Below are positions 1-64,000 of a DNA stretch of 64,000 nt, in pieces. Position numbers and translations under genes: made by a program. The notes below the pieces were generated by a model. The model worked only from the letters and a program-made list of their open reading frames with translations. It was not told the DNA's origin and ran no database searches. The DNA is from Halopseudomonas phragmitis. Lineage in GTDB: Bacteria; Pseudomonadota; Gammaproteobacteria; Pseudomonadales; Pseudomonadaceae. Where the stretch lies: NCBI RefSeq assembly GCF_002056295.1, contig NZ_CP020100.1, positions 1,511,501 to 1,575,500 of the forward strand, read 5' to 3'. Numbering within the stretch: position 1 is the first letter of the stretch; every line of letters starts with the position of its first letter.

Positions 1-362
1 TGATCAAGGATGGCGGTGCCAAAGCCGGTCTGGTATTCAACCCGGCGACCCCGCTGGACAGCCTCAAGTACGTGATGGACAAGATCGACATGATTCTGTT
101 GATGAGCGTTAACCCGGGCTTTGGTGGCCAGAAGTTCATTCCCGGTACACTCGACAAACTGCGTGAGGCGCGGGCGCTGATCGACGCCAGCGGTCGTGAG
201 ATTCGCCTGGAAATCGACGGTGGAGTCAACGAACAGAACATCCGCGCCATCGCCGAAGCCGGCGCAGACACCTTCGTGGCCGGCTCGGCAATCTTCAACA
301 AGCCGGACTACAAGGCCGTGATCGACAGCATGCGGGCGGAACTGGCACTGGCCCGGGGCTGA
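1..362 (+). CDS. rpe: Ribulose-phosphate 3-epimerase, C-terminal part
   Basis: This is the 3' part of a gene that begins before the window; the reading frame is open from base 3. The enzyme interconverts ribulose 5-phosphate and xylulose 5-phosphate in the pentose phosphate pathway. The sequence shows the TIM-barrel motifs expected of Rpe: a [12 protein letters not shown] segment that binds phosphate and carries part of the active site, the EIDGGVN strand with the second catalytic aspartate, and the late VAGSAIF phosphate-binding loop. It is followed by gph about 310 bases downstream. The rpe-gph-trpE order is familiar from pseudomonads. The family assignment is secure; only the N-terminus is unseen. 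Confidence 0.95.
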
Positions 363-370
363 TCCCTAGT

Positions 371-399
371 GGATTGCCGCGCTGCGCTCGCAATGACGG
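371..399 (-). repeat. Intergenic short repeat, CGTCATTGCGA family (copy 1)
   Basis: Read on the minus strand this is CCGTCATTGCGAGCG then a short GC-rich centre and CGGCAATCC. The same ends recur near 599, 12959, 13028, 13081 and 30788. It lies just after the rpe stop codon and points opposite to the copy at 599. Confidence 0.7.
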
Positions 400-401
400 C
401 T

Positions 402-554
402 GGGGTTAGGTCTCGGGTTGCCGCGGCCAAGACGTCGGCGGGTGCAGTTGGGCCACGGGTTGCCGCCGCCAAAACGTCGGCGGGGGGAGTTAGGTCCCGA
501 GCTGCGGCTCCTGAAGCGTTAGCGGGTGAGGTTGGTCCCCGGGTTGCCCTCCCT
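402..554. repeat. Degenerate 42-nt tandem repeat between rpe and gph
   Basis: Three full units and one partial unit of about 42 bases run from 402 to 554, sharing segments such as GGGTTGCCGC and CGTCGGCGGG. The unit length is a multiple of three, so one frame stays open and would read as a 14-residue repeat. That frame has only a GTG start inside the neighbouring short repeat and no ribosome-binding site. I treat the block as non-coding. It is bracketed by two oppositely oriented copies of the CGTCATTGCGA repeat (371-399 and 599-637), so almost all of this roughly 310-base gap is repeat DNA. Confidence 0.6.
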
Positions 555-598
555 TAGAAGATCGACGGGTGGTGGCGCCTGCGTCGTCCGCGCTTAAC

Positions 599-637
599 CG
601 TCATCGCGAAGGCCGCAGGCCTGTGGCGATCCACAGG
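599..637 (+). repeat. Intergenic short repeat, CGTCATTGCGA family (copy 2, variant)
   Basis: The sequence CGTCATCGCGAAGGCC, a short centre, then GGCCTGTGGCGATCCA is a variant of the repeat seen at 13028. It lies directly upstream of gph and would fall inside any longer reading frame of that gene, which argues for the short gph start. Confidence 0.65.
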
Positions 638-673
638 CTGAGCACGGCACACCGTTCATCGATAGGAACAGGC

Positions 674-1354
674 ATGAGTTTCTGGCAGCAACGCTTCAAT
701 GGCCAACTCCCCGAGCTGGTAATGTTCGACCTGGACGGCACTCTGATCGATTCGGTGCCTGATCTGGCCGCCGCAGTTGATGTCATGCTGACCGGGCTTG
801 GCCGGGCTCCGGCCGGAATCGACAAGGTCCGGCACTGGGTGGGTAATGGCGCCCGGGTGCTGGTACGCCGGGCTCTTGCCGATGCCATCGAGCATGACGC
901 GGTCGACGAGGCGCAGGCACAAGAGGCGCTGTCGCTGTTCCTGACGGCTTATGCTGGCGATCATTCGCGCAGCCAGCTCTACCCCGGGGCACGTCGCTTC
1001 CTCGATCACCTGGCCGCTGCGGGTGTGCCACTGGCGCTGATCACCAACAAACCGAGCCGCTTCCTGCCTGAGTTGCTGGCTGATAAAGGCCTTGGTGGCT
1101 ATTTCCGTTGGCAGATTGGCGGTGACAGCCTGCCGGTCCAGAAGCCTGATCCGGCCGCCTTGCAGAAGGTCATGGCCGAGGCCGGGGTTGAGCCCGGGCG
1201 GGCCTTGTTCGTCGGTGATTCGCGCAGTGACATTCTGGCCGCCCGTGCGGCTGGGGTAGCGGTGGTGGCGGTCAGTTATGGCTACAATCACGGTCGCCCG
1301 GTGGCCGAGGAAAACCCTGATCTGCTGGTTGATTCACTCGACACCCTCATATAG
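674..1354 (+). CDS. gph: Phosphoglycolate phosphatase (HAD family)
   Basis: This 226-residue protein dephosphorylates 2-phosphoglycolate, a product of DNA repair and oxidative metabolism. It is a haloacid dehalogenase-type hydrolase. The nucleophile motif FDLDGTLIDS lies near residue 18, a cap domain follows, then the ALITNKPSR motif II region, a conserved lysine in QKPDP, and the FVGDSRSDILAARAAG magnesium-binding motif. The frame stays open upstream to 569, but that stretch runs through an intergenic repeat. The ATG at 674 has AGGA 7 bases before it and gives the usual family length, so I start there. It sits between rpe and the trp leader. An alternative would be a related HAD phosphatase of broader specificity. 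Confidence 0.92.
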   Translation: MSFWQQRFNGQLPELVMFDLDGTLIDSVPDLAAAVDVMLTGLGRAPAGIDKVRHWVGNGARVLVRRALADAIEHDAVDEAQAQEALSLFLTAYAGDHSRSQLYPGARRFLDHLAAAGVPLALITNKPSRFLPELLADKGLGGYFRWQIGGDSLPVQKPDPAALQKVMAEAGVEPGRALFVGDSRSDILAARAAGVAVVAVSYGYNHGRPVAEENPDLLVDSLDTLI

Positions 1355-1426
1355 TCTTGCCTGGTATCTGAAATATTGCCCGCAGAGATTGATGGATCAG
1401 CCGTGTTTGTCAGCAACCGCAAACTG

Positions 1427-1471
1427 ATGAGAGTAATCAAGGCGCTCGCCCGTTGGCGCTGGCGTATCTGA
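1427..1471 (+). CDS. trpL: Putative trp leader peptide with two tryptophan codons
   Basis: A 14-codon frame upstream of trpE reads MRVIKALARWRWRI and stops at 1469-1471. Two of its last five residues are tryptophan, although tryptophan is rare overall. It is followed at once by a GC-rich hairpin (1479-1497), as expected of an attenuator. An in-frame GTG at 1403 would add eight residues; neither start has a strong ribosome-binding site. Attenuation control of trpE has been reported in Pseudomonas putida, so a leader here fits known biology. The peptide itself is my reading of the sequence. Confidence 0.6.
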   Translation: MRVIKALARWRWRI

Positions 1472-1478
1472 TTGTTTT

Positions 1479-1497
1479 GCCCGCGTAGAGCGCGGGC
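1479..1497 (+). promoter_or_regulatory. Hairpin after the trp leader, candidate attenuator stem
   Basis: A perfect 7-bp stem, GCCCGCG with CGCGGGC, encloses the loop TAGAG. It begins 8 bases after the leader stop codon and ends 44 bases before trpE. No clear U-run follows, so it is weak as a classical terminator; it may be a pausing or competing stem. Confidence 0.45.
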
Positions 1498-1541
1498 CCA
1501 GTGTTTGCGTGTGACAAAAAACTTGCCCCATGAGGCTGATC

Positions 1542-3023
1542 ATGACCCTAGACGAATTCCTACGCCTGGCCGCCCAGGACTACAATCGCATCCCGCTGGT
1601 GCGTGAAGTTCTCGCCGACCTCGATACCCCGCTGTCCACCTACCTGAAACTGGCTGACGCCCCCAACTCCTACCTGCTCGAATCGGTGCAGGGCGGTGAG
1701 AAATGGGGGCGCTACTCGATCATCGGCCTGCCGGCCCGTACTGTGTTGCGTGTCCATGGCCACACCGCCTGCATACTGGTCGATGGTGTTGAGACCGAGC
1801 GCCATGAATGTGCTGATCCGCTGGCCTTTGTCGAGACCTTCAAGGCCCGTTACCGGGTTTCCGACATCCCCGGGCTGCCGCGCTTTAATGGCGGTCTGGT
1901 CGGCTACTTCGGTTACGACAGCGTGCGCTATGTCGAGCAGCGCCTGGCTCATTGTCCGCATCCGGACCCACTGGGCACCCCGGACATTCTGCTGATGGTT
2001 TCCGATGAGGTTGTGGTGTTCGACAACCTGGCCGGCAAGCTGCACGCCATCGTGCTGGCCGACCCGGTCCAGGCCGACGCCTTCGCCGTGGCCAACGCCC
2101 GGCTGGATGAACTGCTGGCGCAGTTGCGGCAACCGCTGGCCCAGCGTCAGGCTCTGCGCCTGGACAACCCCCCAGACCGGGATGATCTGGACTATCGCGC
2201 CAGCTTCACCCGTGAAGATTTCGAGCGCGCGGTCGACAGCGTCAAGGAGTACATCCTCGCCGGCGACTGCATGCAGGTGGTGCTGTCGCAGCGCATGAGC
2301 ATCGACTTCAAGGCCGCGCCGATCGATCTGTACCGCGCCCTGCGCAGCCAGAATCCGACCCCTTACATGTACTTCTTCAACTTTGGTGACTTCCACGTGG
2401 TTGGCAGCTCGCCGGAAGTGCTGGTGCGGGTCGAGGACGGCGAAGTGACCGTGCGCCCGATTGCCGGCACCCGCCCGCGCGGCGCCACACCCGAGGCCGA
2501 CCTGGCGCTGGAGCAGGATCTGCTGGCCGATGCCAAGGAAATTGCCGAACACCTGATGCTGATCGACCTGGGCCGCAATGACGTGGGCCGGGTAGCCAAG
2601 GTCGGCCAGGTGTGGGTCACCGAACAGATGGTGATCGAGCGCTATTCCAACGTCATGCACATCGTTTCCAACGTCAAGGGCCAGTTGCTTGACGAGCTCA
2701 ACGCCATGGATGCGCTGCGTGCCATTCTGCCGGCCGGCACTCTGTCCGGCGCGCCGAAGATCCGCGCGATGGAAATCATCGACGAGCTGGAGCCGGTCAA
2801 GCGTGGTGTCTACGGCGGCGCGGTGGGCTACTGGGCCTGGAACGGCAATATGGACACCGCCATTGCCATCCGCACCGCGGTGATCAAGGACGCAGAGCTT
2901 CACGTTCAGGCCGGGGCCGGCATCGTTGCCGACTCGGTGCCCGAGCGCGAGTGGGAGGAAACCATAAACAAGCGCCGGGCCATGTTCCGCGCCGTGGCGC
3001 TGGCCGAACAGTCGGCCGAGTGA
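1542..3023 (+). CDS. trpE: Anthranilate synthase component I
   Basis: TrpE makes anthranilate from chorismate using ammonia supplied by TrpG, the first step of tryptophan synthesis. The product is 493 residues, close to the usual Pseudomonas length. The LLES motif near residues 45-48 belongs to the tryptophan feedback site. The C-terminal chorismate-binding domain shows PIAGTRPRG, the [14 protein letters not shown] segment and [18 protein letters not shown]. An ATG at 1530 is also in frame, but the ATG at 1542 gives the N-terminus [10 protein letters not shown] typical of the family and has TGAGG 6 bases before it. The gene follows a tryptophan-rich leader peptide and ends only 10 bases before trpG, suggesting joint transcription. 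Confidence 0.97.
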
Positions 3024-3033
3024 GGGAATAACC

Positions 3034-3627
3034 ATGCTACTGATGATCGATAACTACGATTCCTTCACCTACAACGTGGTGCAGTATCTCGGCGAGCTGG
3101 GTGCCGAGGTCAAGGTGGTGCGTAATGACGAACTCACGGTCGAGCAGATCGAGGCCCTGCAGCCCGAGCGTATTGTGATTTCCCCCGGCCCCTGTACGCC
3201 GACTGAGGCCGGCGTATCGGTGCCGGTGTTGCAGCATTTCGCCGGCCAGTTGCCGATTCTCGGCATCTGTCTGGGCCACCAGAGTATCGGCCAGGCCTTC
3301 GGTGGTGAAGTGGTACGTGCCCGCGAGGTTATGCACGGCAAGACCAGTCCGGTCTATCATGAACATCTCGGGGTGTTCGAGGGCTTGGCCAATCCGCTCA
3401 CTGTGACCCGCTACCACTCGCTGGTAGTGCGCCGCGAGAGCTTGCCGGCGTGCCTGGAAGTCACCGCCTGGACCCAGCATGCCGACGGTTCGGTGGATGA
3501 AATCATGGGCCTGCGCCATCGTCAGTACATGATCGAGGGCGTGCAGTTTCACCCCGAATCGATTCTGACCGAACAGGGCCACGAACTGCTGGCCAACTTC
3601 CTCAAGCAACAGGGTGGAGTACGCTGA
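3034..3627 (+). CDS. trpG: Anthranilate synthase component II (glutamine amidotransferase)
   Basis: TrpG hydrolyses glutamine and channels ammonia to TrpE; in many bacteria it also serves as PabA for aminodeoxychorismate synthase. This 197-residue class I amidotransferase has the nucleophile cysteine at residue 79 in GICLGHQ, and the His-Glu pair of the triad in FHPES near residues 173-175. The oxyanion motif SPGPCTP lies near residue 50. Its stop codon overlaps the trpD start by one base, so the two are translationally coupled. In P. aeruginosa the R/F-pyocin genes separate trpE from trpG; here only 10 bases lie between them. Confidence 0.96.
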
Positions 3628-4676
3628 TGGATATCAAGGAGGCGCTCAACCGGGTCGTCAGCAATCTGGATCTGACGACCGAAGAGATGCAGGCGGTGAT
3701 GCGCGAGATCATGACCGGCCAATGCACGGATGCGCAGATCGGCGCATTCCTGATGGGCATGCGGATGAAGAGCGAGACCATCGACGAGATCGTCGGTGCG
3801 GTGTCGGTGATGCGTGAACTGGCGCGCCGGGTCGAGTTGTCGAGCCTGGACCATGTGGTCGATGTGGTCGGCACCGGTGGCGATGGCGCCAACATTTTCA
3901 ACGTGTCTTCGGCATCGGTGTTCGTGGTGGCCGCAGCCGGTGGCAAGGTCGCCAAGCACGGCAATCGCGCGGTGTCCGGCAAGAGCGGCAGTGCTGATTT
4001 GCTGGAGGCGGCTGGCATCTATCTGGAGCTGAGCCCCGAACAGGTCGCCCGCTGCATTGAAAGTGTCGGCGTCGGTTTCATGTTCGCCCAGGTTCACCAC
4101 AGCGCCATGCGCCATGCCGCCGGCCCGCGCCGTGAGTTGGGCCTGCGGACCCTGTTCAACATGCTCGGGCCGCTGACCAATCCAGCCGGTGTCCGGCATC
4201 AGGTGGTCGGGGTGTTCAGCCAGGCACTATGCCGACCGCTGGCCGAAGTGCTCAAGCGCCTGGGCAGCGAGCATGTTCTGGTGGTGCATTCCAAGGATGG
4301 GCTCGATGAGTTCAGCCTGGCGGCCCCCAGCTATGTCGCCGAGCTGAAAAATGGCGAGATCAGCGAATACTGGGTGCAGCCCGAGGATGTCGGCCTGCGT
4401 AGCCAGAGCCTGATCGGCTTGACCGTCGATTCACCGCAGGCTTCGCTGGCGCTGGTGCGCGATGCGCTGGGCAAACGCGCGACCGAAGCTGGCGAAAAAG
4501 CTGCCGATATGATCATTCTCAATGCCGGTGCAGCGCTGTACGCCGCCGACCTGGCCGGCACCCTGAGCGACGGCGTGAAGCTGGCCTCGGATGCATTGTA
4601 CTCGGGCCTGGCCCGTGAGAAGCTCAATGAGCTGGTGGCCTTTACCGAGGTATTCCGCGAGGAGTCTGAACAATGA
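3627..4676 (+). CDS. trpD: Anthranilate phosphoribosyltransferase
   Basis: TrpD joins anthranilate to PRPP, giving phosphoribosyl anthranilate, the second step of the pathway. The 349-residue protein has the small N-terminal helical domain and then the PRPP-binding motif [15 protein letters not shown] near residues 80-94. Other family marks are [19 protein letters not shown] and the [30 protein letters not shown] region, which carries anthranilate-contacting residues. It starts inside the trpG stop codon and its own stop overlaps the trpC start in an ATGA arrangement. This places it firmly in a trpEGDC transcription unit. No anomalies were seen. Confidence 0.97.
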
Positions 4677-5467
4677 GCGTGCCGACCATCCTGCAGAAAA
4701 TTGTCGAGCGCAAGTACGAGGAAGTGGCCGAGCGGCGAGCTCAGACTTCGCTGGCTGAACTGGAAAAGCTGGCCGCCAGTGCCGATGCCCCGCGCGGATT
4801 TGCCAAGGCCCTGATGCGCAAGGCTGAAGCGCGTGAGCCGGCAGTGATCGCCGAGGTCAAGAAGGCTTCGCCGAGCAAGGGCGTGCTGCGTGAAAACTTC
4901 AATCCGGCCGAAATTGCCGTGAGTTACGAGAAGGGCGGGGCGACCTGCCTGTCGGTGCTCACCGATATCGACTTTTTCCAGGGCCACGATGACTATCTGC
5001 GTCAGGCCCGGGCGGCCTGCAGCCTGCCGGTGATCCGCAAGGACTTTCTGGTCGATCCCTATCAGGTGGTCGAGGCGCGCGCCATGGGGGCTGACTGCGT
5101 CCTGCTGATTGCCGCCGTGCTGGAAGATGCGCAGATGGCCGAGCTGGCCCATGTGGCCCATACCCACGGCCTGGATGTGCTGGTTGAGGTGCATGACGGC
5201 ATTGAGCTGGACCGGGCGTTGCACCTGGATACTCCGCTGATCGGCATCAACAACCGCAATCTGCACACCTTCGAAGTCAGCCTCGATACCACTCTGGAAC
5301 TGTTGCCGAAGATCCCACCCGAGCGCCTGCTGGTGACCGAAAGCGGTATTCTCAACCGTGCCGATGTCGAGCTGATGCTGGCCCATGACATCTATAGCTT
5401 CCTGGTTGGCGAAGCCTTTATGCGTGCCGAGGATCCAGGGGCGGAGCTGAAGCGGCTGTTTTTCTGA
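4673..5467 (+). CDS. trpC: Indole-3-glycerol phosphate synthase
   Basis: TrpC closes the indole ring by converting carboxyphenylamino-deoxyribulose phosphate to indole-3-glycerol phosphate. At 264 residues it is a single-function TIM barrel, not fused to TrpF as in enterobacteria. Catalytic residues are visible in [11 protein letters not shown] (Glu 61 and Lys 63) and in the [13 protein letters not shown] strand; [11 protein letters not shown] and VTESGI are later barrel motifs. The start overlaps the trpD stop by four bases. The operon appears to end here: the next gene is 136 bases on, after a GC-rich imperfect hairpin around 5479-5510. trpF, trpB and trpA are not in the window. Confidence 0.97.
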
Positions 5468-5508
5468 TTCCTGCCGATGTGCGCACGCCCCAGCGGCGGG
5501 CGCGCAAC

Positions 5509-5527
5509 CTATCTAGAAAATAGATAG
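5509..5527. promoter_or_regulatory. Palindrome upstream of the cytochrome b561-yceI pair
   Basis: CTATCTA and TAGATAG are perfect 7-bp arms around the spacer GAAAA, about 75 bases before the cytochrome b561 start. The position and AT-rich symmetry suit a repressor operator, though no cognate regulator lies next to it. Function is inferred only. Confidence 0.35.
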
Positions 5528-5603
5528 CAGTCAGCAGATTTTTCCGCTTTTTACCCGCTACTCTCGATGTGAGAATGCTTTGCATCACATTGGAGTGGCA
5601 GTC

Positions 5604-6188
5604 ATGGCTTTCAGGAATACTCATACTCGTTACGGGCTGGTCACCGTGCTGTTGCACTGGGGCGTGGCTGTAACCGTCATTGGTCTGGCCATCCTCGGCC
5701 TGTGGATGACCGACCTCAGCTACTACAGCCCCTACTATCGCAGTGCCCCATTCTGGCACAAGAGCATCGGGATCGCCCTGGCTGCGGTGCTGGTGTTGCG
5801 TCTGCTGTGGCGCTGGATCAACCCCAAACCGGCCCATCTGCCCAACCATGCGCGCTGGGAGGTGCGTCTGGCGTCGGCAGTGCATGGTCTGCTGTATCTG
5901 CTGCTGTTCATGATTGTCATCAGCGGCTATCTGATTTCCACCGCGCGCGGGCAGGGTATCAGTGTGTTCGGCTGGTTCGAGTTGCCGGCGCTGGTCAGCG
6001 GTCTGCCGCGCCAGGAGGATCGGGCCGGTGATCTACACTTCTGGTCTGCCATGCTGTTGCTGGGGTTGGTGGCGCTGCATGCGCTGGGCGCTCTGAAACA
6101 CCATTTTATCGACCGTGATGACACCTTGCGACGCATGCTGGGCCTGCGCCCTCGGGCTTCACTTGAAAATTCAACCAAGGAGAAATGA
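5604..6188 (+). CDS. Cytochrome b561 family membrane protein
   Basis: This 194-residue protein is a four-helix membrane cytochrome of the bacterial b561 type (CybB-like), which carries two b-type hemes and moves electrons from quinol. Histidines that could bind heme are visible in TVLLHWGVA near residue 20, [20 protein letters not shown] and [25 protein letters not shown] start at the ATG at 5604, which has GGAG 9 bases upstream; a TTG at 5580 is in frame but has no ribosome-binding site. The yceI gene starts two bases after its stop. Cytochrome b561 with YceI is a recurrent pair, and this YceI type is thought to bind an isoprenoid quinone. Confidence 0.88.
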
Positions 6189-6189
6189 T

Positions 6190-6768
6190 ATGAAAAAGAC
6201 CTTCGCTGCCTTGATGCTGGGTTCTGCCATGGGCCTGGCCGGCATGAGCGCCCAGGCTGCTGATTACGTGATCGACAAGGAAGGCCAGCACGCCTTCATC
6301 AACTTCAAGATCAGTCATCTGGGTATGAGCTGGCTGTATGGCCGGTTCAACGACTTCGAAGGGACGTTCAGCTGGGATGCCGAGCAGCCGGCTGAAAGCC
6401 AGGTGCAGGTCACCATCAATACCGCCAGCGTCGATTCCAACCATGCCGAGCGTGACCGCCACCTGCGCAGTGCCGACTTCCTCAACGTCAGCCGGCATCC
6501 GCAGGCGACCTTCAAGTCTACGGGCGTGGAAATGACTGGCGACGACAGCGCCAAGGTCAATGGTGAGCTGACCCTCAACGGGGTGACTCGACCGGTTGTA
6601 CTGGACGCCCGTTTCATGGGCGAGGGTGAAGATCCGTGGGGTGGTTACCGGGCCGGCTTTGAGGCTTACACCACGCTGAAGCTGAAGGACTTTGATATCG
6701 CCATGGACCTGGGGCCGACCTCGCAGGAAGTTGAGCTGCTGCTGACTATCGAGGGGATTCGTCAGTAA
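6190..6768 (+). CDS. yceI: YceI family periplasmic lipid-binding protein
   Basis: The 192-residue product begins with a clear signal peptide, [23 protein letters not shown], cleaved before ADYVID. The mature part is a YceI lipocalin-like beta barrel; the opening [30 protein letters not shown], the middle [24 protein letters not shown] and TLNGVTRPV are typical of the family. Structures of relatives show a bound polyisoprenoid, so a role in quinone binding or transport next to the b561 cytochrome is plausible. AAGGAG lies 7 bases before the ATG, within the end of the preceding gene. A strong hairpin terminator follows. Confidence 0.93.
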
Positions 6769-6779
6769 CTGCTAAGCGG

Positions 6780-6827
6780 CGCAGGCAGTATGCCCGAAAG
6801 GCGTGCTGCCTGCGTCGTTGAGTTTTT
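6780..6827 (+). terminator. Rho-independent terminator after yceI
   Basis: A 15-bp stem, with two G-T wobble pairs, joins 6780-6794 to 6800-6814 around the loop CGAAA. The strand continues with TCGTTGAGTTTTT, a T-rich tail at 6815-6827. Confidence 0.85.
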
Positions 6828-6885
6828 CGCAACGGTTTGTCCCGAGCGCTCTCGCTGCTTGGGCAAAGCGGTTTCTGGTAGCATT

Positions 6886-6904
6886 GCAAACAATAATTAT
6901 TCGC
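6886..6904. promoter_or_regulatory. Probable Fur box
   Basis: GCAAACAATAATTATTCGC matches 12 of 19 positions of the classical Fur consensus, including the central ATAAT and ATT. It lies 51 bases before the ABC importer's binding-protein gene. Iron control of that operon is the natural inference. Confidence 0.55.
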
Positions 6905-6955
6905 AAGAATGTTGTCGTATGCGAATCGTCTGCAATACGCTGCCAAGGAACTCCG

Positions 6956-7891
6956 ATGCTCCCCCATGCTCTTCGTCGTGGCCTGTCTGTGACTGGCCTG
7001 TTGCTGGCCACCAGCTTTTCAGCCGCCGCTCTGGCCAATGAAACCGTCACCATCCAGCACAGCAGTGGCGAGACTGAAGTCCCGGTCAACCCGCAAAAAG
7101 CCGTGGTCATCGACTGGTCGACCCTGGATACCCTGCAGCAACTGGGCGTAACCGTGCAGGGCACGCCAAGCAACACTGCCCCCGAACTGCTTAAGCAATA
7201 CCGTGACGGTGATTTCATCCGTGCCGGCAGTCTGTTCGAGCCGGATCTGGAAGTGCTGCAGAGCACTCAGCCGGATCTGATTATTACCGGACGTCGGGCA
7301 CAGGGGCAGTATGCCGAAGTGGCCAAGTTCGGTCCGACCATCGATGTGACTCCCGATCCCAAGGACCTGCTTGGCAGCCTGGAGCGCAACACCCGACTGC
7401 TGGGCCAGATCTATGCCAGGGAAGCTGAAGCCGAGGCGCTGATTTCCAAGCTTGAGGCGTCGGTCCAGGAGCTGCGCAAACTGACCGCTGAGCAGGGTAA
7501 TGGCCTGCTGGTACTGACCACCGGCGGGCGCATGGCAGCCTTCGGCAGTGGCACCCGCTTCGGCATGATCCACGATGTGTTCGGTTTGCCGCAGGCGGTC
7601 GATAATCTGCAGGTTGGTCGTCATGGGCACTCGGTATCGTTTGAGTTTCTGCTCGAAGCCAATCCGGACTGGTTGTTCGTCATGGACCGTGATGCCGCCA
7701 TCGGTCGTGAGGGTGTCGCCGCGGCCCAGTTGATGGACAACGAGTTGGTCAAGGCCACCACTGCCGGGCAGAAAGGCCAGATCGTCTATCTGGATCCGGT
7801 CAGCTGGTACTTGCTCGACAACAGTGGTATCGGCGTCATGCAGACCAGTGTCGAAACCCTGATCGAAGCCTTTTCTGCCGCCAATCGTTAA
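6956..7891 (+). CDS. Siderophore ABC transporter, substrate-binding protein
   Basis: This 311-residue periplasmic protein probably captures an iron-siderophore complex for the permeases encoded next. It has a signal peptide ending in SFSAAALA and then a fold of the YclQ/CeuE/FatB group: VNPQKAVVIDWSTLDTLQQLGV, the PDLIITGRRAQGQYAEVAKFGPTIDV segment, and the late NPDWLFVMDRDAAIG and IVYLDPVSWYL strands. The frame is open from 6803, but the ATG at 6956 begins the signal peptide and has AAGGA 6 bases before it. A probable Fur box lies upstream. I saw no lipobox. The exact siderophore cannot be read from sequence. Confidence 0.88.
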   Translation: MLPHALRRGLSVTGLLLATSFSAAALANETVTIQHSSGETEVPVNPQKAVVIDWSTLDTLQQLGVTVQGTPSNTAPELLKQYRDGDFIRAGSLFEPDLEVLQSTQPDLIITGRRAQGQYAEVAKFGPTIDVTPDPKDLLGSLERNTRLLGQIYAREAEAEALISKLEASVQELRKLTAEQGNGLLVLTTGGRMAAFGSGTRFGMIHDVFGLPQAVDNLQVGRHGHSVSFEFLLEANPDWLFVMDRDAAIGREGVAAAQLMDNELVKATTAGQKGQIVYLDPVSWYLLDNSGIGVMQTSVETLIEAFSAANR

Positions 7892-7903
7892 GACCCTGCC
7901 TTG

Positions 7904-8914
7904 ATGCCCGGTTCAGAACTAACCCCACGCGGAGCCTCGGCTCCGCGCGTTACTGTGTGGCTGATCATCCTGCTGGCGCTGGTGGTTGGGCTGGCCTTAT
8001 GGAGCCTGAACGTCGGTGCCAGCCGCATGAGCCTGCTCAATGTGCTGACCGGCGATCCGGATGATCGGCTGTCGAAAATCCTCTTCGCCAGCCGCCTGCC
8101 GCGTACCCTGGCCTTGCTGCTGGCCGGTTCGGCACTAGCGGTAGCCGGGCTGATTCTGCAGATGATGGCGCGCAACCGCCTGGTTGAGCCATCCACCGTC
8201 GGCACCATGGAAGCGGCCGCGCTGGGCCTGCTGGTACTGGCCTGGCTGGCACCGGGGGCTCCACTGCCACTGCGCTTTGCGCTGGTCAGTGTGTTTGCGC
8301 TGGGCGGCACGCTGATCTTTCTGGCCGTACTGCGGCGCATTGCCCTGCGCTCGGCGCTGATCGTACCGCTGGTGGGGCTGGTACTGGCCGGGGTGATTGC
8401 CGCCGCCGGGGCGCTGCTGGCTCAACAACTGGATCTGAGCCAGTCACTCCGGGCCTGGAACAGTGGCGATTTTTCCGCCGTGCTGCGCGGTCGTTATGAG
8501 CTGTTGTGGCTGGCTGCCGGTCTGACCGTGGTCGCTATGCTGGCCGCTGATCGCTTTACCGTGATCGGCTTAGGCAAGGACTTTGCCACTAACGTCGGGG
8601 TCAACTATGGCCGGCTGATGCTGCTTGGCTTGCTGCTGGTGGCGATGATTTCCGCCAGCGTGGTGGTCGTGGTCGGTGCCATTCCCTTTATCGGTCTGGT
8701 GGCCCCCAATCTGGTGCGCTGGCTCTGTGGTGATCAGTTGCGCCGTAGCATCCCGCTGGTGGCTTTGCTCGGCGCGGCCTTGATGCTGGCAGCTGATCTG
8801 GCCGGAAGGCTGATCATTCATCCGTTCGAGGTCCCGTCGTCCGGCTTGCTGGCCGTGACCGGCTGCCTGGTGTTCTTGGTGATTCTGATTCGGGGGCGCA
8901 AGCAATGGGCCTGA
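7904..8914 (+). CDS. Siderophore ABC transporter, permease 1 (FecCD family)
   Basis: This 336-residue protein is a polytopic inner-membrane permease of the FecCD/BtuC type, with about nine or ten hydrophobic helices. Family marks include the opening SLNVGASRMSLLNVLTG with SRLPRTLALLLAGSALAVAGLILQMMARN, and the coupling region GAIPFIGLVAPNLVRWLCGDQLRRSIPLVALLGAALMLAADLAGR. The start at 7904 lies 12 bases after the binding-protein stop and lacks a strong ribosome-binding site; a TTG directly before it is possible. Its end overlaps the second permease by 10 bases. The two permeases should pair as a heterodimer, as in the YclNO and FatDC systems. Confidence 0.92.
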   Translation: MPGSELTPRGASAPRVTVWLIILLALVVGLALWSLNVGASRMSLLNVLTGDPDDRLSKILFASRLPRTLALLLAGSALAVAGLILQMMARNRLVEPSTVGTMEAAALGLLVLAWLAPGAPLPLRFALVSVFALGGTLIFLAVLRRIALRSALIVPLVGLVLAGVIAAAGALLAQQLDLSQSLRAWNSGDFSAVLRGRYELLWLAAGLTVVAMLAADRFTVIGLGKDFATNVGVNYGRLMLLGLLLVAMISASVVVVVGAIPFIGLVAPNLVRWLCGDQLRRSIPLVALLGAALMLAADLAGRLIIHPFEVPSSGLLAVTGCLVFLVILIRGRKQWA

Positions 8915-9864
8915 CCTTGAATCCCGTCTGGCGGCTGAGTCTGCTGGCACTGCTGGCGGCGTTCTGCGCTGTGGGCTTTATGACCCTGCGGGTGCAGACC
9001 GACTGGGGCTTTATCCTCGAATACCGTGGCCCGCGCCTGCTGGCCATGTTGCTGGTGGCCTGGGCCATTGGCCTGTCGACCGTGCTGTTCCAAAGCATTA
9101 CCCAGAACCGCGTGCTGACCCCGGCATTGCTCGGCTTCGACGTGCTGTTCCTGTTGGTGCAGGTAGTGGTACTGCTGATCTGGGGCGCGGCCCAGTGGCA
9201 GGGGCTGGCCTTGCCGCTGCGTTTTGGCCTGGAAGTGCTGGCCGTGGTGCTGCTGGCGCTGCTGATTTTCCGTCTGCTGTTCAGCGGCGCGGTACGCAGC
9301 CTGCATCTGCTGATCCTGATCGGCATTCTTGCCGGCATCCTGTTCCGCGAGCTGACCGACCTGCTGCTGCGCATCCTCGACCCCGGTGTGCTGGCGATTG
9401 ATCGCGGCCGCAGCGCTGCCAGTTTCAACCGCATCAACGTCAGTTTGCTAGGGGTGTCGACCGCCTTCGTCGGCGCGGCCAGCCTCTATGTGCTGTGGAT
9501 ATGGCGCAAGCTCGATGTACTGGCGCTGGGGCGGGATATTGCGGTCAATCTGGGGCTGGATTATCAGCGTCTGGTATTGCGTCTGCTGGTGGTAATTGCC
9601 GTGCTGGTGGCTGCTGCCACCGCACTTGTCGGTCCCACCCTGTTCTTCGGTCTGCTGGTCGCCAACCTTGCTTATGTGCTGATGGGCACCCAACAGCACC
9701 GCTGGACCCTGCCGGCCAGCGTCTGTGTCGGGGTGATCTGTCTGGTCGGCGGTCAGTTGCTGCTGGAGCATGTGCTGGCCTCCAGCGTGCCGCTGTCGCG
9801 GGTTATCGAGTTGGTGGGTGGCCTGTTGTTTATCGCCCTGTTACTGCGCGGAGTACGCCAATGA
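8905..9864 (+). CDS. Siderophore ABC transporter, permease 2 (FecCD family)
   Basis: The second permease subunit has 319 residues and repeated hydrophobic helices. The segment RGPRLLAMLLVAWAIGLSTVLFQSITQNRVLTPALLGFDVLF matches the FecCD signature seen in YclO and FatC, and VGPTLFFGLLVANLAYVLMGTQQHRWTLPASVCVG is the later conserved loop. It overlaps the first permease by 10 bases and the ATPase gene by 4 bases, so the three are translationally coupled. It lacks the first permease's GAIPFIGLVAPNLVR wording, which is typical for the partner subunit in this group of importers. Confidence 0.92.
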   Translation: MGLTLNPVWRLSLLALLAAFCAVGFMTLRVQTDWGFILEYRGPRLLAMLLVAWAIGLSTVLFQSITQNRVLTPALLGFDVLFLLVQVVVLLIWGAAQWQGLALPLRFGLEVLAVVLLALLIFRLLFSGAVRSLHLLILIGILAGILFRELTDLLLRILDPGVLAIDRGRSAASFNRINVSLLGVSTAFVGAASLYVLWIWRKLDVLALGRDIAVNLGLDYQRLVLRLLVVIAVLVAAATALVGPTLFFGLLVANLAYVLMGTQQHRWTLPASVCVGVICLVGGQLLLEHVLASSVPLSRVIELVGGLLFIALLLRGVRQ

Positions 9865-10619
9865 TTGAAACCCACGAACTCAGCAAGCGCTATGGCGATC
9901 AACTGGTGGTCGACAACGTCAGCCTGCAGATTCCCAAGGGCGGTTTTACCGCCATCATCGGTCCCAACGGTGCTGGCAAGTCGACCTTGCTGTCGATGAT
10001 CAGCCGATTGTTGCCGATGTCCGCCGGGCGGGTACTGATCGACCAGTTGGATGTGGTGCGCACCCCCGGTGCTGAGCTGGCGCGCAAGCTGTCGATCCTG
10101 CGCCAGCACAACCAGACCACCATGCGCCTGAGTGTGCGCGACCTGGTCGCCTTCGGCCGCTTCCCGCATTCCGGCGGACGGTTGAGCGCCAGCGACCAGC
10201 AGCAGATCGACGAAGCCATCGACTACCTGCGCCTGACCCAGTTACAGCACCAGGCCATCGACGAGCTGTCCGGCGGCCAGCGTCAGCGCGCCTACGTCGC
10301 CATGGTCATGTGTCAGGACACCGACTATGTGTTGCTGGATGAACCCTTGAACAACATCGACATGCGCCACGCTGTGGACATGATGCAACTGCTACGCAGC
10401 GCCGCCGATGACAAGGGCAAAACCGTGGTGGTGGTGCTGCACGACATCAACTTCGCCTCCTGCTACGCCGATCACATCATTGCTATGCAAGCCGGCAAAC
10501 TCGCCTGCCAGGGCCGCCCGGATGAGCTGATTCAGGATGCCGTGCTGCGCGACCTGTACCAGATGGATATTCGGGTGCACGAGATCGAGGGGCGCAGGAT
10601 TTGTACTTATTATCGGTGA
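9861..10619 (+). CDS. Siderophore ABC transporter, ATP-binding protein
   Basis: This 252-residue ATPase powers the importer. It has Walker A GPNGAGKS at residues 34-41, a Q-loop in ILRQHNQTT, the signature LSGGQRQRAYVA, Walker B YVLLDEP, the D-loop after it, and the switch histidine in VVLHDIN. The wording, for example EPLNNIDMRHAVDMM, resembles YclP, FatE and VctC of siderophore systems. The frame is open far upstream inside the permease gene, but the ATG at 9861 overlaps the permease stop as ATGA and gives the normal length. No outer-membrane receptor gene is present in this window. Confidence 0.94.
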   Translation: MIETHELSKRYGDQLVVDNVSLQIPKGGFTAIIGPNGAGKSTLLSMISRLLPMSAGRVLIDQLDVVRTPGAELARKLSILRQHNQTTMRLSVRDLVAFGRFPHSGGRLSASDQQQIDEAIDYLRLTQLQHQAIDELSGGQRQRAYVAMVMCQDTDYVLLDEPLNNIDMRHAVDMMQLLRSAADDKGKTVVVVLHDINFASCYADHIIAMQAGKLACQGRPDELIQDAVLRDLYQMDIRVHEIEGRRICTYYR

Positions 10620-10683
10620 CGGGGGATAAGGGGCGCGGTTGAGTGGTCGGCTTATGGCCCGGCGTGACCGGGTGGCTGGGCTG

Positions 10684-11589
10684 TCAGCCGGTGCTTTCAG
10701 TTCGATAGGCCTGCGCCTCCAGCAATAACCAATCCCTGAACGCTTGTAGCGTGGCGGACTCGGCCTTGCGTTCGGGGATGGTCAGGTAATAGGCATTGTC
10801 GCTGTCGAAGCTGTGGGCGCAGGGGTTGATCAGTGTGCCGCTGGCCAGCTCGTCCTGGATCAGGAATGGTGGGATCAGGGCAACGCCCATGCCATGCATG
10901 GCGGCCTGGGCCAGCATGGAGAACAGTTCCAGGCGGGTGCCGTTGAGGTCGTGCTCAACGCGCATGCCGAGCGAGGCGAACCATTGGCGCCAGGCGTAGG
11001 GGCGGGTGGTTTGTTGCAGCAGGGGTAGCTGGGCAATTTGTTCGGGTGTCAATGCGGTTGCAGGTGCGATCAATGCCGGACTGCACACCGGCACCGGCGA
11101 TTCGTGCATGAGAAAGTGCACCTCGGTACCCGACCAGTCGCCGTCGCCAAAGTAGATGGCGGCGTCGAATTCGGTGTCGGCGAACAGAAAGGGCCGGGTG
11201 CGGTTGGTCAGGTTGACCGTGACGTGCGGATGTTGCACAAGAAAACCGTTCAGTCGCGGCAGCAGCCATTGCGTGGCGAAGGTCGGTACTGTGGCCAGTT
11301 CCAGGGTCGCGGTGCCCTGGTTGCCCATCACCGACAGGGTGTCGCGCTCGACTGCATCGAGCCGGTTGGCGATGCGCCGACTGTAGGTCTGGCCAGTTTC
11401 GGTCAGCTTCACTCCGCGCCGTGTGCGGCGGAACAATTGCACGTCGAGAAACTCCTCCAGATTAGCGATTTGCCGGCATACCGCGCTTTGAGTCAGTGAC
11501 AGTTCCTCGGCGGCCTTGGTGAAGCTTTCATGGCGGGCGGCGGATTCGAAACAGATCAGGGCCTGGGTCGGGGGGATCTTGCGGCGCAT
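10684..11589 (-). CDS. gcdR: LysR-family regulator of glutarate catabolism
   Basis: This 301-residue LysR-type protein has an N-terminal winged helix (residues 8-65; FESAARHESFTKAAEELSLTQSAVCRQIANLEEFLDVQLFRR) and a C-terminal effector-binding domain of the GcvA-like branch, with ATVPTFATQWLLPRLNGF. It is transcribed away from gcdH, with 170 bases between the starts. In Pseudomonas the regulator in this position, GcdR, activates gcdH and gcdG in response to glutarate; the call rests on that context plus family. The intervening 11590-11759 should carry the operator, but I could not pick a convincing T-N11-A site. Confidence 0.82.
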   Translation of the reverse strand: MRRKIPPTQALICFESAARHESFTKAAEELSLTQSAVCRQIANLEEFLDVQLFRRTRRGVKLTETGQTYSRRIANRLDAVERDTLSVMGNQGTATLELATVPTFATQWLLPRLNGFLVQHPHVTVNLTNRTRPFLFADTEFDAAIYFGDGDWSGTEVHFLMHESPVPVCSPALIAPATALTPEQIAQLPLLQQTTRPYAWRQWFASLGMRVEHDLNGTRLELFSMLAQAAMHGMGVALIPPFLIQDELASGTLINPCAHSFDSDNAYYLTIPERKAESATLQAFRDWLLLEAQAYRTESTG

Positions 11590-11759
11590 GGGGTATCCTT
11601 CGGCTTTCTGTCGGCGGCTAACGGCTGTCGGAGTTCCAATCTAGCACAGGTGTCTGCAAAAAACGCGTTTGCCTGCCGGTGCGCATGGGTCTAGGCTTAA
11701 TCCACTTAAACAGCGCCCGTTGTGGGTGCGTGATTGCCTAACCGATTTACGGAGTTCCC

Positions 11760-12941
11760 ATGGCCGCTAAAGCACAATTCAACTGGATCGACCCGCTGCT
11801 GCTGGATCAGCAACTGACCGAAGAAGAGCGCATGGTGCGTGATTCCGCTGCGCAGTACTGCCAGGACAAGCTGATGCCGCGGGTGCTCAACTCGTTCCGC
11901 AATGAAGAGACCGATGTGGCGATCTTCCGCGAAATGGGTGAGCTGGGCCTGCTGGGTGCGACCATTCCCACCGAGTACGGCGGCAGCGGTCTGAACTATG
12001 TGTGCTACGGCCTGATCGCCCGTGAAGTGGAGCGGGTCGATTCCGGTTACCGTTCGATGATGAGCGTGCAGTCGTCACTGGTGATGGTGCCGATCAACGA
12101 GTTCGGCAGCGAGGAGCAGAAGCGCAAGTACCTGCCCAAGCTGGCCAGCGGTGAGTGGATCGGCTGCTTCGGTTTGACCGAGCCTAACCATGGTTCCGAT
12201 CCGGGGTCGATGGTCACCCGTGCGCGCAAGGTCGAGGGTGGCTATCGCCTCAAGGGTGCCAAGATGTGGATTACCAACAGTCCGATTGCCGATGTGTTCG
12301 TGGTCTGGGCCAAGACCGAAGACGACGTGATTCGCGGCTTCATTCTGGAAAAGGGCTGGGAAGGTCTGAGTGCGCCGGCGATCAAGGGCAAGGTTGGTCT
12401 GCGTACCTCGATCACCGGTGAAATCGTGATGGACGATGTGTTCGTCCCGGAAGAAAACCTGCTGCCGCATGTCACCGGTTTGAAAGGGCCCTTCACCTGT
12501 CTGAACTCGGCGCGTTACGGTATTTCCTGGGGCGCGCTGGGCGCGGCTGAATTCTGCTGGCACACCGCCCGTCAGTACACTCTGGACCGCACCCAGTTCG
12601 GTCGGCCGCTGGCGCAAACCCAGTTGATCCAGAAGAAACTGGCCGACATGCAGACCGAAATCACTTTGGCACTGCAGGGCTGCCTGCGTTTGGGCCGGAT
12701 GAAGGATGAAGGTACGGCAGCGGTGGAAATCACCTCGATCATGAAGCGCAACTCCTGCGGCAAGTCGCTGGATATCGCCCGTGTAGCTCGCGATATGCTC
12801 GGTGGTAACGGCATTTCCGATGAGTACGGGGTGATCCGCCACGTGGTCAACCTGGAAGTGGTCAACACCTACGAAGGGACTCATGACGTCCATGCGCTGA
12901 TTCTGGGCCGGGCGCAGACGGGCCTTCAGGCGTTTTTCTGA
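11760..12941 (+). CDS. gcdH: Glutaryl-CoA dehydrogenase
   Basis: GcdH oxidises and decarboxylates glutaryl-CoA to crotonyl-CoA, an FAD-dependent step in lysine and glutarate breakdown. The 393-residue product is a full-length acyl-CoA dehydrogenase. It has the [16 protein letters not shown] flavin-binding signature, the [18 protein letters not shown] segment, an [23 protein letters not shown] helix and the catalytic base in [21 protein letters not shown]. That wording is characteristic of glutaryl-CoA rather than short-chain dehydrogenases. It starts after GGAG and lies divergent from gcdR. The gcdG gene follows 232 bases later, across a run of intergenic repeats. Confidence 0.96.
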
Positions 12942-12958
12942 AGTAACCCAGGCTGGCT

Positions 12959-13129
12959 GTCATTGCGAGGGCCTTTGGCCCGTGGCAATCCATGGGTTTC
13001 GGTCGCGGTGCTTGTGCGATGCCCCGCCGTCATTGCGAAGGCCAAAGGCCTGTGGCAATCCATGGGTTGCTTGATACTGAATGGATTGCCGCGTCGGCGG
13101 ATGGCCGCCCCCTGCTCCTCGCAATGACG
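12959..13129. repeat. Three CGTCATTGCGA-family repeats between gcdH and gcdG
   Basis: Two direct copies lie at 12959-12996 and 13028-13066, each reading GTCATTGCGA, a short GGCC-bounded centre, then GTGGCAATCCATGGG. A third, inverted copy at 13081-13129 begins ATGGATTGCCGCG and ends CGCAATGACG. The second and third face each other, so the transcript could fold into a long hairpin. They fill most of the gcdH-gcdG gap and also explain why the gcdG reading frame appears open too far upstream. Confidence 0.75.
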
Positions 13130-13173
13130 TTTACAGGATACGTCCAGCCGGCCGATCCGCCTTGGAGGCAAAT

Positions 13174-14355
13174 ATGCCTGGTGCTCTGTCTGGTTTGAAA
13201 GTGCTTGATCTGTCCCGTGTGCTGGCCGGCCCCTGGGCCGGGCAGATGCTGGCGGATCTGGGTGCCGATGTGGTCAAGGTCGAACGTCCTGGTTCGGGTG
13301 ATGATACCCGTGCCTGGGGGCCACCCTATCTCAAGGATGCCGACGGGCGCGATACCTCTGAAGCGGCCTACTTCCTCTGTGCCAACCGCAACAAACGCTC
13401 GATCGCCATCGACTTCACCCAGCCCGAAGGCCAGCAGCAGGTGCGTGAACTGGCGGCCCGGGCCGATGTGCTGATCGAGAACTTCAAGGTCGGGGGGCTG
13501 GCGGCCTATGGGCTGGACCATGTCAGTCTGCAGGCGCTCAATCCGCGGCTGATCTATTGCTCGGTGACTGGCTTCGGTCAGGATGGGCCTTACTCAAGGC
13601 GTGCCGGCTACGACTTCATGATTCAGGGCCTGGGTGGGCTGATGAGCGTGACCGGGCGGGCTGACGGTGAGCAGGGCGCTGGCCCGGTCAAGGTCGGGGT
13701 GGCGCTGACCGATGTGTTGACCGGTCTGTATGCCAGCAATGCGATCCTCGCCGCGTTGGCCGAGCGTGAGCGCAGTGGCCTGGGCCAGCATATCGATCTG
13801 GCGCTGCTGGATGTGCAGGTTGCCTGCCTGGCCAATCAGGCGCTGAACTATCTGACCACCGGTCAGCCGCCTAGGCGCCTGGGCAATGCGCATCCCAATA
13901 TCGTGCCATATCAGGATTTTCCTACCGCCGATGGCGATTTTATTCTCACCGTGGGCAACGACGGTCAGTTCCGCAAGTTCTGCGAAGTGGCCGGGCACCC
14001 GGAGTGGGCCGATGATCCGCGGTTCGCCAGCAATGCTGCGCGAGTCGCGCACCGGGCCGAACTGATTCCGTTGATTCGGCAGGTTACGGTGTTCCGTACC
14101 ACTGCCGAGTGGGTGGCGTTGTTGGAGCAGGCCGGGGTGCCCTGTGGGCCGATCAACGATCTGGCGGCGGTGTTTGCCGATCCGCAGGTGCAGGCCCGGC
14201 AGTTGAAGGTCACGCTGGAACACCCGTTGGCCGGGCAGGTCGATCTGGTGGCCAATCCGATTCGGCTGTCGCGTACTCCGGCTGAGTACCGGGCCGCTCC
14301 GCCGTTGCTGGGGCAGCATACGCGTGAGGTGCTGGCTGACTGGCTGGGAGCGTAG
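13174..14355 (+). CDS. gcdG: CaiB-type CoA transferase, likely succinyl-CoA:glutarate CoA-transferase
   Basis: This 393-residue class III CoA transferase probably activates glutarate with CoA from succinyl-CoA, making the substrate of GcdH. Family features are LSGLKVLDLSRVLAGPWAGQMLADLGADVVKVERPGSGDDTR at the N-terminus, the NRNKRSIAIDF strand, the conserved aspartate region in AGYDFMIQGLGGLMSVTG, and HPNIVPYQDF. The ATG at 13174 has GGAGG 5 bases upstream; upstream codons lie inside intergenic repeats. Position beside gcdH and gcdR supports the glutarate role. Class III enzymes vary in specificity, so another dicarboxylate acceptor is the main alternative. Confidence 0.88.
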   Translation: MPGALSGLKVLDLSRVLAGPWAGQMLADLGADVVKVERPGSGDDTRAWGPPYLKDADGRDTSEAAYFLCANRNKRSIAIDFTQPEGQQQVRELAARADVLIENFKVGGLAAYGLDHVSLQALNPRLIYCSVTGFGQDGPYSRRAGYDFMIQGLGGLMSVTGRADGEQGAGPVKVGVALTDVLTGLYASNAILAALAERERSGLGQHIDLALLDVQVACLANQALNYLTTGQPPRRLGNAHPNIVPYQDFPTADGDFILTVGNDGQFRKFCEVAGHPEWADDPRFASNAARVAHRAELIPLIRQVTVFRTTAEWVALLEQAGVPCGPINDLAAVFADPQVQARQLKVTLEHPLAGQVDLVANPIRLSRTPAEYRAAPPLLGQHTREVLADWLGA

Positions 14356-14391
14356 GGTGTCCGGGGCTTGATTGTCTTGCTCAAGGCTTGC

Positions 14392-14413
14392 AGCGGGAGC
14401 AGGTGCTCCCGCT
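14392..14413. terminator. Hairpin between convergent gcdG and usp genes
   Basis: AGCGGGAGCA and TGCTCCCGCT are perfect 10-base arms separated by two bases, so about 9 pairs can form. The site lies between two convergent genes. Neither flank has a long T-run, so it may act with Rho or as a 3'-end stabiliser. Confidence 0.55.
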
Positions 14414-14454
14414 TCCCAGGAGGGGGCTGATCCAGCCTCCTCGTGCAGCCAGCC

Positions 14455-15246
14455 TTAGGCAGAGGGTACCAGCAGTACCGGTTGGCGGCAGGCGCGGGCG
14501 ATGTTTTCGGCGGTGCTGCCGAGCATCAGTTCGGCAATTGGCGTACTGCCGCGTTTGCCGACGATCACCAGTGCTGCTCGTTCATCCTGAGACAGGTCTG
14601 CAATCTCACGGCTGGCGGTACCTTTCAGGCGCCGCGCGGCAACATGCGGGTAGCGCCCGGTCAGGTCGTTGAGCACATGCTGCGCGGCTTCGGCGTCGTC
14701 ATGCTCATCCGAGTCAACCCACACCGCCAGGCCGTGCCCGCCTTGTTTCATGAAGGCTTCAAAGCAGTTCTGAGCGTTGTGGTTGGCTGTGGAGCCGTCG
14801 GTGGCGAACAGAATGGGAGCGTCGGGTTCGACCACGGCGCCGTCACTCGAGAGCATCAATAGCGGCAGGCGGGTCATGCGTGCCAGGTTCATGGCGATAT
14901 TGCCGAGAAAGAACTCGCGGCCACTGGAATGGCTCTTGTTCAGGGTGATGATGCCATTGGCCTTGAGCTTGCGCGCAGCTTCCAGTACTTCCGAGGCGGC
15001 AAAGCCACGCCGCACTTCATAGTCGACGCCGATGCCCAGATCCTTGCTCAACTGGGCAGACAGGGCCTTGAGTCGCGACTCGGCCGAGGCGCCGCTGTCT
15101 TCGATATGCGGGCGCTTGTGAGTTTCGACCACGTAGACCAGGGTCAGTCGTTCCAACCCCAGCAGCGGCTTGATGGCCGGCAGGTGATCTAGCGTTTTGT
15201 TCCAGTCTGCGGAGTAATCCACGCTGAGGATGCAGTGTGCAAGCAT
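14455..15246 (-). CDS. Tandem universal stress protein (UspA family)
   Basis: This 263-residue cytoplasmic protein has two UspA-like domains in tandem, roughly residues 1-135 and 140-263. The second ends with the nucleotide-binding pattern VIVGKRGSTPIAELMLGSTAENIARACRQPVLLVPS; the first has the degenerate ITLNKSHSSGREFFLGNIAMNLARMTRLPLLML. The first domain may therefore bind nucleotide poorly. AAGGAGA lies before the ATG. It sits alone between gcdG (convergent) and lldR. Tandem Usp proteins are usually linked to stress or energy-limited survival; a specific role cannot be read here. Confidence 0.9.
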   Translation of the reverse strand: MLAHCILSVDYSADWNKTLDHLPAIKPLLGLERLTLVYVVETHKRPHIEDSGASAESRLKALSAQLSKDLGIGVDYEVRRGFAASEVLEAARKLKANGIITLNKSHSSGREFFLGNIAMNLARMTRLPLLMLSSDGAVVEPDAPILFATDGSTANHNAQNCFEAFMKQGGHGLAVWVDSDEHDDAEAAQHVLNDLTGRYPHVAARRLKGTASREIADLSQDERAALVIVGKRGSTPIAELMLGSTAENIARACRQPVLLVPSA

Positions 15247-15378
15247 TGCCGTTCTCCTTGTACTGATTGTATTGGGCCTGCCAGCCAGTGTTGCAGTCTG
15301 GCCTGGGGCTGCCCATGACCTGGGTCAAACGTCGGGACGGTTGGTCGTTGTAATCAGTTTAGACAACGCTGTGGGTTG

Positions 15379-16155
15379 TCAGCCTTTCAATGGCTTTTCC
15401 CGGCGCTGGGCTCTGGCCCGGCGCTGCTGCTCTTCGCGGCGCTCAGCCAGTACGGTCTGCACGTAACCGATGTGCCGGCTGGCACAGGCGCGTGCGTCGT
15501 CCGCACGCCGTTCGATGATTGCCTCGAACAGTTCCTGATGCTGCTGCATCAGCATTTGCCGGGTTTCCGGGCGCAGTTCGTACATGCCGCCAATATTGGT
15601 CACCACATTGCGCTTGAGCAGGTCGAACAGGCCGCGAATGGTGTGCAGCAAGATCATGTTGTGGCTGGCTTCGGCAATTGCCAGATGAAAGCGCGCATCG
15701 GCGGCGCCTTCCTCGGCGCGGCTGGCCTTGCTGGCAGGGGCGTAACAGCTTTGCAGAGTTTCATAGGCACTGCGCAAATGCTGCTGGTCTACTTCGGTGG
15801 CGCGCAGGGCGGCGTAGTAGGCGCAGTCCGCTTCCAGGGTATGACGAAACTCCAGCAGGTCGCGCTGGGCTTCCGGGCGGCCTTCCAGCAGTGCCAGCAA
15901 AGGATCGCTGAAGCTGGAGCCGAGCGAGTCGCTGACATAGTTGCCGCCGCCCTGGCGGCTAATCAGCAGACCCTTGGCAACCAGTTTTTGAATGGCTTCA
16001 CGCAGCGAAGGGCGTGACACGCCGAACTGCTCGGCCAGTACCCGCTCGGCCGGTAGTCGCTGTCCCGGCGTCAGTGCGCCTTCCAGAATCATGGCTTCCA
16101 GTTGTTCGACGATGGTGTCTGCCAGACGCCGCTGGCGAATCTGTCCAATTTCCAT
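15379..16155 (-). CDS. lldR: Lactate-responsive GntR/FadR-family regulator
   Basis: This 258-residue FadR-type regulator has a winged helix at residues 8-75 (LTPGQRLPAERVLAEQFGVSRPSLREAIQKLVAKGLL) and an all-helical FCD ligand-binding domain after it, with candidate metal-binding histidines in FHLAIAEASHN and QQHQELFEAI. It is transcribed away from lldP, the usual arrangement of LldR. Three sites with TGGT-N3-ACCA symmetry lie in the shared promoter region; the nearest is 19 bases before the lldR start, which suggests autoregulation. The last 25 residues are rich in Arg, Glu and Gln. LldR relatives release DNA when L-lactate binds. Confidence 0.92.
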   Translation of the reverse strand: MEIGQIRQRRLADTIVEQLEAMILEGALTPGQRLPAERVLAEQFGVSRPSLREAIQKLVAKGLLISRQGGGNYVSDSLGSSFSDPLLALLEGRPEAQRDLLEFRHTLEADCAYYAALRATEVDQQHLRSAYETLQSCYAPASKASRAEEGAADARFHLAIAEASHNMILLHTIRGLFDLLKRNVVTNIGGMYELRPETRQMLMQQHQELFEAIIERRADDARACASRHIGYVQTVLAERREEQQRRARAQRREKPLKG

Positions 16156-16173
16156 GTTTTAGCTCGATAATTT

Positions 16174-16188
16174 ATTGGTCATACCAAT
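16174..16188. promoter_or_regulatory. LldR-type operator O1
   Basis: ATTGGTCATACCAAT has perfect 6-bp arms around three bases. It is placed next to the lldR start on its 5' side, so it suits autorepression. The TGGT-N3-ACCA pattern is typical of FadR-family operators. Confidence 0.75.
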
Positions 16189-16237
16189 TTTGGAATTATG
16201 CCTTGGCGCGCTTCAAGGATAAAGCTGCTGATTACAA

Positions 16238-16248
16238 TGGTTATACCA
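16238..16248. promoter_or_regulatory. LldR-type operator O2
   Basis: TGGTTATACCA shares the TGGT-N3-ACCA core of the flanking sites but has shorter matching arms. Its centre is 62 bases from that of O1, about six helical turns. Confidence 0.6.
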
Positions 16249-16314
16249 AAGTCTAAGAGCCGGTAATTGACTGTGGGCCGGTTGCTGCCATACCCTGAAC
16301 AGCGTTTATTGTAA

Positions 16315-16329
16315 ATTGGTATTACCAAT
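16315..16329. promoter_or_regulatory. LldR-type operator O3
   Basis: ATTGGTATTACCAAT, in a longer symmetric AATTGGTATTACCAATT, lies 37 bases before the lldP start. Its centre is 79 bases from O2. Position suits repression of the lldP operon. Confidence 0.75.
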
Positions 16330-16366
16330 TGGGCAAATCCATTCACAACAATCACTGGAGCCCCCT

Positions 16367-18061
<1,695 letters not shown>

Positions 18062-18131
18062 TACCCGGCCTGACGACGCCCCGGGGCTGACCGGGGCGCT
18101 GTGCGTTTGAAGACACCATGGGAAACCTTCG

Positions 18132-19277
18132 ATGATCATTTCTGCCTCCACCGATTACCGAGCCGCCGCCCAGCGCCGGCTGCCGCCGTTCCTGTTTCAT
18201 TACATCGACGGTGGTGCCTATGCCGAACACACGCTGGGACGCAATGTTGCCGATCTGGCCGATATCGCCCTGCGTCAGCGGGTGCTCAAGAACATGTCGC
18301 AGCTGAGCCTGGAAACCCGGCTGTTCGATGAAACCCTGGCCATGCCAGTGGCGCTGGCACCGGTCGGGCTGACCGGCATGTATGCCCGCCGGGGCGAGGT
18401 GCAGGCGGCGCGGGCGGCAGCGGCCAAGGGCATTCCCTTTACCCTGTCGACGGTGTCGGTGTGCCCGATTGAGGAAGTGGTGCCGGCCATCGATCGGCCG
18501 CTGTGGTTCCAGCTCTATGTGCTCAAGGATCGCGGGTTCATGAAAAACGCCCTGGAGCGGGCCAAGGCCGCTGGGGTGACGACCCTGGTATTTACCGTCG
18601 ACATGCCGGTGCCGGGCGCCCGTTACCGCGATGCGCATTCCGGCATGAGCGGCCCTAACGCGCCGCTGCGGCGCATGTTGCAGGCGGTGACCCATCCGCG
18701 CTGGGCTTGGGATGTTGGCCTGCTGGGCAGGCCGCACGATCTGGGCAACATTTCCGCCTACCGCGGCAACCCGACCGGGCTGGCCGACTATATCGGCTGG
18801 CTGGGGGCCAATTTCGATCCGTCAATCAGTTGGAAGGATCTGGAGTGGATTCGCGAATTCTGGGATGGGCCGATGGTGATCAAGGGCATTCTCGATCCTG
18901 AGGATGCCCGTGATGCGGTCAGCTTCGGCGCCGACGGTATCGTCGTGTCCAACCACGGCGGCCGTCAGCTCGACGGTGTCTTGTCCAGCGCCCGGGCGCT
19001 GCCGGCGATTGCCGATGCGGTCAAGGGCGAGCTGAAAATCCTGGTCGATTCGGGCATTCGTACTGGCCTGGATGTGGTGCGCATGCTGGCGCTGGGCGCC
19101 GACTGCGCGATGCTCGGGCGCGCCTTCATTTATGCGCTGGCCGCCGATGGCGAGGCCGGGGTGGCCAATCTGCTGGATCTGATAGAGAAGGAAATGCGCG
19201 TGGCCATGGTGCTGACCGGGGCCAAGTCGGTCAGCGAGATCAATGCTGATCTGCTGGTGCGTGAACTGGCCCAGTAA
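18132..19277 (+). CDS. lldD: L-lactate dehydrogenase (quinone, FMN-dependent)
   Basis: LldD oxidises L-lactate to pyruvate at the inner face of the membrane and passes electrons to quinone. The 381-residue product is a full-length FMN-dependent alpha-hydroxyacid dehydrogenase. It opens with [30 protein letters not shown]; the conserved active-site stretch [10 protein letters not shown] contains the catalytic histidine and the substrate-binding arginine; the FMN phosphate loop is [25 protein letters not shown]. It lies between lldP and dld, the classic lactate operon order in pseudomonads. Nothing unusual was seen in length or motifs. Confidence 0.97.
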
Positions 19278-19297
19278 CCTTGTCACCCGGAGAACCC

Positions 19298-22105
<2,808 letters not shown>

Positions 22106-22120
22106 GCCGCGTTGGCGCCG

Positions 22121-22780
22121 CTATTCTTCCAGCGCCTCGCGGCGGGTAATGCACTGGGCCAGCAGGGCTTCCAGGGCGGTTTGCAACTCGCCCATGAAGG
22201 CTTCGCAATCCTCGCCGGTTTCCAGCGCCTCGCCGACCACGGCATCGCAGTTGAACGGGACGATCATCGACCCGCCCTTGGGCAGGGCCTTGCCCAGTCC
22301 GTGCAGGGCAATTGGCGTGACCCGGGTGCCGGGATAGCTGCGTGCCAGGTGGTAGATGCCCTTGCGCAGCGGCTGCAACTGCTCCGGGTCGCCGCGGCTA
22401 CCCTCGGGGAACAGCAGCAGGATCTGGCCGTCGGCCAAGGCCTGCTGGCACTGTTCGAACACCTTGTCCTTGTCGACCTGACCCTGACGATCCAGCGGGA
22501 TGATGCCGATCAGGTTGAGTGACAGCCAGGTGGTGAAGCGGTTGCGCAGAAAATAGTCGGCGGCCGCCACCGGGCGCAGGCGTGCCAGGGCTGACAGCGG
22601 GTACAGCGACATCAGCACCAGGGTGTCCAGGTGGCTGTTGTGGTTGGCGGCCAGGATCGCCGGCCCCTGGGTAGGCAGTTTCTCGCGCTGCATCACGTTG
22701 AGGCCGAGCATCAGGTAGACCACCGGGCGCACGATCAGCAGGAAGAACAGGATCTTCGGCAGACGTTGCAGAAAAGGCAT
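22121..22780 (-). CDS. 1-acyl-sn-glycerol-3-phosphate acyltransferase-like (PlsC family)
   Basis: This 219-residue membrane-associated acyltransferase likely converts lysophosphatidic to phosphatidic acid. It has an N-terminal hydrophobic segment (residues 8-28), the HX4D catalytic motif NHNSHLD with His 47 and Asp 52, and the acceptor-binding motif FPEGSRG. It is the last gene of a four-gene minus-strand operon with a CdsA-like and a CDP-alcohol phosphotransferase-like protein, so a complete short phospholipid pathway is clustered. A similar cluster exists in P. aeruginosa around PA2536-PA2541. Its 3' end faces dld, 15 bases away. Confidence 0.88.
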   Translation of the reverse strand: MPFLQRLPKILFFLLIVRPVVYLMLGLNVMQREKLPTQGPAILAANHNSHLDTLVLMSLYPLSALARLRPVAAADYFLRNRFTTWLSLNLIGIIPLDRQGQVDKDKVFEQCQQALADGQILLLFPEGSRGDPEQLQPLRKGIYHLARSYPGTRVTPIALHGLGKALPKGGSMIVPFNCDAVVGEALETGEDCEAFMGELQTALEALLAQCITRREALEE

Positions 22781-22790
22781 GTCGGACTCC

Positions 22791-23747
22791 TCAGTACGCC
22801 GTGTAACGCAGGAAGTGGAAGAACAGCGGCGCGGTATACATCAGGCTGTCGATACGATCGAGAATACCGCCGTGGCCGGGAATCAGACGGCCGGTGTCCT
22901 TGATCCGCAGGTCGCGTTTGACCGCCGAGACGGTCAGGTCACCAACGAAACCGGCGACCCCGATCAGCAAGCCGGCGAACAGGCCTTGCCACCACAGCAG
23001 CGGGGTGAGCCACGGGGCCAGTAGAGCGCCGAGCAAAGTGGTGGTGGCGATGCCGCCAAGAAAACCTTCCCAGGTCTTGTTCGGGCTGATGCCAGGGACG
23101 ATCTTGCGGTTGCCGAAGGTCTTGCCCCAGATGTACTGGGCGACATCATTGAACTGGGTCAGGAACACCAGATACAGCACCAGGCCGACACCGCCGCCAG
23201 CCGGGTTGTTCTCCGCCGGCAGCATCAGCAGGTAGGCTACGTGACTGATGGCGAACACTGTGGTCATCACCGCCCACTGATACGAGGCCACCGCGCGGAT
23301 GAAGCCTTTGGTCTCACCCAGCAGCAGCAAGCCGAAGGGGATCATCAGGAACAGGTAGACCGGAATGAAGATGGTGAACATGCCGTACCAGTCGGTGGCG
23401 ATCCAGTAGTAGTGCACCGGGATCATCAGGTACAGCGCCAGAATCAGCCGACGATCGGTCAGCCGTACCGGCAGGATCGAGAAGAACTCACGCAGGGCGA
23501 TGAAGCTGAGGATGGTGAAGAAGATCAGCGAGGCGGTGCGGCCAATCATCAGAGCGGTAAACACCACCAGCACCATGATCCACCAGGAGTTGATGCGCTG
23601 GCGCAATTCCTGGTGCGCGTCGGCGCTCAGGCGGCTGCTCAGCAGCCACTGGCTGAGTGAGGCGATCACCAGCATGGCCAGCACCAGTAGCATGGCGGTG
23701 AGGGTGTTGGGTGTCAGTTCGAGCATGAACGGCAAGCCGATATCCAT
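22791..23747 (-). CDS. Phosphatidate cytidylyltransferase (CdsA family)
   Basis: CdsA-type enzymes make CDP-diacylglycerol from phosphatidic acid and CTP. The 318-residue protein has about eight membrane helices and the CDS signature in full: SPNKTWEGFLGG and, later, GDLTVSAVKRDLRIKDTGRLIPGHGGILDRIDSL. Pseudomonads normally carry the main cdsA beside dxr and uppS, so this is probably a second, accessory copy. The gene lies between a PlsC-like and a CDP-alcohol phosphotransferase-like gene with gaps of 10 and 3 bases, which implies one operon. Its start has GGGAGC upstream. Confidence 0.9.
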   Translation of the reverse strand: MDIGLPFMLELTPNTLTAMLLVLAMLVIASLSQWLLSSRLSADAHQELRQRINSWWIMVLVVFTALMIGRTASLIFFTILSFIALREFFSILPVRLTDRRLILALYLMIPVHYYWIATDWYGMFTIFIPVYLFLMIPFGLLLLGETKGFIRAVASYQWAVMTTVFAISHVAYLLMLPAENNPAGGGVGLVLYLVFLTQFNDVAQYIWGKTFGNRKIVPGISPNKTWEGFLGGIATTTLLGALLAPWLTPLLWWQGLFAGLLIGVAGFVGDLTVSAVKRDLRIKDTGRLIPGHGGILDRIDSLMYTAPLFFHFLRYTAY

Positions 23748-23750
23748 GGC

Positions 23751-24407
23751 TCAGGCTCCCTGGTTCAGTTGTTGATAGGCGCTCAGCAGCCGGCGCACAC
23801 AGGTCAGGGCGCTGCCGGCGACCAGCACGATCAGCGCGACCCAGAGGATCTGGCCATTGCCGTCCCAGAGAAACTCCAGCGCCGAGGCCAGGCAGGCCAG
23901 GGTCAGCAGGGCCATGCGCTGTTGCTTGGCCATCGGCCCGCGAAAATCAGCCGGCAGGCCCAGCGATACGCCGAGTACCCGGATGTAGGCTGTCATCACC
24001 GCCAGCAGTGCGCCAAGCCAGGCCAGCCACATGGCCGAGGGATATTCCGGCAGGGCGAAGCCGCAGGCGACGATTAGCAGTGGATCGGCGATGCGATCAG
24101 GCACGTCGTTGAACAGCTCGCCAGCCGGGGTTTGCTTGCCGCCTTCCATTGCCACCATGCCGTCGAACAGGTTACACAGCAGCCGGCACTGGATCATCAA
24201 CGCCGCCAGCACCAGCCACAGGGACCACAGGCCGCCGCTGCTGTATCCGGCGGCGATCAGCGCGGCGCCACCAGCAGCGGCGAACAGCACGCTGAGCACG
24301 GAAATCTGGTTCGGGGTCACCTGGCGTTGGCTGAGCCAGGCGGCGATACGGTTCATGATCCGCTGGTCGCGAATCTTCAGCGGACGGCGATTGGACGCTT
24401 CACTCAT
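23751..24407 (-). CDS. CDP-alcohol phosphatidyltransferase family protein
   Basis: This 218-residue membrane protein belongs to the PgsA/PssA superfamily, which transfers a phosphatidyl group from CDP-diacylglycerol to an alcohol. The motif is readable as DGMVAM-x8-GELFNDVPD near residues 82-104. Against the usual DG-x2-AR-x8-G-x3-D-x3-D pattern, the arginine is methionine and one aspartate is asparagine. The substrate alcohol is therefore unclear. Helices flank the motif. It lies directly upstream of the CdsA-like gene and overlaps the preceding membrane protein gene by 8 bases. Confidence 0.82.
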   Translation of the reverse strand: MSEASNRRPLKIRDQRIMNRIAAWLSQRQVTPNQISVLSVLFAAAGGAALIAAGYSSGGLWSLWLVLAALMIQCRLLCNLFDGMVAMEGGKQTPAGELFNDVPDRIADPLLIVACGFALPEYPSAMWLAWLGALLAVMTAYIRVLGVSLGLPADFRGPMAKQQRMALLTLACLASALEFLWDGNGQILWVALIVLVAGSALTCVRRLLSAYQQLNQGA

Positions 24408-24819
24408 GGTTGGGCTCGCTGTGGGCGACAGAGTCGCGGGTTTGTTTGGCCAGACGCAGGGTCAGGTACAGGCAGAAGGCCAGGGCCAGACTGCTGGGTG
24501 GAATGATGGTGAGCCATAGGTTGGGCGTTTGCCCCAGGCTGTGAATCAGATACAGCAGGCTGCTGCTGACGCTGACAATCAGGCAGGGCGGTGCCAGCAC
24601 CTTGATCAAGGGATGGTGAAATCGGTGGTAAAGGCGAGTGGCCAGGGCCGCCATGATCAAAGTGATCACCGCGCTGGCAGTGCCCTGCAGGGCGCCGGCC
24701 AGAACCGCCTGGGCAATGCCGACGCTCTGGTTGGCTAGCACTGCCCAGCCGCCCCAGAGCACGAACGCCAATGCGGCGGCGGGCAGGCGCTGGTCAGCGC
24801 TGGCATCCTTGCTGGGCAT
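24400..24819 (-). CDS. Small integral membrane protein in a phospholipid operon
   Basis: I do not recognise this 139-residue protein. It is strongly hydrophobic with about four membrane helices (roughly residues 12-30, 36-58, 74-96 and 102-122) and a polar, Glu- and His-containing tail. It is the first gene of the operon that continues with CDP-alcohol phosphotransferase-like, CdsA-like and PlsC-like genes, and its end overlaps the next gene by 8 bases. AAGGA lies before the ATG. A role supporting lipid synthesis or transport is a reasonable guess from context alone. Confidence 0.7.
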   Translation of the reverse strand: MPSKDASADQRLPAAALAFVLWGGWAVLANQSVGIAQAVLAGALQGTASAVITLIMAALATRLYHRFHHPLIKVLAPPCLIVSVSSSLLYLIHSLGQTPNLWLTIIPPSSLALAFCLYLTLRLAKQTRDSVAHSEPNHE

Positions 24820-25057
24820 AAATCGTCATCCTTTGACTGCGGTGGGTTTTCAGAACTCGGGAGTATATAGCCTGTGCTCTCGGCTGTGCACTGCCTTGAT
24901 CGGCTCGGGGTGTGATCGACTGCCCGATCCCGTTCATGGCTTTTGCTGGGGCGGTCGCGGAGGGCTATAGTCACAACTCCATAACCTTCTTCTCAAAACG
25001 CCGCGGCTCCTGGGCTTGTTGGCTTGAGAGTGCTGACCTGATTACAGGAGGTAATCC

Positions 25058-25666
25058 GTGCGTGTACTGATCCTTGCAACCTCGCTGCTGACGCTGAGTC
25101 TTGTCCAGGCCCATGCCCAGACCTTGTCGCCTTTGCCGGAACCCGGTCTGTGGCGCAGTGAGGCTACTACCCTGGTCAATGGCCAGGATGTTATCGCGGC
25201 CATGCGCGAGGCCCAGAAGCAAATGCTTAGCAGCCTGCCGGAAGAGTATCGGCTGGCGATGGAAGAAATGATGGGCGGTACCGACGATCTGGCGGTGGAG
25301 ATGCAATGCATCACCGCTGAGGATGCCTCCAGCCTGATCGATCCGGCCTCGCTGATGGCGGAGATGCGCGAGGAAATGCCCAACTGCAATATGCAGATCA
25401 GTCAGGATGGGGCTTCCCGGTTGCGCTTTACCGGGCACTGCGAGCCGGGTGCCGATGATGGTTTTGTGGGCGACGTCCAAGGTGAACTGTTGATGGTCAG
25501 CAACCGGGAGATGCGTTCCAGTTTCACCGGCAAGGGGCGGCTCAATATCGACACTGATGATATTCCGCCAGGCATGGAAGGGCTGGAGAGCGGCCCGCTG
25601 GATATCCGTCAGACCGAGGTATCGGTATGGGTTGGCAGTGACTGCGGCGAGTTGGCGGAGATGTGA
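25058..25666 (+). CDS. DUF3617-like secreted protein
   Basis: This 202-residue protein of unknown function has a signal peptide, MRVLILATSLLTLSLVQAHAQ, so it is probably periplasmic. The mature part matches the general plan of DUF3617 proteins: an opening PEPGLWRSEATTLVNGQ, then conserved cysteines in MQCITAED, MPNCNMQ and GHCEPG that may form disulfides. I start at the GTG at 25058, which has a very good AGGAGGT six bases upstream. It is the first of two small secreted-protein genes in the same direction. The divergent lipid operon starts 238 bases to its left; that gap presumably holds both promoters. Confidence 0.78.
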   Translation: MRVLILATSLLTLSLVQAHAQTLSPLPEPGLWRSEATTLVNGQDVIAAMREAQKQMLSSLPEEYRLAMEEMMGGTDDLAVEMQCITAEDASSLIDPASLMAEMREEMPNCNMQISQDGASRLRFTGHCEPGADDGFVGDVQGELLMVSNREMRSSFTGKGRLNIDTDDIPPGMEGLESGPLDIRQTEVSVWVGSDCGELAEM

Positions 25667-25762
25667 GTGCCAGCGATGGACGGTCCTGACCTTGGCGGGG
25701 GCGCAACTATACTGATCAAGAACCGGCACCCATAGCTCGTTAGGCCGGTAGGAGGTGAGTCA

Positions 25763-26005
25763 ATGCGTTCTTTGCTTGTGGTAATGGCGCTGCTGTTCAG
25801 TGGCGCTGTGCTGGCCATGCATTGTCCGGCAGACATGGCCAGAATCGATAGCATTTTGCAGAGCAGCCCGCCCAGCGATCCGGTGGTGCTGGAGCAGGTC
25901 AAGGCGTTGCGCGAAGAAGGTGAAGCCTTGCACAACGCCGGCCGTCATAGCGAGTCGGTCAAGGTGCTGGGCAAGGCTTTGCAGATGCTGGAAGCCAGTC
26001 AGTAG
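25763..26005 (+). CDS. Small secreted helical protein of unknown function
   Basis: This 80-residue protein is not one I recognise by name. A signal peptide, MRSLLVVMALLFSGAVLA, is followed by a mostly helical domain with two cores: CPADMARIDSILQ and VVLEQVKALREEGEALHNAGRHSESVKVLGKALQML. The second looks like a single TPR-type helix pair. The ATG is well supported by TAGGAGGTGAGTCA upstream. It lies 96 bases after the DUF3617-like gene and ends five bases before the convergent rhlE gene, so their 3' ends almost touch. A periplasmic location is inferred from the signal peptide. Confidence 0.75.
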   Translation: MRSLLVVMALLFSGAVLAMHCPADMARIDSILQSSPPSDPVVLEQVKALREEGEALHNAGRHSESVKVLGKALQMLEASQ

Positions 26006-26010
26006 CGGCT

Positions 26011-27447
26011 TTAGCCGCCAAACAGTGCCGGCTTCTCCCGCTCGCGGCGAGGGCCGCCAGCCGGCCGTGGCGCGCCGTCCTGGCGCTGCGGCTTGGCTGC
26101 CCGATTGCCGTTGACCTCGGTTCTGCGCGGTTTGTCCTGTGCCTGCTCATCGCGGCGGGGCGGTCGCTGACCGTTGCTTTGCCCTTGGCGCTTTTCATGC
26201 CGCGGCTTGTCATTGCGACCCTGACCGCGGGCCTGACCCTGTGGGCGCTGCCCACGTGGCTGACGCTCGGGGCGGTCGCTGTTGAGTTCGGCCTGGGCCG
26301 GCGGCTGGAAGTTCTGGTCGTCACCCTCTTCGATACGCTGACGGGTCATGCGCTCAATGGCCTTGAGCAGCTTTTCCTCATCCGGGCTGACCAGGGAAAT
26401 CGCTTCACCGCTGCGCCCGGCCCGGCCGGTACGGCCGATGCGGTGCACATAGTCTTCAGCCACGTTGGGCAGTTCGAAATTGACCACATGCGGCAACTGG
26501 TCGATGTCCAGACCGCGGGCGGCGATGTCGGTGGCGACCAGCAGACGAATTTTGTTGGCCTTGAAATCGGCCAGGGCTTTGGTACGGGCGTTCTGGCTCT
26601 TGTTGCCATGGATCGCGGCGGCCGGCAGGCCGTTCTTTTCCAGGTACTCGGCCAAGCGGTTGGCGCCGTGCTTGGTGCGAGTGAACACCAGTACCTGCTC
26701 CCAGGCGCCCAAGGTTACCAGGTGCGCCAGCAGCGCACGCTTGTGACCGGAGGCGATGCGGAACACTTTCTGTTCGATGCGCTCGACCGTGGTATTCGGC
26801 GGGGTGACTTCGATGCGCGCCGGGTTGTGCAGCAGGCGGTTGGCCAGTTCGGTGATTTCCTTCGAAAAGGTCGCCGAGAACAGCAGGTTCTGGCGTTTGG
26901 CCGGCAGCTTGGCAATCACCTTTTTCACGTCGTGGATGAAACCCATGTCGAGCATACGGTCGGCTTCGTCGAGTACCAGAATTTCCACCTTGGACAGGTC
27001 GACCATTTTCTGGTTGGTCAAATCCAGCAGGCGGCCGGGGCAGGCGACCAGTACGTCGAGGCCGGGGGCGATGGCCTTGACCTGGGGGCTGGCGCCGACG
27101 CCGCCGAAAATGCAGGCGCTTTTCAGTGGCAGATCACGGGCATAGGTGAGGATGCTGTCATGCACCTGGGCTGCCAGTTCGCGGGTCGGAGTCAGAACCA
27201 GAGCGCGAACCTGACGCGGCGCGCGTTTGTGGTTGGCGTCCGGGTGGCCGCCAGGGAACAGCAGCTCCAGCAGCGGCAAGGAGAAACCGGCGGTCTTGCC
27301 GGTGCCAGTCTGGGCGGCAACCATCAGGTCGCGGCCTTCCAGTACGGCAGGGATCGCCTGCGCCTGGACGGGGGTCGGAGTGGAATAGCCGGTGGCGGCG
27401 ACAGCGCTAACCAGCGCGTCGGACAGACCGAGAGAAGCAAAGGACAT
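26011..27447 (-). CDS. rhlE: ATP-dependent RNA helicase RhlE
   Basis: RhlE is a DEAD-box helicase involved in RNA turnover and ribosome assembly. The 478-residue protein has the full motif set: a Q-motif in [14 protein letters not shown], Walker [10 protein letters not shown] near residues 44-52, [18 protein letters not shown], the SAT motif in FSATFSKE, and [24 protein letters not shown] with [10 protein letters not shown]. After about residue 380 the tail is low-complexity and rich in Arg, Gln, Gly and Pro, a common RNA-binding tail in RhlE. No obvious operon partner is present. The start has only a weak ribosome-binding site. Confidence 0.93.
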
Positions 27448-27568
27448 TCAGATAACCCTGTGATGGCCGATGCGAACGGGTTGTTCGTGCGGCCGGTGAT
27501 GAAGGTCGCGGAGTTTAACAGATAACATGGACAAAGTGGCTGTCCGGTGATCGGTGGCCAGGGAGTCG

Positions 27569-27607
27569 CTGATTCAATCGAGCCTGGGCAGAGCTCGATT
27601 GAATCAG
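27569..27607. repeat. Perfect 15-bp inverted repeat downstream of metF
   Basis: CTGATTCAATCGAGC (27569-27583) and its exact complement GCTCGATTGAATCAG (27593-27607) flank nine bases. It lies 11 bases past the metF stop. Neither strand has a T-run after it, so it is not a classical terminator; it could protect the transcript end or bind a protein. Confidence 0.6.
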
Positions 27608-27617
27608 AGGTTCTGGC

Positions 27618-28463
27618 TTACTTGTTCAGGTTGCGCCACACCGCCAGACTCGGTTCGGCCTGATTGAGGGTGTAAAAGTGCAGGCCCGGTGCGCCGCCGT
27701 CGAGCAGGCGTTGGCACATGTCGCTGATTACGTCGGTGCCGAAGGCGACGATGCTGTCGCTGTCATCGCCGTAGGCTTCCAGTTGCTTGCGGATCCAGCG
27801 CGGAATCTCGGCGCCGCAGGCATCGGAGAAGCGCGCCAGCTTGCTGTAGTTGGTAATCGGCATGATGCCGGGCACGATCGGGATATCCACGCCGGCCTGG
27901 CGGACCCGGTCGACGAAGTGGAAGTAGCAGTCGGCGTTGAAGAAGTACTGGGTGATCGCGCTGTCGGCGCCGGCCTTGGCCTTGCGCACGAAGTTGGCCA
28001 GGTCATCCTCGAAGTTGCGGGCCTGGGGATGGGCTTCCGGGTAGGCGGCGACTTCAATAGTGAAGTGATCACCGGTCTCGGTGCGGATGAATTCGACCAG
28101 TTCGTTGGCGTAGCGCAGCTCGCCGGAGGCCTGACCCATGCCTGAGGGCAGGTCGCCACGCAGGGCGACAATACGCTTGATGCCGGCATCGCGGTACTGG
28201 TTGAGCAGGCTGCGCAGGTCGTCCTTGCTGTCGCCGACGCAGGACAGGTGCGGTGCGGTCGGCACTTTTACGTCGCCGTCCAGTTGCAGCACGGTGTTCA
28301 GCGTGCGGTCGCGGGTTGAGCCGCCGGCACCGTAGGTTACCGAGAAGAACTCGGGGTTGTGTGCCGCCAGCACATGGGCGGTGGCAATCAGTTTTTCATG
28401 TCCGGCGTCAGTCTTGGTCGGGAAAAACTCGAAGCTGACGGGCGCTTTGTTATGTGTGCTCAT
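27618..28463 (-). CDS. metF: Methylenetetrahydrofolate reductase
   Basis: MetF reduces 5,10-methylene-THF to 5-methyl-THF, the methyl donor for methionine synthesis. The 281-residue protein has the family's TIM-barrel signatures: SFEFFPTKTDAGHEKL near the N-terminus, FFSVTYGAGGSTRDRT with the flavin-proximal residues, VALRGDLPSG, IEVAAYPEAHPQA and AGADSAITQYFFNADCYFHFVDR. It lies 49 bases after ahcY in the same direction, so it is likely co-transcribed with ahcY and controlled by the SAH riboswitch upstream of that gene. ahcY and metF are commonly paired in pseudomonads. A 15-bp inverted repeat follows its stop codon. Confidence 0.96.
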   Translation of the reverse strand: MSTHNKAPVSFEFFPTKTDAGHEKLIATAHVLAAHNPEFFSVTYGAGGSTRDRTLNTVLQLDGDVKVPTAPHLSCVGDSKDDLRSLLNQYRDAGIKRIVALRGDLPSGMGQASGELRYANELVEFIRTETGDHFTIEVAAYPEAHPQARNFEDDLANFVRKAKAGADSAITQYFFNADCYFHFVDRVRQAGVDIPIVPGIMPITNYSKLARFSDACGAEIPRWIRKQLEAYGDDSDSIVAFGTDVISDMCQRLLDGGAPGLHFYTLNQAEPSLAVWRNLNK

Positions 28464-28512
28464 GCTCTGTCTCTATCGGGGCAGGGGCCTGGCGCACCAG
28501 GCCCGCTGCGGG

Positions 28513-29919
28513 TCAGTAGCGGTAATCGTCGGCCTTGAACGGCCCTTCGACGGTTACGCCGATGTAGTCGGCCTGGGTCTGGGTCAGGCGGGTGACGACG
28601 CCACCAAAGCCTTTGACCATTTCCAGCGCGACTTCTTCGTCGAGTTTCTTCGGCAACACTTCAACCCGCAGCTTGCTGGCCTTATCGGCAGCCGGCAGGT
28701 CGGCGAACTTCTCGCCATACAAGTGGATCTGGGCCAGTACCTGGTTGGCGAACGAGCCATCCATGATCCGGCTCGGGTGGCCGGTGGCGTTGCCGAGGTT
28801 CACCAGGCGGCCTTCGGCGAGCAGGATCAGGTAGTCGTCGTTGCTCGGGTCGAAGTTGTCCTTGCCGGTGCGGTGCAGCTTGTGTACCTGCGGCTTGACC
28901 TCTTCCCAGTGCCAGTTGGCGCGGGTGTAGGCAGTGTCGATTTCGTTGTCGAAGTGGCCGATGTTGCACACCACGGCGCGCTTTTTCAGCGCCTTGAGCA
29001 TGTTGGCGTCACAGACGTTGACGTTGCCGGTGGTGGTGACGATCAGGTCGATCTTGCCCAGCAGTTCCTTGTTGATGCTGGCTTCGGTGCCGTCGTTGAG
29101 GCCGTTGTTGTAGGGCGAGACGACTTCATAGCCGTCCATGCAGGCTTGCATGGCGCAGATCGGGTCGACTTCGCTGACCTTGACGATCATGCCTTCCTGG
29201 CGCAGCGAGGCGGCCGAGCCCTTGCCCACGTCGCCATAGCCGATGACCAGGGCCTGCTTGCCGGACAGCAGGTGGTCGGTGGCGCGCTTGATGGCGTCGT
29301 TGAGGCTGTGGCGGCAGCCGTACTTGTTGTCGTTCTTGCTCTTGGTCACCGAGTCGTTGACGTTGATCGCCGGGACTTTGAGGGTGCCTTTTTTCAGCAT
29401 GTCGAGCAGGCGGTGGACACCGGTGGTGGTTTCTTCGGTGATGCCGTGAATGCGCTCGAGCATTTGCGGGTATTTGTTGTGGAGGATTTCGGTCAGGTCG
29501 CCGCCATCATCCAGAACCATGTTGGCGTCCCAGGGCTGGCCGTCCTTGAGGATGGTCTGCTCGATACACCATTCGTACTCTTCTTCGGTTTCACCTTTCC
29601 AGGCGAATACCGGGATGCCGGCAGCAGCGATGGCGGCGGCGGCCTGGTCCTGGGTGGAGAAGATGTTGCATGATGACCAGCGCACTTCGGCACCCAGGGC
29701 GGTGAGGGTTTCGATCAGTACCGCAGTCTGGATGGTCATGTGGATACAGCCAAGGATTTTGGCGCCCTTGAGCGGCTGTTCGCCGGCGTATTTGCGGCGC
29801 AGGCCCATCAGTGCCGGCATTTCCGATTCGGCGATGATGATTTCCCGGCGACCCCAGGCGGCCAGGCTGATGTCGGCGACTTTGTAGTCGGTAAAGTTTT
29901 CGTTCATAACTGCACTCAT
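28513..29919 (-). CDS. ahcY: S-adenosylhomocysteine hydrolase
   Basis: AhcY splits S-adenosylhomocysteine, the inhibitory product of methyl transfer, into adenosine and homocysteine. The 468-residue protein is of the long bacterial type. It shows [40 protein letters not shown], the NAD-binding [17 protein letters not shown] and [10 protein letters not shown]. It carries the extra internal segment around [39 protein letters not shown] seen in eukaryote-like forms. Its start follows GGAGA by 6 bases. An SAH riboswitch aptamer lies just upstream, so high SAH should raise expression. metF follows on the same strand. Confidence 0.97.
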
Positions 29920-29925
29920 GCGGTT

Positions 29926-30013
29926 TCTCCATTCGTTTGTGCGAATGGGCGCGGTTGTTTCTCATCTGCCCCGGACCGAGCCTGACGACCAATGTCGCTG
30001 CAGCGCCCCTCGG
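29926..30013 (-). promoter_or_regulatory. SAH riboswitch upstream of ahcY
   Basis: Read on the minus strand, the aptamer starts CCGAGGGGCGCTGCAGCG, close to the known SAH riboswitch consensus. CCGAG (30013-30009) pairs with CTCGG (29980-29976), and GGGCGC (30008-30003) can pair with GCGCCC (29952-29947). The expression platform also shows: CCATTCG (29948-29942) pairs with CGAATGG (29935-29929), which overlaps the Shine-Dalgarno GGAGA. The two alternatives share two bases at 29947-29948. SAH binding would thus release the ribosome site and raise AhcY. Confidence 0.88.
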
Positions 30014-30120
30014 TTGGGGTGTATTGCAAACTGTGTGCGGTGGCTGTTGTACGGATTGCTTGTCGTTACAATTCCACCGTTTGCGTAGCACTGATTGAAT
30101 CAATAAGCGTGCCTGCGGCA

Positions 30121-30218
30121 TTGCCAGTCACCTGTTCCGGACATGCTACAAGCACATCCCTGTGCGCTCGGCGATGCCCATCCCTGGGCATCGACGGTCC
30201 AGAACAGGTGACTGGCAA
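30121..30218 (+). repeat. 98-nt structured element, copy A
   Basis: Outer arms 30121-30142 and 30197-30218 pair over 22 positions with one C-A mismatch. The arms begin TTGCC and end GGCAA. Inside are two hairpins with identical TCCC loops: GCACA with TGTGC (30152-30156, 30161-30165) and CGATGCCCA with TGGGCATCG (30172-30180, 30185-30193). The same layout and exact length recur at 36475-36572 with changed but still paired bases. It lies between the ahcY riboswitch and a cytochrome c' lipoprotein gene. The orientation is given as read; it could act on either strand. Confidence 0.85.
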
Positions 30219-30281
30219 CACCGCCTGCAGTCCTGTGCAGTCAATCAGTGCTCCACCTTCTTCTTTGTGTCGGATGAAACC

Positions 30282-30743
30282 ATGCCCCCAGCTTCACCCT
30301 TCAAACTTCTGTCTCTCTGCATTCTGGGTCTGACCCTGAGTGCCTGTAGCAATCAGGTCGACCCCAACTCGCCGGAAGGCCAGCGTCAGGCGGCCTTCAA
30401 GCAGATTCTCGGTCACAGCGAGCCGCTGGGCGGCATGCTGCTGGGGCGCGTTGCCTTCGACGGCGAGGCCTTTGCCGCGCATGCCGAAGGGTTGGTCGAG
30501 CTGATCGACGCACCCTGGGCGCATTTCCCCGAACCGGGCGAGTCAAACCAGCGCAACGCCTCGCGTCCAGAGATCTGGTCCGACCCCGAAGGCTTTGCCG
30601 CTGCCATCGACGCCTACAAGTCAGCGGTCAATGAGCTGGCTGCTGTTACCCGTGAGGGTGTCGACAGCCTTGACCAGGTGCGCCAGCCGCTGACCGCCGT
30701 ACAGCAGGCCTGCAAGGCCTGTCACGACGACTACCGCCGTTAA
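30282..30743 (+). CDS. Cytochrome c'-type lipoprotein
   Basis: This 153-residue protein looks like a membrane-anchored c-type cytochrome of the c'/c-556 type. An N-terminal signal ends in the lipobox LTLSAC at about residues 17-22. A four-helix-like mature domain follows, and a C-terminal heme-attachment motif CKACHDDYRR binds heme to the last helix, which is diagnostic for the class. The start at 30282 lacks a strong ribosome-binding site, but longer forms would place the signal peptide internally. It is preceded by a 98-nt structured repeat. The electron partner is not evident from neighbours. Confidence 0.85.
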   Translation: MPPASPFKLLSLCILGLTLSACSNQVDPNSPEGQRQAAFKQILGHSEPLGGMLLGRVAFDGEAFAAHAEGLVELIDAPWAHFPEPGESNQRNASRPEIWSDPEGFAAAIDAYKSAVNELAAVTREGVDSLDQVRQPLTAVQQACKACHDDYRR

Positions 30744-30787
30744 ACCATGCGTGGAAGTGCCTACCCGGCCTCGTTGCTTCAGCAGCC

Positions 30788-30860
30788 CGTCATTGCGAAG
30801 GCCGCCAGGCCTGTGGCAATCCAGACCAGGGTGCGGTTTACGCTGTGGTCTGGATTGCCA
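30788..30860. repeat. CGTCATTGCGA-family repeat pair forming a hairpin
   Basis: A full copy starts at 30788 with CGTCATTGCGAAGGCC. Its end, TGGCAATCCAGACC (30814-30827), is followed by the exact complement GGTCTGGATTGCCA (30847-30860), giving a 14-bp stem. It lies between the convergent cytochrome and metK genes, so it could work as a shared 3' end. Confidence 0.7.
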
Positions 30861-30874
30861 ATGGCGAGGGGCGC

Positions 30875-32059
30875 TTACAGTTCAGCGCGAAGCGCTTCGG
30901 CCTTGTCGGTCTTTTCCCACGGGAAGGCGGTGAAGGTGTCGCCGTTCACGCTCATCTCGTAGGGGTTGCGGCCGAAGTGGCCGTAGGCGGCGGTGGCCTT
31001 GTACATCGGGTGCAGCAGGTCGAGCATGCGGGTAATTGCGTAGGGCCGCAGGTCGAAGTGCTGGCGTACCAGTTGGATGATCTTGTCGTCGCTGATCTTG
31101 CCGGTGCCGAAGGTGTTGATCGATACCGAGGTCGGCTGGGCGACGCCGATGGCGTAGGACACCTGGATTTCGCACTTGTCGGCCAGACCGGCGGCGACGA
31201 TGTTCTTGGCTACGTAGCGGCCGGCATAGGCGGCGCTGCGGTCAACCTTGGACGGGTCCTTGCCGGAGAAGGCGCCGCCACCGTGGCGGGCCATGCCGCC
31301 GTAGGTGTCGACGATGATCTTGCGTCCGGTCAGGCCACAGTCACCGACCGGTCCGCCGATCACGAATTTGCCGGTCGGGTTGATGTGGAACTGGGTGTCG
31401 GCGTGCAGCAGTTCAGCTGGGATCACGTGCTTGACGATCAGCTCCATTACCGCTTCGCGCAAGTCGCTCTGGCTGACGTCCGGGTTGTGCTGGGTCGACA
31501 GGACGATGGCGTCGATGCCAACCACCTTGCCGGCGTCGTAGCGGCAGGTGACCTGTGACTTGGCGTCTGGGCGCAGCCACGGCAGCAGGCCGCTCTTGCG
31601 GGCTTCGGCCTGGCGCTCGACCAGGCGGTGGGCGAAGGTAATCGGAGCTGGCATCAGCACGTCGGTTTCGTTGCTGGCATAGCCGAACATCAGGCCCTGA
31701 TCGCCCGCGCCCTGGTCTTCGGGCTTCTGCCGGTCGACGCCCTGGGCGATGTCCGGTGACTGTTTGCCGATGATGTTGATCACGCCGCAGGTGGCGCCGT
31801 CATAGCCGACATCGGAGGAGGTGTAGCCGATATCCATGATGACGTTGCGCACCAAGTCTTCCAGATCGATCCAGGCGCTGGTGGTGATTTCACCGCCGAC
31901 GATGGCTACGCCGGTTTTGACCATGGTTTCGCAGGCTACCCGGGCGAATTTGTCTTCGGCCAGGATGGCGTCGAGCACCGCGTCGGAAATCTGGTCAGCG
32001 AGCTTGTCCGGATGTCCTTCGGAAACGGATTCGGAAGTGAAAATCGAGTAATCGCTCAT
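30875..32059 (-). CDS. metK: S-adenosylmethionine synthetase
   Basis: MetK makes S-adenosylmethionine from methionine and ATP, the main methyl donor. The 394-residue product has the GHPDK motif (residues 15-19), [16 protein letters not shown] near residue 118, and the P-loop-like [19 protein letters not shown]. The frame extends further upstream, but the ATG at 32059 begins [19 protein letters not shown], the usual N-terminus, and has AAAGGATA before it. The start codon overlaps the stop of the upstream ArsR/methyltransferase gene in an ATGA arrangement, so the pair is coupled. The P. aeruginosa counterpart shows the same neighbour. Confidence 0.97.
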
Positions 32060-33072
32060 AGCAATATCCTTTCCTCTGCGGGCGGATGGTTGGCAAATTG
32101 TTGGATCTGGATCTGGAAACCGTTGCGCAGCCCCAGGTACAGGCTGGCCCCGGCGCTGAGTCCGGCGTCTTGCGCCCAATGGCTGAGGTCGTCCTGGTCG
32201 AAGCCCAGCCACAGGTCGCCGCAACTGTCGCGTACCCAGCTCTGGTCGTGGCTGCACAGTTCGGTCAGGATCAGGCTGCCACCGGGTTTGATCAGGCTGG
32301 CAAAGCGTTTGAGCGCTTCGGCCGGGGCCGGCATGTGGTGCAGCACCATGTTGCAGACCAGGCAGTCGGCCAGGGGCAGGTTCTGGGGCGTCAGGGCGTC
32401 GGCGAGCAGGCAGTCGACGTTGGCAAGCCCGGCTTCGCGGCAGTGCTGGCTGGCCCGTTCAAGCATTGACGGGGCGTTGTCCAGGGCGATCACCCGTTCG
32501 AAACGGGCGGCCAGGTCGGGCAGAAAGCCGCCCTCGCCGGGGCCGACTTCAATCGCCAGGGTGCGGGCGTCGGCCGCGAGGCTGTCGAGCAGGCCCAGCA
32601 GCGGCTCCCGGTAGAGGCCGAAATGGGCAATCAGGTCCTGTTGGGCTGGGGTGCCATCGTTGAAGCGGCTGAAGAACTGGCGTGACAGTTCGGCGCGTTG
32701 GGCGTGCACGGTGTCGATGGCGGCTTGCAGTCCCGGGTCCAGCGTCACAGCGTCGAGCCCGGCCAGCAGTTGTTCGTGCAGGGCGCGCCAGTGGTTGTCA
32801 CCCTGCGGCAGGCTGCGACGATAAAAGATCGAGTTGCCTTCCCGGCGGGTGCTGACCAGTCCGGCGTTGGCCAGAATCTTGAGGTGGTGACTCATGCCGG
32901 ACTGGCGCACGGCGAAGATCTGCGCCAGTTCCAGTACCCCGAAAGAGTCGTTGCGCAGGGCGCGCAGGATGTCCAGGCGCAGGCTGTCGCTGGCTGCCTT
33001 GCAGAAGTTGGCCAGGAGGTCGACGGGCGAGGTGTGGCCCGGGTGGGCGACAAGTTGCGCATGTTGAGTCAT
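32056..33072 (-). CDS. ArsR-type regulator fused to a SAM-dependent methyltransferase
   Basis: This 338-residue protein has two domains. Residues about 15-95 form an ArsR winged helix ([66 protein letters not shown]). Residues about 150-330 form a class I methyltransferase fold, with the SAM-binding [29 protein letters not shown] see no ArsR metal-site CXC motif. It is coupled to metK, and a perfect operator-like palindrome lies 37 bases before its start, so it probably senses SAM or SAH and controls its own operon. SAH-responsive ArsR regulators (SahR) are known in Proteobacteria; orthology here is inferred. Confidence 0.88.
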
Positions 33073-33108
33073 GGCGGGCAGTGTAGAGGGCTGCGCTGAC
33101 GCTCGCAA

Positions 33109-33138
33109 GACCTATATCAAAAAACTTTGATATAGGTC
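33109..33138. promoter_or_regulatory. Perfect palindrome, candidate operator of the ArsR/methyltransferase regulator
   Basis: GACCTATATCAAA and its exact complement TTTGATATAGGTC flank the bases AAAC. Arms of 13 bp with an ATCAA/TTGAT core suit an ArsR dimer. It lies in the divergent region, 37 bases from the regulator start and 155 from tktA, so autoregulation is likelier than tktA control. Confidence 0.75.
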
Positions 33139-33292
33139 GATAAGTGGTCTCCATTCGTCTGCCGGGTGGCAGGTGGTTGCCGGGTCGGCGGGGTTTTCGT
33201 TGCCCAGCAACGTCATTTGCGCGAAAATGCTCGGCTTTGCAGGCCGGCTCACTCGGCCCTTGATCTTGCTCAGTCAACCACAGGAGTTGCCC

Positions 33293-35293
33293 ATGTCCAG
33301 CCGTCGTGACCGCGCCAATGCCATTCGTGCCCTCAGCATGGATGCCGTGCAGAAAGCCAAGAGCGGCCACCCGGGAGCGCCCATGGGCATGGCGGATATC
33401 GCCGAGGTGCTGTGGCGTGATTATATGAAACACAATCCGGTCAACCCGCAGTGGGCTGACCGTGACCGCTTCGTGCTGTCCAACGGGCATGGCTCGATGC
33501 TGATCTATTCGCTGTTGCACCTGACTGGCTATGACCTGTCGGTCGATGATTTGAAAAACTTCCGCCAGTTGCACAGCAAGACCCCGGGTCACCCCGAATA
33601 CGGTTACACCCCGGGTGTGGAAACTACCACCGGTCCGCTGGGTCAGGGCGTTGCCAATGCCGTGGGTTTTGCCATTGCCGAGAAGGTGCTGGCAGCGCAG
33701 TTCAACCGTGACGGCCATGACATTGTTGATCACTTCACCTATGTGTTCCTCGGCGATGGCTGCATGATGGAAGGCATTTCCCATGAGGTCTGCTCGCTGG
33801 CCGGCACCTTGGGTCTGGGTAAGCTGTTGGCTTTCTATGACGACAACGGCATCTCCATCGATGGGGAGGTCGAGGGCTGGTTCACCGACGATACGCCCAA
33901 GCGTTTCGAGGCTTACGGTTGGCAGGTGATTCGCAATGTTGACGGTCATGATGCCGACGAGATCAAGACCGCCATCGAGACTGCGCGCAAGAATACCCAG
34001 CAGCCGACGCTGATCTGCTGCAAGACCGTGATCGGCTTCGGTTCGCCGAACAAGCAGGGCAAGGAAGAATGCCACGGTGCGCCGCTGGGCGATGATGAGA
34101 TCGCCGCGACCCGTGAAGCGCTGAACTGGCCGCATGCGCCGTTCGAGATTCCCGAGAGCATTCGGGCTGAGTGGGATGCCCGCGCAGCTGGCGCCGAGCG
34201 TGAAGCCGAGTGGAATAGCCGTTTTGCTGCCTATCAGCAGGCTTACCCGGAGCTGGCAGCCGAGTTCAAGCGCCGCCTGGCCGGTGAGCTGCCGGCTGAT
34301 TTTGCCGACAAGGCCGCAGCTTATGTTGCCGAGGTGGCTGCCAAGGGCGAGACCATCGCCAGCCGCAAGGCCAGTCAGAACAGCCTCAATGCCTATGGCC
34401 CGCTGCTGCCGGAATTGCTCGGCGGTTCGGCTGATCTGGCCGGTTCCAACCTGACCCTGTGGAAGGGCTGCAAGGGGGTCGAGGCCGGTGATGCCGACGG
34501 TAACTACCTGTTCTACGGTGTGCGCGAGTTCGGTATGAGCGCGATCATGAACGGTATCGCCCTGCACGGCGGGTTCATCCCCTATGGTGCGACCTTCCTG
34601 ATCTTCATGGAATACGCGCGCAACGCGGTACGCATGTCGGCACTGATGAAACAGCGGGTGCTTTATGTGTTCACCCATGACTCCATCGGTCTGGGCGAAG
34701 ACGGCCCGACCCACCAGCCGATCGAGCAACTGGCCAGCCTGCGCGGCACCCCGAACCTGGATACCTGGCGCCCGGCCGATGCGGTCGAGTCGGCAGTAGC
34801 CTGGAAGTACGCGATCGAGCGTGCCGACGGCCCCAGTGCGCTGGTGTTCTCACGCCAGAACCTGCCGCACCAGAGCCGCAGTGCCCAGCAACTGGCGGAT
34901 ATCGCTCGCGGTGGTTACATCCTCAAGGACTGCGCCGGTGAGCCGGAACTGATCCTGATCGCCACTGGCTCGGAAGTCGGGCTGGCGGTGGACGCGTTCG
35001 ATAAGCTGAGCGCCGCTGGCCGTCAGGTCCGTGTGGTGTCGATGCCCTCGACCAGCGTGTTCGATCAGCAGGACGCCGCATACAAGCAACAGGTGCTGCC
35101 GCTGGAAGTCGGCGCGCGCATCGCTATCGAAGCCGCGCATACCGACTTCTGGTACAAGTACGTCGGCCTCGACGGCCGCATCATCGGCATGCAGAGCTTC
35201 GGTGAGTCTGCGCCGGCGCCGGCGCTGTTCGAGGAGTTCGGTTTTACCCTCGACAATGTTCTGGCCGCAGCCGAAGAGCTGCTGGAAGACTGA
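33293..35293 (+). CDS. tktA: Transketolase
   Basis: Transketolase moves two-carbon units between sugar phosphates in the pentose phosphate pathway and uses thiamine diphosphate. The 666-residue product is full length. It has [16 protein letters not shown] near the N-terminus, the ThDP-binding [40 protein letters not shown], the [18 protein letters not shown] segment with the catalytic glutamate, and [25 protein letters not shown]. The ATG at 33293 follows CAGGAG; the longer open frame upstream has no support. It starts a run of sugar-phosphate genes: tktA, epd, pgk, fba, the same order as in P. aeruginosa. Confidence 0.97.
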
Positions 35294-35374
35294 CAAGCCG
35301 TTTGCGGCGAAGGCTGAAGGCCTCGTTTGCTGACGGGGCTTTCAGCGTTCAGCCTGCAGCCACGAGTGCAGCGA

Positions 35375-36424
35375 ATGATACCCACTGATCACCAGCCTTT
35401 TCGCATTGCCCTCAACGGCTACGGCCGGATTGGCCGCTGCGTGCTGCGTGCGTTGCATGAGCGCGGCGGTGACGGCCTGCAGATCGTGGCGCTGAATGAT
35501 CTGGCCGATCAGGCCAGCATCGAATACCTGACCCGTTTCGATTCGACCCATGGGCGCTTTCCTGGTGAGGTAAGCGTGGATGGCGATTGCCTGCATATCA
35601 ATGGCGATTGCGTGAAGGTGTTGCGTGAGCAGCATCCGGAAGGGGTCGACTGGGCGGCTCTGGGGGTGGATCTGCTGCTGGAGTGTTCGGGCCAGTACAC
35701 CACCCGCGAGGAGGCCCTGCGTTTTGCCCATGCCGGGGTGCCGCGTGTACTGTTTTCACAGCCGATGGCCAATGAGCAGGCGGTCGATGCGACGGTGGTC
35801 TATGGGGTCAATCATCAGCAATTGGATGCTTCGCAGCGGCTGGTGTCGAATGCTTCATGTACGACCAATTGCGGGGTGCCGCTGCTCAAGCTGCTGAATG
35901 AGCGTGTGGGGCTGGAGTATGTGTCGATCACGACCATCCATTCGGCGATGAACGATCAGCCGGTGATCGATGCCTACCATCATGATGATCTGCGTCGTAC
36001 CCGCTCGGCGTTTCAGTCGGTGATTCCGGTGTCGACCGGCTTGGCGCGGGGGATTGAGCGGTTGTTGCCGGAGCTGGCCGGGCGGATTCAGGCCAAGGCG
36101 ATCCGGGTGCCGACGGTGAATGTGTCGGCGTTGGACATCACCTTGCAAACTGCTCGTGATACCACCGCTGAGGAGATCAATGAGTTGCTCAGGGCGGCGG
36201 CAGGCGCTGAGTTTGTCGGGTTGCTGGACTATACCGAGCTGCCGCATGCCAGTTGCGATTTCAACCATGATCCGCATTCGGCGATTGTCGATGGCAGTCA
36301 GACCCGGGTGTCGGGGCCGCGGATGGTGAATCTGCTGGTGTGGTTCGATAACGAGTGGGGTTTTGCCAACCGGATGCTGGATGTGGCGGGATATTGGTTG
36401 CGGCGCTGCGGGCCAGAAGGCTGA
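35375..36424 (+). CDS. epd: Erythrose-4-phosphate dehydrogenase
   Basis: Epd oxidises erythrose 4-phosphate to 4-phosphoerythronate, the first step of the pyridoxal phosphate pathway. It is a GapA homologue. The 349-residue protein has the NAD-binding ALNGYGRIGRCVLRAL, the active-site cysteine in SNASCTTNCGVPLLK, and FDNEWGFANRMLDVAGYW at the end. The TIHSAMNDQPVIDAYHHDDLRRTRSAFQSVIPVSTGLARGIERLLPEL segment favours Epd over glycolytic GapA. The start has a poor ribosome-binding site, so another nearby start cannot be excluded. Its place between tktA and pgk matches the known epd-pgk-fba layout. Confidence 0.93.
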   Translation: MIPTDHQPFRIALNGYGRIGRCVLRALHERGGDGLQIVALNDLADQASIEYLTRFDSTHGRFPGEVSVDGDCLHINGDCVKVLREQHPEGVDWAALGVDLLLECSGQYTTREEALRFAHAGVPRVLFSQPMANEQAVDATVVYGVNHQQLDASQRLVSNASCTTNCGVPLLKLLNERVGLEYVSITTIHSAMNDQPVIDAYHHDDLRRTRSAFQSVIPVSTGLARGIERLLPELAGRIQAKAIRVPTVNVSALDITLQTARDTTAEEINELLRAAAGAEFVGLLDYTELPHASCDFNHDPHSAIVDGSQTRVSGPRMVNLLVWFDNEWGFANRMLDVAGYWLRRCGPEG

Positions 36425-36474
36425 GCCTGCTTGGGCCAAGAGTTTTGTTGCTGTCAGGTTCGTGCATGGTGCCA

Positions 36475-36572
36475 TTGCCGTTAGCCGGTCATGGACACGC
36501 TGCAAGTACGTCCCTGTAAGCTCGGCGATAGCCATCCCTGGCTATCGACGGTCCATGACCGGCTAACGGCAA
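36475..36572 (+). repeat. 98-nt structured element, copy B
   Basis: Perfect 22-bp arms (36475-36496 and 36551-36572) enclose two hairpins with TCCC loops: TACG with TGTA (36507-36510, 36515-36518, one wobble) and CGATAGCCA with TGGCTATCG (36526-36534, 36539-36547). Length equals copy A. The interior matches copy A at 44 of 54 positions. Arm and stem bases differ from copy A almost only by paired changes. It lies between epd and pgk and accounts for much of their 243-base gap. Confidence 0.85.
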
Positions 36573-36667
36573 CGGCCCTTTCAGGGCTGCATTGTTGCTT
36601 CAGGTTTGTGGTCCAGTGAAGACTTTGTAGCTGACTAGTTTGAAATTTTTGATTCAAGGAGCCAGAA

Positions 36668-37828
36668 ATGAGCGTATTGACCATGCAGGAGCTGGATCTC
36701 AAAGGCCAGCGGGTGCTGATTCGTGAAGATCTGAACGTGCCGGTCAAGAACGGCAAGGTGGCCAGTGATGCGCGTATCGTCGCGTCCTTGCCGACCATCA
36801 AGCTGGCGCTGGAGAAGGGCGCGGCAGTGATGGTCTGTTCGCACCTGGGGCGGCCGGAAGAAGGCGTGTTCAGTGAGGAGAACAGCCTGGCACCGGTAGC
36901 GGCCTACCTGAGCGAGGCGTTGGGTCGTGAGGTGCCGCTGGTTCGCGATTATCTGGATGGCGTTGCAGTGCAGCCCGGTGAGCTGGTGCTGCTGGAGAAC
37001 GTACGCTTCAACAGCGGTGAGAAGAAGAATACCGATGAGCTGGCGCAGAAATATGCGGCGCTTTGTGATGTGTTTGTGATGGATGCCTTTGGTACTGCGC
37101 ACCGGGCTCAGGGTTCGACCCATGGGGCGGCGAAGTTTGCCAAAGTGGCCTGTGCCGGCCCGCTGCTGGCGGCTGAGCTGGAGGCGCTGGCCAAGGCACT
37201 GGACAAGCCGGCGCGGCCGATGCTGGCGATTGTCGCAGGCTCCAAGGTGTCGACCAAGCTGGATGTGCTCAATGCTCTGGCTGAGAAGTGCGATCAGTTG
37301 ATTGTTGGCGGTGGTATCGCCAATACCTTCCTTGCGGCTGCTGGCTACAAGGTTGGCAAGTCGCTGTATGAGGCTGATCTGGTGGATACCGCCAAGGCCA
37401 TCGCGGCCAAGGTCAGCGTGCCGCTGCCGACTGATGTGGTGGTGGCCAAGGAGTTTGCCGAAAGCGCTGAGGCGACAGTCAAAGCGATTGCCGATGTAGC
37501 CGATGACGACATGATTCTGGATATCGGGCCGCAAACCGCCAAGATCTTTGGCGAGATGCTCAAGGCTTCCGGTACCATTTTGTGGAATGGCCCGGTTGGC
37601 GTGTTCGAGTTCGACCAGTTTGGCAACGGTACCAAGGTGCTGGCCGAGGCGATTGCCCAAAGCCCGGCGTTTTCGATTGCCGGTGGTGGCGATACCCTGG
37701 CAGCAATTGACAAGTATGGCGTAGCTGAGCGGATTTCCTATATTTCTACTGGTGGCGGTGCGTTCCTCGAGTTTGTCGAGGGCAAGGTGTTGCCGGCGGT
37801 CGAGATTCTGCAGCAGCGCGCACGATAA
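36668..37828 (+). CDS. pgk: Phosphoglycerate kinase
   Basis: Pgk transfers phosphate between 1,3-bisphosphoglycerate and ADP in glycolysis and gluconeogenesis. The 386-residue protein has the usual two-domain plan: [27 protein letters not shown] and [10 protein letters not shown] in the N-terminal substrate domain, [14 protein letters not shown], and [25 protein letters not shown] and [15 protein letters not shown] in the nucleotide domain. AAGGAG lies 7 bases before the ATG. The gene is preceded by the second 98-nt structured element and followed after 34 bases by fba. The short spacing suggests that pgk and fba are co-transcribed. Confidence 0.97.
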
Positions 37829-37862
37829 ACCGAGTTCCGACATTTAAACGGAGAGACAACCC

Positions 37863-38927
37863 ATGGCTCTGATCAGTCTGCGCCAAATGCTGGACCACGC
37901 TGCCGAGTTCGGCTACGGCGTCCCGGCGTTCAACGTCAATAACCTGGAGCAGGTCCGCGCCATCATGGAAGCGGCCTCTAATACCGACTCACCAGTTATC
38001 CTGCAGGCTTCGGCCGGTGCGCGCAAATATGCCGGTGCGCCGTTCCTGCGCCACATGATTCTCGCGGCGATTGAAGAGTTTCCGCATATTCCGGTGTGTA
38101 TGCACCAGGATCACGGTACTAGCCCGGCAGTATGCCAGCGTTCGATTCAATTGGGCTTTTCCTCGGTGATGATGGATGGTTCGCTGGGAGAGGACGGCAA
38201 GACCCCGACCGATTACGAATACAATGTTCGGGTAACCCGTCAGGCGGTCGAGATGGCTCATGCCTGTGGCGTTTCGGTCGAAGGTGAACTGGGCTGTCTG
38301 GGTAGCCTGGAAACCGGCATGGCCGGTGAAGAAGATGGCATCGGTGCTGAGGGCGTGCTGGATCACAGTCAGATGCTGACTGATCCGGAAGAGGCGGCTG
38401 ATTTCGTCAAGCAGACCCATGTCGATGCGCTGGCGATTGCCATTGGAACCAGCCACGGGGCTTACAAGTTCACCCGGCCACCGACTGGCGACATCCTGGC
38501 AATCGACCGGATCAAGGCGATCCATGCGCGGATCCCCAATACTCACCTGGTTATGCACGGCTCCAGCTCGGTACCTCAGGAGTGGCTGGCGGTGATCAAC
38601 GAGTTCGGTGGTGAGATTCCTGAAACCTATGGGGTGCCGGTCGAGGAAATCGTTGAGGGTATCAAGCACGGTGTGCGCAAGGTCAATATTGATACTGACC
38701 TGCGCCTGGCTTCTACCGGTGCGGTGCGTCGTTTCCTGGCCGAGAATCCTAGCGAGTTCGATCCGCGCAAGTTCCTGAGCAAGACCGTCGATGCTATGCG
38801 CGACATCTGTATGGCGCGTTATGAAGCCTTTGGCTGTGCTGGCCAGGCCTCGAAGATCCGCCCGGTTTCGCTGGAAAAGATGTTCGAGCGTTATGCGGCC
38901 GGTGAGCTGGAGCCCAAGGTCAACTGA
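37863..38927 (+). CDS. fba: Fructose-bisphosphate aldolase, class II
   Basis: This zinc-dependent aldolase cleaves or forms fructose 1,6-bisphosphate. The 354-residue product fits the longer class II type used in the Calvin-cycle/CbbA branch and in pseudomonads. It has [21 protein letters not shown], the metal-binding CMHQDHGT, a [12 protein letters not shown] strand, [15 protein letters not shown] with a zinc histidine, and [15 protein letters not shown] with the phosphate-binding loop. A good GGAGAGACAACCC precedes the ATG. A strong hairpin terminator lies 9 bases after the stop, ending the sugar-phosphate run. Confidence 0.97.
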
Positions 38928-38935
38928 ACCCTGGT

Positions 38936-38955
38936 GGGGCGCCGTTCGGCGCCCC
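38936..38955 (+). terminator. Terminator after fba
   Basis: GGGGCGCC and GGCGCCCC form an 8-bp stem around GTTC, followed by GTTCTTA. It ends the pgk-fba unit. Confidence 0.8.
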
Positions 38956-38986
38956 GTTCTTATCCCCCCTATTCAGGTTTTGTCCG

Positions 38987-39265
38987 ATGCATCCCAGCGA
39001 TGATGACGCCGATGAGGCGTTCACCCACGACAAACTGCTCGAAGCTATCGAAAACCAGTTGGCGGCCAATCAGCCCCCGGCTACTCAGGCAACCCTGAAC
39101 AAGCTGACATTGGTGGGCTACAGCCGCGAAGACGCGCTCGATCTGATGGTCCAGGTACTGGCCCACAGCATCGGGCTGATGCTCGAGACTGACCAGCCAT
39201 TCGATCTGGCTGCTTACGAGCAGGCGCTGCGCAATCTGCCGGAGCTGCCCGAGGCGCAGGACTGA
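38987..39265 (+). CDS. Small acidic protein of unknown function
   Basis: This 92-residue protein has no domain I can name. It is acidic, mostly helical by composition and lacks a signal peptide or membrane segment. It begins MHPSDDDADEAFTHDKLLEAIENQLAANQPPATQATLNKLTLVGYSREDALDLMVQVLAHSIG, and the GYSREDALDLMVQVLA segment looks conserved in character. It follows the fba terminator and has no strong ribosome-binding site. P. aeruginosa has a small uncharacterised gene at the same place after fda, which supports it being real. Cytoplasmic location is inferred. Confidence 0.65.
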   Translation: MHPSDDDADEAFTHDKLLEAIENQLAANQPPATQATLNKLTLVGYSREDALDLMVQVLAHSIGLMLETDQPFDLAAYEQALRNLPELPEAQD

Positions 39266-39344
39266 GTCTTACATATCGCGTTACAGCGCATGGCGTGCAT
39301 GGCATCGCCGAGCTTGGCAGACTGCTTTTTTCGGGAATAACAAC

Positions 39345-39818
39345 ATGACCTTGTTATCAATTCTGCGTGTAATTTTGTTTTATTTGCTGGCGGTTGTTGT
39401 GGCCAGCGTGCTCGGGACCCTGGTCCAGACGCAATTCAATCTGGCGGCGCTGCGCCTGATCGGGACCGATATCCCGGTGGGGTTGTGGTTGTCGACCACG
39501 CTGGCTGATTTGCGTGGGTTCACCCCCATTTTTGCCATGATGGTCGCCGTCACCCTGCTGCTGGCCTTGCCGGTGGCGGCCGGGCTGGGGCGGATCTTCA
39601 AGCCCTGGCGCGGGGTGTTGTTCTTCCTGGCGGGCGCGGTGGGCATCAAGGTGGCGTTTGATATCGCCGACTACCTGTTGCCGATGCCGACCTTTATCGC
39701 CGCGACCCGTGGTTTAGCTGGGTTGCTGGCGATGATGGTGGCAGTCGGAATTGGCAGCGCGTTGTTCGGCCGGCTGACCCGACCCACGAATAAGCGTGGC
39801 CTGCGGGTACTAGGTTAA
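39345..39818 (+). CDS. Four-helix membrane protein of unknown function
   Basis: I do not recognise this 157-residue inner-membrane protein. Hydrophobic helices lie at about residues 5-27, 60-82, 88-106 and 120-142. A short periplasmic or cytoplasmic loop carries the phrase NLAALRLIGTDIPVGLWLSTTLADLRGFTPIF. A positively charged tail (TRPTNKRGLRVLG) suggests a cytoplasmic C-terminus. The ATG follows a weak GGGAAT. It lies alone between the small acidic gene and a sugar dehydrogenase gene, both on the same strand. No function is proposed. Confidence 0.7.
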   Translation: MTLLSILRVILFYLLAVVVASVLGTLVQTQFNLAALRLIGTDIPVGLWLSTTLADLRGFTPIFAMMVAVTLLLALPVAAGLGRIFKPWRGVLFFLAGAVGIKVAFDIADYLLPMPTFIAATRGLAGLLAMMVAVGIGSALFGRLTRPTNKRGLRVLG

Positions 39819-39872
39819 TAGCAGGCTCCAGGGGCTACCCAGAATTCCCTGACTACACAATGGAGAGTAGCG

Positions 39873-40973
39873 ATGAAACGCCGTACACAGATGACGTTGA
39901 TCAGTCTTGGGATGAGCGCTGCATTGGCTGTTCAGGCGGCCGACTACCGGATCGAGACCGTCGCTCAAGGGCTGAACCACCCTTGGTCGCTGGCGTTTCT
40001 GCCGGATGGGCGGATGCTGGTGACCGAACGCACCGGGCAACTGCGTCTGATCGATGCCCAGGGCAATCTGCAGGCCGAACCGCTGAGCGGTGTGCCGGAG
40101 GTCTATGTCGAGCGCCAGGCCGGGCTGTTCGAGGTGGCGCTTGACCCCGAGTTCGCCGAAAACCAGCGGCTGTTTCTCAGCTATGCCTGCGGCACTGAAA
40201 GCGCCAACAATACCTGTTTGGCCAGTGCGCGGCTGACCGACACCGGATTGGAGCAGGTCAATGAGCTCTTTCGTGCCGAATTCGCCAAGCGCGGTGGTGC
40301 CCATTATGGTGGGCGGATCGCTTTCCTGCCTGACCACACCCTGATCCTGACCTTGGGTGATGCCTTTATCCACCGCGAAGAAGCGCAGAATCCGGCCAAT
40401 CATCTGGGAGCCATTGTGCGTCTGCACCGCGACGGCTCAGTGCCTGAGGATAACCCCTTCGTTGGCCAGGAGGGTGCCCGCCCGGAGCTTTACAGCATTG
40501 GCCATCGCAATGTTCAGGGGCTGGTCTGGGATGCAGAGCAGCAGCGCTTGCTGGCCCATGAGCATGGTCCGCGCGGTGGTGATGAGCTGAACCTGATTGA
40601 GCCGGGGCTCAACTATGGCTGGCCAAAGATCACCTATGGTGTGGATTACAGTGGTGCGGTAATCAGCCCCTATACCGAGATGGATGGCATGCAGCAGCCA
40701 CTGGTGCAGTGGACGCCATCAATCGCCCCCTCCGGGATGACACTGTATCGCGGCGAGCAATTTCCTGCCTGGGAGGGAAATCTGCTGATTGGCGCCCTGG
40801 CCGGGCAGCATGTGCGTCGGGTGGTACTGGAAGGTAATCAGGTGACTGAGCAGGAGTCGCTGTTCGGTGAGCTGGGTGTGCGTATTCGTGATGTACGTAC
40901 CGCTGCTGATGGTTCGCTGTATCTGCTGACCGACAGCCCGCAAGGGCAGGTGCTGCGGGTCAGCGCGCCTTAA
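39873..40973 (+). CDS. yliI: PQQ-dependent aldose sugar dehydrogenase (YliI-like)
   Basis: This 366-residue secreted protein is of the soluble glucose/sorbosone dehydrogenase type, a six-bladed propeller that can use PQQ to oxidise aldoses in the periplasm. A signal peptide ends near LAVQA. Family phrases are GLNHPWSLAFLPDGRMLVTERTGQLRL, AGLFEVALDPEFAENQRLFLSYA, HYGGRIAFLPD, YSIGHRNVQGLVWD, and HEHGPRGGDELNLIEPGLNYGWPKITYG. It is close in size to E. coli YliI. Its 3' end overlaps the convergent diguanylate cyclase gene by 14 bases. No PQQ synthesis genes are in the window, so cofactor supply is not shown. Confidence 0.9.
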   Translation: MKRRTQMTLISLGMSAALAVQAADYRIETVAQGLNHPWSLAFLPDGRMLVTERTGQLRLIDAQGNLQAEPLSGVPEVYVERQAGLFEVALDPEFAENQRLFLSYACGTESANNTCLASARLTDTGLEQVNELFRAEFAKRGGAHYGGRIAFLPDHTLILTLGDAFIHREEAQNPANHLGAIVRLHRDGSVPEDNPFVGQEGARPELYSIGHRNVQGLVWDAEQQRLLAHEHGPRGGDELNLIEPGLNYGWPKITYGVDYSGAVISPYTEMDGMQQPLVQWTPSIAPSGMTLYRGEQFPAWEGNLLIGALAGQHVRRVVLEGNQVTEQESLFGELGVRIRDVRTAADGSLYLLTDSPQGQVLRVSAP

Positions 40974-42900
40974 CGTCGGCTTTTTCAGCGGCGCTCTGGT
41001 TGCTCAATGTGGCATCGGCGTAGAGCTGGATGCCGCTGCGGCCACTGCGCTTGCGTTGGTACATGGCCTGATCGGCATAGCGCATCAGTGTTTCGGCGTC
41101 TGGCCAGTGGCCGTCGCTAAGGCTGATGCCTATGCTGGCTCCAACATTGATCTGGCCATGCTCGATATCGATCGGCAGGCTCAATGCTTCCTCCAGGCGC
41201 TCTCCCAGTCTCAGGGCGTCTTCCTGATCCTGAATACCTTCACTGACCAGAATGAATTCGTCGCCACCGAGCCGGGCGATCAGGTCAGCTTCGCGCGCGC
41301 AATCCTTGAGCCGTTGGGCCACCTGGCACAAGACCTGATCACCACTTTCGTGCCCGAGCTGATCGTTGATGGCTTTGAAGTCATTCAAATCGATCAGCAC
41401 CAGCGCCAGTAGTTCCTTGTGGCGCTGGGTTCGCTGCAGCGCCTGGTGCAGATGATTTGCCAGGGCCGAGCGGTTGGCCAGCCTGGTCAGGGGATCTTGC
41501 ATGGCCAGTTCGGCCAGACGAGCGTTGGCTGCCTCCAGCGCCTGGGTGCGCTCGGCAACGCGCTGCTCCAGTACCCGCTCCTGTTGTTGCAGGGCCTTGA
41601 CTACCTGCTTCTGGGCGGCCAGCGCCGAGCTTTGGGCCAGTTCCTTCTGCCGCTTGAGCTCATTGAAGCGTGCTGCCAGCCCCAGTGACAACAACAGCAT
41701 TTCCAGCGCCGAGCCGACCTGCATGGCATAGACGGTGACGAAGTTGGAGGGGATCAGGCCGAAATTGCGCAGGGCCAACATGCTGGCGCCGATCAACAGC
41801 ATCAGCCAGGCCAGGACGAAGATGCCGGCACCGGGAACCCTTTGCAGCATGCAACTCAGGCCGCAGGCGAACAACAGGGCGGAAACTAACAGACCTGCCA
41901 TCGACATCAGTTGCAGCGCGGTCTGGACCGGAACCACCAGATTGAGCAGGGTGATACTGGCGGCCAGGGTGGCGGCAATGGTTAGTACCTGGTGCCAGCG
42001 CGGTGCCCATCGGGCGGTATTGAGAAAAGCCTGGGCAAACAGCAAGGCGATGGTCGACGCGAACGTCAGGCTGACCGGCAACACCCGGTTTCCGGGTTCG
42101 CCGCTGTTGGGCCACAGATAATGCGGGCCAAGACCGTTGATGGCCATGGCGCCTGCAGCGAAGCTGAAAACAAACAGCACGTAGAGCAGGAAAGAACGCT
42201 CGCGCAAAACCATGAACAGCAACAGGTTGTAACCGCCCAGAGCCAGCAGCATGCCAAAGTAGATGGCCAGAATCACATAGCTGGTGTTGCTTTGAAGGCG
42301 GAAGGCTTCGGCTTGCCACAGCGAGCCATCCAGGGTCATGCTGCCTTCGGAGCGGACCCGCAATAGCACCAGGCGCTGCTCGCCGGGTTCCAGGCGCAGC
42401 TTGAAGATCGGGGTGCGGTGCGGAAAGTCGCGCTCGGCGTAACGGGGCACATCGCCGGCGAGCTGTGTTTCCAGGCCGCTTGGACCATGGCTGTAGAAGT
42501 GGATCTGGTCGAGTGACGGATAGTTCAGCTCAAGCACCCAGTCGGTGCCGTACAGCGCTTCGGAGCTTAGGCTCAGGGCCAGCCATACTGTGTCGCGGGT
42601 ATAGCCGAAATTAATGTCGCGGCGTTCGGTGATGCTGTGGAAGTGTTCGAGCTGGGCCAGCGCCTGGTCATGGTCCAGGTTCTCGCTGTCGCGCAGGTAG
42701 CGGATATGCGCTTTGAGGTTGATGCGGCTTTCGCTGCCATCGACCACCAGCGGTGCTGGCTCCATTGTCCGGGCTTGCAGGCCCAGGGCAGGCAGTGCAA
42801 ATAGCACAAACAGCCATAGCAGGCTTGTGGTGATGCGCCAGGCTTCCTGCGGCGCTTGCAAAACACGGGGCCACTCAGCGTGGCTGTCGATTGAACTCAT
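40960..42900 (-). CDS. Diguanylate cyclase with 7TMR-DISM sensor
   Basis: This 646-residue protein likely makes cyclic di-GMP in response to a periplasmic ligand. A first hydrophobic segment leads to a periplasmic domain of the 7TMR-DISMED2 type (RINLKAHIRYLRDSENLDHDQALAQLE onward). Seven membrane helices follow, then a coiled coil (LEQRVAERTQALEAANARLAELAMQDPLT) and a C-terminal GGDEF domain with the intact motif RLGGDEF. READ five residues upstream is an RxxD inhibitory I-site. I start at the ATG at 42900; a GTG at 42939 is in frame but has no ribosome-binding site. The 3' end overlaps the sugar dehydrogenase gene. Confidence 0.92.
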   Translation of the reverse strand: MSSIDSHAEWPRVLQAPQEAWRITTSLLWLFVLFALPALGLQARTMEPAPLVVDGSESRINLKAHIRYLRDSENLDHDQALAQLEHFHSITERRDINFGYTRDTVWLALSLSSEALYGTDWVLELNYPSLDQIHFYSHGPSGLETQLAGDVPRYAERDFPHRTPIFKLRLEPGEQRLVLLRVRSEGSMTLDGSLWQAEAFRLQSNTSYVILAIYFGMLLALGGYNLLLFMVLRERSFLLYVLFVFSFAAGAMAINGLGPHYLWPNSGEPGNRVLPVSLTFASTIALLFAQAFLNTARWAPRWHQVLTIAATLAASITLLNLVVPVQTALQLMSMAGLLVSALLFACGLSCMLQRVPGAGIFVLAWLMLLIGASMLALRNFGLIPSNFVTVYAMQVGSALEMLLLSLGLAARFNELKRQKELAQSSALAAQKQVVKALQQQERVLEQRVAERTQALEAANARLAELAMQDPLTRLANRSALANHLHQALQRTQRHKELLALVLIDLNDFKAINDQLGHESGDQVLCQVAQRLKDCAREADLIARLGGDEFILVSEGIQDQEDALRLGERLEEALSLPIDIEHGQINVGASIGISLSDGHWPDAETLMRYADQAMYQRKRSGRSGIQLYADATLSNQSAAEKADVKAR

Positions 42901-43100
42901 ATGGCCTGTGCAGCTTGCATCCCTGGAAACTACTGCCACTACCCGCCAAGCGCGAGCTCAACCGAGCTCCCGGTCAGGTGAGTGTTGGGTGATTGGCAGA
43001 CTGATGGCTTGACTATAGGTGGCACAATGGCTGCTCGTCAAACCACTTGGTGGGCATCCGCTGTGGAGCCGACCAAAGGCAAGCGCCGGCCCTAGGGCCT

Positions 43101-44954
43101 TTACAGCGGCCAGATCCACAGCAACATGGGGATGCTGACCAGCACCACGATGATCTCCATTGGCAGCCCCAGGCGCCAGTAGTCGCTGAAGCGAAATCCC
43201 CCCGGCCCGAGGATCAGGGTGTTGTTCTGATGGCCGATAGGGGTCAGAAATGCGCAGGAGGCACCGATGGCCACTGCCATCAGGAAGCTGTCCGGGTTGA
43301 CCCCCAGCTGACTGGCCACGCTCAAGGCGATCGGGCACATGACGGCCGCCGTGGCGGCGTTGTTCATGAAGTCGGACAGGGTCATGGTGACTATCAGTAC
43401 CAGGGCCAGGGCGATGACCGGGCTACCCTGAGCCAGGTGTTCGAGCAGAGTCTTGGCCAGCAGGTCGGCTGCGCCGGTGTGAGCCATGGCCGCGGCCAGC
43501 GGTAGCAGGGCGCCGAGCAGCACGATGATTGGCCAGTCGATGGCGTCATACACGCGGCGCAGCGGCAACACGCCGGTGAGCATGTAGCCGAGCACTCCGG
43601 CGGTGAAGGCCAAGGCGGCCGGGAGCAGGCCGAAGGCGGCCAGGGCGATGGCGCCGAGCATGATGCCAATCGCGGTCAGGGCTTTGCGCCGGTTGGGAAT
43701 CAGTATGCTGCGCTGGGCCAGCGGAATGCAGCCGTATTCACTGGCGAAGCCGCTGATGGCGTCGGTTGGGCCCTGCATCAACAGCACATCGCCGGCGGCC
43801 AGTTCGGTCCAGCGCAGCCGCCGAATCGAGCGATGACCTTGGCGCGAGATGGCCAGTAGGTTGATGCCGAAGCGGGTGCGGATCTGTACGTCGCTGGCGC
43901 TGCGCCCGAGCAACAGCGAACTGGGCTGGACCACCAGTTCCTGCAAGGCGATTTCTTCATGGCGTTTGGGCTTGCCCGATTCGGGCGCCGAGTCGTCGGC
44001 GGACTCGGGTTCAGGGTTGGGGCGGGCTTGAGCATCGTTGTTGTCCGGGTCTTCGGCCTCCGGCGGTACAGCTTCTTCGAGCTTGAGGCCGAGCCGGGTT
44101 AGAACCGTGCCGAGCCCTTCGGGGTCGGCCTCGATAACCAGAATGTCATCGACCCGCAGAGTCCGGCTGGAGTAGGGCGCGGTGACCCGGAAGTCGTTGC
44201 GTACCATGCCGACGATCTGGGCGTCGACTTCGTCCAGCCATTGCTCGACTTCACCGAGGGTCTTGCCGACCGCCTTGCTGTCGGCGCTGATGTGCACTTC
44301 AGTCAGGTAGGTGCCGGTGTCAAAGCTGGCTGCATCGCTTTGCGGGCGGTGGGGGACCAGCCAGCGGGCACCAATCACCGCGAACAGGACGCCGACCAAG
44401 GCTACCGCCACCCCGACCGGGGAAAAGTCGAACATGGCGAAGCCGGTGCCGGTCTGTTCGGCCCTGAACCCGGCGACAATCAAATTGGGTGGGGTGCCGA
44501 TCAGGGTGGTCATGCCACCAAGGATGGTGCCGAAGGCCAGGGGCATCAGCACCTTGCCAGGCGGGATGCCCTGACGCTGGGCCAGTTGCATGGCGATCGG
44601 CATCAGCAAGGCCATGGCGCCGACATTGTTCATAAAGGCCGAGAGCAGCGCGCCGAGCAGGGTCAGGGCAGCGCAGCCGAGCAGCACGCCGCCATTCTTG
44701 GGCAATACCCGCTGGGCCATGGCCTCGACGGCGCCGGTGGTCTGCAGGCCCTGACTGAGGATCAGGACTGCCGCGACCGTGATCACGGCCGGGTGAGCAA
44801 AGCCGTTGAATGCCTGTTCGCTGGGAGTCAGGCCGCTCAGTACACAGGCCAGCAACGCCGCCAGCGCCACTACATCATGTCGCAACCGGCCTGAGAGAAA
44901 CAGGGCAACAGTGATGCCGAGAATGGCAAATACCAATAGCTGATCCAGGTTCAT
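43101..44954 (-). CDS. SLC13-family transporter with TrkA-C domains
   Basis: This 617-residue protein is a sodium-coupled anion transporter of the DASS/SLC13 group with cytoplasmic TrkA-C (RCK_C) domains in the middle, as in SAC1-like permeases. Hydrophobic helices fill residues 1-195 and 400-617. The motifs MNNVGAMALLMPIA, GGMTTLIGTPPNLIVAG and, in the second half, MNNAATAAVMCPIA are typical. Between the two TrkA-C parts is an acidic, Glu-, Asp- and Pro-rich linker (about 280-318). Sulfate and dicarboxylates are both possible substrates; sequence alone does not decide. CAAGGAG precedes the ATG. Confidence 0.88.
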   Translation of the reverse strand: MNLDQLLVFAILGITVALFLSGRLRHDVVALAALLACVLSGLTPSEQAFNGFAHPAVITVAAVLILSQGLQTTGAVEAMAQRVLPKNGGVLLGCAALTLLGALLSAFMNNVGAMALLMPIAMQLAQRQGIPPGKVLMPLAFGTILGGMTTLIGTPPNLIVAGFRAEQTGTGFAMFDFSPVGVAVALVGVLFAVIGARWLVPHRPQSDAASFDTGTYLTEVHISADSKAVGKTLGEVEQWLDEVDAQIVGMVRNDFRVTAPYSSRTLRVDDILVIEADPEGLGTVLTRLGLKLEEAVPPEAEDPDNNDAQARPNPEPESADDSAPESGKPKRHEEIALQELVVQPSSLLLGRSASDVQIRTRFGINLLAISRQGHRSIRRLRWTELAAGDVLLMQGPTDAISGFASEYGCIPLAQRSILIPNRRKALTAIGIMLGAIALAAFGLLPAALAFTAGVLGYMLTGVLPLRRVYDAIDWPIIVLLGALLPLAAAMAHTGAADLLAKTLLEHLAQGSPVIALALVLIVTMTLSDFMNNAATAAVMCPIALSVASQLGVNPDSFLMAVAIGASCAFLTPIGHQNNTLILGPGGFRFSDYWRLGLPMEIIVVLVSIPMLLWIWPL

Positions 44955-44998
44955 CCTTGCTCCTTGTCTGGCCTTGGCAGGCTATCGCTGATAGGGCC

Positions 44999-46378
44999 TC
45001 AGAGCAGTCTTACCTTGAAGCGACGGCCTTTGATCTTGCCGGCTTCCAGGCTTTGTAACGCAGTTTTGGCCAAATCCCAGCGGATTGCCACCAGAGCCTG
45101 GAAGTCGCTGATGCTGATCTTGCCGATGGCGTCGGCCGGCAGGCCGGCCTCGCCGGTCAGCGCACCCAACAGGTCACCGGGGCGGACCTTGTCCTTGCGT
45201 CCGCCGGCAATCGCCAGGGTCCGCATGGGCGCGAGCAGGGGGCTATCGAGGTAATCCGGCAGGCGTTCCAGTGGTTGCCAGTCCAGCGGTGCGCCAAGCT
45301 GTTCTTCTATCGCCCGGGCCCGGCCGAGTTCGCGCGCGGCCACCAGGCTCAGGGCCAGCCCCGGTTGGCCAGCCCGGCCGCTACGACCAATACGGTGGGT
45401 ATGCACGGCCGGGTCGGGTGACAGCTCGACATTGATCACTGCCGCTACGCCTTCGACGTCGATCCCTCGGGCGGCCACATCGGTGGCTACCAGTACGCTG
45501 CAGCTTTGATTGGCGAACAGAGCCAGAACCTGATCGCGTTCGCGTTGTTCGAGATCGCCATGCAGTGCCAGGGCGCTGACCCGGTTGGCGTTCAGCAGAC
45601 TTTCCAGTTCCTGGCACTGCTGGCGGGTTTGGCAAAAGGCGATACAGGGTTGCGGGCGCTCGGCGGCCAGCAGCCGCAGTACCGCCGGCAAACGCTGCTC
45701 GGCTGTCACTTCATAGAACCGCTGGGTGATGGAAGGAGAGCTGGTTTCGGAGGCGACTTCCACCCGCTTGGGGGCGCGTAGAAAACGGGCGGTCAGGCTA
45801 TCGATTCCGGCTGGGTAGGTGGCCGAGAACAGCAGGGTCTGACGTCTGGGCGAGGCATAGCCGATGATGCTGGCGATGCTGTCGTAAAAGCCCATGTCGA
45901 GCATCCGGTCGGCCTCGTCCAGCACCAGGCAGTTCAGACCGGACAGTGAGAGCGTTCCACGTTGCAAGTGGTCGAGTACCCGGCCAGGCGTGCCTACAAC
46001 AATGTGAGCGCCCTGCTCCAGTGAAGCGACTTGCGGGCCGAACGGGGTACCGCCGCAGAGGCTGATGATCTTGATGTTGGGCAGCCCACGGGCCAGGGTC
46101 CGCAGACTGCTGGCGACCTGACCGGCGAGCTCACGGGTGGGGGCCAGTACCAGTGCCTGGCAGCCGAAAAACGCCGGATTGATTGGGGCCAGTAAACCAA
46201 TACCGAATGCGGCGGTCTTGCCGCTGCCGGTGCGCGACTGTGCGATCAGATCGTGACCGGCGAGAATCTCCGGCAGTGCTGCCGCCTGAATCGGCGTCAT
46301 GCTCTGATAACCCAGTTGTTCCAGAGTCTCGAGCAGGGCGGCTGGGAGGTTTAGGCTGGCAAAAGTGGTGGCGGTCAC
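44999..46378 (-). CDS. dbpA: ATP-dependent RNA helicase DbpA
   Basis: DbpA is a DEAD-box helicase that acts in large ribosomal subunit assembly by binding hairpin 92 of 23S rRNA. The 459-residue protein has the Q-motif GYQSMTPIQAAALP, Walker A QSRTGSGKT near residues 47-55, [29 protein letters not shown], and VATDVAARGIDVEGVAAVINVELSPD with HRIGRSGRAG. The last 75 residues form the RNA-binding domain typical of DbpA (VRPGDLLGALTGEAGLPADAIGKISISDFQALVAI). It begins with GTG at 46378 and lacks a strong ribosome-binding site. RhlE, also in this window, has a different tail. Confidence 0.95.
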   Translation of the reverse strand: MTATTFASLNLPAALLETLEQLGYQSMTPIQAAALPEILAGHDLIAQSRTGSGKTAAFGIGLLAPINPAFFGCQALVLAPTRELAGQVASSLRTLARGLPNIKIISLCGGTPFGPQVASLEQGAHIVVGTPGRVLDHLQRGTLSLSGLNCLVLDEADRMLDMGFYDSIASIIGYASPRRQTLLFSATYPAGIDSLTARFLRAPKRVEVASETSSPSITQRFYEVTAEQRLPAVLRLLAAERPQPCIAFCQTRQQCQELESLLNANRVSALALHGDLEQRERDQVLALFANQSCSVLVATDVAARGIDVEGVAAVINVELSPDPAVHTHRIGRSGRAGQPGLALSLVAARELGRARAIEEQLGAPLDWQPLERLPDYLDSPLLAPMRTLAIAGGRKDKVRPGDLLGALTGEAGLPADAIGKISISDFQALVAIRWDLAKTALQSLEAGKIKGRRFKVRLL

Positions 46379-46437
46379 GGCAGTGCTCGGTCTGGATGCG
46401 GGCGTCCAGTGTAGCAGATGCCATGCGCTGGGACGGC

Positions 46438-47403
46438 TCAGGTGTCGTCGGAGGTGTGCAGGGTGGTCCGATTGCGGCCTGCTTGCTTGGATTGGTAGAG
46501 GGCGCTATCGGCGGCCGCCACCAGGTCGAAGGCTGAGCTCATCTCTTCACTGAACTGGGCTACACCCAGGCTTATTGTGAAGCTCACTCGTTGCTCGAGG
46601 TGCTCCACGATCAAGCGCTCCATGGCCTGGCGCAGGCGCTCGGCGAGTTGGGCGGCGCCTTGCAGCGAAGTGTCTGGCAGTAGCAGCACGAACTCCTCGC
46701 CACCGTAGCGTCCGGCATAATCGGTTTCACGGGCATGCTCGCGGATCACCCGCGCGGCTTCACGGATGACCTCGTCACCAGTCTGGTGGCCGTGGTTATC
46801 GTTGATTGGCTTGAAGTTGTCGATATCGAACATCACCAGGCTGGCGGGTGTCTCGTAACGCTGATAGCGGGCGAATTCACGCTCCAGACTCTGTTCCCAG
46901 TAGCGTCGGTTGAGCAGGCCAGTCATGCCGTCACGGTGGGCTTGCTCACGCAACTGCAGGTTGGCTGCTTCGAGTTGGCGTTTGTTGAGGGCGATGCCGG
47001 TGACATCGTAGATGATCAGGCAGACATGGTCGGCTTCGCCGCGCGGGTTGCGCAGCGGCATGATGGTGACATTCTGGTACATTGCATCGGCCAGCCCGGT
47101 GATGGGTTGATAGCTGTTGAAACGTATCAGATACGGTCGTTGCTCCCAGATGGTGAAAGCGCGGGTGCCAAGCAAAACAGCTGTTTCCAGCTTGCGAGAG
47201 AACCAGTCTTGATCTATCTCGGGGAACAGCTCGAATAGCGAGCGCTGTGCGGCCTCGGCAGAGCTCAGTCCAGAGTGATTTTCCATGAAACTGTTCCAGA
47301 CCTCGATCCGGTAATCCCGGTCGAGCACGACAACACCTACATCGATGCTCTGGACGATATCCAGCAGCCAGTGGAGTTCGTTGATGTCAAACTGCGCGGC
47401 CAT
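46438..47403 (-). CDS. PAS-GGDEF diguanylate cyclase
   Basis: This 321-residue soluble protein has an N-terminal PAS sensor (about residues 8-135; SIDVGVVVLDRDYRIEVWNSFMENHSGL) and a GGDEF domain from about residue 152. The active motif reads RYGGEEF, and RETD five residues upstream is an RxxD I-site, so it probably makes and is inhibited by cyclic di-GMP. A short helix between the two (NKRQLEAANLQLREQAH) suits signal relay. It lies 19 bases after a CheC-like response regulator gene on the same strand, so the two likely form one signalling unit. Confidence 0.92.
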   Translation of the reverse strand: MAAQFDINELHWLLDIVQSIDVGVVVLDRDYRIEVWNSFMENHSGLSSAEAAQRSLFELFPEIDQDWFSRKLETAVLLGTRAFTIWEQRPYLIRFNSYQPITGLADAMYQNVTIMPLRNPRGEADHVCLIIYDVTGIALNKRQLEAANLQLREQAHRDGMTGLLNRRYWEQSLEREFARYQRYETPASLVMFDIDNFKPINDNHGHQTGDEVIREAARVIREHARETDYAGRYGGEEFVLLLPDTSLQGAAQLAERLRQAMERLIVEHLEQRVSFTISLGVAQFSEEMSSAFDLVAAADSALYQSKQAGRNRTTLHTSDDT

Positions 47404-47422
47404 GGCAGGGGTCCCGTTGAGC

Positions 47423-48427
47423 TCAGTTGATCATGAAGTCGAGCTGTTCGCGCAGACGCGGTACCGAATCTTCGGTGAACAGCAGCAGCAGGTCGAAGTG
47501 GATATCGAGATCTTCCAGTCCATAGCTGATTTCCACTGCCAGGGTGCGCTTCCAGCGGCGCTGGTTGATACGGATCAGTTCTTCAACTGGGCAATGCTGG
47601 CCTAACACCATCGGATGTCCCTGGGACAGGCTGATGTTGAGCTGCTCGGACAGTCCGTTGAGGCAGGCGCCAACAATGATAGTGGCAAGATCCAGTAGCA
47701 TTTCCAGGTGAGCGGTCTCGTCATTGGCAGTATTGAGCAGGCGGGCGACATCCTCGATTTGCGCATCGTGAAAGATCAGCAGGGCCTCGCCTGCTACGCC
47801 GCCGCCAATATAGCCCTGGCAGATGGCCGATAACTGCTCTCCACGCTGGGCGTCAGCCAGAGCCATATGCAGTTCACCAACTTCGAGGATGTTGACGTTG
47901 GGAATCGGCAGTTTGATGAAAACACCGAGTACCCGGCCCAGCAGTTCGGCGGCACGACCCATGGCGATGTTGGCGATTTCCCGGAAGGCATCACGGAACG
48001 ACACGCTGGGCAGCTCAGGCAGCGGCTCGTTGCTGGCCGCGGGCACTTCGGCCAACGCGACATTGACCCCAAGGTTGTTCAGCGCATCGGCCAGGTGCTG
48101 GGGGTCGGCCGGTTTCTTGATAAAGGCCCGGGCGCCTAGGGCCTTGGCCCGGCGTATCGCCTCCTCCTGAATGTCACCGGATACGACAATGACTTCGGCA
48201 TGCAGGCCTTCCTGGCGCAGCTGGCTGAGTACTCCGAAGCCGTCGAGTTCGGGCATGGTCAGGTCGAGCAGGACGATCTGGCCTGAACCTTCGCGGATGG
48301 CCTTGAGTCCTTCGAGGCCGTTGGCCGCCTGGGTGATCCGGAACGGCCAGTTGGCCGGCAGAGCACGAATGAGCTGCTTACGAGCCATATTTGAGTCATC
48401 ACATACCAGCAGAGGAATGGCGCTCAC
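47423..48427 (-). CDS. Response regulator with CheC-like domain
   Basis: This 334-residue protein pairs a receiver domain (residues 1-120) with a CheC/CheX-like domain (about 150-334). The receiver has the acidic pair Asp 10-Asp 11, the phospho-acceptor Asp 55 in LLDLTMPELDG and a conserved lysine in AFIKKP. The first CheC helix retains the Glu-x-x-Asn pattern in FREIANIAMGRAAELL; the matching second helix (LLDLATIIVGACLNGL) has lost it. It may be a phosphatase or adaptor in chemosensory or c-di-GMP signalling. A GTG start at 48427 with AAGGA upstream gives the receiver its normal N-terminus. Confidence 0.85.
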   Translation of the reverse strand: MSAIPLLVCDDSNMARKQLIRALPANWPFRITQAANGLEGLKAIREGSGQIVLLDLTMPELDGFGVLSQLRQEGLHAEVIVVSGDIQEEAIRRAKALGARAFIKKPADPQHLADALNNLGVNVALAEVPAASNEPLPELPSVSFRDAFREIANIAMGRAAELLGRVLGVFIKLPIPNVNILEVGELHMALADAQRGEQLSAICQGYIGGGVAGEALLIFHDAQIEDVARLLNTANDETAHLEMLLDLATIIVGACLNGLSEQLNISLSQGHPMVLGQHCPVEELIRINQRRWKRTLAVEISYGLEDLDIHFDLLLLFTEDSVPRLREQLDFMIN

Positions 48428-48665
48428 TTCAGGTGTCCTTGTTCCCGGGCCTAAGGGTGGCAAAAAAATGGCGGCAGAATTACGGCAAATGGCCATTAGT
48501 CCTGGCGGCTGCAAGCATGACAATATATTGACCTGTTGAGAAGGGATTCGCGCGTATTGCCGGACACTTTTCGACTGATGGCAGGACATTCCGGTTTTTG
48601 CTGATACGCTTGAGGTCAGGGACTCATTCAGTGCCAGCCAGACTGGTTACAAGGAGTGCTTGACG

Positions 48666-49715
48666 ATGGAACACACTGAGACCGGTCAGCAGCACTTTCG
48701 ATCTGTCCGCAGAGCGTTGCTGGTATTGATTTTTTTCTGCGGGTTGTATTTCGGGCTGTCCAATACCGCGCATGGCGCACGCTTGCTGGGCGCACTGGAG
48801 CTGTTCTACGCTGGCTTCGCTTTGTTAATGCTCTGGATTGCTGAACGTACCCGTTACTTGAGGGCCTGGTTGCTGGCCTTCCTGATTCCTTTTTTCATGA
48901 TCATGATCCTGGCCATGACGCTACCCAGCTCGTCGCGGACGATCTTTGCCTGGATTCAGGCGGTGCCGATCATCAGCTACATGTTGCTCGGGCTCAAGGC
49001 TGGTTTTTGGATGACGCTGGGTTTTGTGCCGCTGGGTGTGCTGGCGTTCAAGTACCGACTGCTGATGGAGGGCGAGCCGAGGGTGTTCATTGCACTGACC
49101 AATCTGGCCGTGAGCAGTCTGGCGATTGCAATACTGGCACATGTCTACGAACGCAGCCGGACCGAAAATGAAAAGCGCCTTTCAGAGCAGGCCAGGACGG
49201 ATCCGCTGACCGGCTTGGCCAATCGGTTCAAATTGCGCGAGGTGTTCGAGCGTGAGACTGCCCATGCCATGCGCAACGGTAGCCCCTTGTCACTGATCAT
49301 GCTGGATATCGACCACTTCAAGCGTATCAACGATACCTTTGGTCACGATATCGGTGATCAGGCCTTGTGCCATTTGGCGGCATTGCTGGCTGAACCCCGT
49401 CGCGAGGTCGATCTGCCTTGCCGACTTGGCGGTGAAGAGTTCGCCATTTTGCTGCCGGGGGCTAGTCTGGTAGCGGCGACTGAGCTGGCCGACAAGTTGC
49501 GTGAGCAATTGCAGGATCGGCCTCTGCCACTGGCGGACCAGGATCTGGGATTTAGCTTCAGTGCCGGGGTCGCGACTCTGGGGGATGACGGCGACGATCT
49601 GGATGCGCTGTTGCAAAGTGCCGATTGGCGGATGTACCAGGCCAAACACCAAGGCCGCAATCAGGTGGTTGCCTCTGGCCGGCAGGCGCCGGAGATGGAG
49701 TCCATGGATGGCTGA
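48666..49715 (+). CDS. Membrane-bound GGDEF diguanylate cyclase
   Basis: This 349-residue inner-membrane protein has about six hydrophobic helices in residues 15-165, a short coiled region (YERSRTENEKRLSEQAR) and a GGDEF domain (residues about 175-340). The motif reads RLGGEEF and the RxxD I-site is REVD. The N-terminal membrane part is unlike a known named sensor to me. I start at the ATG at 48666, with AAGGAG 9 bases before it; a TTG six bases earlier is too close. It is divergent from the CheC-like response regulator gene, with a 238-base gap that probably holds both promoters. Confidence 0.9.
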   Translation: MEHTETGQQHFRSVRRALLVLIFFCGLYFGLSNTAHGARLLGALELFYAGFALLMLWIAERTRYLRAWLLAFLIPFFMIMILAMTLPSSSRTIFAWIQAVPIISYMLLGLKAGFWMTLGFVPLGVLAFKYRLLMEGEPRVFIALTNLAVSSLAIAILAHVYERSRTENEKRLSEQARTDPLTGLANRFKLREVFERETAHAMRNGSPLSLIMLDIDHFKRINDTFGHDIGDQALCHLAALLAEPRREVDLPCRLGGEEFAILLPGASLVAATELADKLREQLQDRPLPLADQDLGFSFSAGVATLGDDGDDLDALLQSADWRMYQAKHQGRNQVVASGRQAPEMESMDG

Positions 49716-49822
49716 TACTGAATGTTCTGAATATAAAACATTGTGTAAATTTAATTGAATCCTTAGGGCTGGCTTCTACACTGGTGAGTAAGAATGTGTG
49801 GCGCTGTTGAGGAGTGAACATC

Positions 49823-50941
49823 ATGCATGTTGGTGTGCCCAAGGAAATCAAGAACCATGAGTACCGGGTCGGCCTGACGCCCCAGGCAGTAATGGAGCTG
49901 GTACGCCATGGTCATCAGGTCAGTGTCGAGCGTGATGCCGGCCAGGCCATCGGTTTTGACAATGCGGCCTATCAGGCCGCGGGGGCGAAGCTGGTGAGTG
50001 CTGAACAGGTCTTTGCCGAAGCCGATCTGATCGTCAAGGTCAAGGAGCCTCAGGCCGAAGAGCGGGCCCGGTTGCGCCCTGGCCAGGTATTATTCACTTA
50101 CCTGCATCTGGCGCCAGACCGGGCCCAGACCGAAGATCTGCTGGCCAGCGGGGCAACCTGCATCGCCTATGAAACCGTGACCGATGCTCAGGGGCGTCTG
50201 CCATTGCTGGCACCAATGTCTGAGGTAGCAGGGCGCATGGCGATTCAGGCCGGGGCCAGTTGCCTGGAAAAGGCCCGAGGTGGACGGGGCGTCTTACTGG
50301 GTGGAGTGCCCGGGGTGCCGCGTGGCAAGGTCGTAATTTTGGGCGGTGGTGTGGTGGGCGCCAATGCCCTGGCCATGGCGGTCGGTATTGGAGCCGATGT
50401 CAGCGTGCTGGACAAGAACCCCGATGTGCTGCGGCGGCTTGATGCTCAGTATGGCAACCGCATTACCACCTTGTACTCCACCGCATCAGTCGTTGAAGAA
50501 CAGCTGTGCGGCGCTGACCTGGTGGTGGGGGCGGTGCTGATCCCGGGGGCAGCGGCGCCCAAGCTGATCAGTGCTGAACTGGTGCGGCGAATGCAGCCGG
50601 GTGCGGTGCTGGTGGATGTTGCCATTGACCAGGGTGGCTGCGCCGAAACCTCACGTCCGACCACGCATGCCGATCCGACTTATGTGGTTGATGAAGTGGT
50701 GCACTACTGTGTGGCCAATATGCCTGGGGCTGTGGCACGGACCTCGACCCAAGCACTCAACAATGCCACCTTGCCGTTTGTTCTGGCCTTGGCCAATAAG
50801 GGGGCCAGGCAGGCCCTTGGCGATGATCCGCACCTGCTCAACGGTCTCAATGTCTGCGCCGGGCAGCTGACCAACGCCAGCGTGGCTGAGGCGCTGGGGT
50901 TGCCGGTGCAAGCCCTTGAGCAGGCCCTGGCCGGGCTTTGA
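49823..50941 (+). CDS. ald: Alanine dehydrogenase
   Basis: Ald interconverts L-alanine and pyruvate plus ammonia with NAD. The 372-residue protein opens with the typical [20 protein letters not shown], has LIVKVKEPQ with the catalytic lysine, [10 protein letters not shown] with the active-site histidine, and the NAD-binding [24 protein letters not shown], then [10 protein letters not shown]. The ATG at 49823 follows TGAGGAG by 8 bases; a GTG three codons earlier overlaps that ribosome site. The upstream 107 bases are strongly AT-rich compared with the rest of the window, which suits a regulated promoter. No ald regulator gene of the BkdR/Lrp type is adjacent. Confidence 0.95.
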
Positions 50942-51018
50942 TCTGCATCAGTATGGTGCGGTCGACCGTTGGCTAAACTGAGTCCGGTTAGCCGCATCAT
51001 CAGGTTGGGAGTCATGCC

Positions 51019-51345
51019 ATGTCCGATACCACCTTGAGCCGTTTGCAACGGCTGCACGATGACTATGCCGCGCGTAGCAGTGCGCTGCGCAGGGACTTGG
51101 CTGCGCGCTACTCCAGCGATACGGCCGAACAGGCTCAGGAGCGTGAGAATGACGAGGTCATGGAAGCCTTGCTGGCCGAGTCCAGTGAACTTCAGCGCCG
51201 AGTGGCGCTAGCGATCGAGCGCTATAAGCAGGGCGAATATGGTATCTGCCAGCGTTGCGGTGAAGCCATAGCTCCGGCCCGGTTGGAAGCCTTGCCTGCG
51301 GCCGAATACTGCATCGGTTGTGCCGATCTGGCCGAGCGTCAGTGA
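51019..51345 (+). CDS. DksA/TraR-family zinc-finger protein
   Basis: This 108-residue protein has a long helical N-terminal part and a C-terminal four-cysteine zinc finger, CQRCG with CIGCADL, spaced as in the DksA/TraR family. Members bind in the RNA polymerase secondary channel or act in related roles. It is shorter than DksA (about 150 residues), and the coiled-coil tip acidic pair typical of DksA is not obvious, so it is a paralogue and not the main DksA. It lies after ald on the same strand. Its stop overlaps the convergent acyltransferase gene's stop by 7 bases. Confidence 0.83.
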   Translation: MSDTTLSRLQRLHDDYAARSSALRRDLAARYSSDTAEQAQERENDEVMEALLAESSELQRRVALAIERYKQGEYGICQRCGEAIAPARLEALPAAEYCIGCADLAERQ

Positions 51346-52229
51346 CGCTCGGCACGTAATTGTTCAAGGCGCCGATCCTTGTCCTGCCATAGTTGGTTGA
51401 CCCAGTCCTGGAACTGCTGGCGAAACTGCGGATCGTTTGCATAGTCGCCCTTGAACAGCTCTGTGGGTACATCCAGGCCGCGAATATCCACCACCACCCG
51501 TTCAACCCGGCCGCTAACCAAAGCCCAGAAGCCCGGCGGCTTGCCTTCGGGATAGAGGATGGTGACATCCAGCAGTGACTTCATCTGTTCGCCCAGTGCG
51601 GCCATGACGAAGGCAATTCCACCAGACTTGGGTTTGAGCAGGTGCTGGTAGGGCGATTGCTGGGCAGCATGTTTGGCTGGAGTAAAACGGGTCCCTTCCA
51701 AGTAGTTGACCACGGTCACCGGGATCGAATGAAACTTTTCGCAGGCGCGCTTGGTGATTTCCAGATCCTTGCCGGCATCTTCCGGGTGTTTGGCCAGATG
51801 CGCCTTGCTGTAACGCTTCATGAACGGGTAATCAAGCGCCCAGAAAGCCAGTCCCAGAAAGGGCACCCAGATCAGTTCTTTTTTGAGGAAGAACTTGAAG
51901 TACGGCGTCTTGCGATTGAAAGCTTGAACCAGAGCCGGGATGTCGACCCAGGACTGGTGGTTGCTGATCACCAGATAGGAGTGGTTGCTTTCCAGCGGCG
52001 TGTCACAGCGGATATCCCAGTGGGTTGGGGTCATGAGGGCAAAGATCAGTTTGTTGAGTTCGGCCCAGGTTTCGGCGATCCACATGATCCAGCGCGAGCA
52101 GAAGCGGCGGCTGGCAGGGTGAGGCACGAGAGCCTTGATGATTCCAAGTATCAGCATTGGGCCAATGCCGATCAGGGTATTGAGCAGGATCAGCAGGCAG
52201 GTGAGTACGCCGGTCAACCAATGGGGCAT
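51339..52229 (-). CDS. Acyltransferase, PlsC superfamily (YihG-like)
   Basis: This 296-residue inner-membrane protein has an N-terminal helix (residues 7-35) and an acyltransferase fold with the HX4D motif NHQSWVD at residues 90-96 and the later EGTRFTP motif. It resembles YihG-type acyltransferases, which act on lysophospholipids. The frame is open to 52517, but the ATG at 52229 has AAAGGAA upstream and starts the membrane segment, so I use it. It is divergent from an Lnt-like gene, with about 150 bases between starts; both deal with acyl chains, which may be meaningful. Confidence 0.87.
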   Translation of the reverse strand: MPHWLTGVLTCLLILLNTLIGIGPMLILGIIKALVPHPASRRFCSRWIMWIAETWAELNKLIFALMTPTHWDIRCDTPLESNHSYLVISNHQSWVDIPALVQAFNRKTPYFKFFLKKELIWVPFLGLAFWALDYPFMKRYSKAHLAKHPEDAGKDLEITKRACEKFHSIPVTVVNYLEGTRFTPAKHAAQQSPYQHLLKPKSGGIAFVMAALGEQMKSLLDVTILYPEGKPPGFWALVSGRVERVVVDIRGLDVPTELFKGDYANDPQFRQQFQDWVNQLWQDKDRRLEQLRAERH

Positions 52230-52379
52230 GTAAAACAGTTCCTTTCTTGCGGCCGAGCTTGCAAGCATAATGATTTTTCGCCTGGGTGACAGTTGAAATG
52301 CAAGTGCATTCACCCGAACAGGGGATTGCGGCAGGTGGCGGTCACTTCTAGCCTGACATGCCGCCAACAGGAGCTGTAC

Positions 52380-54017
52380 ATGTCTTCTCTTGAGCCGACA
52401 CCTGGCCCCGTGTTCGAGCTTTCCAGGCCCGTCCTGAGGCGGCGGGGCGTTGTTTGGCGCTTTCTGCTGTCCGGGCTGAGTGCCGTACTGCTGTTTCTTC
52501 CCTGGTTGTATCCGCAACTGTTCTGGTTGGCCTGGCTGGGCTGGATCCCGCTGCTGTGGGCGCTGGACGACAGCCGACCGGGGCTGGCGCTGTTGCTGGG
52601 CTGGTTCGCCGGCACGCTGTATTTCGCCGGGACCTGCTACTGGATGATCGATTTCGCCATCAATCTCAAGGGCTTGAGCTGGTTGTCCAGCATGGGGCTG
52701 GCGATGTTGTTCTGGCTGTATTCCGGGCTGCTACTGGGGTTGGCCGGCCTCTTGTATCGCTACCTGTCGCAGCAACTGCCAGCCTGGGATGTGTTGAACT
52801 TTCCGTTGGCTTTCGTGAGCCTTACGGTACTTTACCCAGCCCTGTTCGAAACCAACTTCGCGGAAACCCAGACCGAGTTTTTGCTGGGCCTGCAAGGTGT
52901 TGCAGTGTTCGGGGCCAAGGGCATGGATCTGGCCATGCTGTTGTTTGCCGTGCTGGTTTATCGATTGTGGCGGCCGCTACCACAGTATGCCCGCCTGGCA
53001 ACCCGGCTGCAGATCGGTGGCTGGAGTTTGCTGGCGGCCTGGATGCTGTACGGCGTACTGAGCCTCGACCTTTGGGATCAGCGGGTGGAAGGGTGGGAGA
53101 CTCGGCGCATTGGCCTGGTGCAACCCAATGACCCGCCCAGCATCGAGATTCCACCGCCGGCACCAGGCTTTAGCCGCGAATTTCCTGAAGAAATGGCCGC
53201 CACGGCGCGCTTGCAGCAGGCCGGTGCCGAGTGGGTGGTGTGGCCGGAGGCGCGCTACAAGGGTTGGTTCGAACTGTACAGCGTCAGAGAGGCCTGGGCC
53301 CGGCAGTTGTCCGAGTGGCAGTTGCCGCTGATTTTTCATGATGTGGAACGGCGTTGGGTCAACAGTCGGCAGGTCAGTTTCAACAGCATGGTGCTGCTGG
53401 GGGCGGACGGTGAGCAGCAGGGCTTTTACCGCAAGATGCTGCGTATGCCCTTTGGCGAGTATCTGCCGGAGTTTTTTCAGTTGCCTGGCCTGCGCCATCT
53501 TTCCGAGTTTTTTCTGGGTGAGTTTCTGCGGCCGTTGCGAGCCGGGCAGAGTCACTCTGTGTTTGAGCTGGACGGCATGCGCATAGTGCCGAAGATTTGC
53601 TATGAGGCGGCCTTCCCGCGTTTTAATGCCCAGGCGGTGGGGGCCGATAGCGCCGGCAAACTACTGTTGTTCGTCTCACAGGACAACTGGTTTGGCGAAA
53701 CTAATCAACCTTTCCAGCACCGCGCCATGTCGATCGTGCGGGCGGTGGAAAACCGTGTGCCTATGGTGCACCTGATCAATAACGGCCCTTCGGTCGCGGC
53801 ATCGCCACAGGGGCGGGTAGTGGCCGGCACCGAAGCATTCACCCGGGCGGAGTTGTTGGTCGATCTGCCGTTTTCACCCGTCAGTGGCGGGAGCCTGTTC
53901 AGCCGTTATCCTTGGCTGACGGAGAGTTTTTTGCTGGCGGGGCTGGCCTTGTTGCTGCTGGCTGCCGGCCTACGCCGCTATCGTTACGGTCCGTGTGAGG
54001 CCTCTGCTTCCAACTGA
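52380..54017 (+). CDS. Apolipoprotein N-acyltransferase-like protein
   Basis: This 545-residue membrane protein has N-terminal helices (residues 28-250), a carbon-nitrogen hydrolase domain and a final C-terminal helix. The Lnt catalytic triad is readable: Glu in WPEARYKGW, Lys in FYRKMLRMPFGEYLP and Cys in PKICYEAAFPR. It is therefore likely to move an acyl chain, like Lnt. Pseudomonads carry their main lnt elsewhere beside corC, so this is probably a second enzyme. ACAGGAG precedes the ATG. It faces the Sel1-like gene, and their 3' ends overlap by 34 bases. Confidence 0.85.
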   Translation: MSSLEPTPGPVFELSRPVLRRRGVVWRFLLSGLSAVLLFLPWLYPQLFWLAWLGWIPLLWALDDSRPGLALLLGWFAGTLYFAGTCYWMIDFAINLKGLSWLSSMGLAMLFWLYSGLLLGLAGLLYRYLSQQLPAWDVLNFPLAFVSLTVLYPALFETNFAETQTEFLLGLQGVAVFGAKGMDLAMLLFAVLVYRLWRPLPQYARLATRLQIGGWSLLAAWMLYGVLSLDLWDQRVEGWETRRIGLVQPNDPPSIEIPPPAPGFSREFPEEMAATARLQQAGAEWVVWPEARYKGWFELYSVREAWARQLSEWQLPLIFHDVERRWVNSRQVSFNSMVLLGADGEQQGFYRKMLRMPFGEYLPEFFQLPGLRHLSEFFLGEFLRPLRAGQSHSVFELDGMRIVPKICYEAAFPRFNAQAVGADSAGKLLLFVSQDNWFGETNQPFQHRAMSIVRAVENRVPMVHLINNGPSVAASPQGRVVAGTEAFTRAELLVDLPFSPVSGGSLFSRYPWLTESFLLAGLALLLLAAGLRRYRYGPCEASASN

Positions 54018-54544
54018 TGCAGAAACAACCGGGCGGTCGGCTGGCCAGCCTCGGCGGCCCGGCGAATCAGCGCCAGCCCGGTTTCCAGTCGCTCGTGGTC
54101 ATAGTCACGCTTGCCCAGCTCCCACAAGGCATCTGGGTTGTTGCCTTCGGCGGCCCGTTCATACCAGTGTTGAGCCAAGCTCAGGTCTTCTTCGACACCC
54201 TGACCCAGGTCATAGGCTTTACCCACCTCATACTGAGCGATTGGGTCACCAGCTTCGGCAGCGCGCAGATACCACTGGAAGGCCAGAGCATGATCCATGG
54301 GCACGCCCTGGCCCAGCGCGTGCATGTTGGCGACATTGAGCATGCCCTGCCGGTTGCCGGCTTCGGCCAGCGCCAGGTAGCGGCTGTAGGCCAGTTCGTA
54401 GTCGCCCATTTTATAGACGGCGTAGGCTTCGAGCGCCTGAATCATTTCACGCCCAACCCGCGCCTGATCATCTTCGGCGATTACGGGTGACGGGCCCATA
54501 AGGGCACCGCAGAGAACCAGCAGTAAATACAGGCGACGCGACAT
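53984..54544 (-). CDS. Secreted Sel1-like repeat protein
   Basis: This 186-residue protein has a signal peptide, MSRRLYLLLVLCGALMGPSPVIA, and then about three or four Sel1-like (TPR-type) repeats. Typical phrases are MLNVANMHALGQGVPMDHALAFQWYLRAAEAG, IAQYEVGKAYDLGQGVEEDLSLAQHWYERAAEG and a shorter last unit. Such proteins mediate protein contacts in the periplasm. The frame continues far upstream on the minus strand through the next gene, but the ATG at 54544 opens the signal peptide and is chosen. Its 3' end overlaps the Lnt-like gene by 34 bases. Confidence 0.83.
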   Translation of the reverse strand: MSRRLYLLLVLCGALMGPSPVIAEDDQARVGREMIQALEAYAVYKMGDYELAYSRYLALAEAGNRQGMLNVANMHALGQGVPMDHALAFQWYLRAAEAGDPIAQYEVGKAYDLGQGVEEDLSLAQHWYERAAEGNNPDALWELGKRDYDHERLETGLALIRRAAEAGQPTARLFLHQLEAEASHGP

Positions 54545-54625
54545 AGTGGGCTCCCGCGAGCAAGGGCAGAGTGGAGTCAGCCTAGCAGGGGCAGGCAGGT
54601 GGGTCGCTAGCACCAAGGTGGGGAT

Positions 54626-54708
54626 CGTTCGGCACTTTGGTCCTGTCAGGTTGATAAAAACATCAACATTTTCTGACTCAGGGCGTAAAATCGACGCTTT
54701 GCCGAACG
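54626..54708. repeat. Nested inverted repeats between divergent genes
   Basis: Outer arms CGTTCGGCA (54626-54634) and TGCCGAACG (54700-54708) are perfect. Inside lie GTCAG with CTGAC (54645-54649, 54673-54677) and GTTGAT with ATCAAC (54650-54655, 54662-54667) around AAAAAC. The block ends 19 bases before the YebC-like start. It may hold operators or a leader fold. Confidence 0.5.
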
Positions 54709-54727
54709 ACCATACGGAAGAGCACCC

Positions 54728-55444
54728 ATGGGCCGCGCCTATCAGAACCGCAAAGAATCCATGGCCAAAACGGCCGACATGAAAACCAAGCTTTACAGCA
54801 AATACGCTCGCGAGATCTATGTCAGCGCCAAGTCTGGCGGCATCGACCCGGCGGGCAACCTGACCCTGCGAGGCCTGATCGAGCGGGCCAAGAAGGATCA
54901 GGTGCCAGCGCATGTGATCGACAAGGCCATCGACAAGGCCAAGGGCTCCGGCGGCGAGGACTTCGCACTGGCTCGTTATGAAGGGTTTGGACCGGGCAAC
55001 TGCATGGTCATCGTCGACTGCCTGACCGACAACCCCAACCGAACCATTGCCGATGTACGTCACTGCTTTACCAAGACCAAGTGCAAACTGGGTACTTCGG
55101 GCAGTGTCAGCCACATGTTCGATCATTGCGCGATCTTCGCCTTCAAGGCTGATGATGAAGAGGCGGTACTGGAAGCGCTGATGATGGCGGATGTCGATGT
55201 GACCGATATCGAGAATGAAGGCGGGCAGATTACCGTCTTTACTCCCAATACCGAGTATGCCAAGGCCAAGCAGGCATTGACCGAGGCCTTGGGCGATATC
55301 GATTTCATTGTTGATGAAATTCAGTTCCTGCCGCAGACCAGCACCAAAATTGAAGGTGATGATCTGGCAATGTTCGACAAGTTCCTCGATATGCTCAACG
55401 ACCTGGACGACGTGCAGAACGTTTACCACAACGCTGAGTTTTGA
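54728..55444 (+). CDS. YebC/TACO1-family protein (YeeN-like)
   Basis: This 238-residue protein belongs to the YebC family. The N-terminus differs from classical YebC, opening [38 protein letters not shown], which marks the YeeN-like branch. Other family phrases are [60 protein letters not shown], and [13 protein letters not shown]. YebC proteins were first seen as transcription factors; some relatives are now linked to relief of ribosome stalling at proline runs. Which applies here is open. A nested inverted repeat lies upstream. The gene is not next to ruvC. Confidence 0.9.
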
Positions 55445-55451
55445 GGTCGGT

Positions 55452-55501
55452 AGCGGCCGGCCCATGAGCCTTGGGTAAAAGGTTTCTCAGAGCCGGCCGC
55501 T
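55452..55501. terminator. Inverted repeat between convergent yebC-like and DUF393 genes
   Basis: AGCGGCCGGC (55452-55461) and GCCGGCCGCT (55492-55501) pair perfectly over 10 bases around a 30-base loop. The right arm runs into the last codons of the DUF393 gene. It may end both transcripts; no strong T-run is seen. Confidence 0.4.
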
Positions 55502-55858
55502 CCGCTCCAACCGCCGCGCTACCCAGCGCCGATAGGCCCATGACAGCAGTGGCCGCAGTCCCGGCAGGGCGATCAGCCAGGCCAGTGGTCGCAGCGTGCG
55601 TACTCGTGACATCAGCACGATATAGGCATCCAGTTCCCGGTGTATGTGGCCACAGCCATCGCGCACATGCAGCTCCAACAAGGCCCGGCGTGGGTCGATG
55701 CCGAGGCTGCGCAACTCTTCATCCCGGCCAGTGATATCCAGCCAGAGCACGTCCTTGCCGGTTTTGCCGGCCAGCCATTCATAGCGTCGGCGGTCGCCCA
55801 CGCAGCGCGGGCAGGCACCGTCGTAGAACACGGTCAAGGGGCCTGGGGTGGATAGCAT
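55487..55858 (-). CDS. DUF393 (DCC family) thiol-disulfide oxidoreductase-like protein
   Basis: This 123-residue protein belongs to the DUF393 or DCC family, small thioredoxin-like proteins named for their opening motif. The motif is YDGACPRCVGDRRRYEW near residue 11, with two cysteines in a C-x2-C pattern that could do redox chemistry. The end of the protein is Arg-rich. I start at the ATG at 55858, which has GGGAGG upstream, over a longer frame that starts eight residues earlier. Family members are poorly characterised, and no neighbour points to a partner. Confidence 0.82.
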   Translation of the reverse strand: MLSTPGPLTVFYDGACPRCVGDRRRYEWLAGKTGKDVLWLDITGRDEELRSLGIDPRRALLELHVRDGCGHIHRELDAYIVLMSRVRTLRPLAWLIALPGLRPLLSWAYRRWVARRLERSGRL

Positions 55859-55916
55859 GTGGTACCTCCCGACTCCGGCCATGTCTGAAGTATAGGCCGG
55901 GTCGGGAGGGGGGGGC

Positions 55917-57815
55917 TCAGTCGTGGTAGTCGCGGAAGTGCACCGACACCGAGCGCACCTGGCTGGAAGGCCAGTTAGGTACGTTGATCTGCTGTTGACT
56001 GCCGGTACCCCGGCGTGAGATCAACTCAATGGCGATTACATCATCCGGCTCGGCCGCCGCCGGCAGGAACAGGTCCAGACCAGACATGAACGGAATGGCG
56101 TGGAAGACCGGGTCGGCAAAACCCAGGTTGCTTACGCCATCGCTGTTGCGGTCATGCAGGAAGATGTTACTCAGGCGCTGGAGCAGCGGTCCGGTCTGGG
56201 CAGTGATCACGTTGGTGCCATTGACTCGCAGCACATCGTTGCGCTCACCCTGATCCCCCCAGAGTTCCATGTCACGACTGATGCTCAGGTTGGTGTGGTT
56301 CGGGCTGCGGTGCAGCAGAGCGCCGACTCCGGTTCCTGGCGCTGAGGTGTTCAGCCGAATCTGGTGGTTATCCTGCAGGTAAGGCTCGCGGTAGAAGTAG
56401 TGGTCAGCATTGGCGACTCCGGGGCGACGCAGTACGAATTCATAGCTGCCACCCTTGTTGATTCGCATAGGGCCCCAGTGACCATCCTCGCTGATCGGCT
56501 GGCTGTGATCAGGCTGACTGCCCAGGGGGCGTCCGGTGGCGGGGTCGACCTCGCTGATTTCCAGCACGGTACCTACTGCTCCGACATTGGCCGGGAAGAT
56601 GTTGGCCCGTCCGGAAATCCATACATGATCACCGTCAGCTTCGGGAATCCGGGTTGTCGCTGGGGCGTTGTCAGCATTGAAGAACCGATACATCCGGGCG
56701 AAGGAGTCGGCTGCTGTGGCCACCTCGATATGACCGACCGGGTCCTCCACACTGGGGTAGACGTTTTCGGCACCGACCACTTCACGATCGACATACTGTC
56801 CCCAGAGTACCAGGGTCGGAACACCTCCGGGCGGGCTGTCGCCTTCACGACCATCCAGGTTGACATAGCGGTGCACCTTGGCGGCGCGCTCCGGATCGCT
56901 GAGGTAGATACGGCTGACTTCGGTACCCATTGAATGGCCCATCAGGTTGACCTGATCGGCACCGGTGCTGAGCAGCAGGGCATCAATGGCGGCGTCGAGC
57001 TGAACCGTGGTCTGGACGAAGTCCGGCGGGCTGGTGTTGTACTCGTAGGTTGCCAGATAGCTGCGTGGATAGCCGTTGGCGATGAAGCGTTGTGCCTGTG
57101 ATTCGAACTGCGAGGCAGAGCCAGCGCCACCATGGACGAACAGGATCGGGCGTTTGTCCAGAGTCAGATCACCGTTCTGCACAGCCAGCGAGTCCTGGAG
57201 GTGTTGCCAGGCCTGATTTGCCGAGCGCAGTCCCCGGTTTTTACCTTGTGCGTTCTCGGCGAAAACGGCGGCATCGTTGAGTTGGGCCAGCAGCCCGTCG
57301 TTGGCGCTCATCAGCGTTTCGAAGGCGGCGGTGTCGGCGAAGTCCAGGTGAAAGCCGGGAGTGCTTTCTGCGTAAGCCTCGATGACCTCAATCAGTGCTG
57401 TGCTGAGCTGGATACCGTTGCTGAGGTTGCCATCGGCATCCAGGCTCTGCAGGAATCGGGACAGGTTGAGTACCGCAGGATCAGAGCTGTCCGCAGCATC
57501 TTCGACCAGCTCCAGCGGTGTCAGAACCGCCTGACCCGGAGCGGTGCCCAGGTCGATTCCGCCAATGCTGAAACGAACGGTTTCCCCGCTCTGATAGCGG
57601 AAGTTGCCCTGCTCGTCGGTTGTTCCGTTCTGAGTAGCGGTTTCATAGCTCAGACCGGTTACCGGACTGTCGATGAATACGCCCTGATGGACGGTGGCGC
57701 TGCGGTTGCTGGAACCCGAGCTGGAAAGGCAGCCGCTACCGATGACGGCCGTCAGACCCAGCAGGGGGAAAGCCCAGTAACGTCGAATGACGGCGGGCTG
57801 GGGGAACGTTTTCAT
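55917..57815 (-). CDS. Lipase-like alpha/beta hydrolase, probable lipoprotein
   Basis: This 632-residue exported protein has a signal peptide with a lipoprotein-like end, VIGSGC (Cys 29; the lipobox is imperfect), followed by a Ser-rich linker. Residues 42-100 resemble a repeat found in marine bacterial surface lipoproteins (GVFIDSPVTGLSYET...DEQGNFRYQSGETVRFSIG). The hydrolase domain begins near residue 220 with RPILFVHGGAGSASQFE, has the nucleophile elbow GHSMG with Ser 295 and a later His in DHVWISGR. After about residue 430 the rest is beta-rich with no motif I can name. It is likely an esterase or lipase; the substrate is unknown. Confidence 0.78.
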   Translation of the reverse strand: MKTFPQPAVIRRYWAFPLLGLTAVIGSGCLSSSGSSNRSATVHQGVFIDSPVTGLSYETATQNGTTDEQGNFRYQSGETVRFSIGGIDLGTAPGQAVLTPLELVEDAADSSDPAVLNLSRFLQSLDADGNLSNGIQLSTALIEVIEAYAESTPGFHLDFADTAAFETLMSANDGLLAQLNDAAVFAENAQGKNRGLRSANQAWQHLQDSLAVQNGDLTLDKRPILFVHGGAGSASQFESQAQRFIANGYPRSYLATYEYNTSPPDFVQTTVQLDAAIDALLLSTGADQVNLMGHSMGTEVSRIYLSDPERAAKVHRYVNLDGREGDSPPGGVPTLVLWGQYVDREVVGAENVYPSVEDPVGHIEVATAADSFARMYRFFNADNAPATTRIPEADGDHVWISGRANIFPANVGAVGTVLEISEVDPATGRPLGSQPDHSQPISEDGHWGPMRINKGGSYEFVLRRPGVANADHYFYREPYLQDNHQIRLNTSAPGTGVGALLHRSPNHTNLSISRDMELWGDQGERNDVLRVNGTNVITAQTGPLLQRLSNIFLHDRNSDGVSNLGFADPVFHAIPFMSGLDLFLPAAAEPDDVIAIELISRRGTGSQQQINVPNWPSSQVRSVSVHFRDYHD

Positions 57816-57988
57816 GCATGACCTCATTGTTTTTAGAGTTTGTGCTGATCGAACGGCCATGAGCCGCCTGAATCATATGGCATGAGTGTATTGCTGTGAG
57901 GCAATTTTTCTATATAGCCCAAATAGGTTATCCGCGGCGGGGTTTTCACGTCAATAAAAAACGAATGTTCATTCAATATTAAGGCGGG

Positions 57989-59017
57989 CTATTCTGCGCT
58001 GGTGGCAGTAACTGGTTGGCGGGACAACTGCCAGAAGCTTGATGGGGAGCGGCAGGCGCCATAGATGAACGGCGGACGCTGGGTGGGTAGGCTATAGATC
58101 AGGTCGGTGAACCACAGGCAATGGTTTGCACTGCTGTCGGGCTGGTGGTAGCGAGCTGGCGCGCTGAAGAACTGCCGAACATCCTGCAGCATCTCGCTGT
58201 GCCAGAGCTGAAGGGCAGTTTCGCCATCCCCTTGCGGGCTGTCAAAGCGCGGGTGGAATTGCCAGATCAGGGCAGAGTGAGGCTGGTAGGCCTGGGCTGT
58301 GGAGCGCAGCCAGGGGTGGGGCCAGTAGTCGGCCAGGCGCGACCTGCTGTCACCGAGTCTGAGATGCGCCTGCCAGTGGCCGTGTGTACCGCTGACCAGC
58401 AGTTTCCAGTTGCGTGGCGAGAATGGCTGAGGCCAGACGCTGACTTGAGCGGCCTCTGCCTGCTGCTGAGCGAATGCCTGGGCCAGCTCCAGCGCCTGCT
58501 GCTTGTACTGTATGCTCCAGATAAGCCACAGCACCAACGGGGCGGCGCCCAGCCAGCCGGCATGTGGCCAGCGCCAGCACAGTAGCAGTGCGGTCAGGGC
58601 CAGGGCGGAAAACCAGGGATCGATAACAAAGATCCAGGCCAGCGAGGTGCGCCAATCGCTCAATGGCCAGAAGAGTTGCAGATCCCAGGCGGTGATCAGG
58701 TCGGCAGCGATATGCAGCCCCAGTCCCAGAGCGCAACCCAGATACAGCAGCCATCCATTCTGCTTGCGGCCTCCCAGCAGATACAGTGTCACGCTGAGCA
58801 GCAAGGCCCAGAGCGGCAGCATGAGTAGCGAGTGGGTAAAGCTGCGGTGCCAATAGGCGTGAAACTGTAGCGGATCAAGCAAAAACCATAAGTAATCGAT
58901 GTCCGGGAACAACCCACCCAGGGCGCCTGCGGCCAGGCTCCAGCGTCGTGGCAGGCGCTGTGCGATGAGCGTGCGTGCGCCCAGTGCTCCGATCACCGCA
59001 TGGGTCAGGGTATCCAC
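57989..59017 (-). CDS. DUF457 membrane-bound metal-dependent hydrolase-like protein (YdjM-like)
   Basis: This 342-residue protein has several membrane helices in its first 170 residues and resembles the DUF457/YdjM group of putative metal-dependent hydrolases. Conserved histidines and acidic residues are visible in MDTLTHAVIGALGARTL, GGLFPDIDYLWFLLDPLQFHAYWHRSFTHSLL and GLGLHIAADLITAWDLQLFWP. The C-terminal 150 residues look soluble and less conserved. It begins with GTG at 59017, overlapping the TetR-type regulator stop by one base, so the pair is co-transcribed. Whether it is catalytic is unproven. Confidence 0.82.
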   Translation of the reverse strand: MDTLTHAVIGALGARTLIAQRLPRRWSLAAGALGGLFPDIDYLWFLLDPLQFHAYWHRSFTHSLLMLPLWALLLSVTLYLLGGRKQNGWLLYLGCALGLGLHIAADLITAWDLQLFWPLSDWRTSLAWIFVIDPWFSALALTALLLCWRWPHAGWLGAAPLVLWLIWSIQYKQQALELAQAFAQQQAEAAQVSVWPQPFSPRNWKLLVSGTHGHWQAHLRLGDSRSRLADYWPHPWLRSTAQAYQPHSALIWQFHPRFDSPQGDGETALQLWHSEMLQDVRQFFSAPARYHQPDSSANHCLWFTDLIYSLPTQRPPFIYGACRSPSSFWQLSRQPVTATSAE

Positions 59018-59580
59018 TACAGCCAGAGCCCAAAGCCGCTCCCGGCGAGCAGTTTGCGATGCAGAAAATCGCGGGTGTCCTGCTGATCGCAGGAGTCGTC
59101 GCGTAGCCAGTGAATGAAAGTAGCAATGAACAGCGTACTCAAGGCAATTTCCTGGCCAATGCGGTGTGCATGACTTGCCTCCAGCGCCGCCGCTTCACGG
59201 AACCATTGCACAGTCCGGCTGATTCTCAGCACGCCCGCTGCCTGCAAATGAATGTGCCCGGGTTCTAGCTTGTACAGCAGCATCTGACCAGTCAGTTCCC
59301 GGTAGCCAGCCATCGCATCCAGCCAACAGAGTATTACCTGCTCGATCCGCTCCATGGCCGGCAGTGCCGCCCATTCCGGATTGGGCACCTTGGCCAGCAG
59401 CGTCTGGTCGGCACGGTCGAACCAGGCTTCAACCAGATCGTCCTTTTGCGGGAAATGCCGATAGATCTCGGCCAGGGGGATAGTCAGGGCCTGGGCAATG
59501 TCGTTTAGCGTCAGTTTTTCCCAGCCGCACTGGTTGGCCAGCGTCAGTGCCTGGTCGAGAATCTGCTGCTTGGAAACCAT
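59017..59580 (-). CDS. TetR-family transcriptional regulator
   Basis: This 187-residue protein has a TetR-type helix-turn-helix at residues 5-50 (KQQILDQALTLANQCGWEKLTLNDIAQALTIPLAEIYRHFPQKDDLVEAWFDRA), and a helical ligand-binding domain follows. I start at the ATG at 59580, which has GAGG about 8 bases upstream; a GTG three codons earlier is possible. The gene is coupled to the DUF457-like gene by a one-base overlap. It has some resemblance to the TetR/COQ9 helical fold, but the intact DNA-binding helix favours a regulator. A target is not evident. Confidence 0.84.
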   Translation of the reverse strand: MVSKQQILDQALTLANQCGWEKLTLNDIAQALTIPLAEIYRHFPQKDDLVEAWFDRADQTLLAKVPNPEWAALPAMERIEQVILCWLDAMAGYRELTGQMLLYKLEPGHIHLQAAGVLRISRTVQWFREAAALEASHAHRIGQEIALSTLFIATFIHWLRDDSCDQQDTRDFLHRKLLAGSGFGLWL

Positions 59581-59712
59581 GGCGAGCACCTCGGGACGGT
59601 CTATCCCAACAGTATAGGCGGCTGGCTGTTGGCCGCAGATGAGGATGGCAGCGGGTGCATGTCGCAGGGTGTCGGGCCATAATGGCCGCCGAGCTTTTGG
59701 GGAGTTGTCAGT

Positions 59713-60243
59713 ATGTTTGAGATTCAGCGGTTAGATCCGGAAAACTACCGTCAGCAGACGCGGCGCAGCAGCCTGATTCTGATTGTGATATTTGCCACGC
59801 TGGCGATGCTGCTGGCCAGCCTGTCGGTTCAGTTGTTCGGCGAGCCGGGTGGCAACAATTTTCGCTGGAACCTGGCCGGCATCCTGGCCGGGCTGGCACT
59901 GACCGTCTTACTGGTGCGTGGCTACCTGTACCGGCAACCCTGGATGGCGGCCGCTTTATATGGCTGGCGCCTCAAGCGCAACCTGATGCGTATTACCAAC
60001 GTTATGCATCTGCTCAAGGCTGGCGTGGAACGGGACAATCCGCAGGCTATGAAGCTGTTGCGCTTCTACCATCTGGGGCTGGAGGAAATGCACCGTCTGG
60101 AAGGCAACGCCGAAGGCCTGAGCCAGATGGTGCGGGAAATGGATCAGCACCGGGAGCGGATGGAGAAGCAGGGGCTGGAGGTTGATTTGTGTCGGCTGGA
60201 CGAAGCCTGGATGGACGCGGTGAAAAACGATGTTAGGGAATGA
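59713..60243 (+). CDS. DUF3087-family inner-membrane protein
   Basis: This 176-residue protein looks like the DUF3087 family, known mainly from gammaproteobacteria and uncharacterised. Two membrane helices lie at about residues 20-42 and 54-72. A cytoplasmic helical tail of about 100 residues follows (RITNVMHLLKAGVERDNPQAMKLLRFYHLGLEEMHRLEGNAEGLSQMVREMDQHRERMEKQG). The start follows GGGGAG by 9 bases. It is divergent from the TetR-type regulator, and its 3' end overlaps the binding-protein gene on the other strand by 11 bases. Confidence 0.78.
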   Translation: MFEIQRLDPENYRQQTRRSSLILIVIFATLAMLLASLSVQLFGEPGGNNFRWNLAGILAGLALTVLLVRGYLYRQPWMAAALYGWRLKRNLMRITNVMHLLKAGVERDNPQAMKLLRFYHLGLEEMHRLEGNAEGLSQMVREMDQHRERMEKQGLEVDLCRLDEAWMDAVKNDVRE

Positions 60244-61090
60244 CTGGGTGAGCTCGTTCGGGCGCCAGCAGCACAATGGCGCGACGCTCGCCTAGGTTGA
60301 CCGGCGGCTCGAAGACCTCGGCATAATGCTCGCGGGCCAGGCGTCGGATGAGTCCGCTTCTGGCAGCTTCGCTCAAGGCTGTAAGTAGTAGTTGGTGCAG
60401 CTCGGGCTCTGCGGGCGAGACGTAGAGAATATGGTCCTGTTCATACACCAGGACCAGATGCTGTTCAACGGCCAGGTCCGGGTGGGTTGGCCATTCAGCG
60501 GCGATTTCGTAGGCGGCACGGGGAAGATAGTCGATGCCCCGCGCCTGCGAGGCCACCATGCGGTACAGGCGGCGCCAGTCGCCGTCCAAGGGCTGCACGG
60601 CCAGGCCGTTGGCTTCCCAGATCAGACGATCAGCCCAGGCTTGGCCCATCCCGGCTACCTTGTTCAGTCGAACGAAGTCTTCCAGGCTGTGAACGTTGTC
60701 GTAAGCAGCCTGGGTGCCCTGCGGAATAAACAGGATGCGCTGATTGACCAGGTTGTCGGTCATGCCTATGGCGATGGGCAGCAAGCGCCGATCACGTTCT
60801 TCAGTACGACCCAGAATGGCGGCGCTCAAGGTGCCGTTTTCCAGCATGTATTCCAGGCGGGTCATCGGCAGATTGCCGGCTGCCCTGTGGACGTCAGTAG
60901 CAACCCCTTGGGCCCGCAATGCGTGGGAAAGTACGGCCGCGGTGTAGCCGAACGACTCAGGTGTGCCGGCCAGGCGCAGGGTGAGAGAATGCTCGTGGTC
61001 TGAAATAGCCGGTCCGGAAAAACTCAGGAGCGCCGTCAGGCAGCAAAAGTGCAGCCATCTATATAGTGATGATGCATGCCAGCTGGTCAT
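60233..61090 (-). CDS. Periplasmic solute-binding-like protein, orphan
   Basis: This 285-residue secreted protein has an N-terminal signal (hydrophobic LHFCCLTALLSFSGPAISD) and the general fold of family 3 solute-binding proteins. Readable pieces are LRLAGTPESFGYTAAVLSHALRAQGVATDV, LPMTRLEYMLENGTLSAAILGRTEERDRRLLPI, and GIDYLPRAAYEIAAEW. No permease or ATPase lies nearby, so it is probably an orphan binding or sensor protein. It lies four bases after a 29-codon reading frame on the same strand, which may be a translationally coupled leader. The ligand cannot be read from sequence. Confidence 0.72.
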   Translation of the reverse strand: MTSWHASSLYRWLHFCCLTALLSFSGPAISDHEHSLTLRLAGTPESFGYTAAVLSHALRAQGVATDVHRAAGNLPMTRLEYMLENGTLSAAILGRTEERDRRLLPIAIGMTDNLVNQRILFIPQGTQAAYDNVHSLEDFVRLNKVAGMGQAWADRLIWEANGLAVQPLDGDWRRLYRMVASQARGIDYLPRAAYEIAAEWPTHPDLAVEQHLVLVYEQDHILYVSPAEPELHQLLLTALSEAARSGLIRRLAREHYAEVFEPPVNLGERRAIVLLAPERAHPVIP

Positions 61091-61094
61091 GGTG

Positions 61095-61184
61095 CTAACC
61101 AGCCTTGATGTTGGACTGCTGTTCGGGTGGGCTGAACATTCCCCAGCGATACAAGCACTCGACGGCGGTCTGAATGTTCGTCAT
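61095..61184 (-). CDS. Putative small protein or leader (29 residues)
   Basis: A 29-codon frame with ATG at 61184 and AAAGGA five bases before it ends in TAG four bases before the start of the orphan binding protein. It begins MTNIQTAVECLYRWGMFSPP and is otherwise unremarkable. The tight spacing suggests translational coupling. It could be a leader, a small protein or the remnant of a longer gene's 5' end; its opening vaguely recalls acyl-CoA synthetase N-termini. Confidence 0.4.
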   Translation of the reverse strand: MTNIQTAVECLYRWGMFSPPEQQSNIKAG

Positions 61185-61231
61185 TGCGTCCTTTCGATCC
61201 CTGAACTTTGTTTCGCGAGCAAGAGTATCAG

Positions 61232-61549
61232 TTATGGCGGCGGTTGGGGATGGACCACCCATTCGGGTTCCTCGAACTCGCCAATCAGGCGAATTTCACA
61301 GAATCTGGCTGCTTCACGAATGATTGCCGCGACCTGGGGATTGTGCTGTGACTCCATGGCATCACGGCTGGCTTTGCTGTCCCAGTGGGCGATGGCGATT
61401 AGTGTGCCGGGGTCGCCTAGCTTGCGGTGCAATTCTGTCCCCAGGGCACCGGGTGCCTGCTGAATCAATTCGCTGGCGCGCACCCAGGCCTGGGCGTAGT
61501 CCTCGGCGCGGCAGCCTGGTTTGATGTGTACTTCGAAGATGTATTTCAT
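61232..61549 (-). CDS. Antibiotic biosynthesis monooxygenase (ABM) domain protein
   Basis: This 105-residue cytoplasmic protein is a single ABM-type ferredoxin-like domain, a fold used by small cofactor-free monooxygenases and heme-degrading enzymes. It opens MKYIFEVHIKPGCRAEDYAQAWVRASELIQQAPGALGTELHRKLGDPGTLIAIAHWDSKASRDAMESQ, with the typical LIAIAHWDS strand. The C-terminus is proline-rich. A good GGAGCCTGCA lies before the ATG. Members vary widely in substrate, so only the fold is assigned. It lies upstream of the smORF and binding-protein genes on the same strand, but the gap of 47 bases makes co-transcription uncertain. Confidence 0.8.
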   Translation of the reverse strand: MKYIFEVHIKPGCRAEDYAQAWVRASELIQQAPGALGTELHRKLGDPGTLIAIAHWDSKASRDAMESQHNPQVAAIIREAARFCEIRLIGEFEEPEWVVHPQPPP

Positions 61550-61675
61550 TGCAGGCTCCTGACGCGGCTTTTTGCGTTAGCCTAGACCAAAGGCCGCAGG
61601 TACGACTGATCCGGATTCCAAGCTGCAGGTCCGAAAACCGCTAGCAGGGGGCGTCGGGCTGGCTAGAATGGGGGC

Positions 61676-63175
61676 ATGAAACTCTCTCCAGCGACCTGTT
61701 ATCAGGCGGTTCAGGCCCGGGATGTCCGTTATGACGGGCGCTTCTTCACCTGTGTGAAAAGTACCGGGGTGTACTGCCGACCGATTTGCCCGGCCCGCAC
61801 GCCGCGGCTGGAAAATTGCCTGTTCGTCACCAGTGCGGCGGCGGCGCAGGAGGCGGGGTTTCGCCCCTGTCTGCGTTGCCGCCCGGAAAGCTCGCCGTCA
61901 TCGGCGGCCTGGGCCGGTACCTCGGCGGTAGTATCCCGAGCGCTTGCCCTGATCGAAGCAGGAGCCTTGGATGAAGCCAGCGTTGAGGCATTGGCTGAGC
62001 GGCTGGGGTTGGGCAGTCGACATCTGCGCCGGCTGTTCATGCGTCATCTGGGCGCATCTCCGGTCGCCGTGGCACAGACCCGGCGGGTGTTGCTGGCCAA
62101 GCAACTGATCCACCAAACCCGTCTGCCGATGACGTCGGTGGCCATGGCCAGTGGTTTTGGCAGCGTGCGGCGTTTCAATGAGACCTTCCAGCGCTTGTAT
62201 ATGCGCCCACCCGGGAGCTTGCGGCAACAGGTCGAGGAGTTCGGGCAGTGGTCCGAGTTGTCGCTGTTGCTGGCTTACCGTCCCCCCTATGATTGGGAGG
62301 CCATGCTGGCTTTTTTGCGTCAGCGGGCGTTGCTAGGGGTTGAGCTGGTGGATGCGGACAGCTATCAGCGCAGCATCAGGGTTGGCCGCGAATATGGCTG
62401 GGTCCGGGTCAGGCAGGAGCCTGGGGCTCACGCCTTGCGGGCACATATCTGTGTGTCTGGGCTGCAGGTGCTGCCGCAGGTGATTGACCGTCTGCGCTGT
62501 TTGTTTGACCTCAAGGCCGATCCGCAGGTGATTCGTCAGACCCTGGCGGCTGATCCGGGCTTGGCAGGGCTGCTCGACAAGCGTCCGGGATTGCGTTTGC
62601 CTGGCGGTTGGGAGCCTTTCGAGGTCGCGGTGCGTGCAGTGCTGGGCCAACAGGTTACGGTTGGGGCTGGCGTCAGGCTCGCCCAGAATCTGGTCGAAAG
62701 GTTGGCCGAGCCGGTGCCGGAGGCTTTGCGTCGGCCCGGGATAACGCGGTTTTTTCCTGAGCCGGCGGCTTTCGTAGCGCCGGCACTGAACGGCTTGGGC
62801 ATGCCCGGCGCACGACTGGCGACATTGCTGCATTTGGCTGAGGCTTTTGTCCGCGAGCCCGAATGGTTTGCCCGTCAGGCGGATTTGGAGAGCACCCTTG
62901 AGCGCTGGAGGGCGATACCGGGAATTGGCGACTGGACTGCCCAGTATATTGCTATACGGGCCCTGCAGGAGACCGATGCCATTCCGGCCTCTGATGTCGC
63001 TTTGCAGCGGGCGCTTGGTCAGTCCGGGAAACGTCCCGGGGTGCGTCAGGTGTTGGCCCGGGCTGAGGCCTGGCGCCCGTGGCGGGCCTACGCATTGATG
63101 CATTTGTGGCAGGCTGACGCCGAAGGCAACGCACTGCCCCTAACCGAGGATGATCGACATGCAACTGTGGCTTGA
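61676..63175 (+). CDS. alkA: Ada/AlkA fusion: AraC-type regulator with DNA-3-methyladenine glycosylase II
   Basis: This 499-residue protein has three parts. Residues 1-75 form an Ada-type zinc domain with the four cysteines 34, 38, 65 and 68, one of which can accept methyl groups from phosphotriesters. Residues about 85-185 are an AraC-type DNA-binding domain (LGLGSRHLRRLFMRHLGASPVAVAQTRRVLLAKQLI). Residues about 200-490 form an AlkA glycosylase, with WEPFEVAVRAVLGQQVTV and a helix-hairpin-helix plus catalytic Asp in IPGIGDWTAQYIAIRAL. It both senses and repairs alkylated DNA. The next gene encodes the separate O6-methylguanine enzyme and overlaps its end. Confidence 0.93.
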   Translation: MKLSPATCYQAVQARDVRYDGRFFTCVKSTGVYCRPICPARTPRLENCLFVTSAAAAQEAGFRPCLRCRPESSPSSAAWAGTSAVVSRALALIEAGALDEASVEALAERLGLGSRHLRRLFMRHLGASPVAVAQTRRVLLAKQLIHQTRLPMTSVAMASGFGSVRRFNETFQRLYMRPPGSLRQQVEEFGQWSELSLLLAYRPPYDWEAMLAFLRQRALLGVELVDADSYQRSIRVGREYGWVRVRQEPGAHALRAHICVSGLQVLPQVIDRLRCLFDLKADPQVIRQTLAADPGLAGLLDKRPGLRLPGGWEPFEVAVRAVLGQQVTVGAGVRLAQNLVERLAEPVPEALRRPGITRFFPEPAAFVAPALNGLGMPGARLATLLHLAEAFVREPEWFARQADLESTLERWRAIPGIGDWTAQYIAIRALQETDAIPASDVALQRALGQSGKRPGVRQVLARAEAWRPWRAYALMHLWQADAEGNALPLTEDDRHATVA

Positions 63176-63677
63176 GCGTTTTGACTCCGCGCTGGGTGAG
63201 CTGCAACTGGTCTGCGATGACCAGGGACAACTGCGGGCGCTGGATTTTGAAGACTACCGTGAGCGGATGGAGCGTCTGTTGCGTCTGCACTACCGGGTTT
63301 ACCGGCTTGACCCGGGACCTGCGCCAGACCACGTGAAGCAGGCCTTGCGCGCCTATTTTGCCGGCGAGTTGGAGGCGCTCGATGACATTGTGGTGGCCAC
63401 CGGCGGCACGCCTTTTCAGCAACGGGTGTGGCAGGCGCTGCGTACCATTGCGCCTGGGCGTACGTGTAGCTACGCCGATTTGGCGCGGCTGATTGGCCAG
63501 CCTGGCGCCAGCCGGGCGGTCGGCATGGCCAATGGCGCCAATCCGGTTGCACTGGTTGTGCCCTGTCATCGTGTCATCGGGGCCAACGGGGCGTTGACCG
63601 GATACGGTGGTGGGTTGTGGCGCAAGCACTGGCTGCTTGAGCATGAGAGTGAGCAGCAGCGGCTGATGGGAAGTTAG
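63159..63677 (+). CDS. ogt: Methylated-DNA-protein-cysteine methyltransferase
   Basis: This 172-residue suicide enzyme removes methyl groups from O6-methylguanine in DNA onto its own cysteine. The active-site signature is VVPCHRVIGANGALTGYGGGLWRKHWLLEHE, with Cys in PCHRV. The helix-turn-helix arginine-finger region reads TPFQQRVWQALRTIAPGRTCSYADLARLIGQPGASRAVGMANGANP. The ATG at 63159 has GAGGA 8 bases upstream and is preferred to the ATG at 63150. It overlaps the Ada/AlkA gene by 17 bases, so both should be made together; it supplies the activity lacking in that fusion. Confidence 0.95.
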   Translation: MQLWLERFDSALGELQLVCDDQGQLRALDFEDYRERMERLLRLHYRVYRLDPGPAPDHVKQALRAYFAGELEALDDIVVATGGTPFQQRVWQALRTIAPGRTCSYADLARLIGQPGASRAVGMANGANPVALVVPCHRVIGANGALTGYGGGLWRKHWLLEHESEQQRLMGS

Positions 63678-63688
63678 CGGGCAAAAAG

Positions 63689-63710
63689 AACCCCCGCCAG
63701 GGCGGGGGTT
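63689..63710 (-). terminator. Terminator of glcB on the minus strand
   Basis: AACCCCCGCC and GGCGGGGGTT form a strong stem (63689-63698, 63701-63710). Read on the minus strand it is followed by TTCTTTTTGC, a good T-run, so it ends glcB. It may also slow ogt transcripts from the other side. Confidence 0.88.
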
Positions 63711-63726
63711 CGGGGTCACTCAGCGG

Positions 63727-64000
63727 TTACAGACCGAACTTGGCCTTGAACTCACGGCGACGGCGATGCAGGACCGGCTCGGTGTAGCCGTTGGGCTGCT
63801 TGCAGCCCTCGAGGCACAGCTCGATGGCTGCCTGGAAGGCGACGCTGTCGTCGAAGTTCGGCGCCATTGGCTTGTAGGCCGGATCGCTGGCATTCTGGCG
63901 GTCCACCACCGAGGCCATGCGCTTCATGGTTTCCATCACCTGTTCTTCGCTGCAAATACCGTGACGCAGCCAGTTGGCGATGTGCTGGCTGGAGATGCGC
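63727..64000 (-). CDS. glcB: Malate synthase G, C-terminal part
   Basis: Only the last 90 codons or so of the gene fall in the window; the start lies beyond 64000. Malate synthase G condenses glyoxylate and acetyl-CoA to malate in the glyoxylate bypass or glycolate use. The visible end matches GlcB closely: the reading frame continues to the window edge, with [64 protein letters not shown]. That terminal stretch is diagnostic. A strong minus-strand terminator follows the stop codon. Confidence 0.93.

Follow-up and report, generated by a model that had tools for sequence, protein, structure and literature searches.

Small RNAs of the CsrB/RsmZ type, which sequester CsrA/RsmA, carry several GGA-bearing hairpin loops on one RNA. 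Among dispersed repeats, REP and REPIN sequences are short intergenic palindromes with a GTAG-type head and a RAYT transposase, often arranged as inverted pairs, while integron attC sites have core sites for the integrase (R and L boxes), a cassette context and one folded strand. Terminal repeats with a 4-bp YTAR duplication are a double-strand, DDE-type signature. In the accessible parts of the publications concerned, the Rsm motif is given as 5'CANGGANG3' and the RsmE consensus as A/UCANGGANGU/A, more commonly in penta- or hexaloops (PMC6849547), and the SELEX consensus for CsrA as RUACARGGAUGU, mostly in six-base loops closed by AC/GU, with four or fewer stem pairs in most ligands (PMC7652899). 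According to the same partly available source, a CsrA dimer bridges two sites that are 10–63 nt apart, with an optimum above 18 nt (PMC7652899).

We found no published description of the repeat studied here, including, judged by title, among papers that contain its core 12-mers on either strand; most subscription journals were not covered by the search, and an older name may exist. The available portion of a study on CsrA-related sRNAs of Alcanivorax (PMC9788540) does not describe it, a MITE review (PMC10969869) does not mention CsrA as far as its text was accessible, and the accessible part of a paper on stem-loop families (PMC2267715) mentions neither Xanthomonas nor Shewanella.

The stretch of Halopseudomonas phragmitis DNA analysed here (64,000 nt, hereafter the window) contains two such elements, copy A (30121–30218) and copy B (36475–36572). 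Direct reading of the letters bears out their geometry as described in an earlier, sequence-only reading of the window: both copies are exactly 98 nt long, both have 22-position outer arms that start with TTGCC and end with GGCAA, and both hairpins of each copy have a TCCC loop on the plus strand. Eight arm columns differ between the copies (6, 7, 9, 10, 13, 16, 17 and 18), seven of which are changed on both sides; column 18 is C.A in copy A and T-A in copy B. The interiors are identical at 44 of 54 positions. The summary given at the time, that the copies share a fold and not a sequence, is accurate for the arms only, as the interior is 81% identical and the junction is strongly conserved across the family. 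The parts of the two copies are the following.

30089–30098, plus strand: left terminal inverted repeat of copy A, decayed, CACTGATTGA; from the sequence, as the exact inverse of 30241–30250 and a partial match to the family end of the carrier MITE, GGAAACACTGATTAA
30121–30142, no strand: left arm of the copy A stalk (P1), 22 positions including GAC; from sequence, folding and pair table
30152–30165, minus strand: hairpin 1 (P3) of copy A, with the minus-strand loop CAGGGATG at 30155–30162, an instance of CANGGANG; from sequence and family consensus
30172–30193, minus strand: hairpin 2 (P2) of copy A, with the minus-strand loop CAGGGATG at 30179–30186, an instance of CANGGANG; from folding and family consensus
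30197–30218, no strand: right arm of the copy A stalk (P1); from sequence, folding and pair table
30241–30250, minus strand: right terminal inverted repeat of copy A, decayed, TCAATCAGTG; from the sequence, the element-bearing stretch being absent in the relative G019
36475–36496, no strand: left arm of the copy B stalk (P1); from sequence, folding and pair table
36506–36519, minus strand: hairpin 1 of copy B, with the minus-strand loop CAGGGACG at 36509–36516, an instance of CANGGANG; from sequence and open-pattern search
36526–36547, minus strand: hairpin 2 of copy B, with the minus-strand loop CAGGGATG at 36533–36540, an instance of CANGGANG; from sequence and folding
36551–36572, no strand: right arm of the copy B stalk (P1); from the sequence

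No terminal repeats were recognised around copy B. Copy A is flanked by ahcY (minus strand, 28513–29919, AdoHcyase domain) and by a plus-strand cytochrome c' gene that is part of an ORF at 30162–30743. An SAH riboswitch (29940–30017, minus strand) lies ahead of ahcY; copy A is just upstream of it, and the minus strand of copy A has the same direction. Copy B is flanked by a glyceraldehyde-3-phosphate dehydrogenase family gene (35327–36424) and pgk (36668–37828), and is directly followed by a terminator-like hairpin of 7 pairs (36573–36589, plus strand).

Both copies fold significantly: as RNA, on either strand, they reached z scores of −9.5 to −10.1, with none of 200 shuffles as good, and as DNA −9.8 to −11.8. 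At gathering score, Rfam returned only the SAH riboswitch in the window and nothing over the elements, while at 15 other element-bearing loci it returned only sX9 and tRNA, away from the elements. Lowering the threshold to E ≤ 5 over copy A yielded eight matches, all far below gathering, which we took to be generic long-hairpin matches. The best was MIR1883, a long hairpin of microRNA type (36.4 bits versus a gathering score of 128), and one was bacterial, ivy-DE (21.3 versus 41.4). The covariance models for CsrB, CsrC, RsmY and RsmZ had no gathering-score match in the window or the 15 loci, and none at E ≤ 5 over copy A.

Searching the 4.035-Mb genome with the DNA of copy A gave 46 matches at E ≤ 10, 33 of them at E ≤ 1e-7. 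A covariance model (R1) built from an alignment of 26 copies from this genome (A1) returned 68 rows there, comprising 44 separate loci and 24 opposite-strand rows of the same loci. The DNA search alone added two more copies, both containing internal inserts, which brings the genome to about 46 copies. By eye only, their positions and strands look mixed relative to the replication strand. R1 also had matches elsewhere in the genus (18 of 24 genomes) and in other families of the same order (4 of 13 genomes). The core pattern was present in at least 120 stretches in named genomes (80 loci listed) from many gammaproteobacterial genera, and among the matches listed were Marinobacter, Halopseudomonas, Microbulbifer, Xanthomonas, Stenotrophomonas, Shewanella, Alteromonas, Alcanivorax, Cellvibrio, Haliea, Oceanisphaera and others. 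The family to which copies A and B belong has about 46 members in our genome and others in many gammaproteobacterial genera, a spread that the sequence-only reading could not see, any more than the folded strand or the identity of the loop with the CsrA/RsmA site. With hairpin 1 left open, the pattern was found in 21 of 369 genomes of the class, including our own, while a reversed control matched one (G155); three of the 21 (G176, G199 and G303) look like chance matches outside the family. Copy B had no match in 20,395 E. coli records. We rejected a plasmid or viral origin: copy A with its flanks had no match in plasmids, the core pattern occurred in 0 viral contigs, and a Stenotrophomonas element used as query gave two partial plasmid matches, from Marinobacter and Sinorhizobium.

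Variants of the basic layout were also seen. A hairpin-rich insert of about 80 nt breaks the hairpin-1 loop in at least eight own-genome copies (L010, L029, L030 and L034–L038) and was found once in a copy with quite different arms. The hairpin-2 loop can hold a second module, consisting of a CANGGANG-type hairpin and a hairpin with a GCAGGAGC loop (L037, L038, L138, L278 and L282), which occurs in different genera and in either orientation; only two copies of it were found in our genome. Inverted pairs of elements about 150–300 nt apart are present in several genera (L012, L126, L150, L156, L161, L173, L187 and G012:C1:3168771), L012 being the pair 103959+/104129− of G000. At L067 (G026, from another family of the order) there is a minimal element with arms and hairpin 1 and without hairpin 2.

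Whether the fold itself is under selection can be judged from the pairing in further copies. Within our genome, the outer helix (22 pairs in the 26 copies of A1) is 97.2% paired, with 17 of the 22 pairs changing on both sides and a single cell changed on one side. For the wider family we used an alignment (A2) of 100 of 104 insert-free elements, all on the minus strand, from 110 loci (L111–L190 and L231–L260); L125, L252, L256 and L259 were left out by hand, not for pairing. Most A2 rows come from other genera, some are from the same genus, three are from our own genome (L245, and L260 twice), and some genomes contribute several. Elements entered A2 by the core pattern and at least 12 of 16 Watson-Crick arm positions. 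The search patterns imposed the GACACGC-type letters and, for most rows, also GCTYG and the hairpin-1 loop. Because the elements were selected on arm pairing, the paired percentage in A2 is inflated; the variety of pair types and the asymmetry of mismatches are not.

The A2 structure has 34 pairs, and 94.8% of its cells pair, versus 61.6% after shuffling and 35–43% with partners slid. The number of pairs changing on both sides (28 of 34) says little by itself, because shuffles gave 26.6 and 80 of 500 were as high. Cells with changes on both sides, by contrast with their shuffles, number 1104 versus 312, and the covariation score is 0.811 versus 0.175. RNAalifold returned the same structure from A2 unaided. 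The short stem of hairpin 1 is supported by covariation (A2 pairs 55–67 and 56–66), and the junction is strongly conserved across A2. By eye, junction columns 68 and 71, three apart, appear to co-vary (U..A or C..G), as in a CUUG-type two-base loop. The orthologue of copy A in G018 has three compensated pair differences; it is no proof of point-by-point compensation, because about 80 nt beside the element have also strongly diverged.

Single-stranded structure tolerates G.U and G.A, and the mirror strand then shows A.C and C.U. We counted these over 156 of 182 distinct pattern matches, namely those with at least 14 of 20 arm positions paired. Within the contiguous helix, 121 G.U cells fall on the minus strand versus 15 on the plus strand (counted by element, 69 elements versus 7, the rest being ties), and over all 20 arm positions the count is 151 versus 20. 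The own, genus and named sets all lean the same way (9:2, 22:1 and 90:12), although elements of one genus are related and P values of these counts overstate independence. On the minus strand, the stalk mismatches in A2 are G.U 65/A.C 9, G.A 30/C.U 3, G.G 9/C.C 1 and A.A 5/U.U 4; with hairpin 2 added they become 85/22, 69/17, 24/8 and 11/7 in the same order. This tolerance of G.U and G.A, with few of the mirror mismatches A.C and C.U, identifies the minus strand as the one that folds. Strand-biased deamination could give the G.U/A.C ratio, but not the G.A/C.U ratio. The proposal of the sequence-only reading that the fold is selected gains support from the covariation, the pairing and this one-strand asymmetry, and the outcomes that it had named as refuting, an absence of covariation or of a consistent loop in further copies, did not materialise.

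The same counts bear on a passive origin, in which the element is a palindromic MITE whose arms are kept complementary by template switching in replication (quasi-palindrome correction), without selection on the folded product. Scored against the commonest pair, the outer helix of the 26 own copies has 69 cells changed on both sides, 1 changed on one side and 16 unpaired, as such correction would leave it. Copies of A1 that are otherwise nearly identical have T.C, G-C or T-A at column 4/95, which looks like resolution in either direction, and several copies have lost their interior, some at short direct repeats (by eye). Quasi-palindrome correction probably does help to keep young arms matched, as at column 4/95. 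Template switching is strand-blind, however, and cannot give G.U 65 versus A.C 9 or G.A 30 versus C.U 3, nor does it conserve loops and junction across genera; as a full account of the family we consider it improbable.

On the minus strand, the hairpin loops have a recurrent content. Leaving hairpin 1 free gave CANGGANG in 76 of 82 rows, in a listing restricted to the first places of each genome, with N1 being G53 U18 C6 A5 and N2 being U43 C19 G13 A7 over those rows; three of the six exceptions are the apparent chance matches G176, G199 and G303. Hairpin 2, left free in the searches, has CANGGANG in 81 of 104 elements and GGA in 103. Both sites are present in 79 elements, where the two GGAs are 23 nt apart in 70, 24 nt in 8 and 25 nt in 1. 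On the plus strand, the motif occurs in 6 of these 104 cores. The 10-mer [A/U]CANGGANG[A/U] occurs in 65 of the 100 A2 rows and the exact SELEX 12-mer in only 5. In A1, all 26 copies keep the hairpin-1 site, and in 14 of 26 the hairpin-2 loop is changed and retains just the GGA (by eye).

We had taken CANGGANG (ANGGA) in two hairpin loops as the mark of a CsrA site, and at the sequence level this is met. The bridging distance described in the available part of PMC7652899 (10–63 nt, best above 18) is met as well, with 23 nt in 70 of 79 elements. In their letters, the loops match the published RsmA/RsmE/CsrA site in fixed positions, free positions and spacing. This loop identity therefore makes CsrA/RsmA the best candidate partner; binding and a bridging geometry are inferred from sequence alone, as there are no binding or transcript data. 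Single-sequence RNA folds of the minus strand show hairpin 2 in the expected form in both copies and hairpin 1 in neither: in copy A its register is shifted, with GGA still in the loop, and copy B forms a different hairpin in which part of the hairpin-1 GGA is paired. When the minus strand of copy A was folded as DNA, the consensus hairpin 1 formed. Hairpin 2 has stems of 7–9 bp, more than the maximum of four pairs found in most SELEX ligands. The conserved junction is left unexplained by CsrA, being more conserved than CsrA binding needs.

Our genome and all 37 relatives searched have a csrA gene (38 of 38), as do 313 of 369 genomes of the class and 15 of 17 element-bearing ones other than our own; the two without a match are 75% and 85% complete. 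E. coli has csrA, yet copy B is unmatched there. Co-occurrence with csrA was dropped as a test, being uninformative when 313 of 369 class genomes have the gene, and our literature search yielded nothing usable on the published distribution of csrA.

Many copies in our genome lie within a longer element that runs from GGAAACACTGATTAA to TTAATCAGTGTTTCC. The end pattern GGRARCACTGATTAA (at most one mismatch) has 65 matches in the genome versus 0 for its reversed control, and the presence of terminal inverted repeats, as expected of a MITE, holds for part of the copies. The 36 listed end pairs, with one locus listed twice, enclose 71–301 bp, 173 bp being the commonest length. Identical 4-bp flanks, as expected of target-site duplication, are present in 13 of the 36, 11 of them YTAR, and absent in 23; counting the twice-listed locus once, there are 12 identical flanks, 10 of them YTAR, among 35. 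The YTAR duplication and repeats starting with GG make this carrier what we take to be an IS5-group-like MITE. No PF01609 (DDE_Tnp_1) transposase was found in our genome; four of seven genomes searched had PF01609 matches, the ends of those elements not having been examined. Elements of 71–94 bp have lost the interior, and those viewed among the elements of 250–301 bp have inserts in the hairpins. Interior-deleted MITEs (L095, L098, L102, L103 and L110), some at short direct repeats, are cases of palindrome instability.

Comparison with relatives also points to movement. In G019, the copy A site shows an insertion polymorphism, with 34 nt in place of 203 nt of the query; at the copy B site, 254 nt are replaced by 77 nt in G002, with similar gaps in others. 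With 65 versus 0 end matches, 4-bp target duplications and sites empty in relatives, the earlier suggestion of a mobile palindromic element is well founded. The copy A site holds elements with other arms in G018, G409 and G406 and one in the opposite orientation in G015, and the copy B site holds two elements in opposite orientations in G019 and G406. Relative to G018, 18 of our elements have a counterpart between matching flanks (two share one), and five of these rows, representing four G018 elements, are inverted. Among the 47 orthologue rows, own element 4/L338 is not clean, its right flank being unaligned, and own element 15 aligns poorly; own elements 10, 16 and 19 are clean inversions relative to G018, with ends and target sites in place. 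This suggests that MITE interiors flip frequently between orthologous sites while the ends stay.

A mobile family leaves room for the chief rival, which is not excluded: the fold would form in single-stranded DNA during transposition or replication, where a transposase or recombinase reads junction and loops, as the integron integrase does on attC, and the likeness to a CsrA site would be coincidental. The copies fold no less significantly as DNA than as RNA, and the consensus hairpin 1 of copy A forms as DNA and not as RNA. Strand-specific folding of DNA would yield the same mismatch asymmetry, orientation to genes is random, and the junction is conserved beyond the needs of CsrA binding. Many copies, however, sit between ordinary terminal repeats with a 4-bp YTAR duplication, which need no internal fold. 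Also against it, the Xanthomonas and Stenotrophomonas copies viewed keep junction and loops without obvious terminal repeats in the 60–100 nt seen (by eye). A CsrA site predicts that precisely these two N positions are free, and we know of nothing for a recombinase that would. We regard this DNA-level explanation as possible, if unlikely.

Gene context was determined for the 131 of 156 elements with callable neighbours, using a simple ORF rule and no gene finder; the rule flagged 52 elements as mostly inside a long ORF, and the flag was left unchecked. The elements lie in 47 convergent, 20 divergent and 64 tandem gaps, versus 79, 83 and 181 among background gaps of at least 60 nt at the same loci. 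This convergent excess would suit a REP/BIME-like element at transcript ends, where long hairpins at the 3' ends of genes stop transcription or block exonucleases and the loops are incidental; the terminator-like site directly after copy B (36573–36589, plus strand, 7 pairs) and the inverted pairs 150–300 nt apart in several genera are compatible with it. Purifying selection, though, leaves a convergent bias for any intergenic insertion, conservation of loop, junction and strand is more than a generic stem requires, and neither copy A nor copy B has a U-run directly after the stalk on either strand. We find such a role quite improbable as the explanation of the family. In tandem gaps, the minus strand is sense in 30 cases and antisense in 34. 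With a random orientation to neighbouring genes, and with inversions at some orthologous positions, the elements have no constant cis role. The simplest function is a decoy made upon transcription, since random orientation is easier to reconcile with this than with a cis switch; transcription itself has not been demonstrated.

The analysis thus establishes a family with covariation, strand bias, a loop consensus, constant spacing and mobility. Our best reading is that it is a mobile, strand-specific structured element with a paired CsrA/RsmA site, perhaps a decoy, its binding inferred and its transcription unshown; we give this reading an even chance of being right. The functional strand would be the minus strand of copies A and B as given. 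In RNA form, a long stalk of 20–30 bp, free in sequence, would be capped by a conserved three-way junction (GAC-CGU ... CGAGC ... GCGUGUC) that presents two hairpins with CANGGANG loops and GGAs 23 nt apart. One CsrA/RsmA dimer is predicted to bridge both loops, and any transcribed copy would therefore hold one dimer, serving as a decoy or as a tether on a host transcript. In this lineage, many copies would have spread as cargo of the MITE of about 173 bp with its 4-bp YTAR target duplications. That the element functions as a decoy, and that element or host benefits, is a guess. A bolder version, which we put forward only tentatively and ourselves rather doubt, is that mobile RNA decoys operate across gammaproteobacteria: each transcript would clamp one CsrA/RsmA dimer, copy number and position would set free CsrA, and selfish elements would plug into a global regulator of the host.

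If the loops do bind CsrA/RsmA, many gammaproteobacterial genomes contain dozens of binding-site pairs that have no Rfam family and were spread by transposition. Models of Csr/Rsm regulation that count only RNAs of the CsrB/RsmZ type would then be incomplete, and transposition could add and remove regulatory decoys. Even if CsrA plays no part, the family remains a clean example of a repeat with unconstrained arm sequences, fixed pairing and a bias to one strand.

Set against the known systems, the element resembles several and coincides with none. As in integron attC, structure is conserved more than sequence and one strand is folded. Like REP, BIME and REPIN sequences it forms dispersed intergenic palindromes, often as inverted pairs, but it is longer, its arms are free in sequence, and it has a conserved internal junction and CANGGANG loops. 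The title of a paper on Coxiella burnetii MITEs (PMC5896051) links MITEs to small RNA evolution, and the accessible part of that paper does not mention a CsrA-site architecture. With IS5-group-like MITEs the element shares terminal inverted repeats, the 4-bp YTAR duplication, short length, tens of copies and sites that are empty in relatives; unlike them, it has a structured, strand-specific core, which is also found where no terminal repeats were recognised. It differs from CsrB/RsmZ in having only two sites at fixed spacing and a long variable stalk with a conserved three-way junction. Each genome has tens of copies, Rfam gave no match to the elements in the window or at the 15 other loci, and no promoter of its own has been demonstrated. 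It resembles those sequestering sRNAs in bearing several GGA-containing hairpin loops with a CANGGANG-type site on what would be one RNA. The elements are not members of any Rfam Csr/Rsm family; in the reading that we prefer, they work like Csr/Rsm sequestering RNAs and travel like a MITE.
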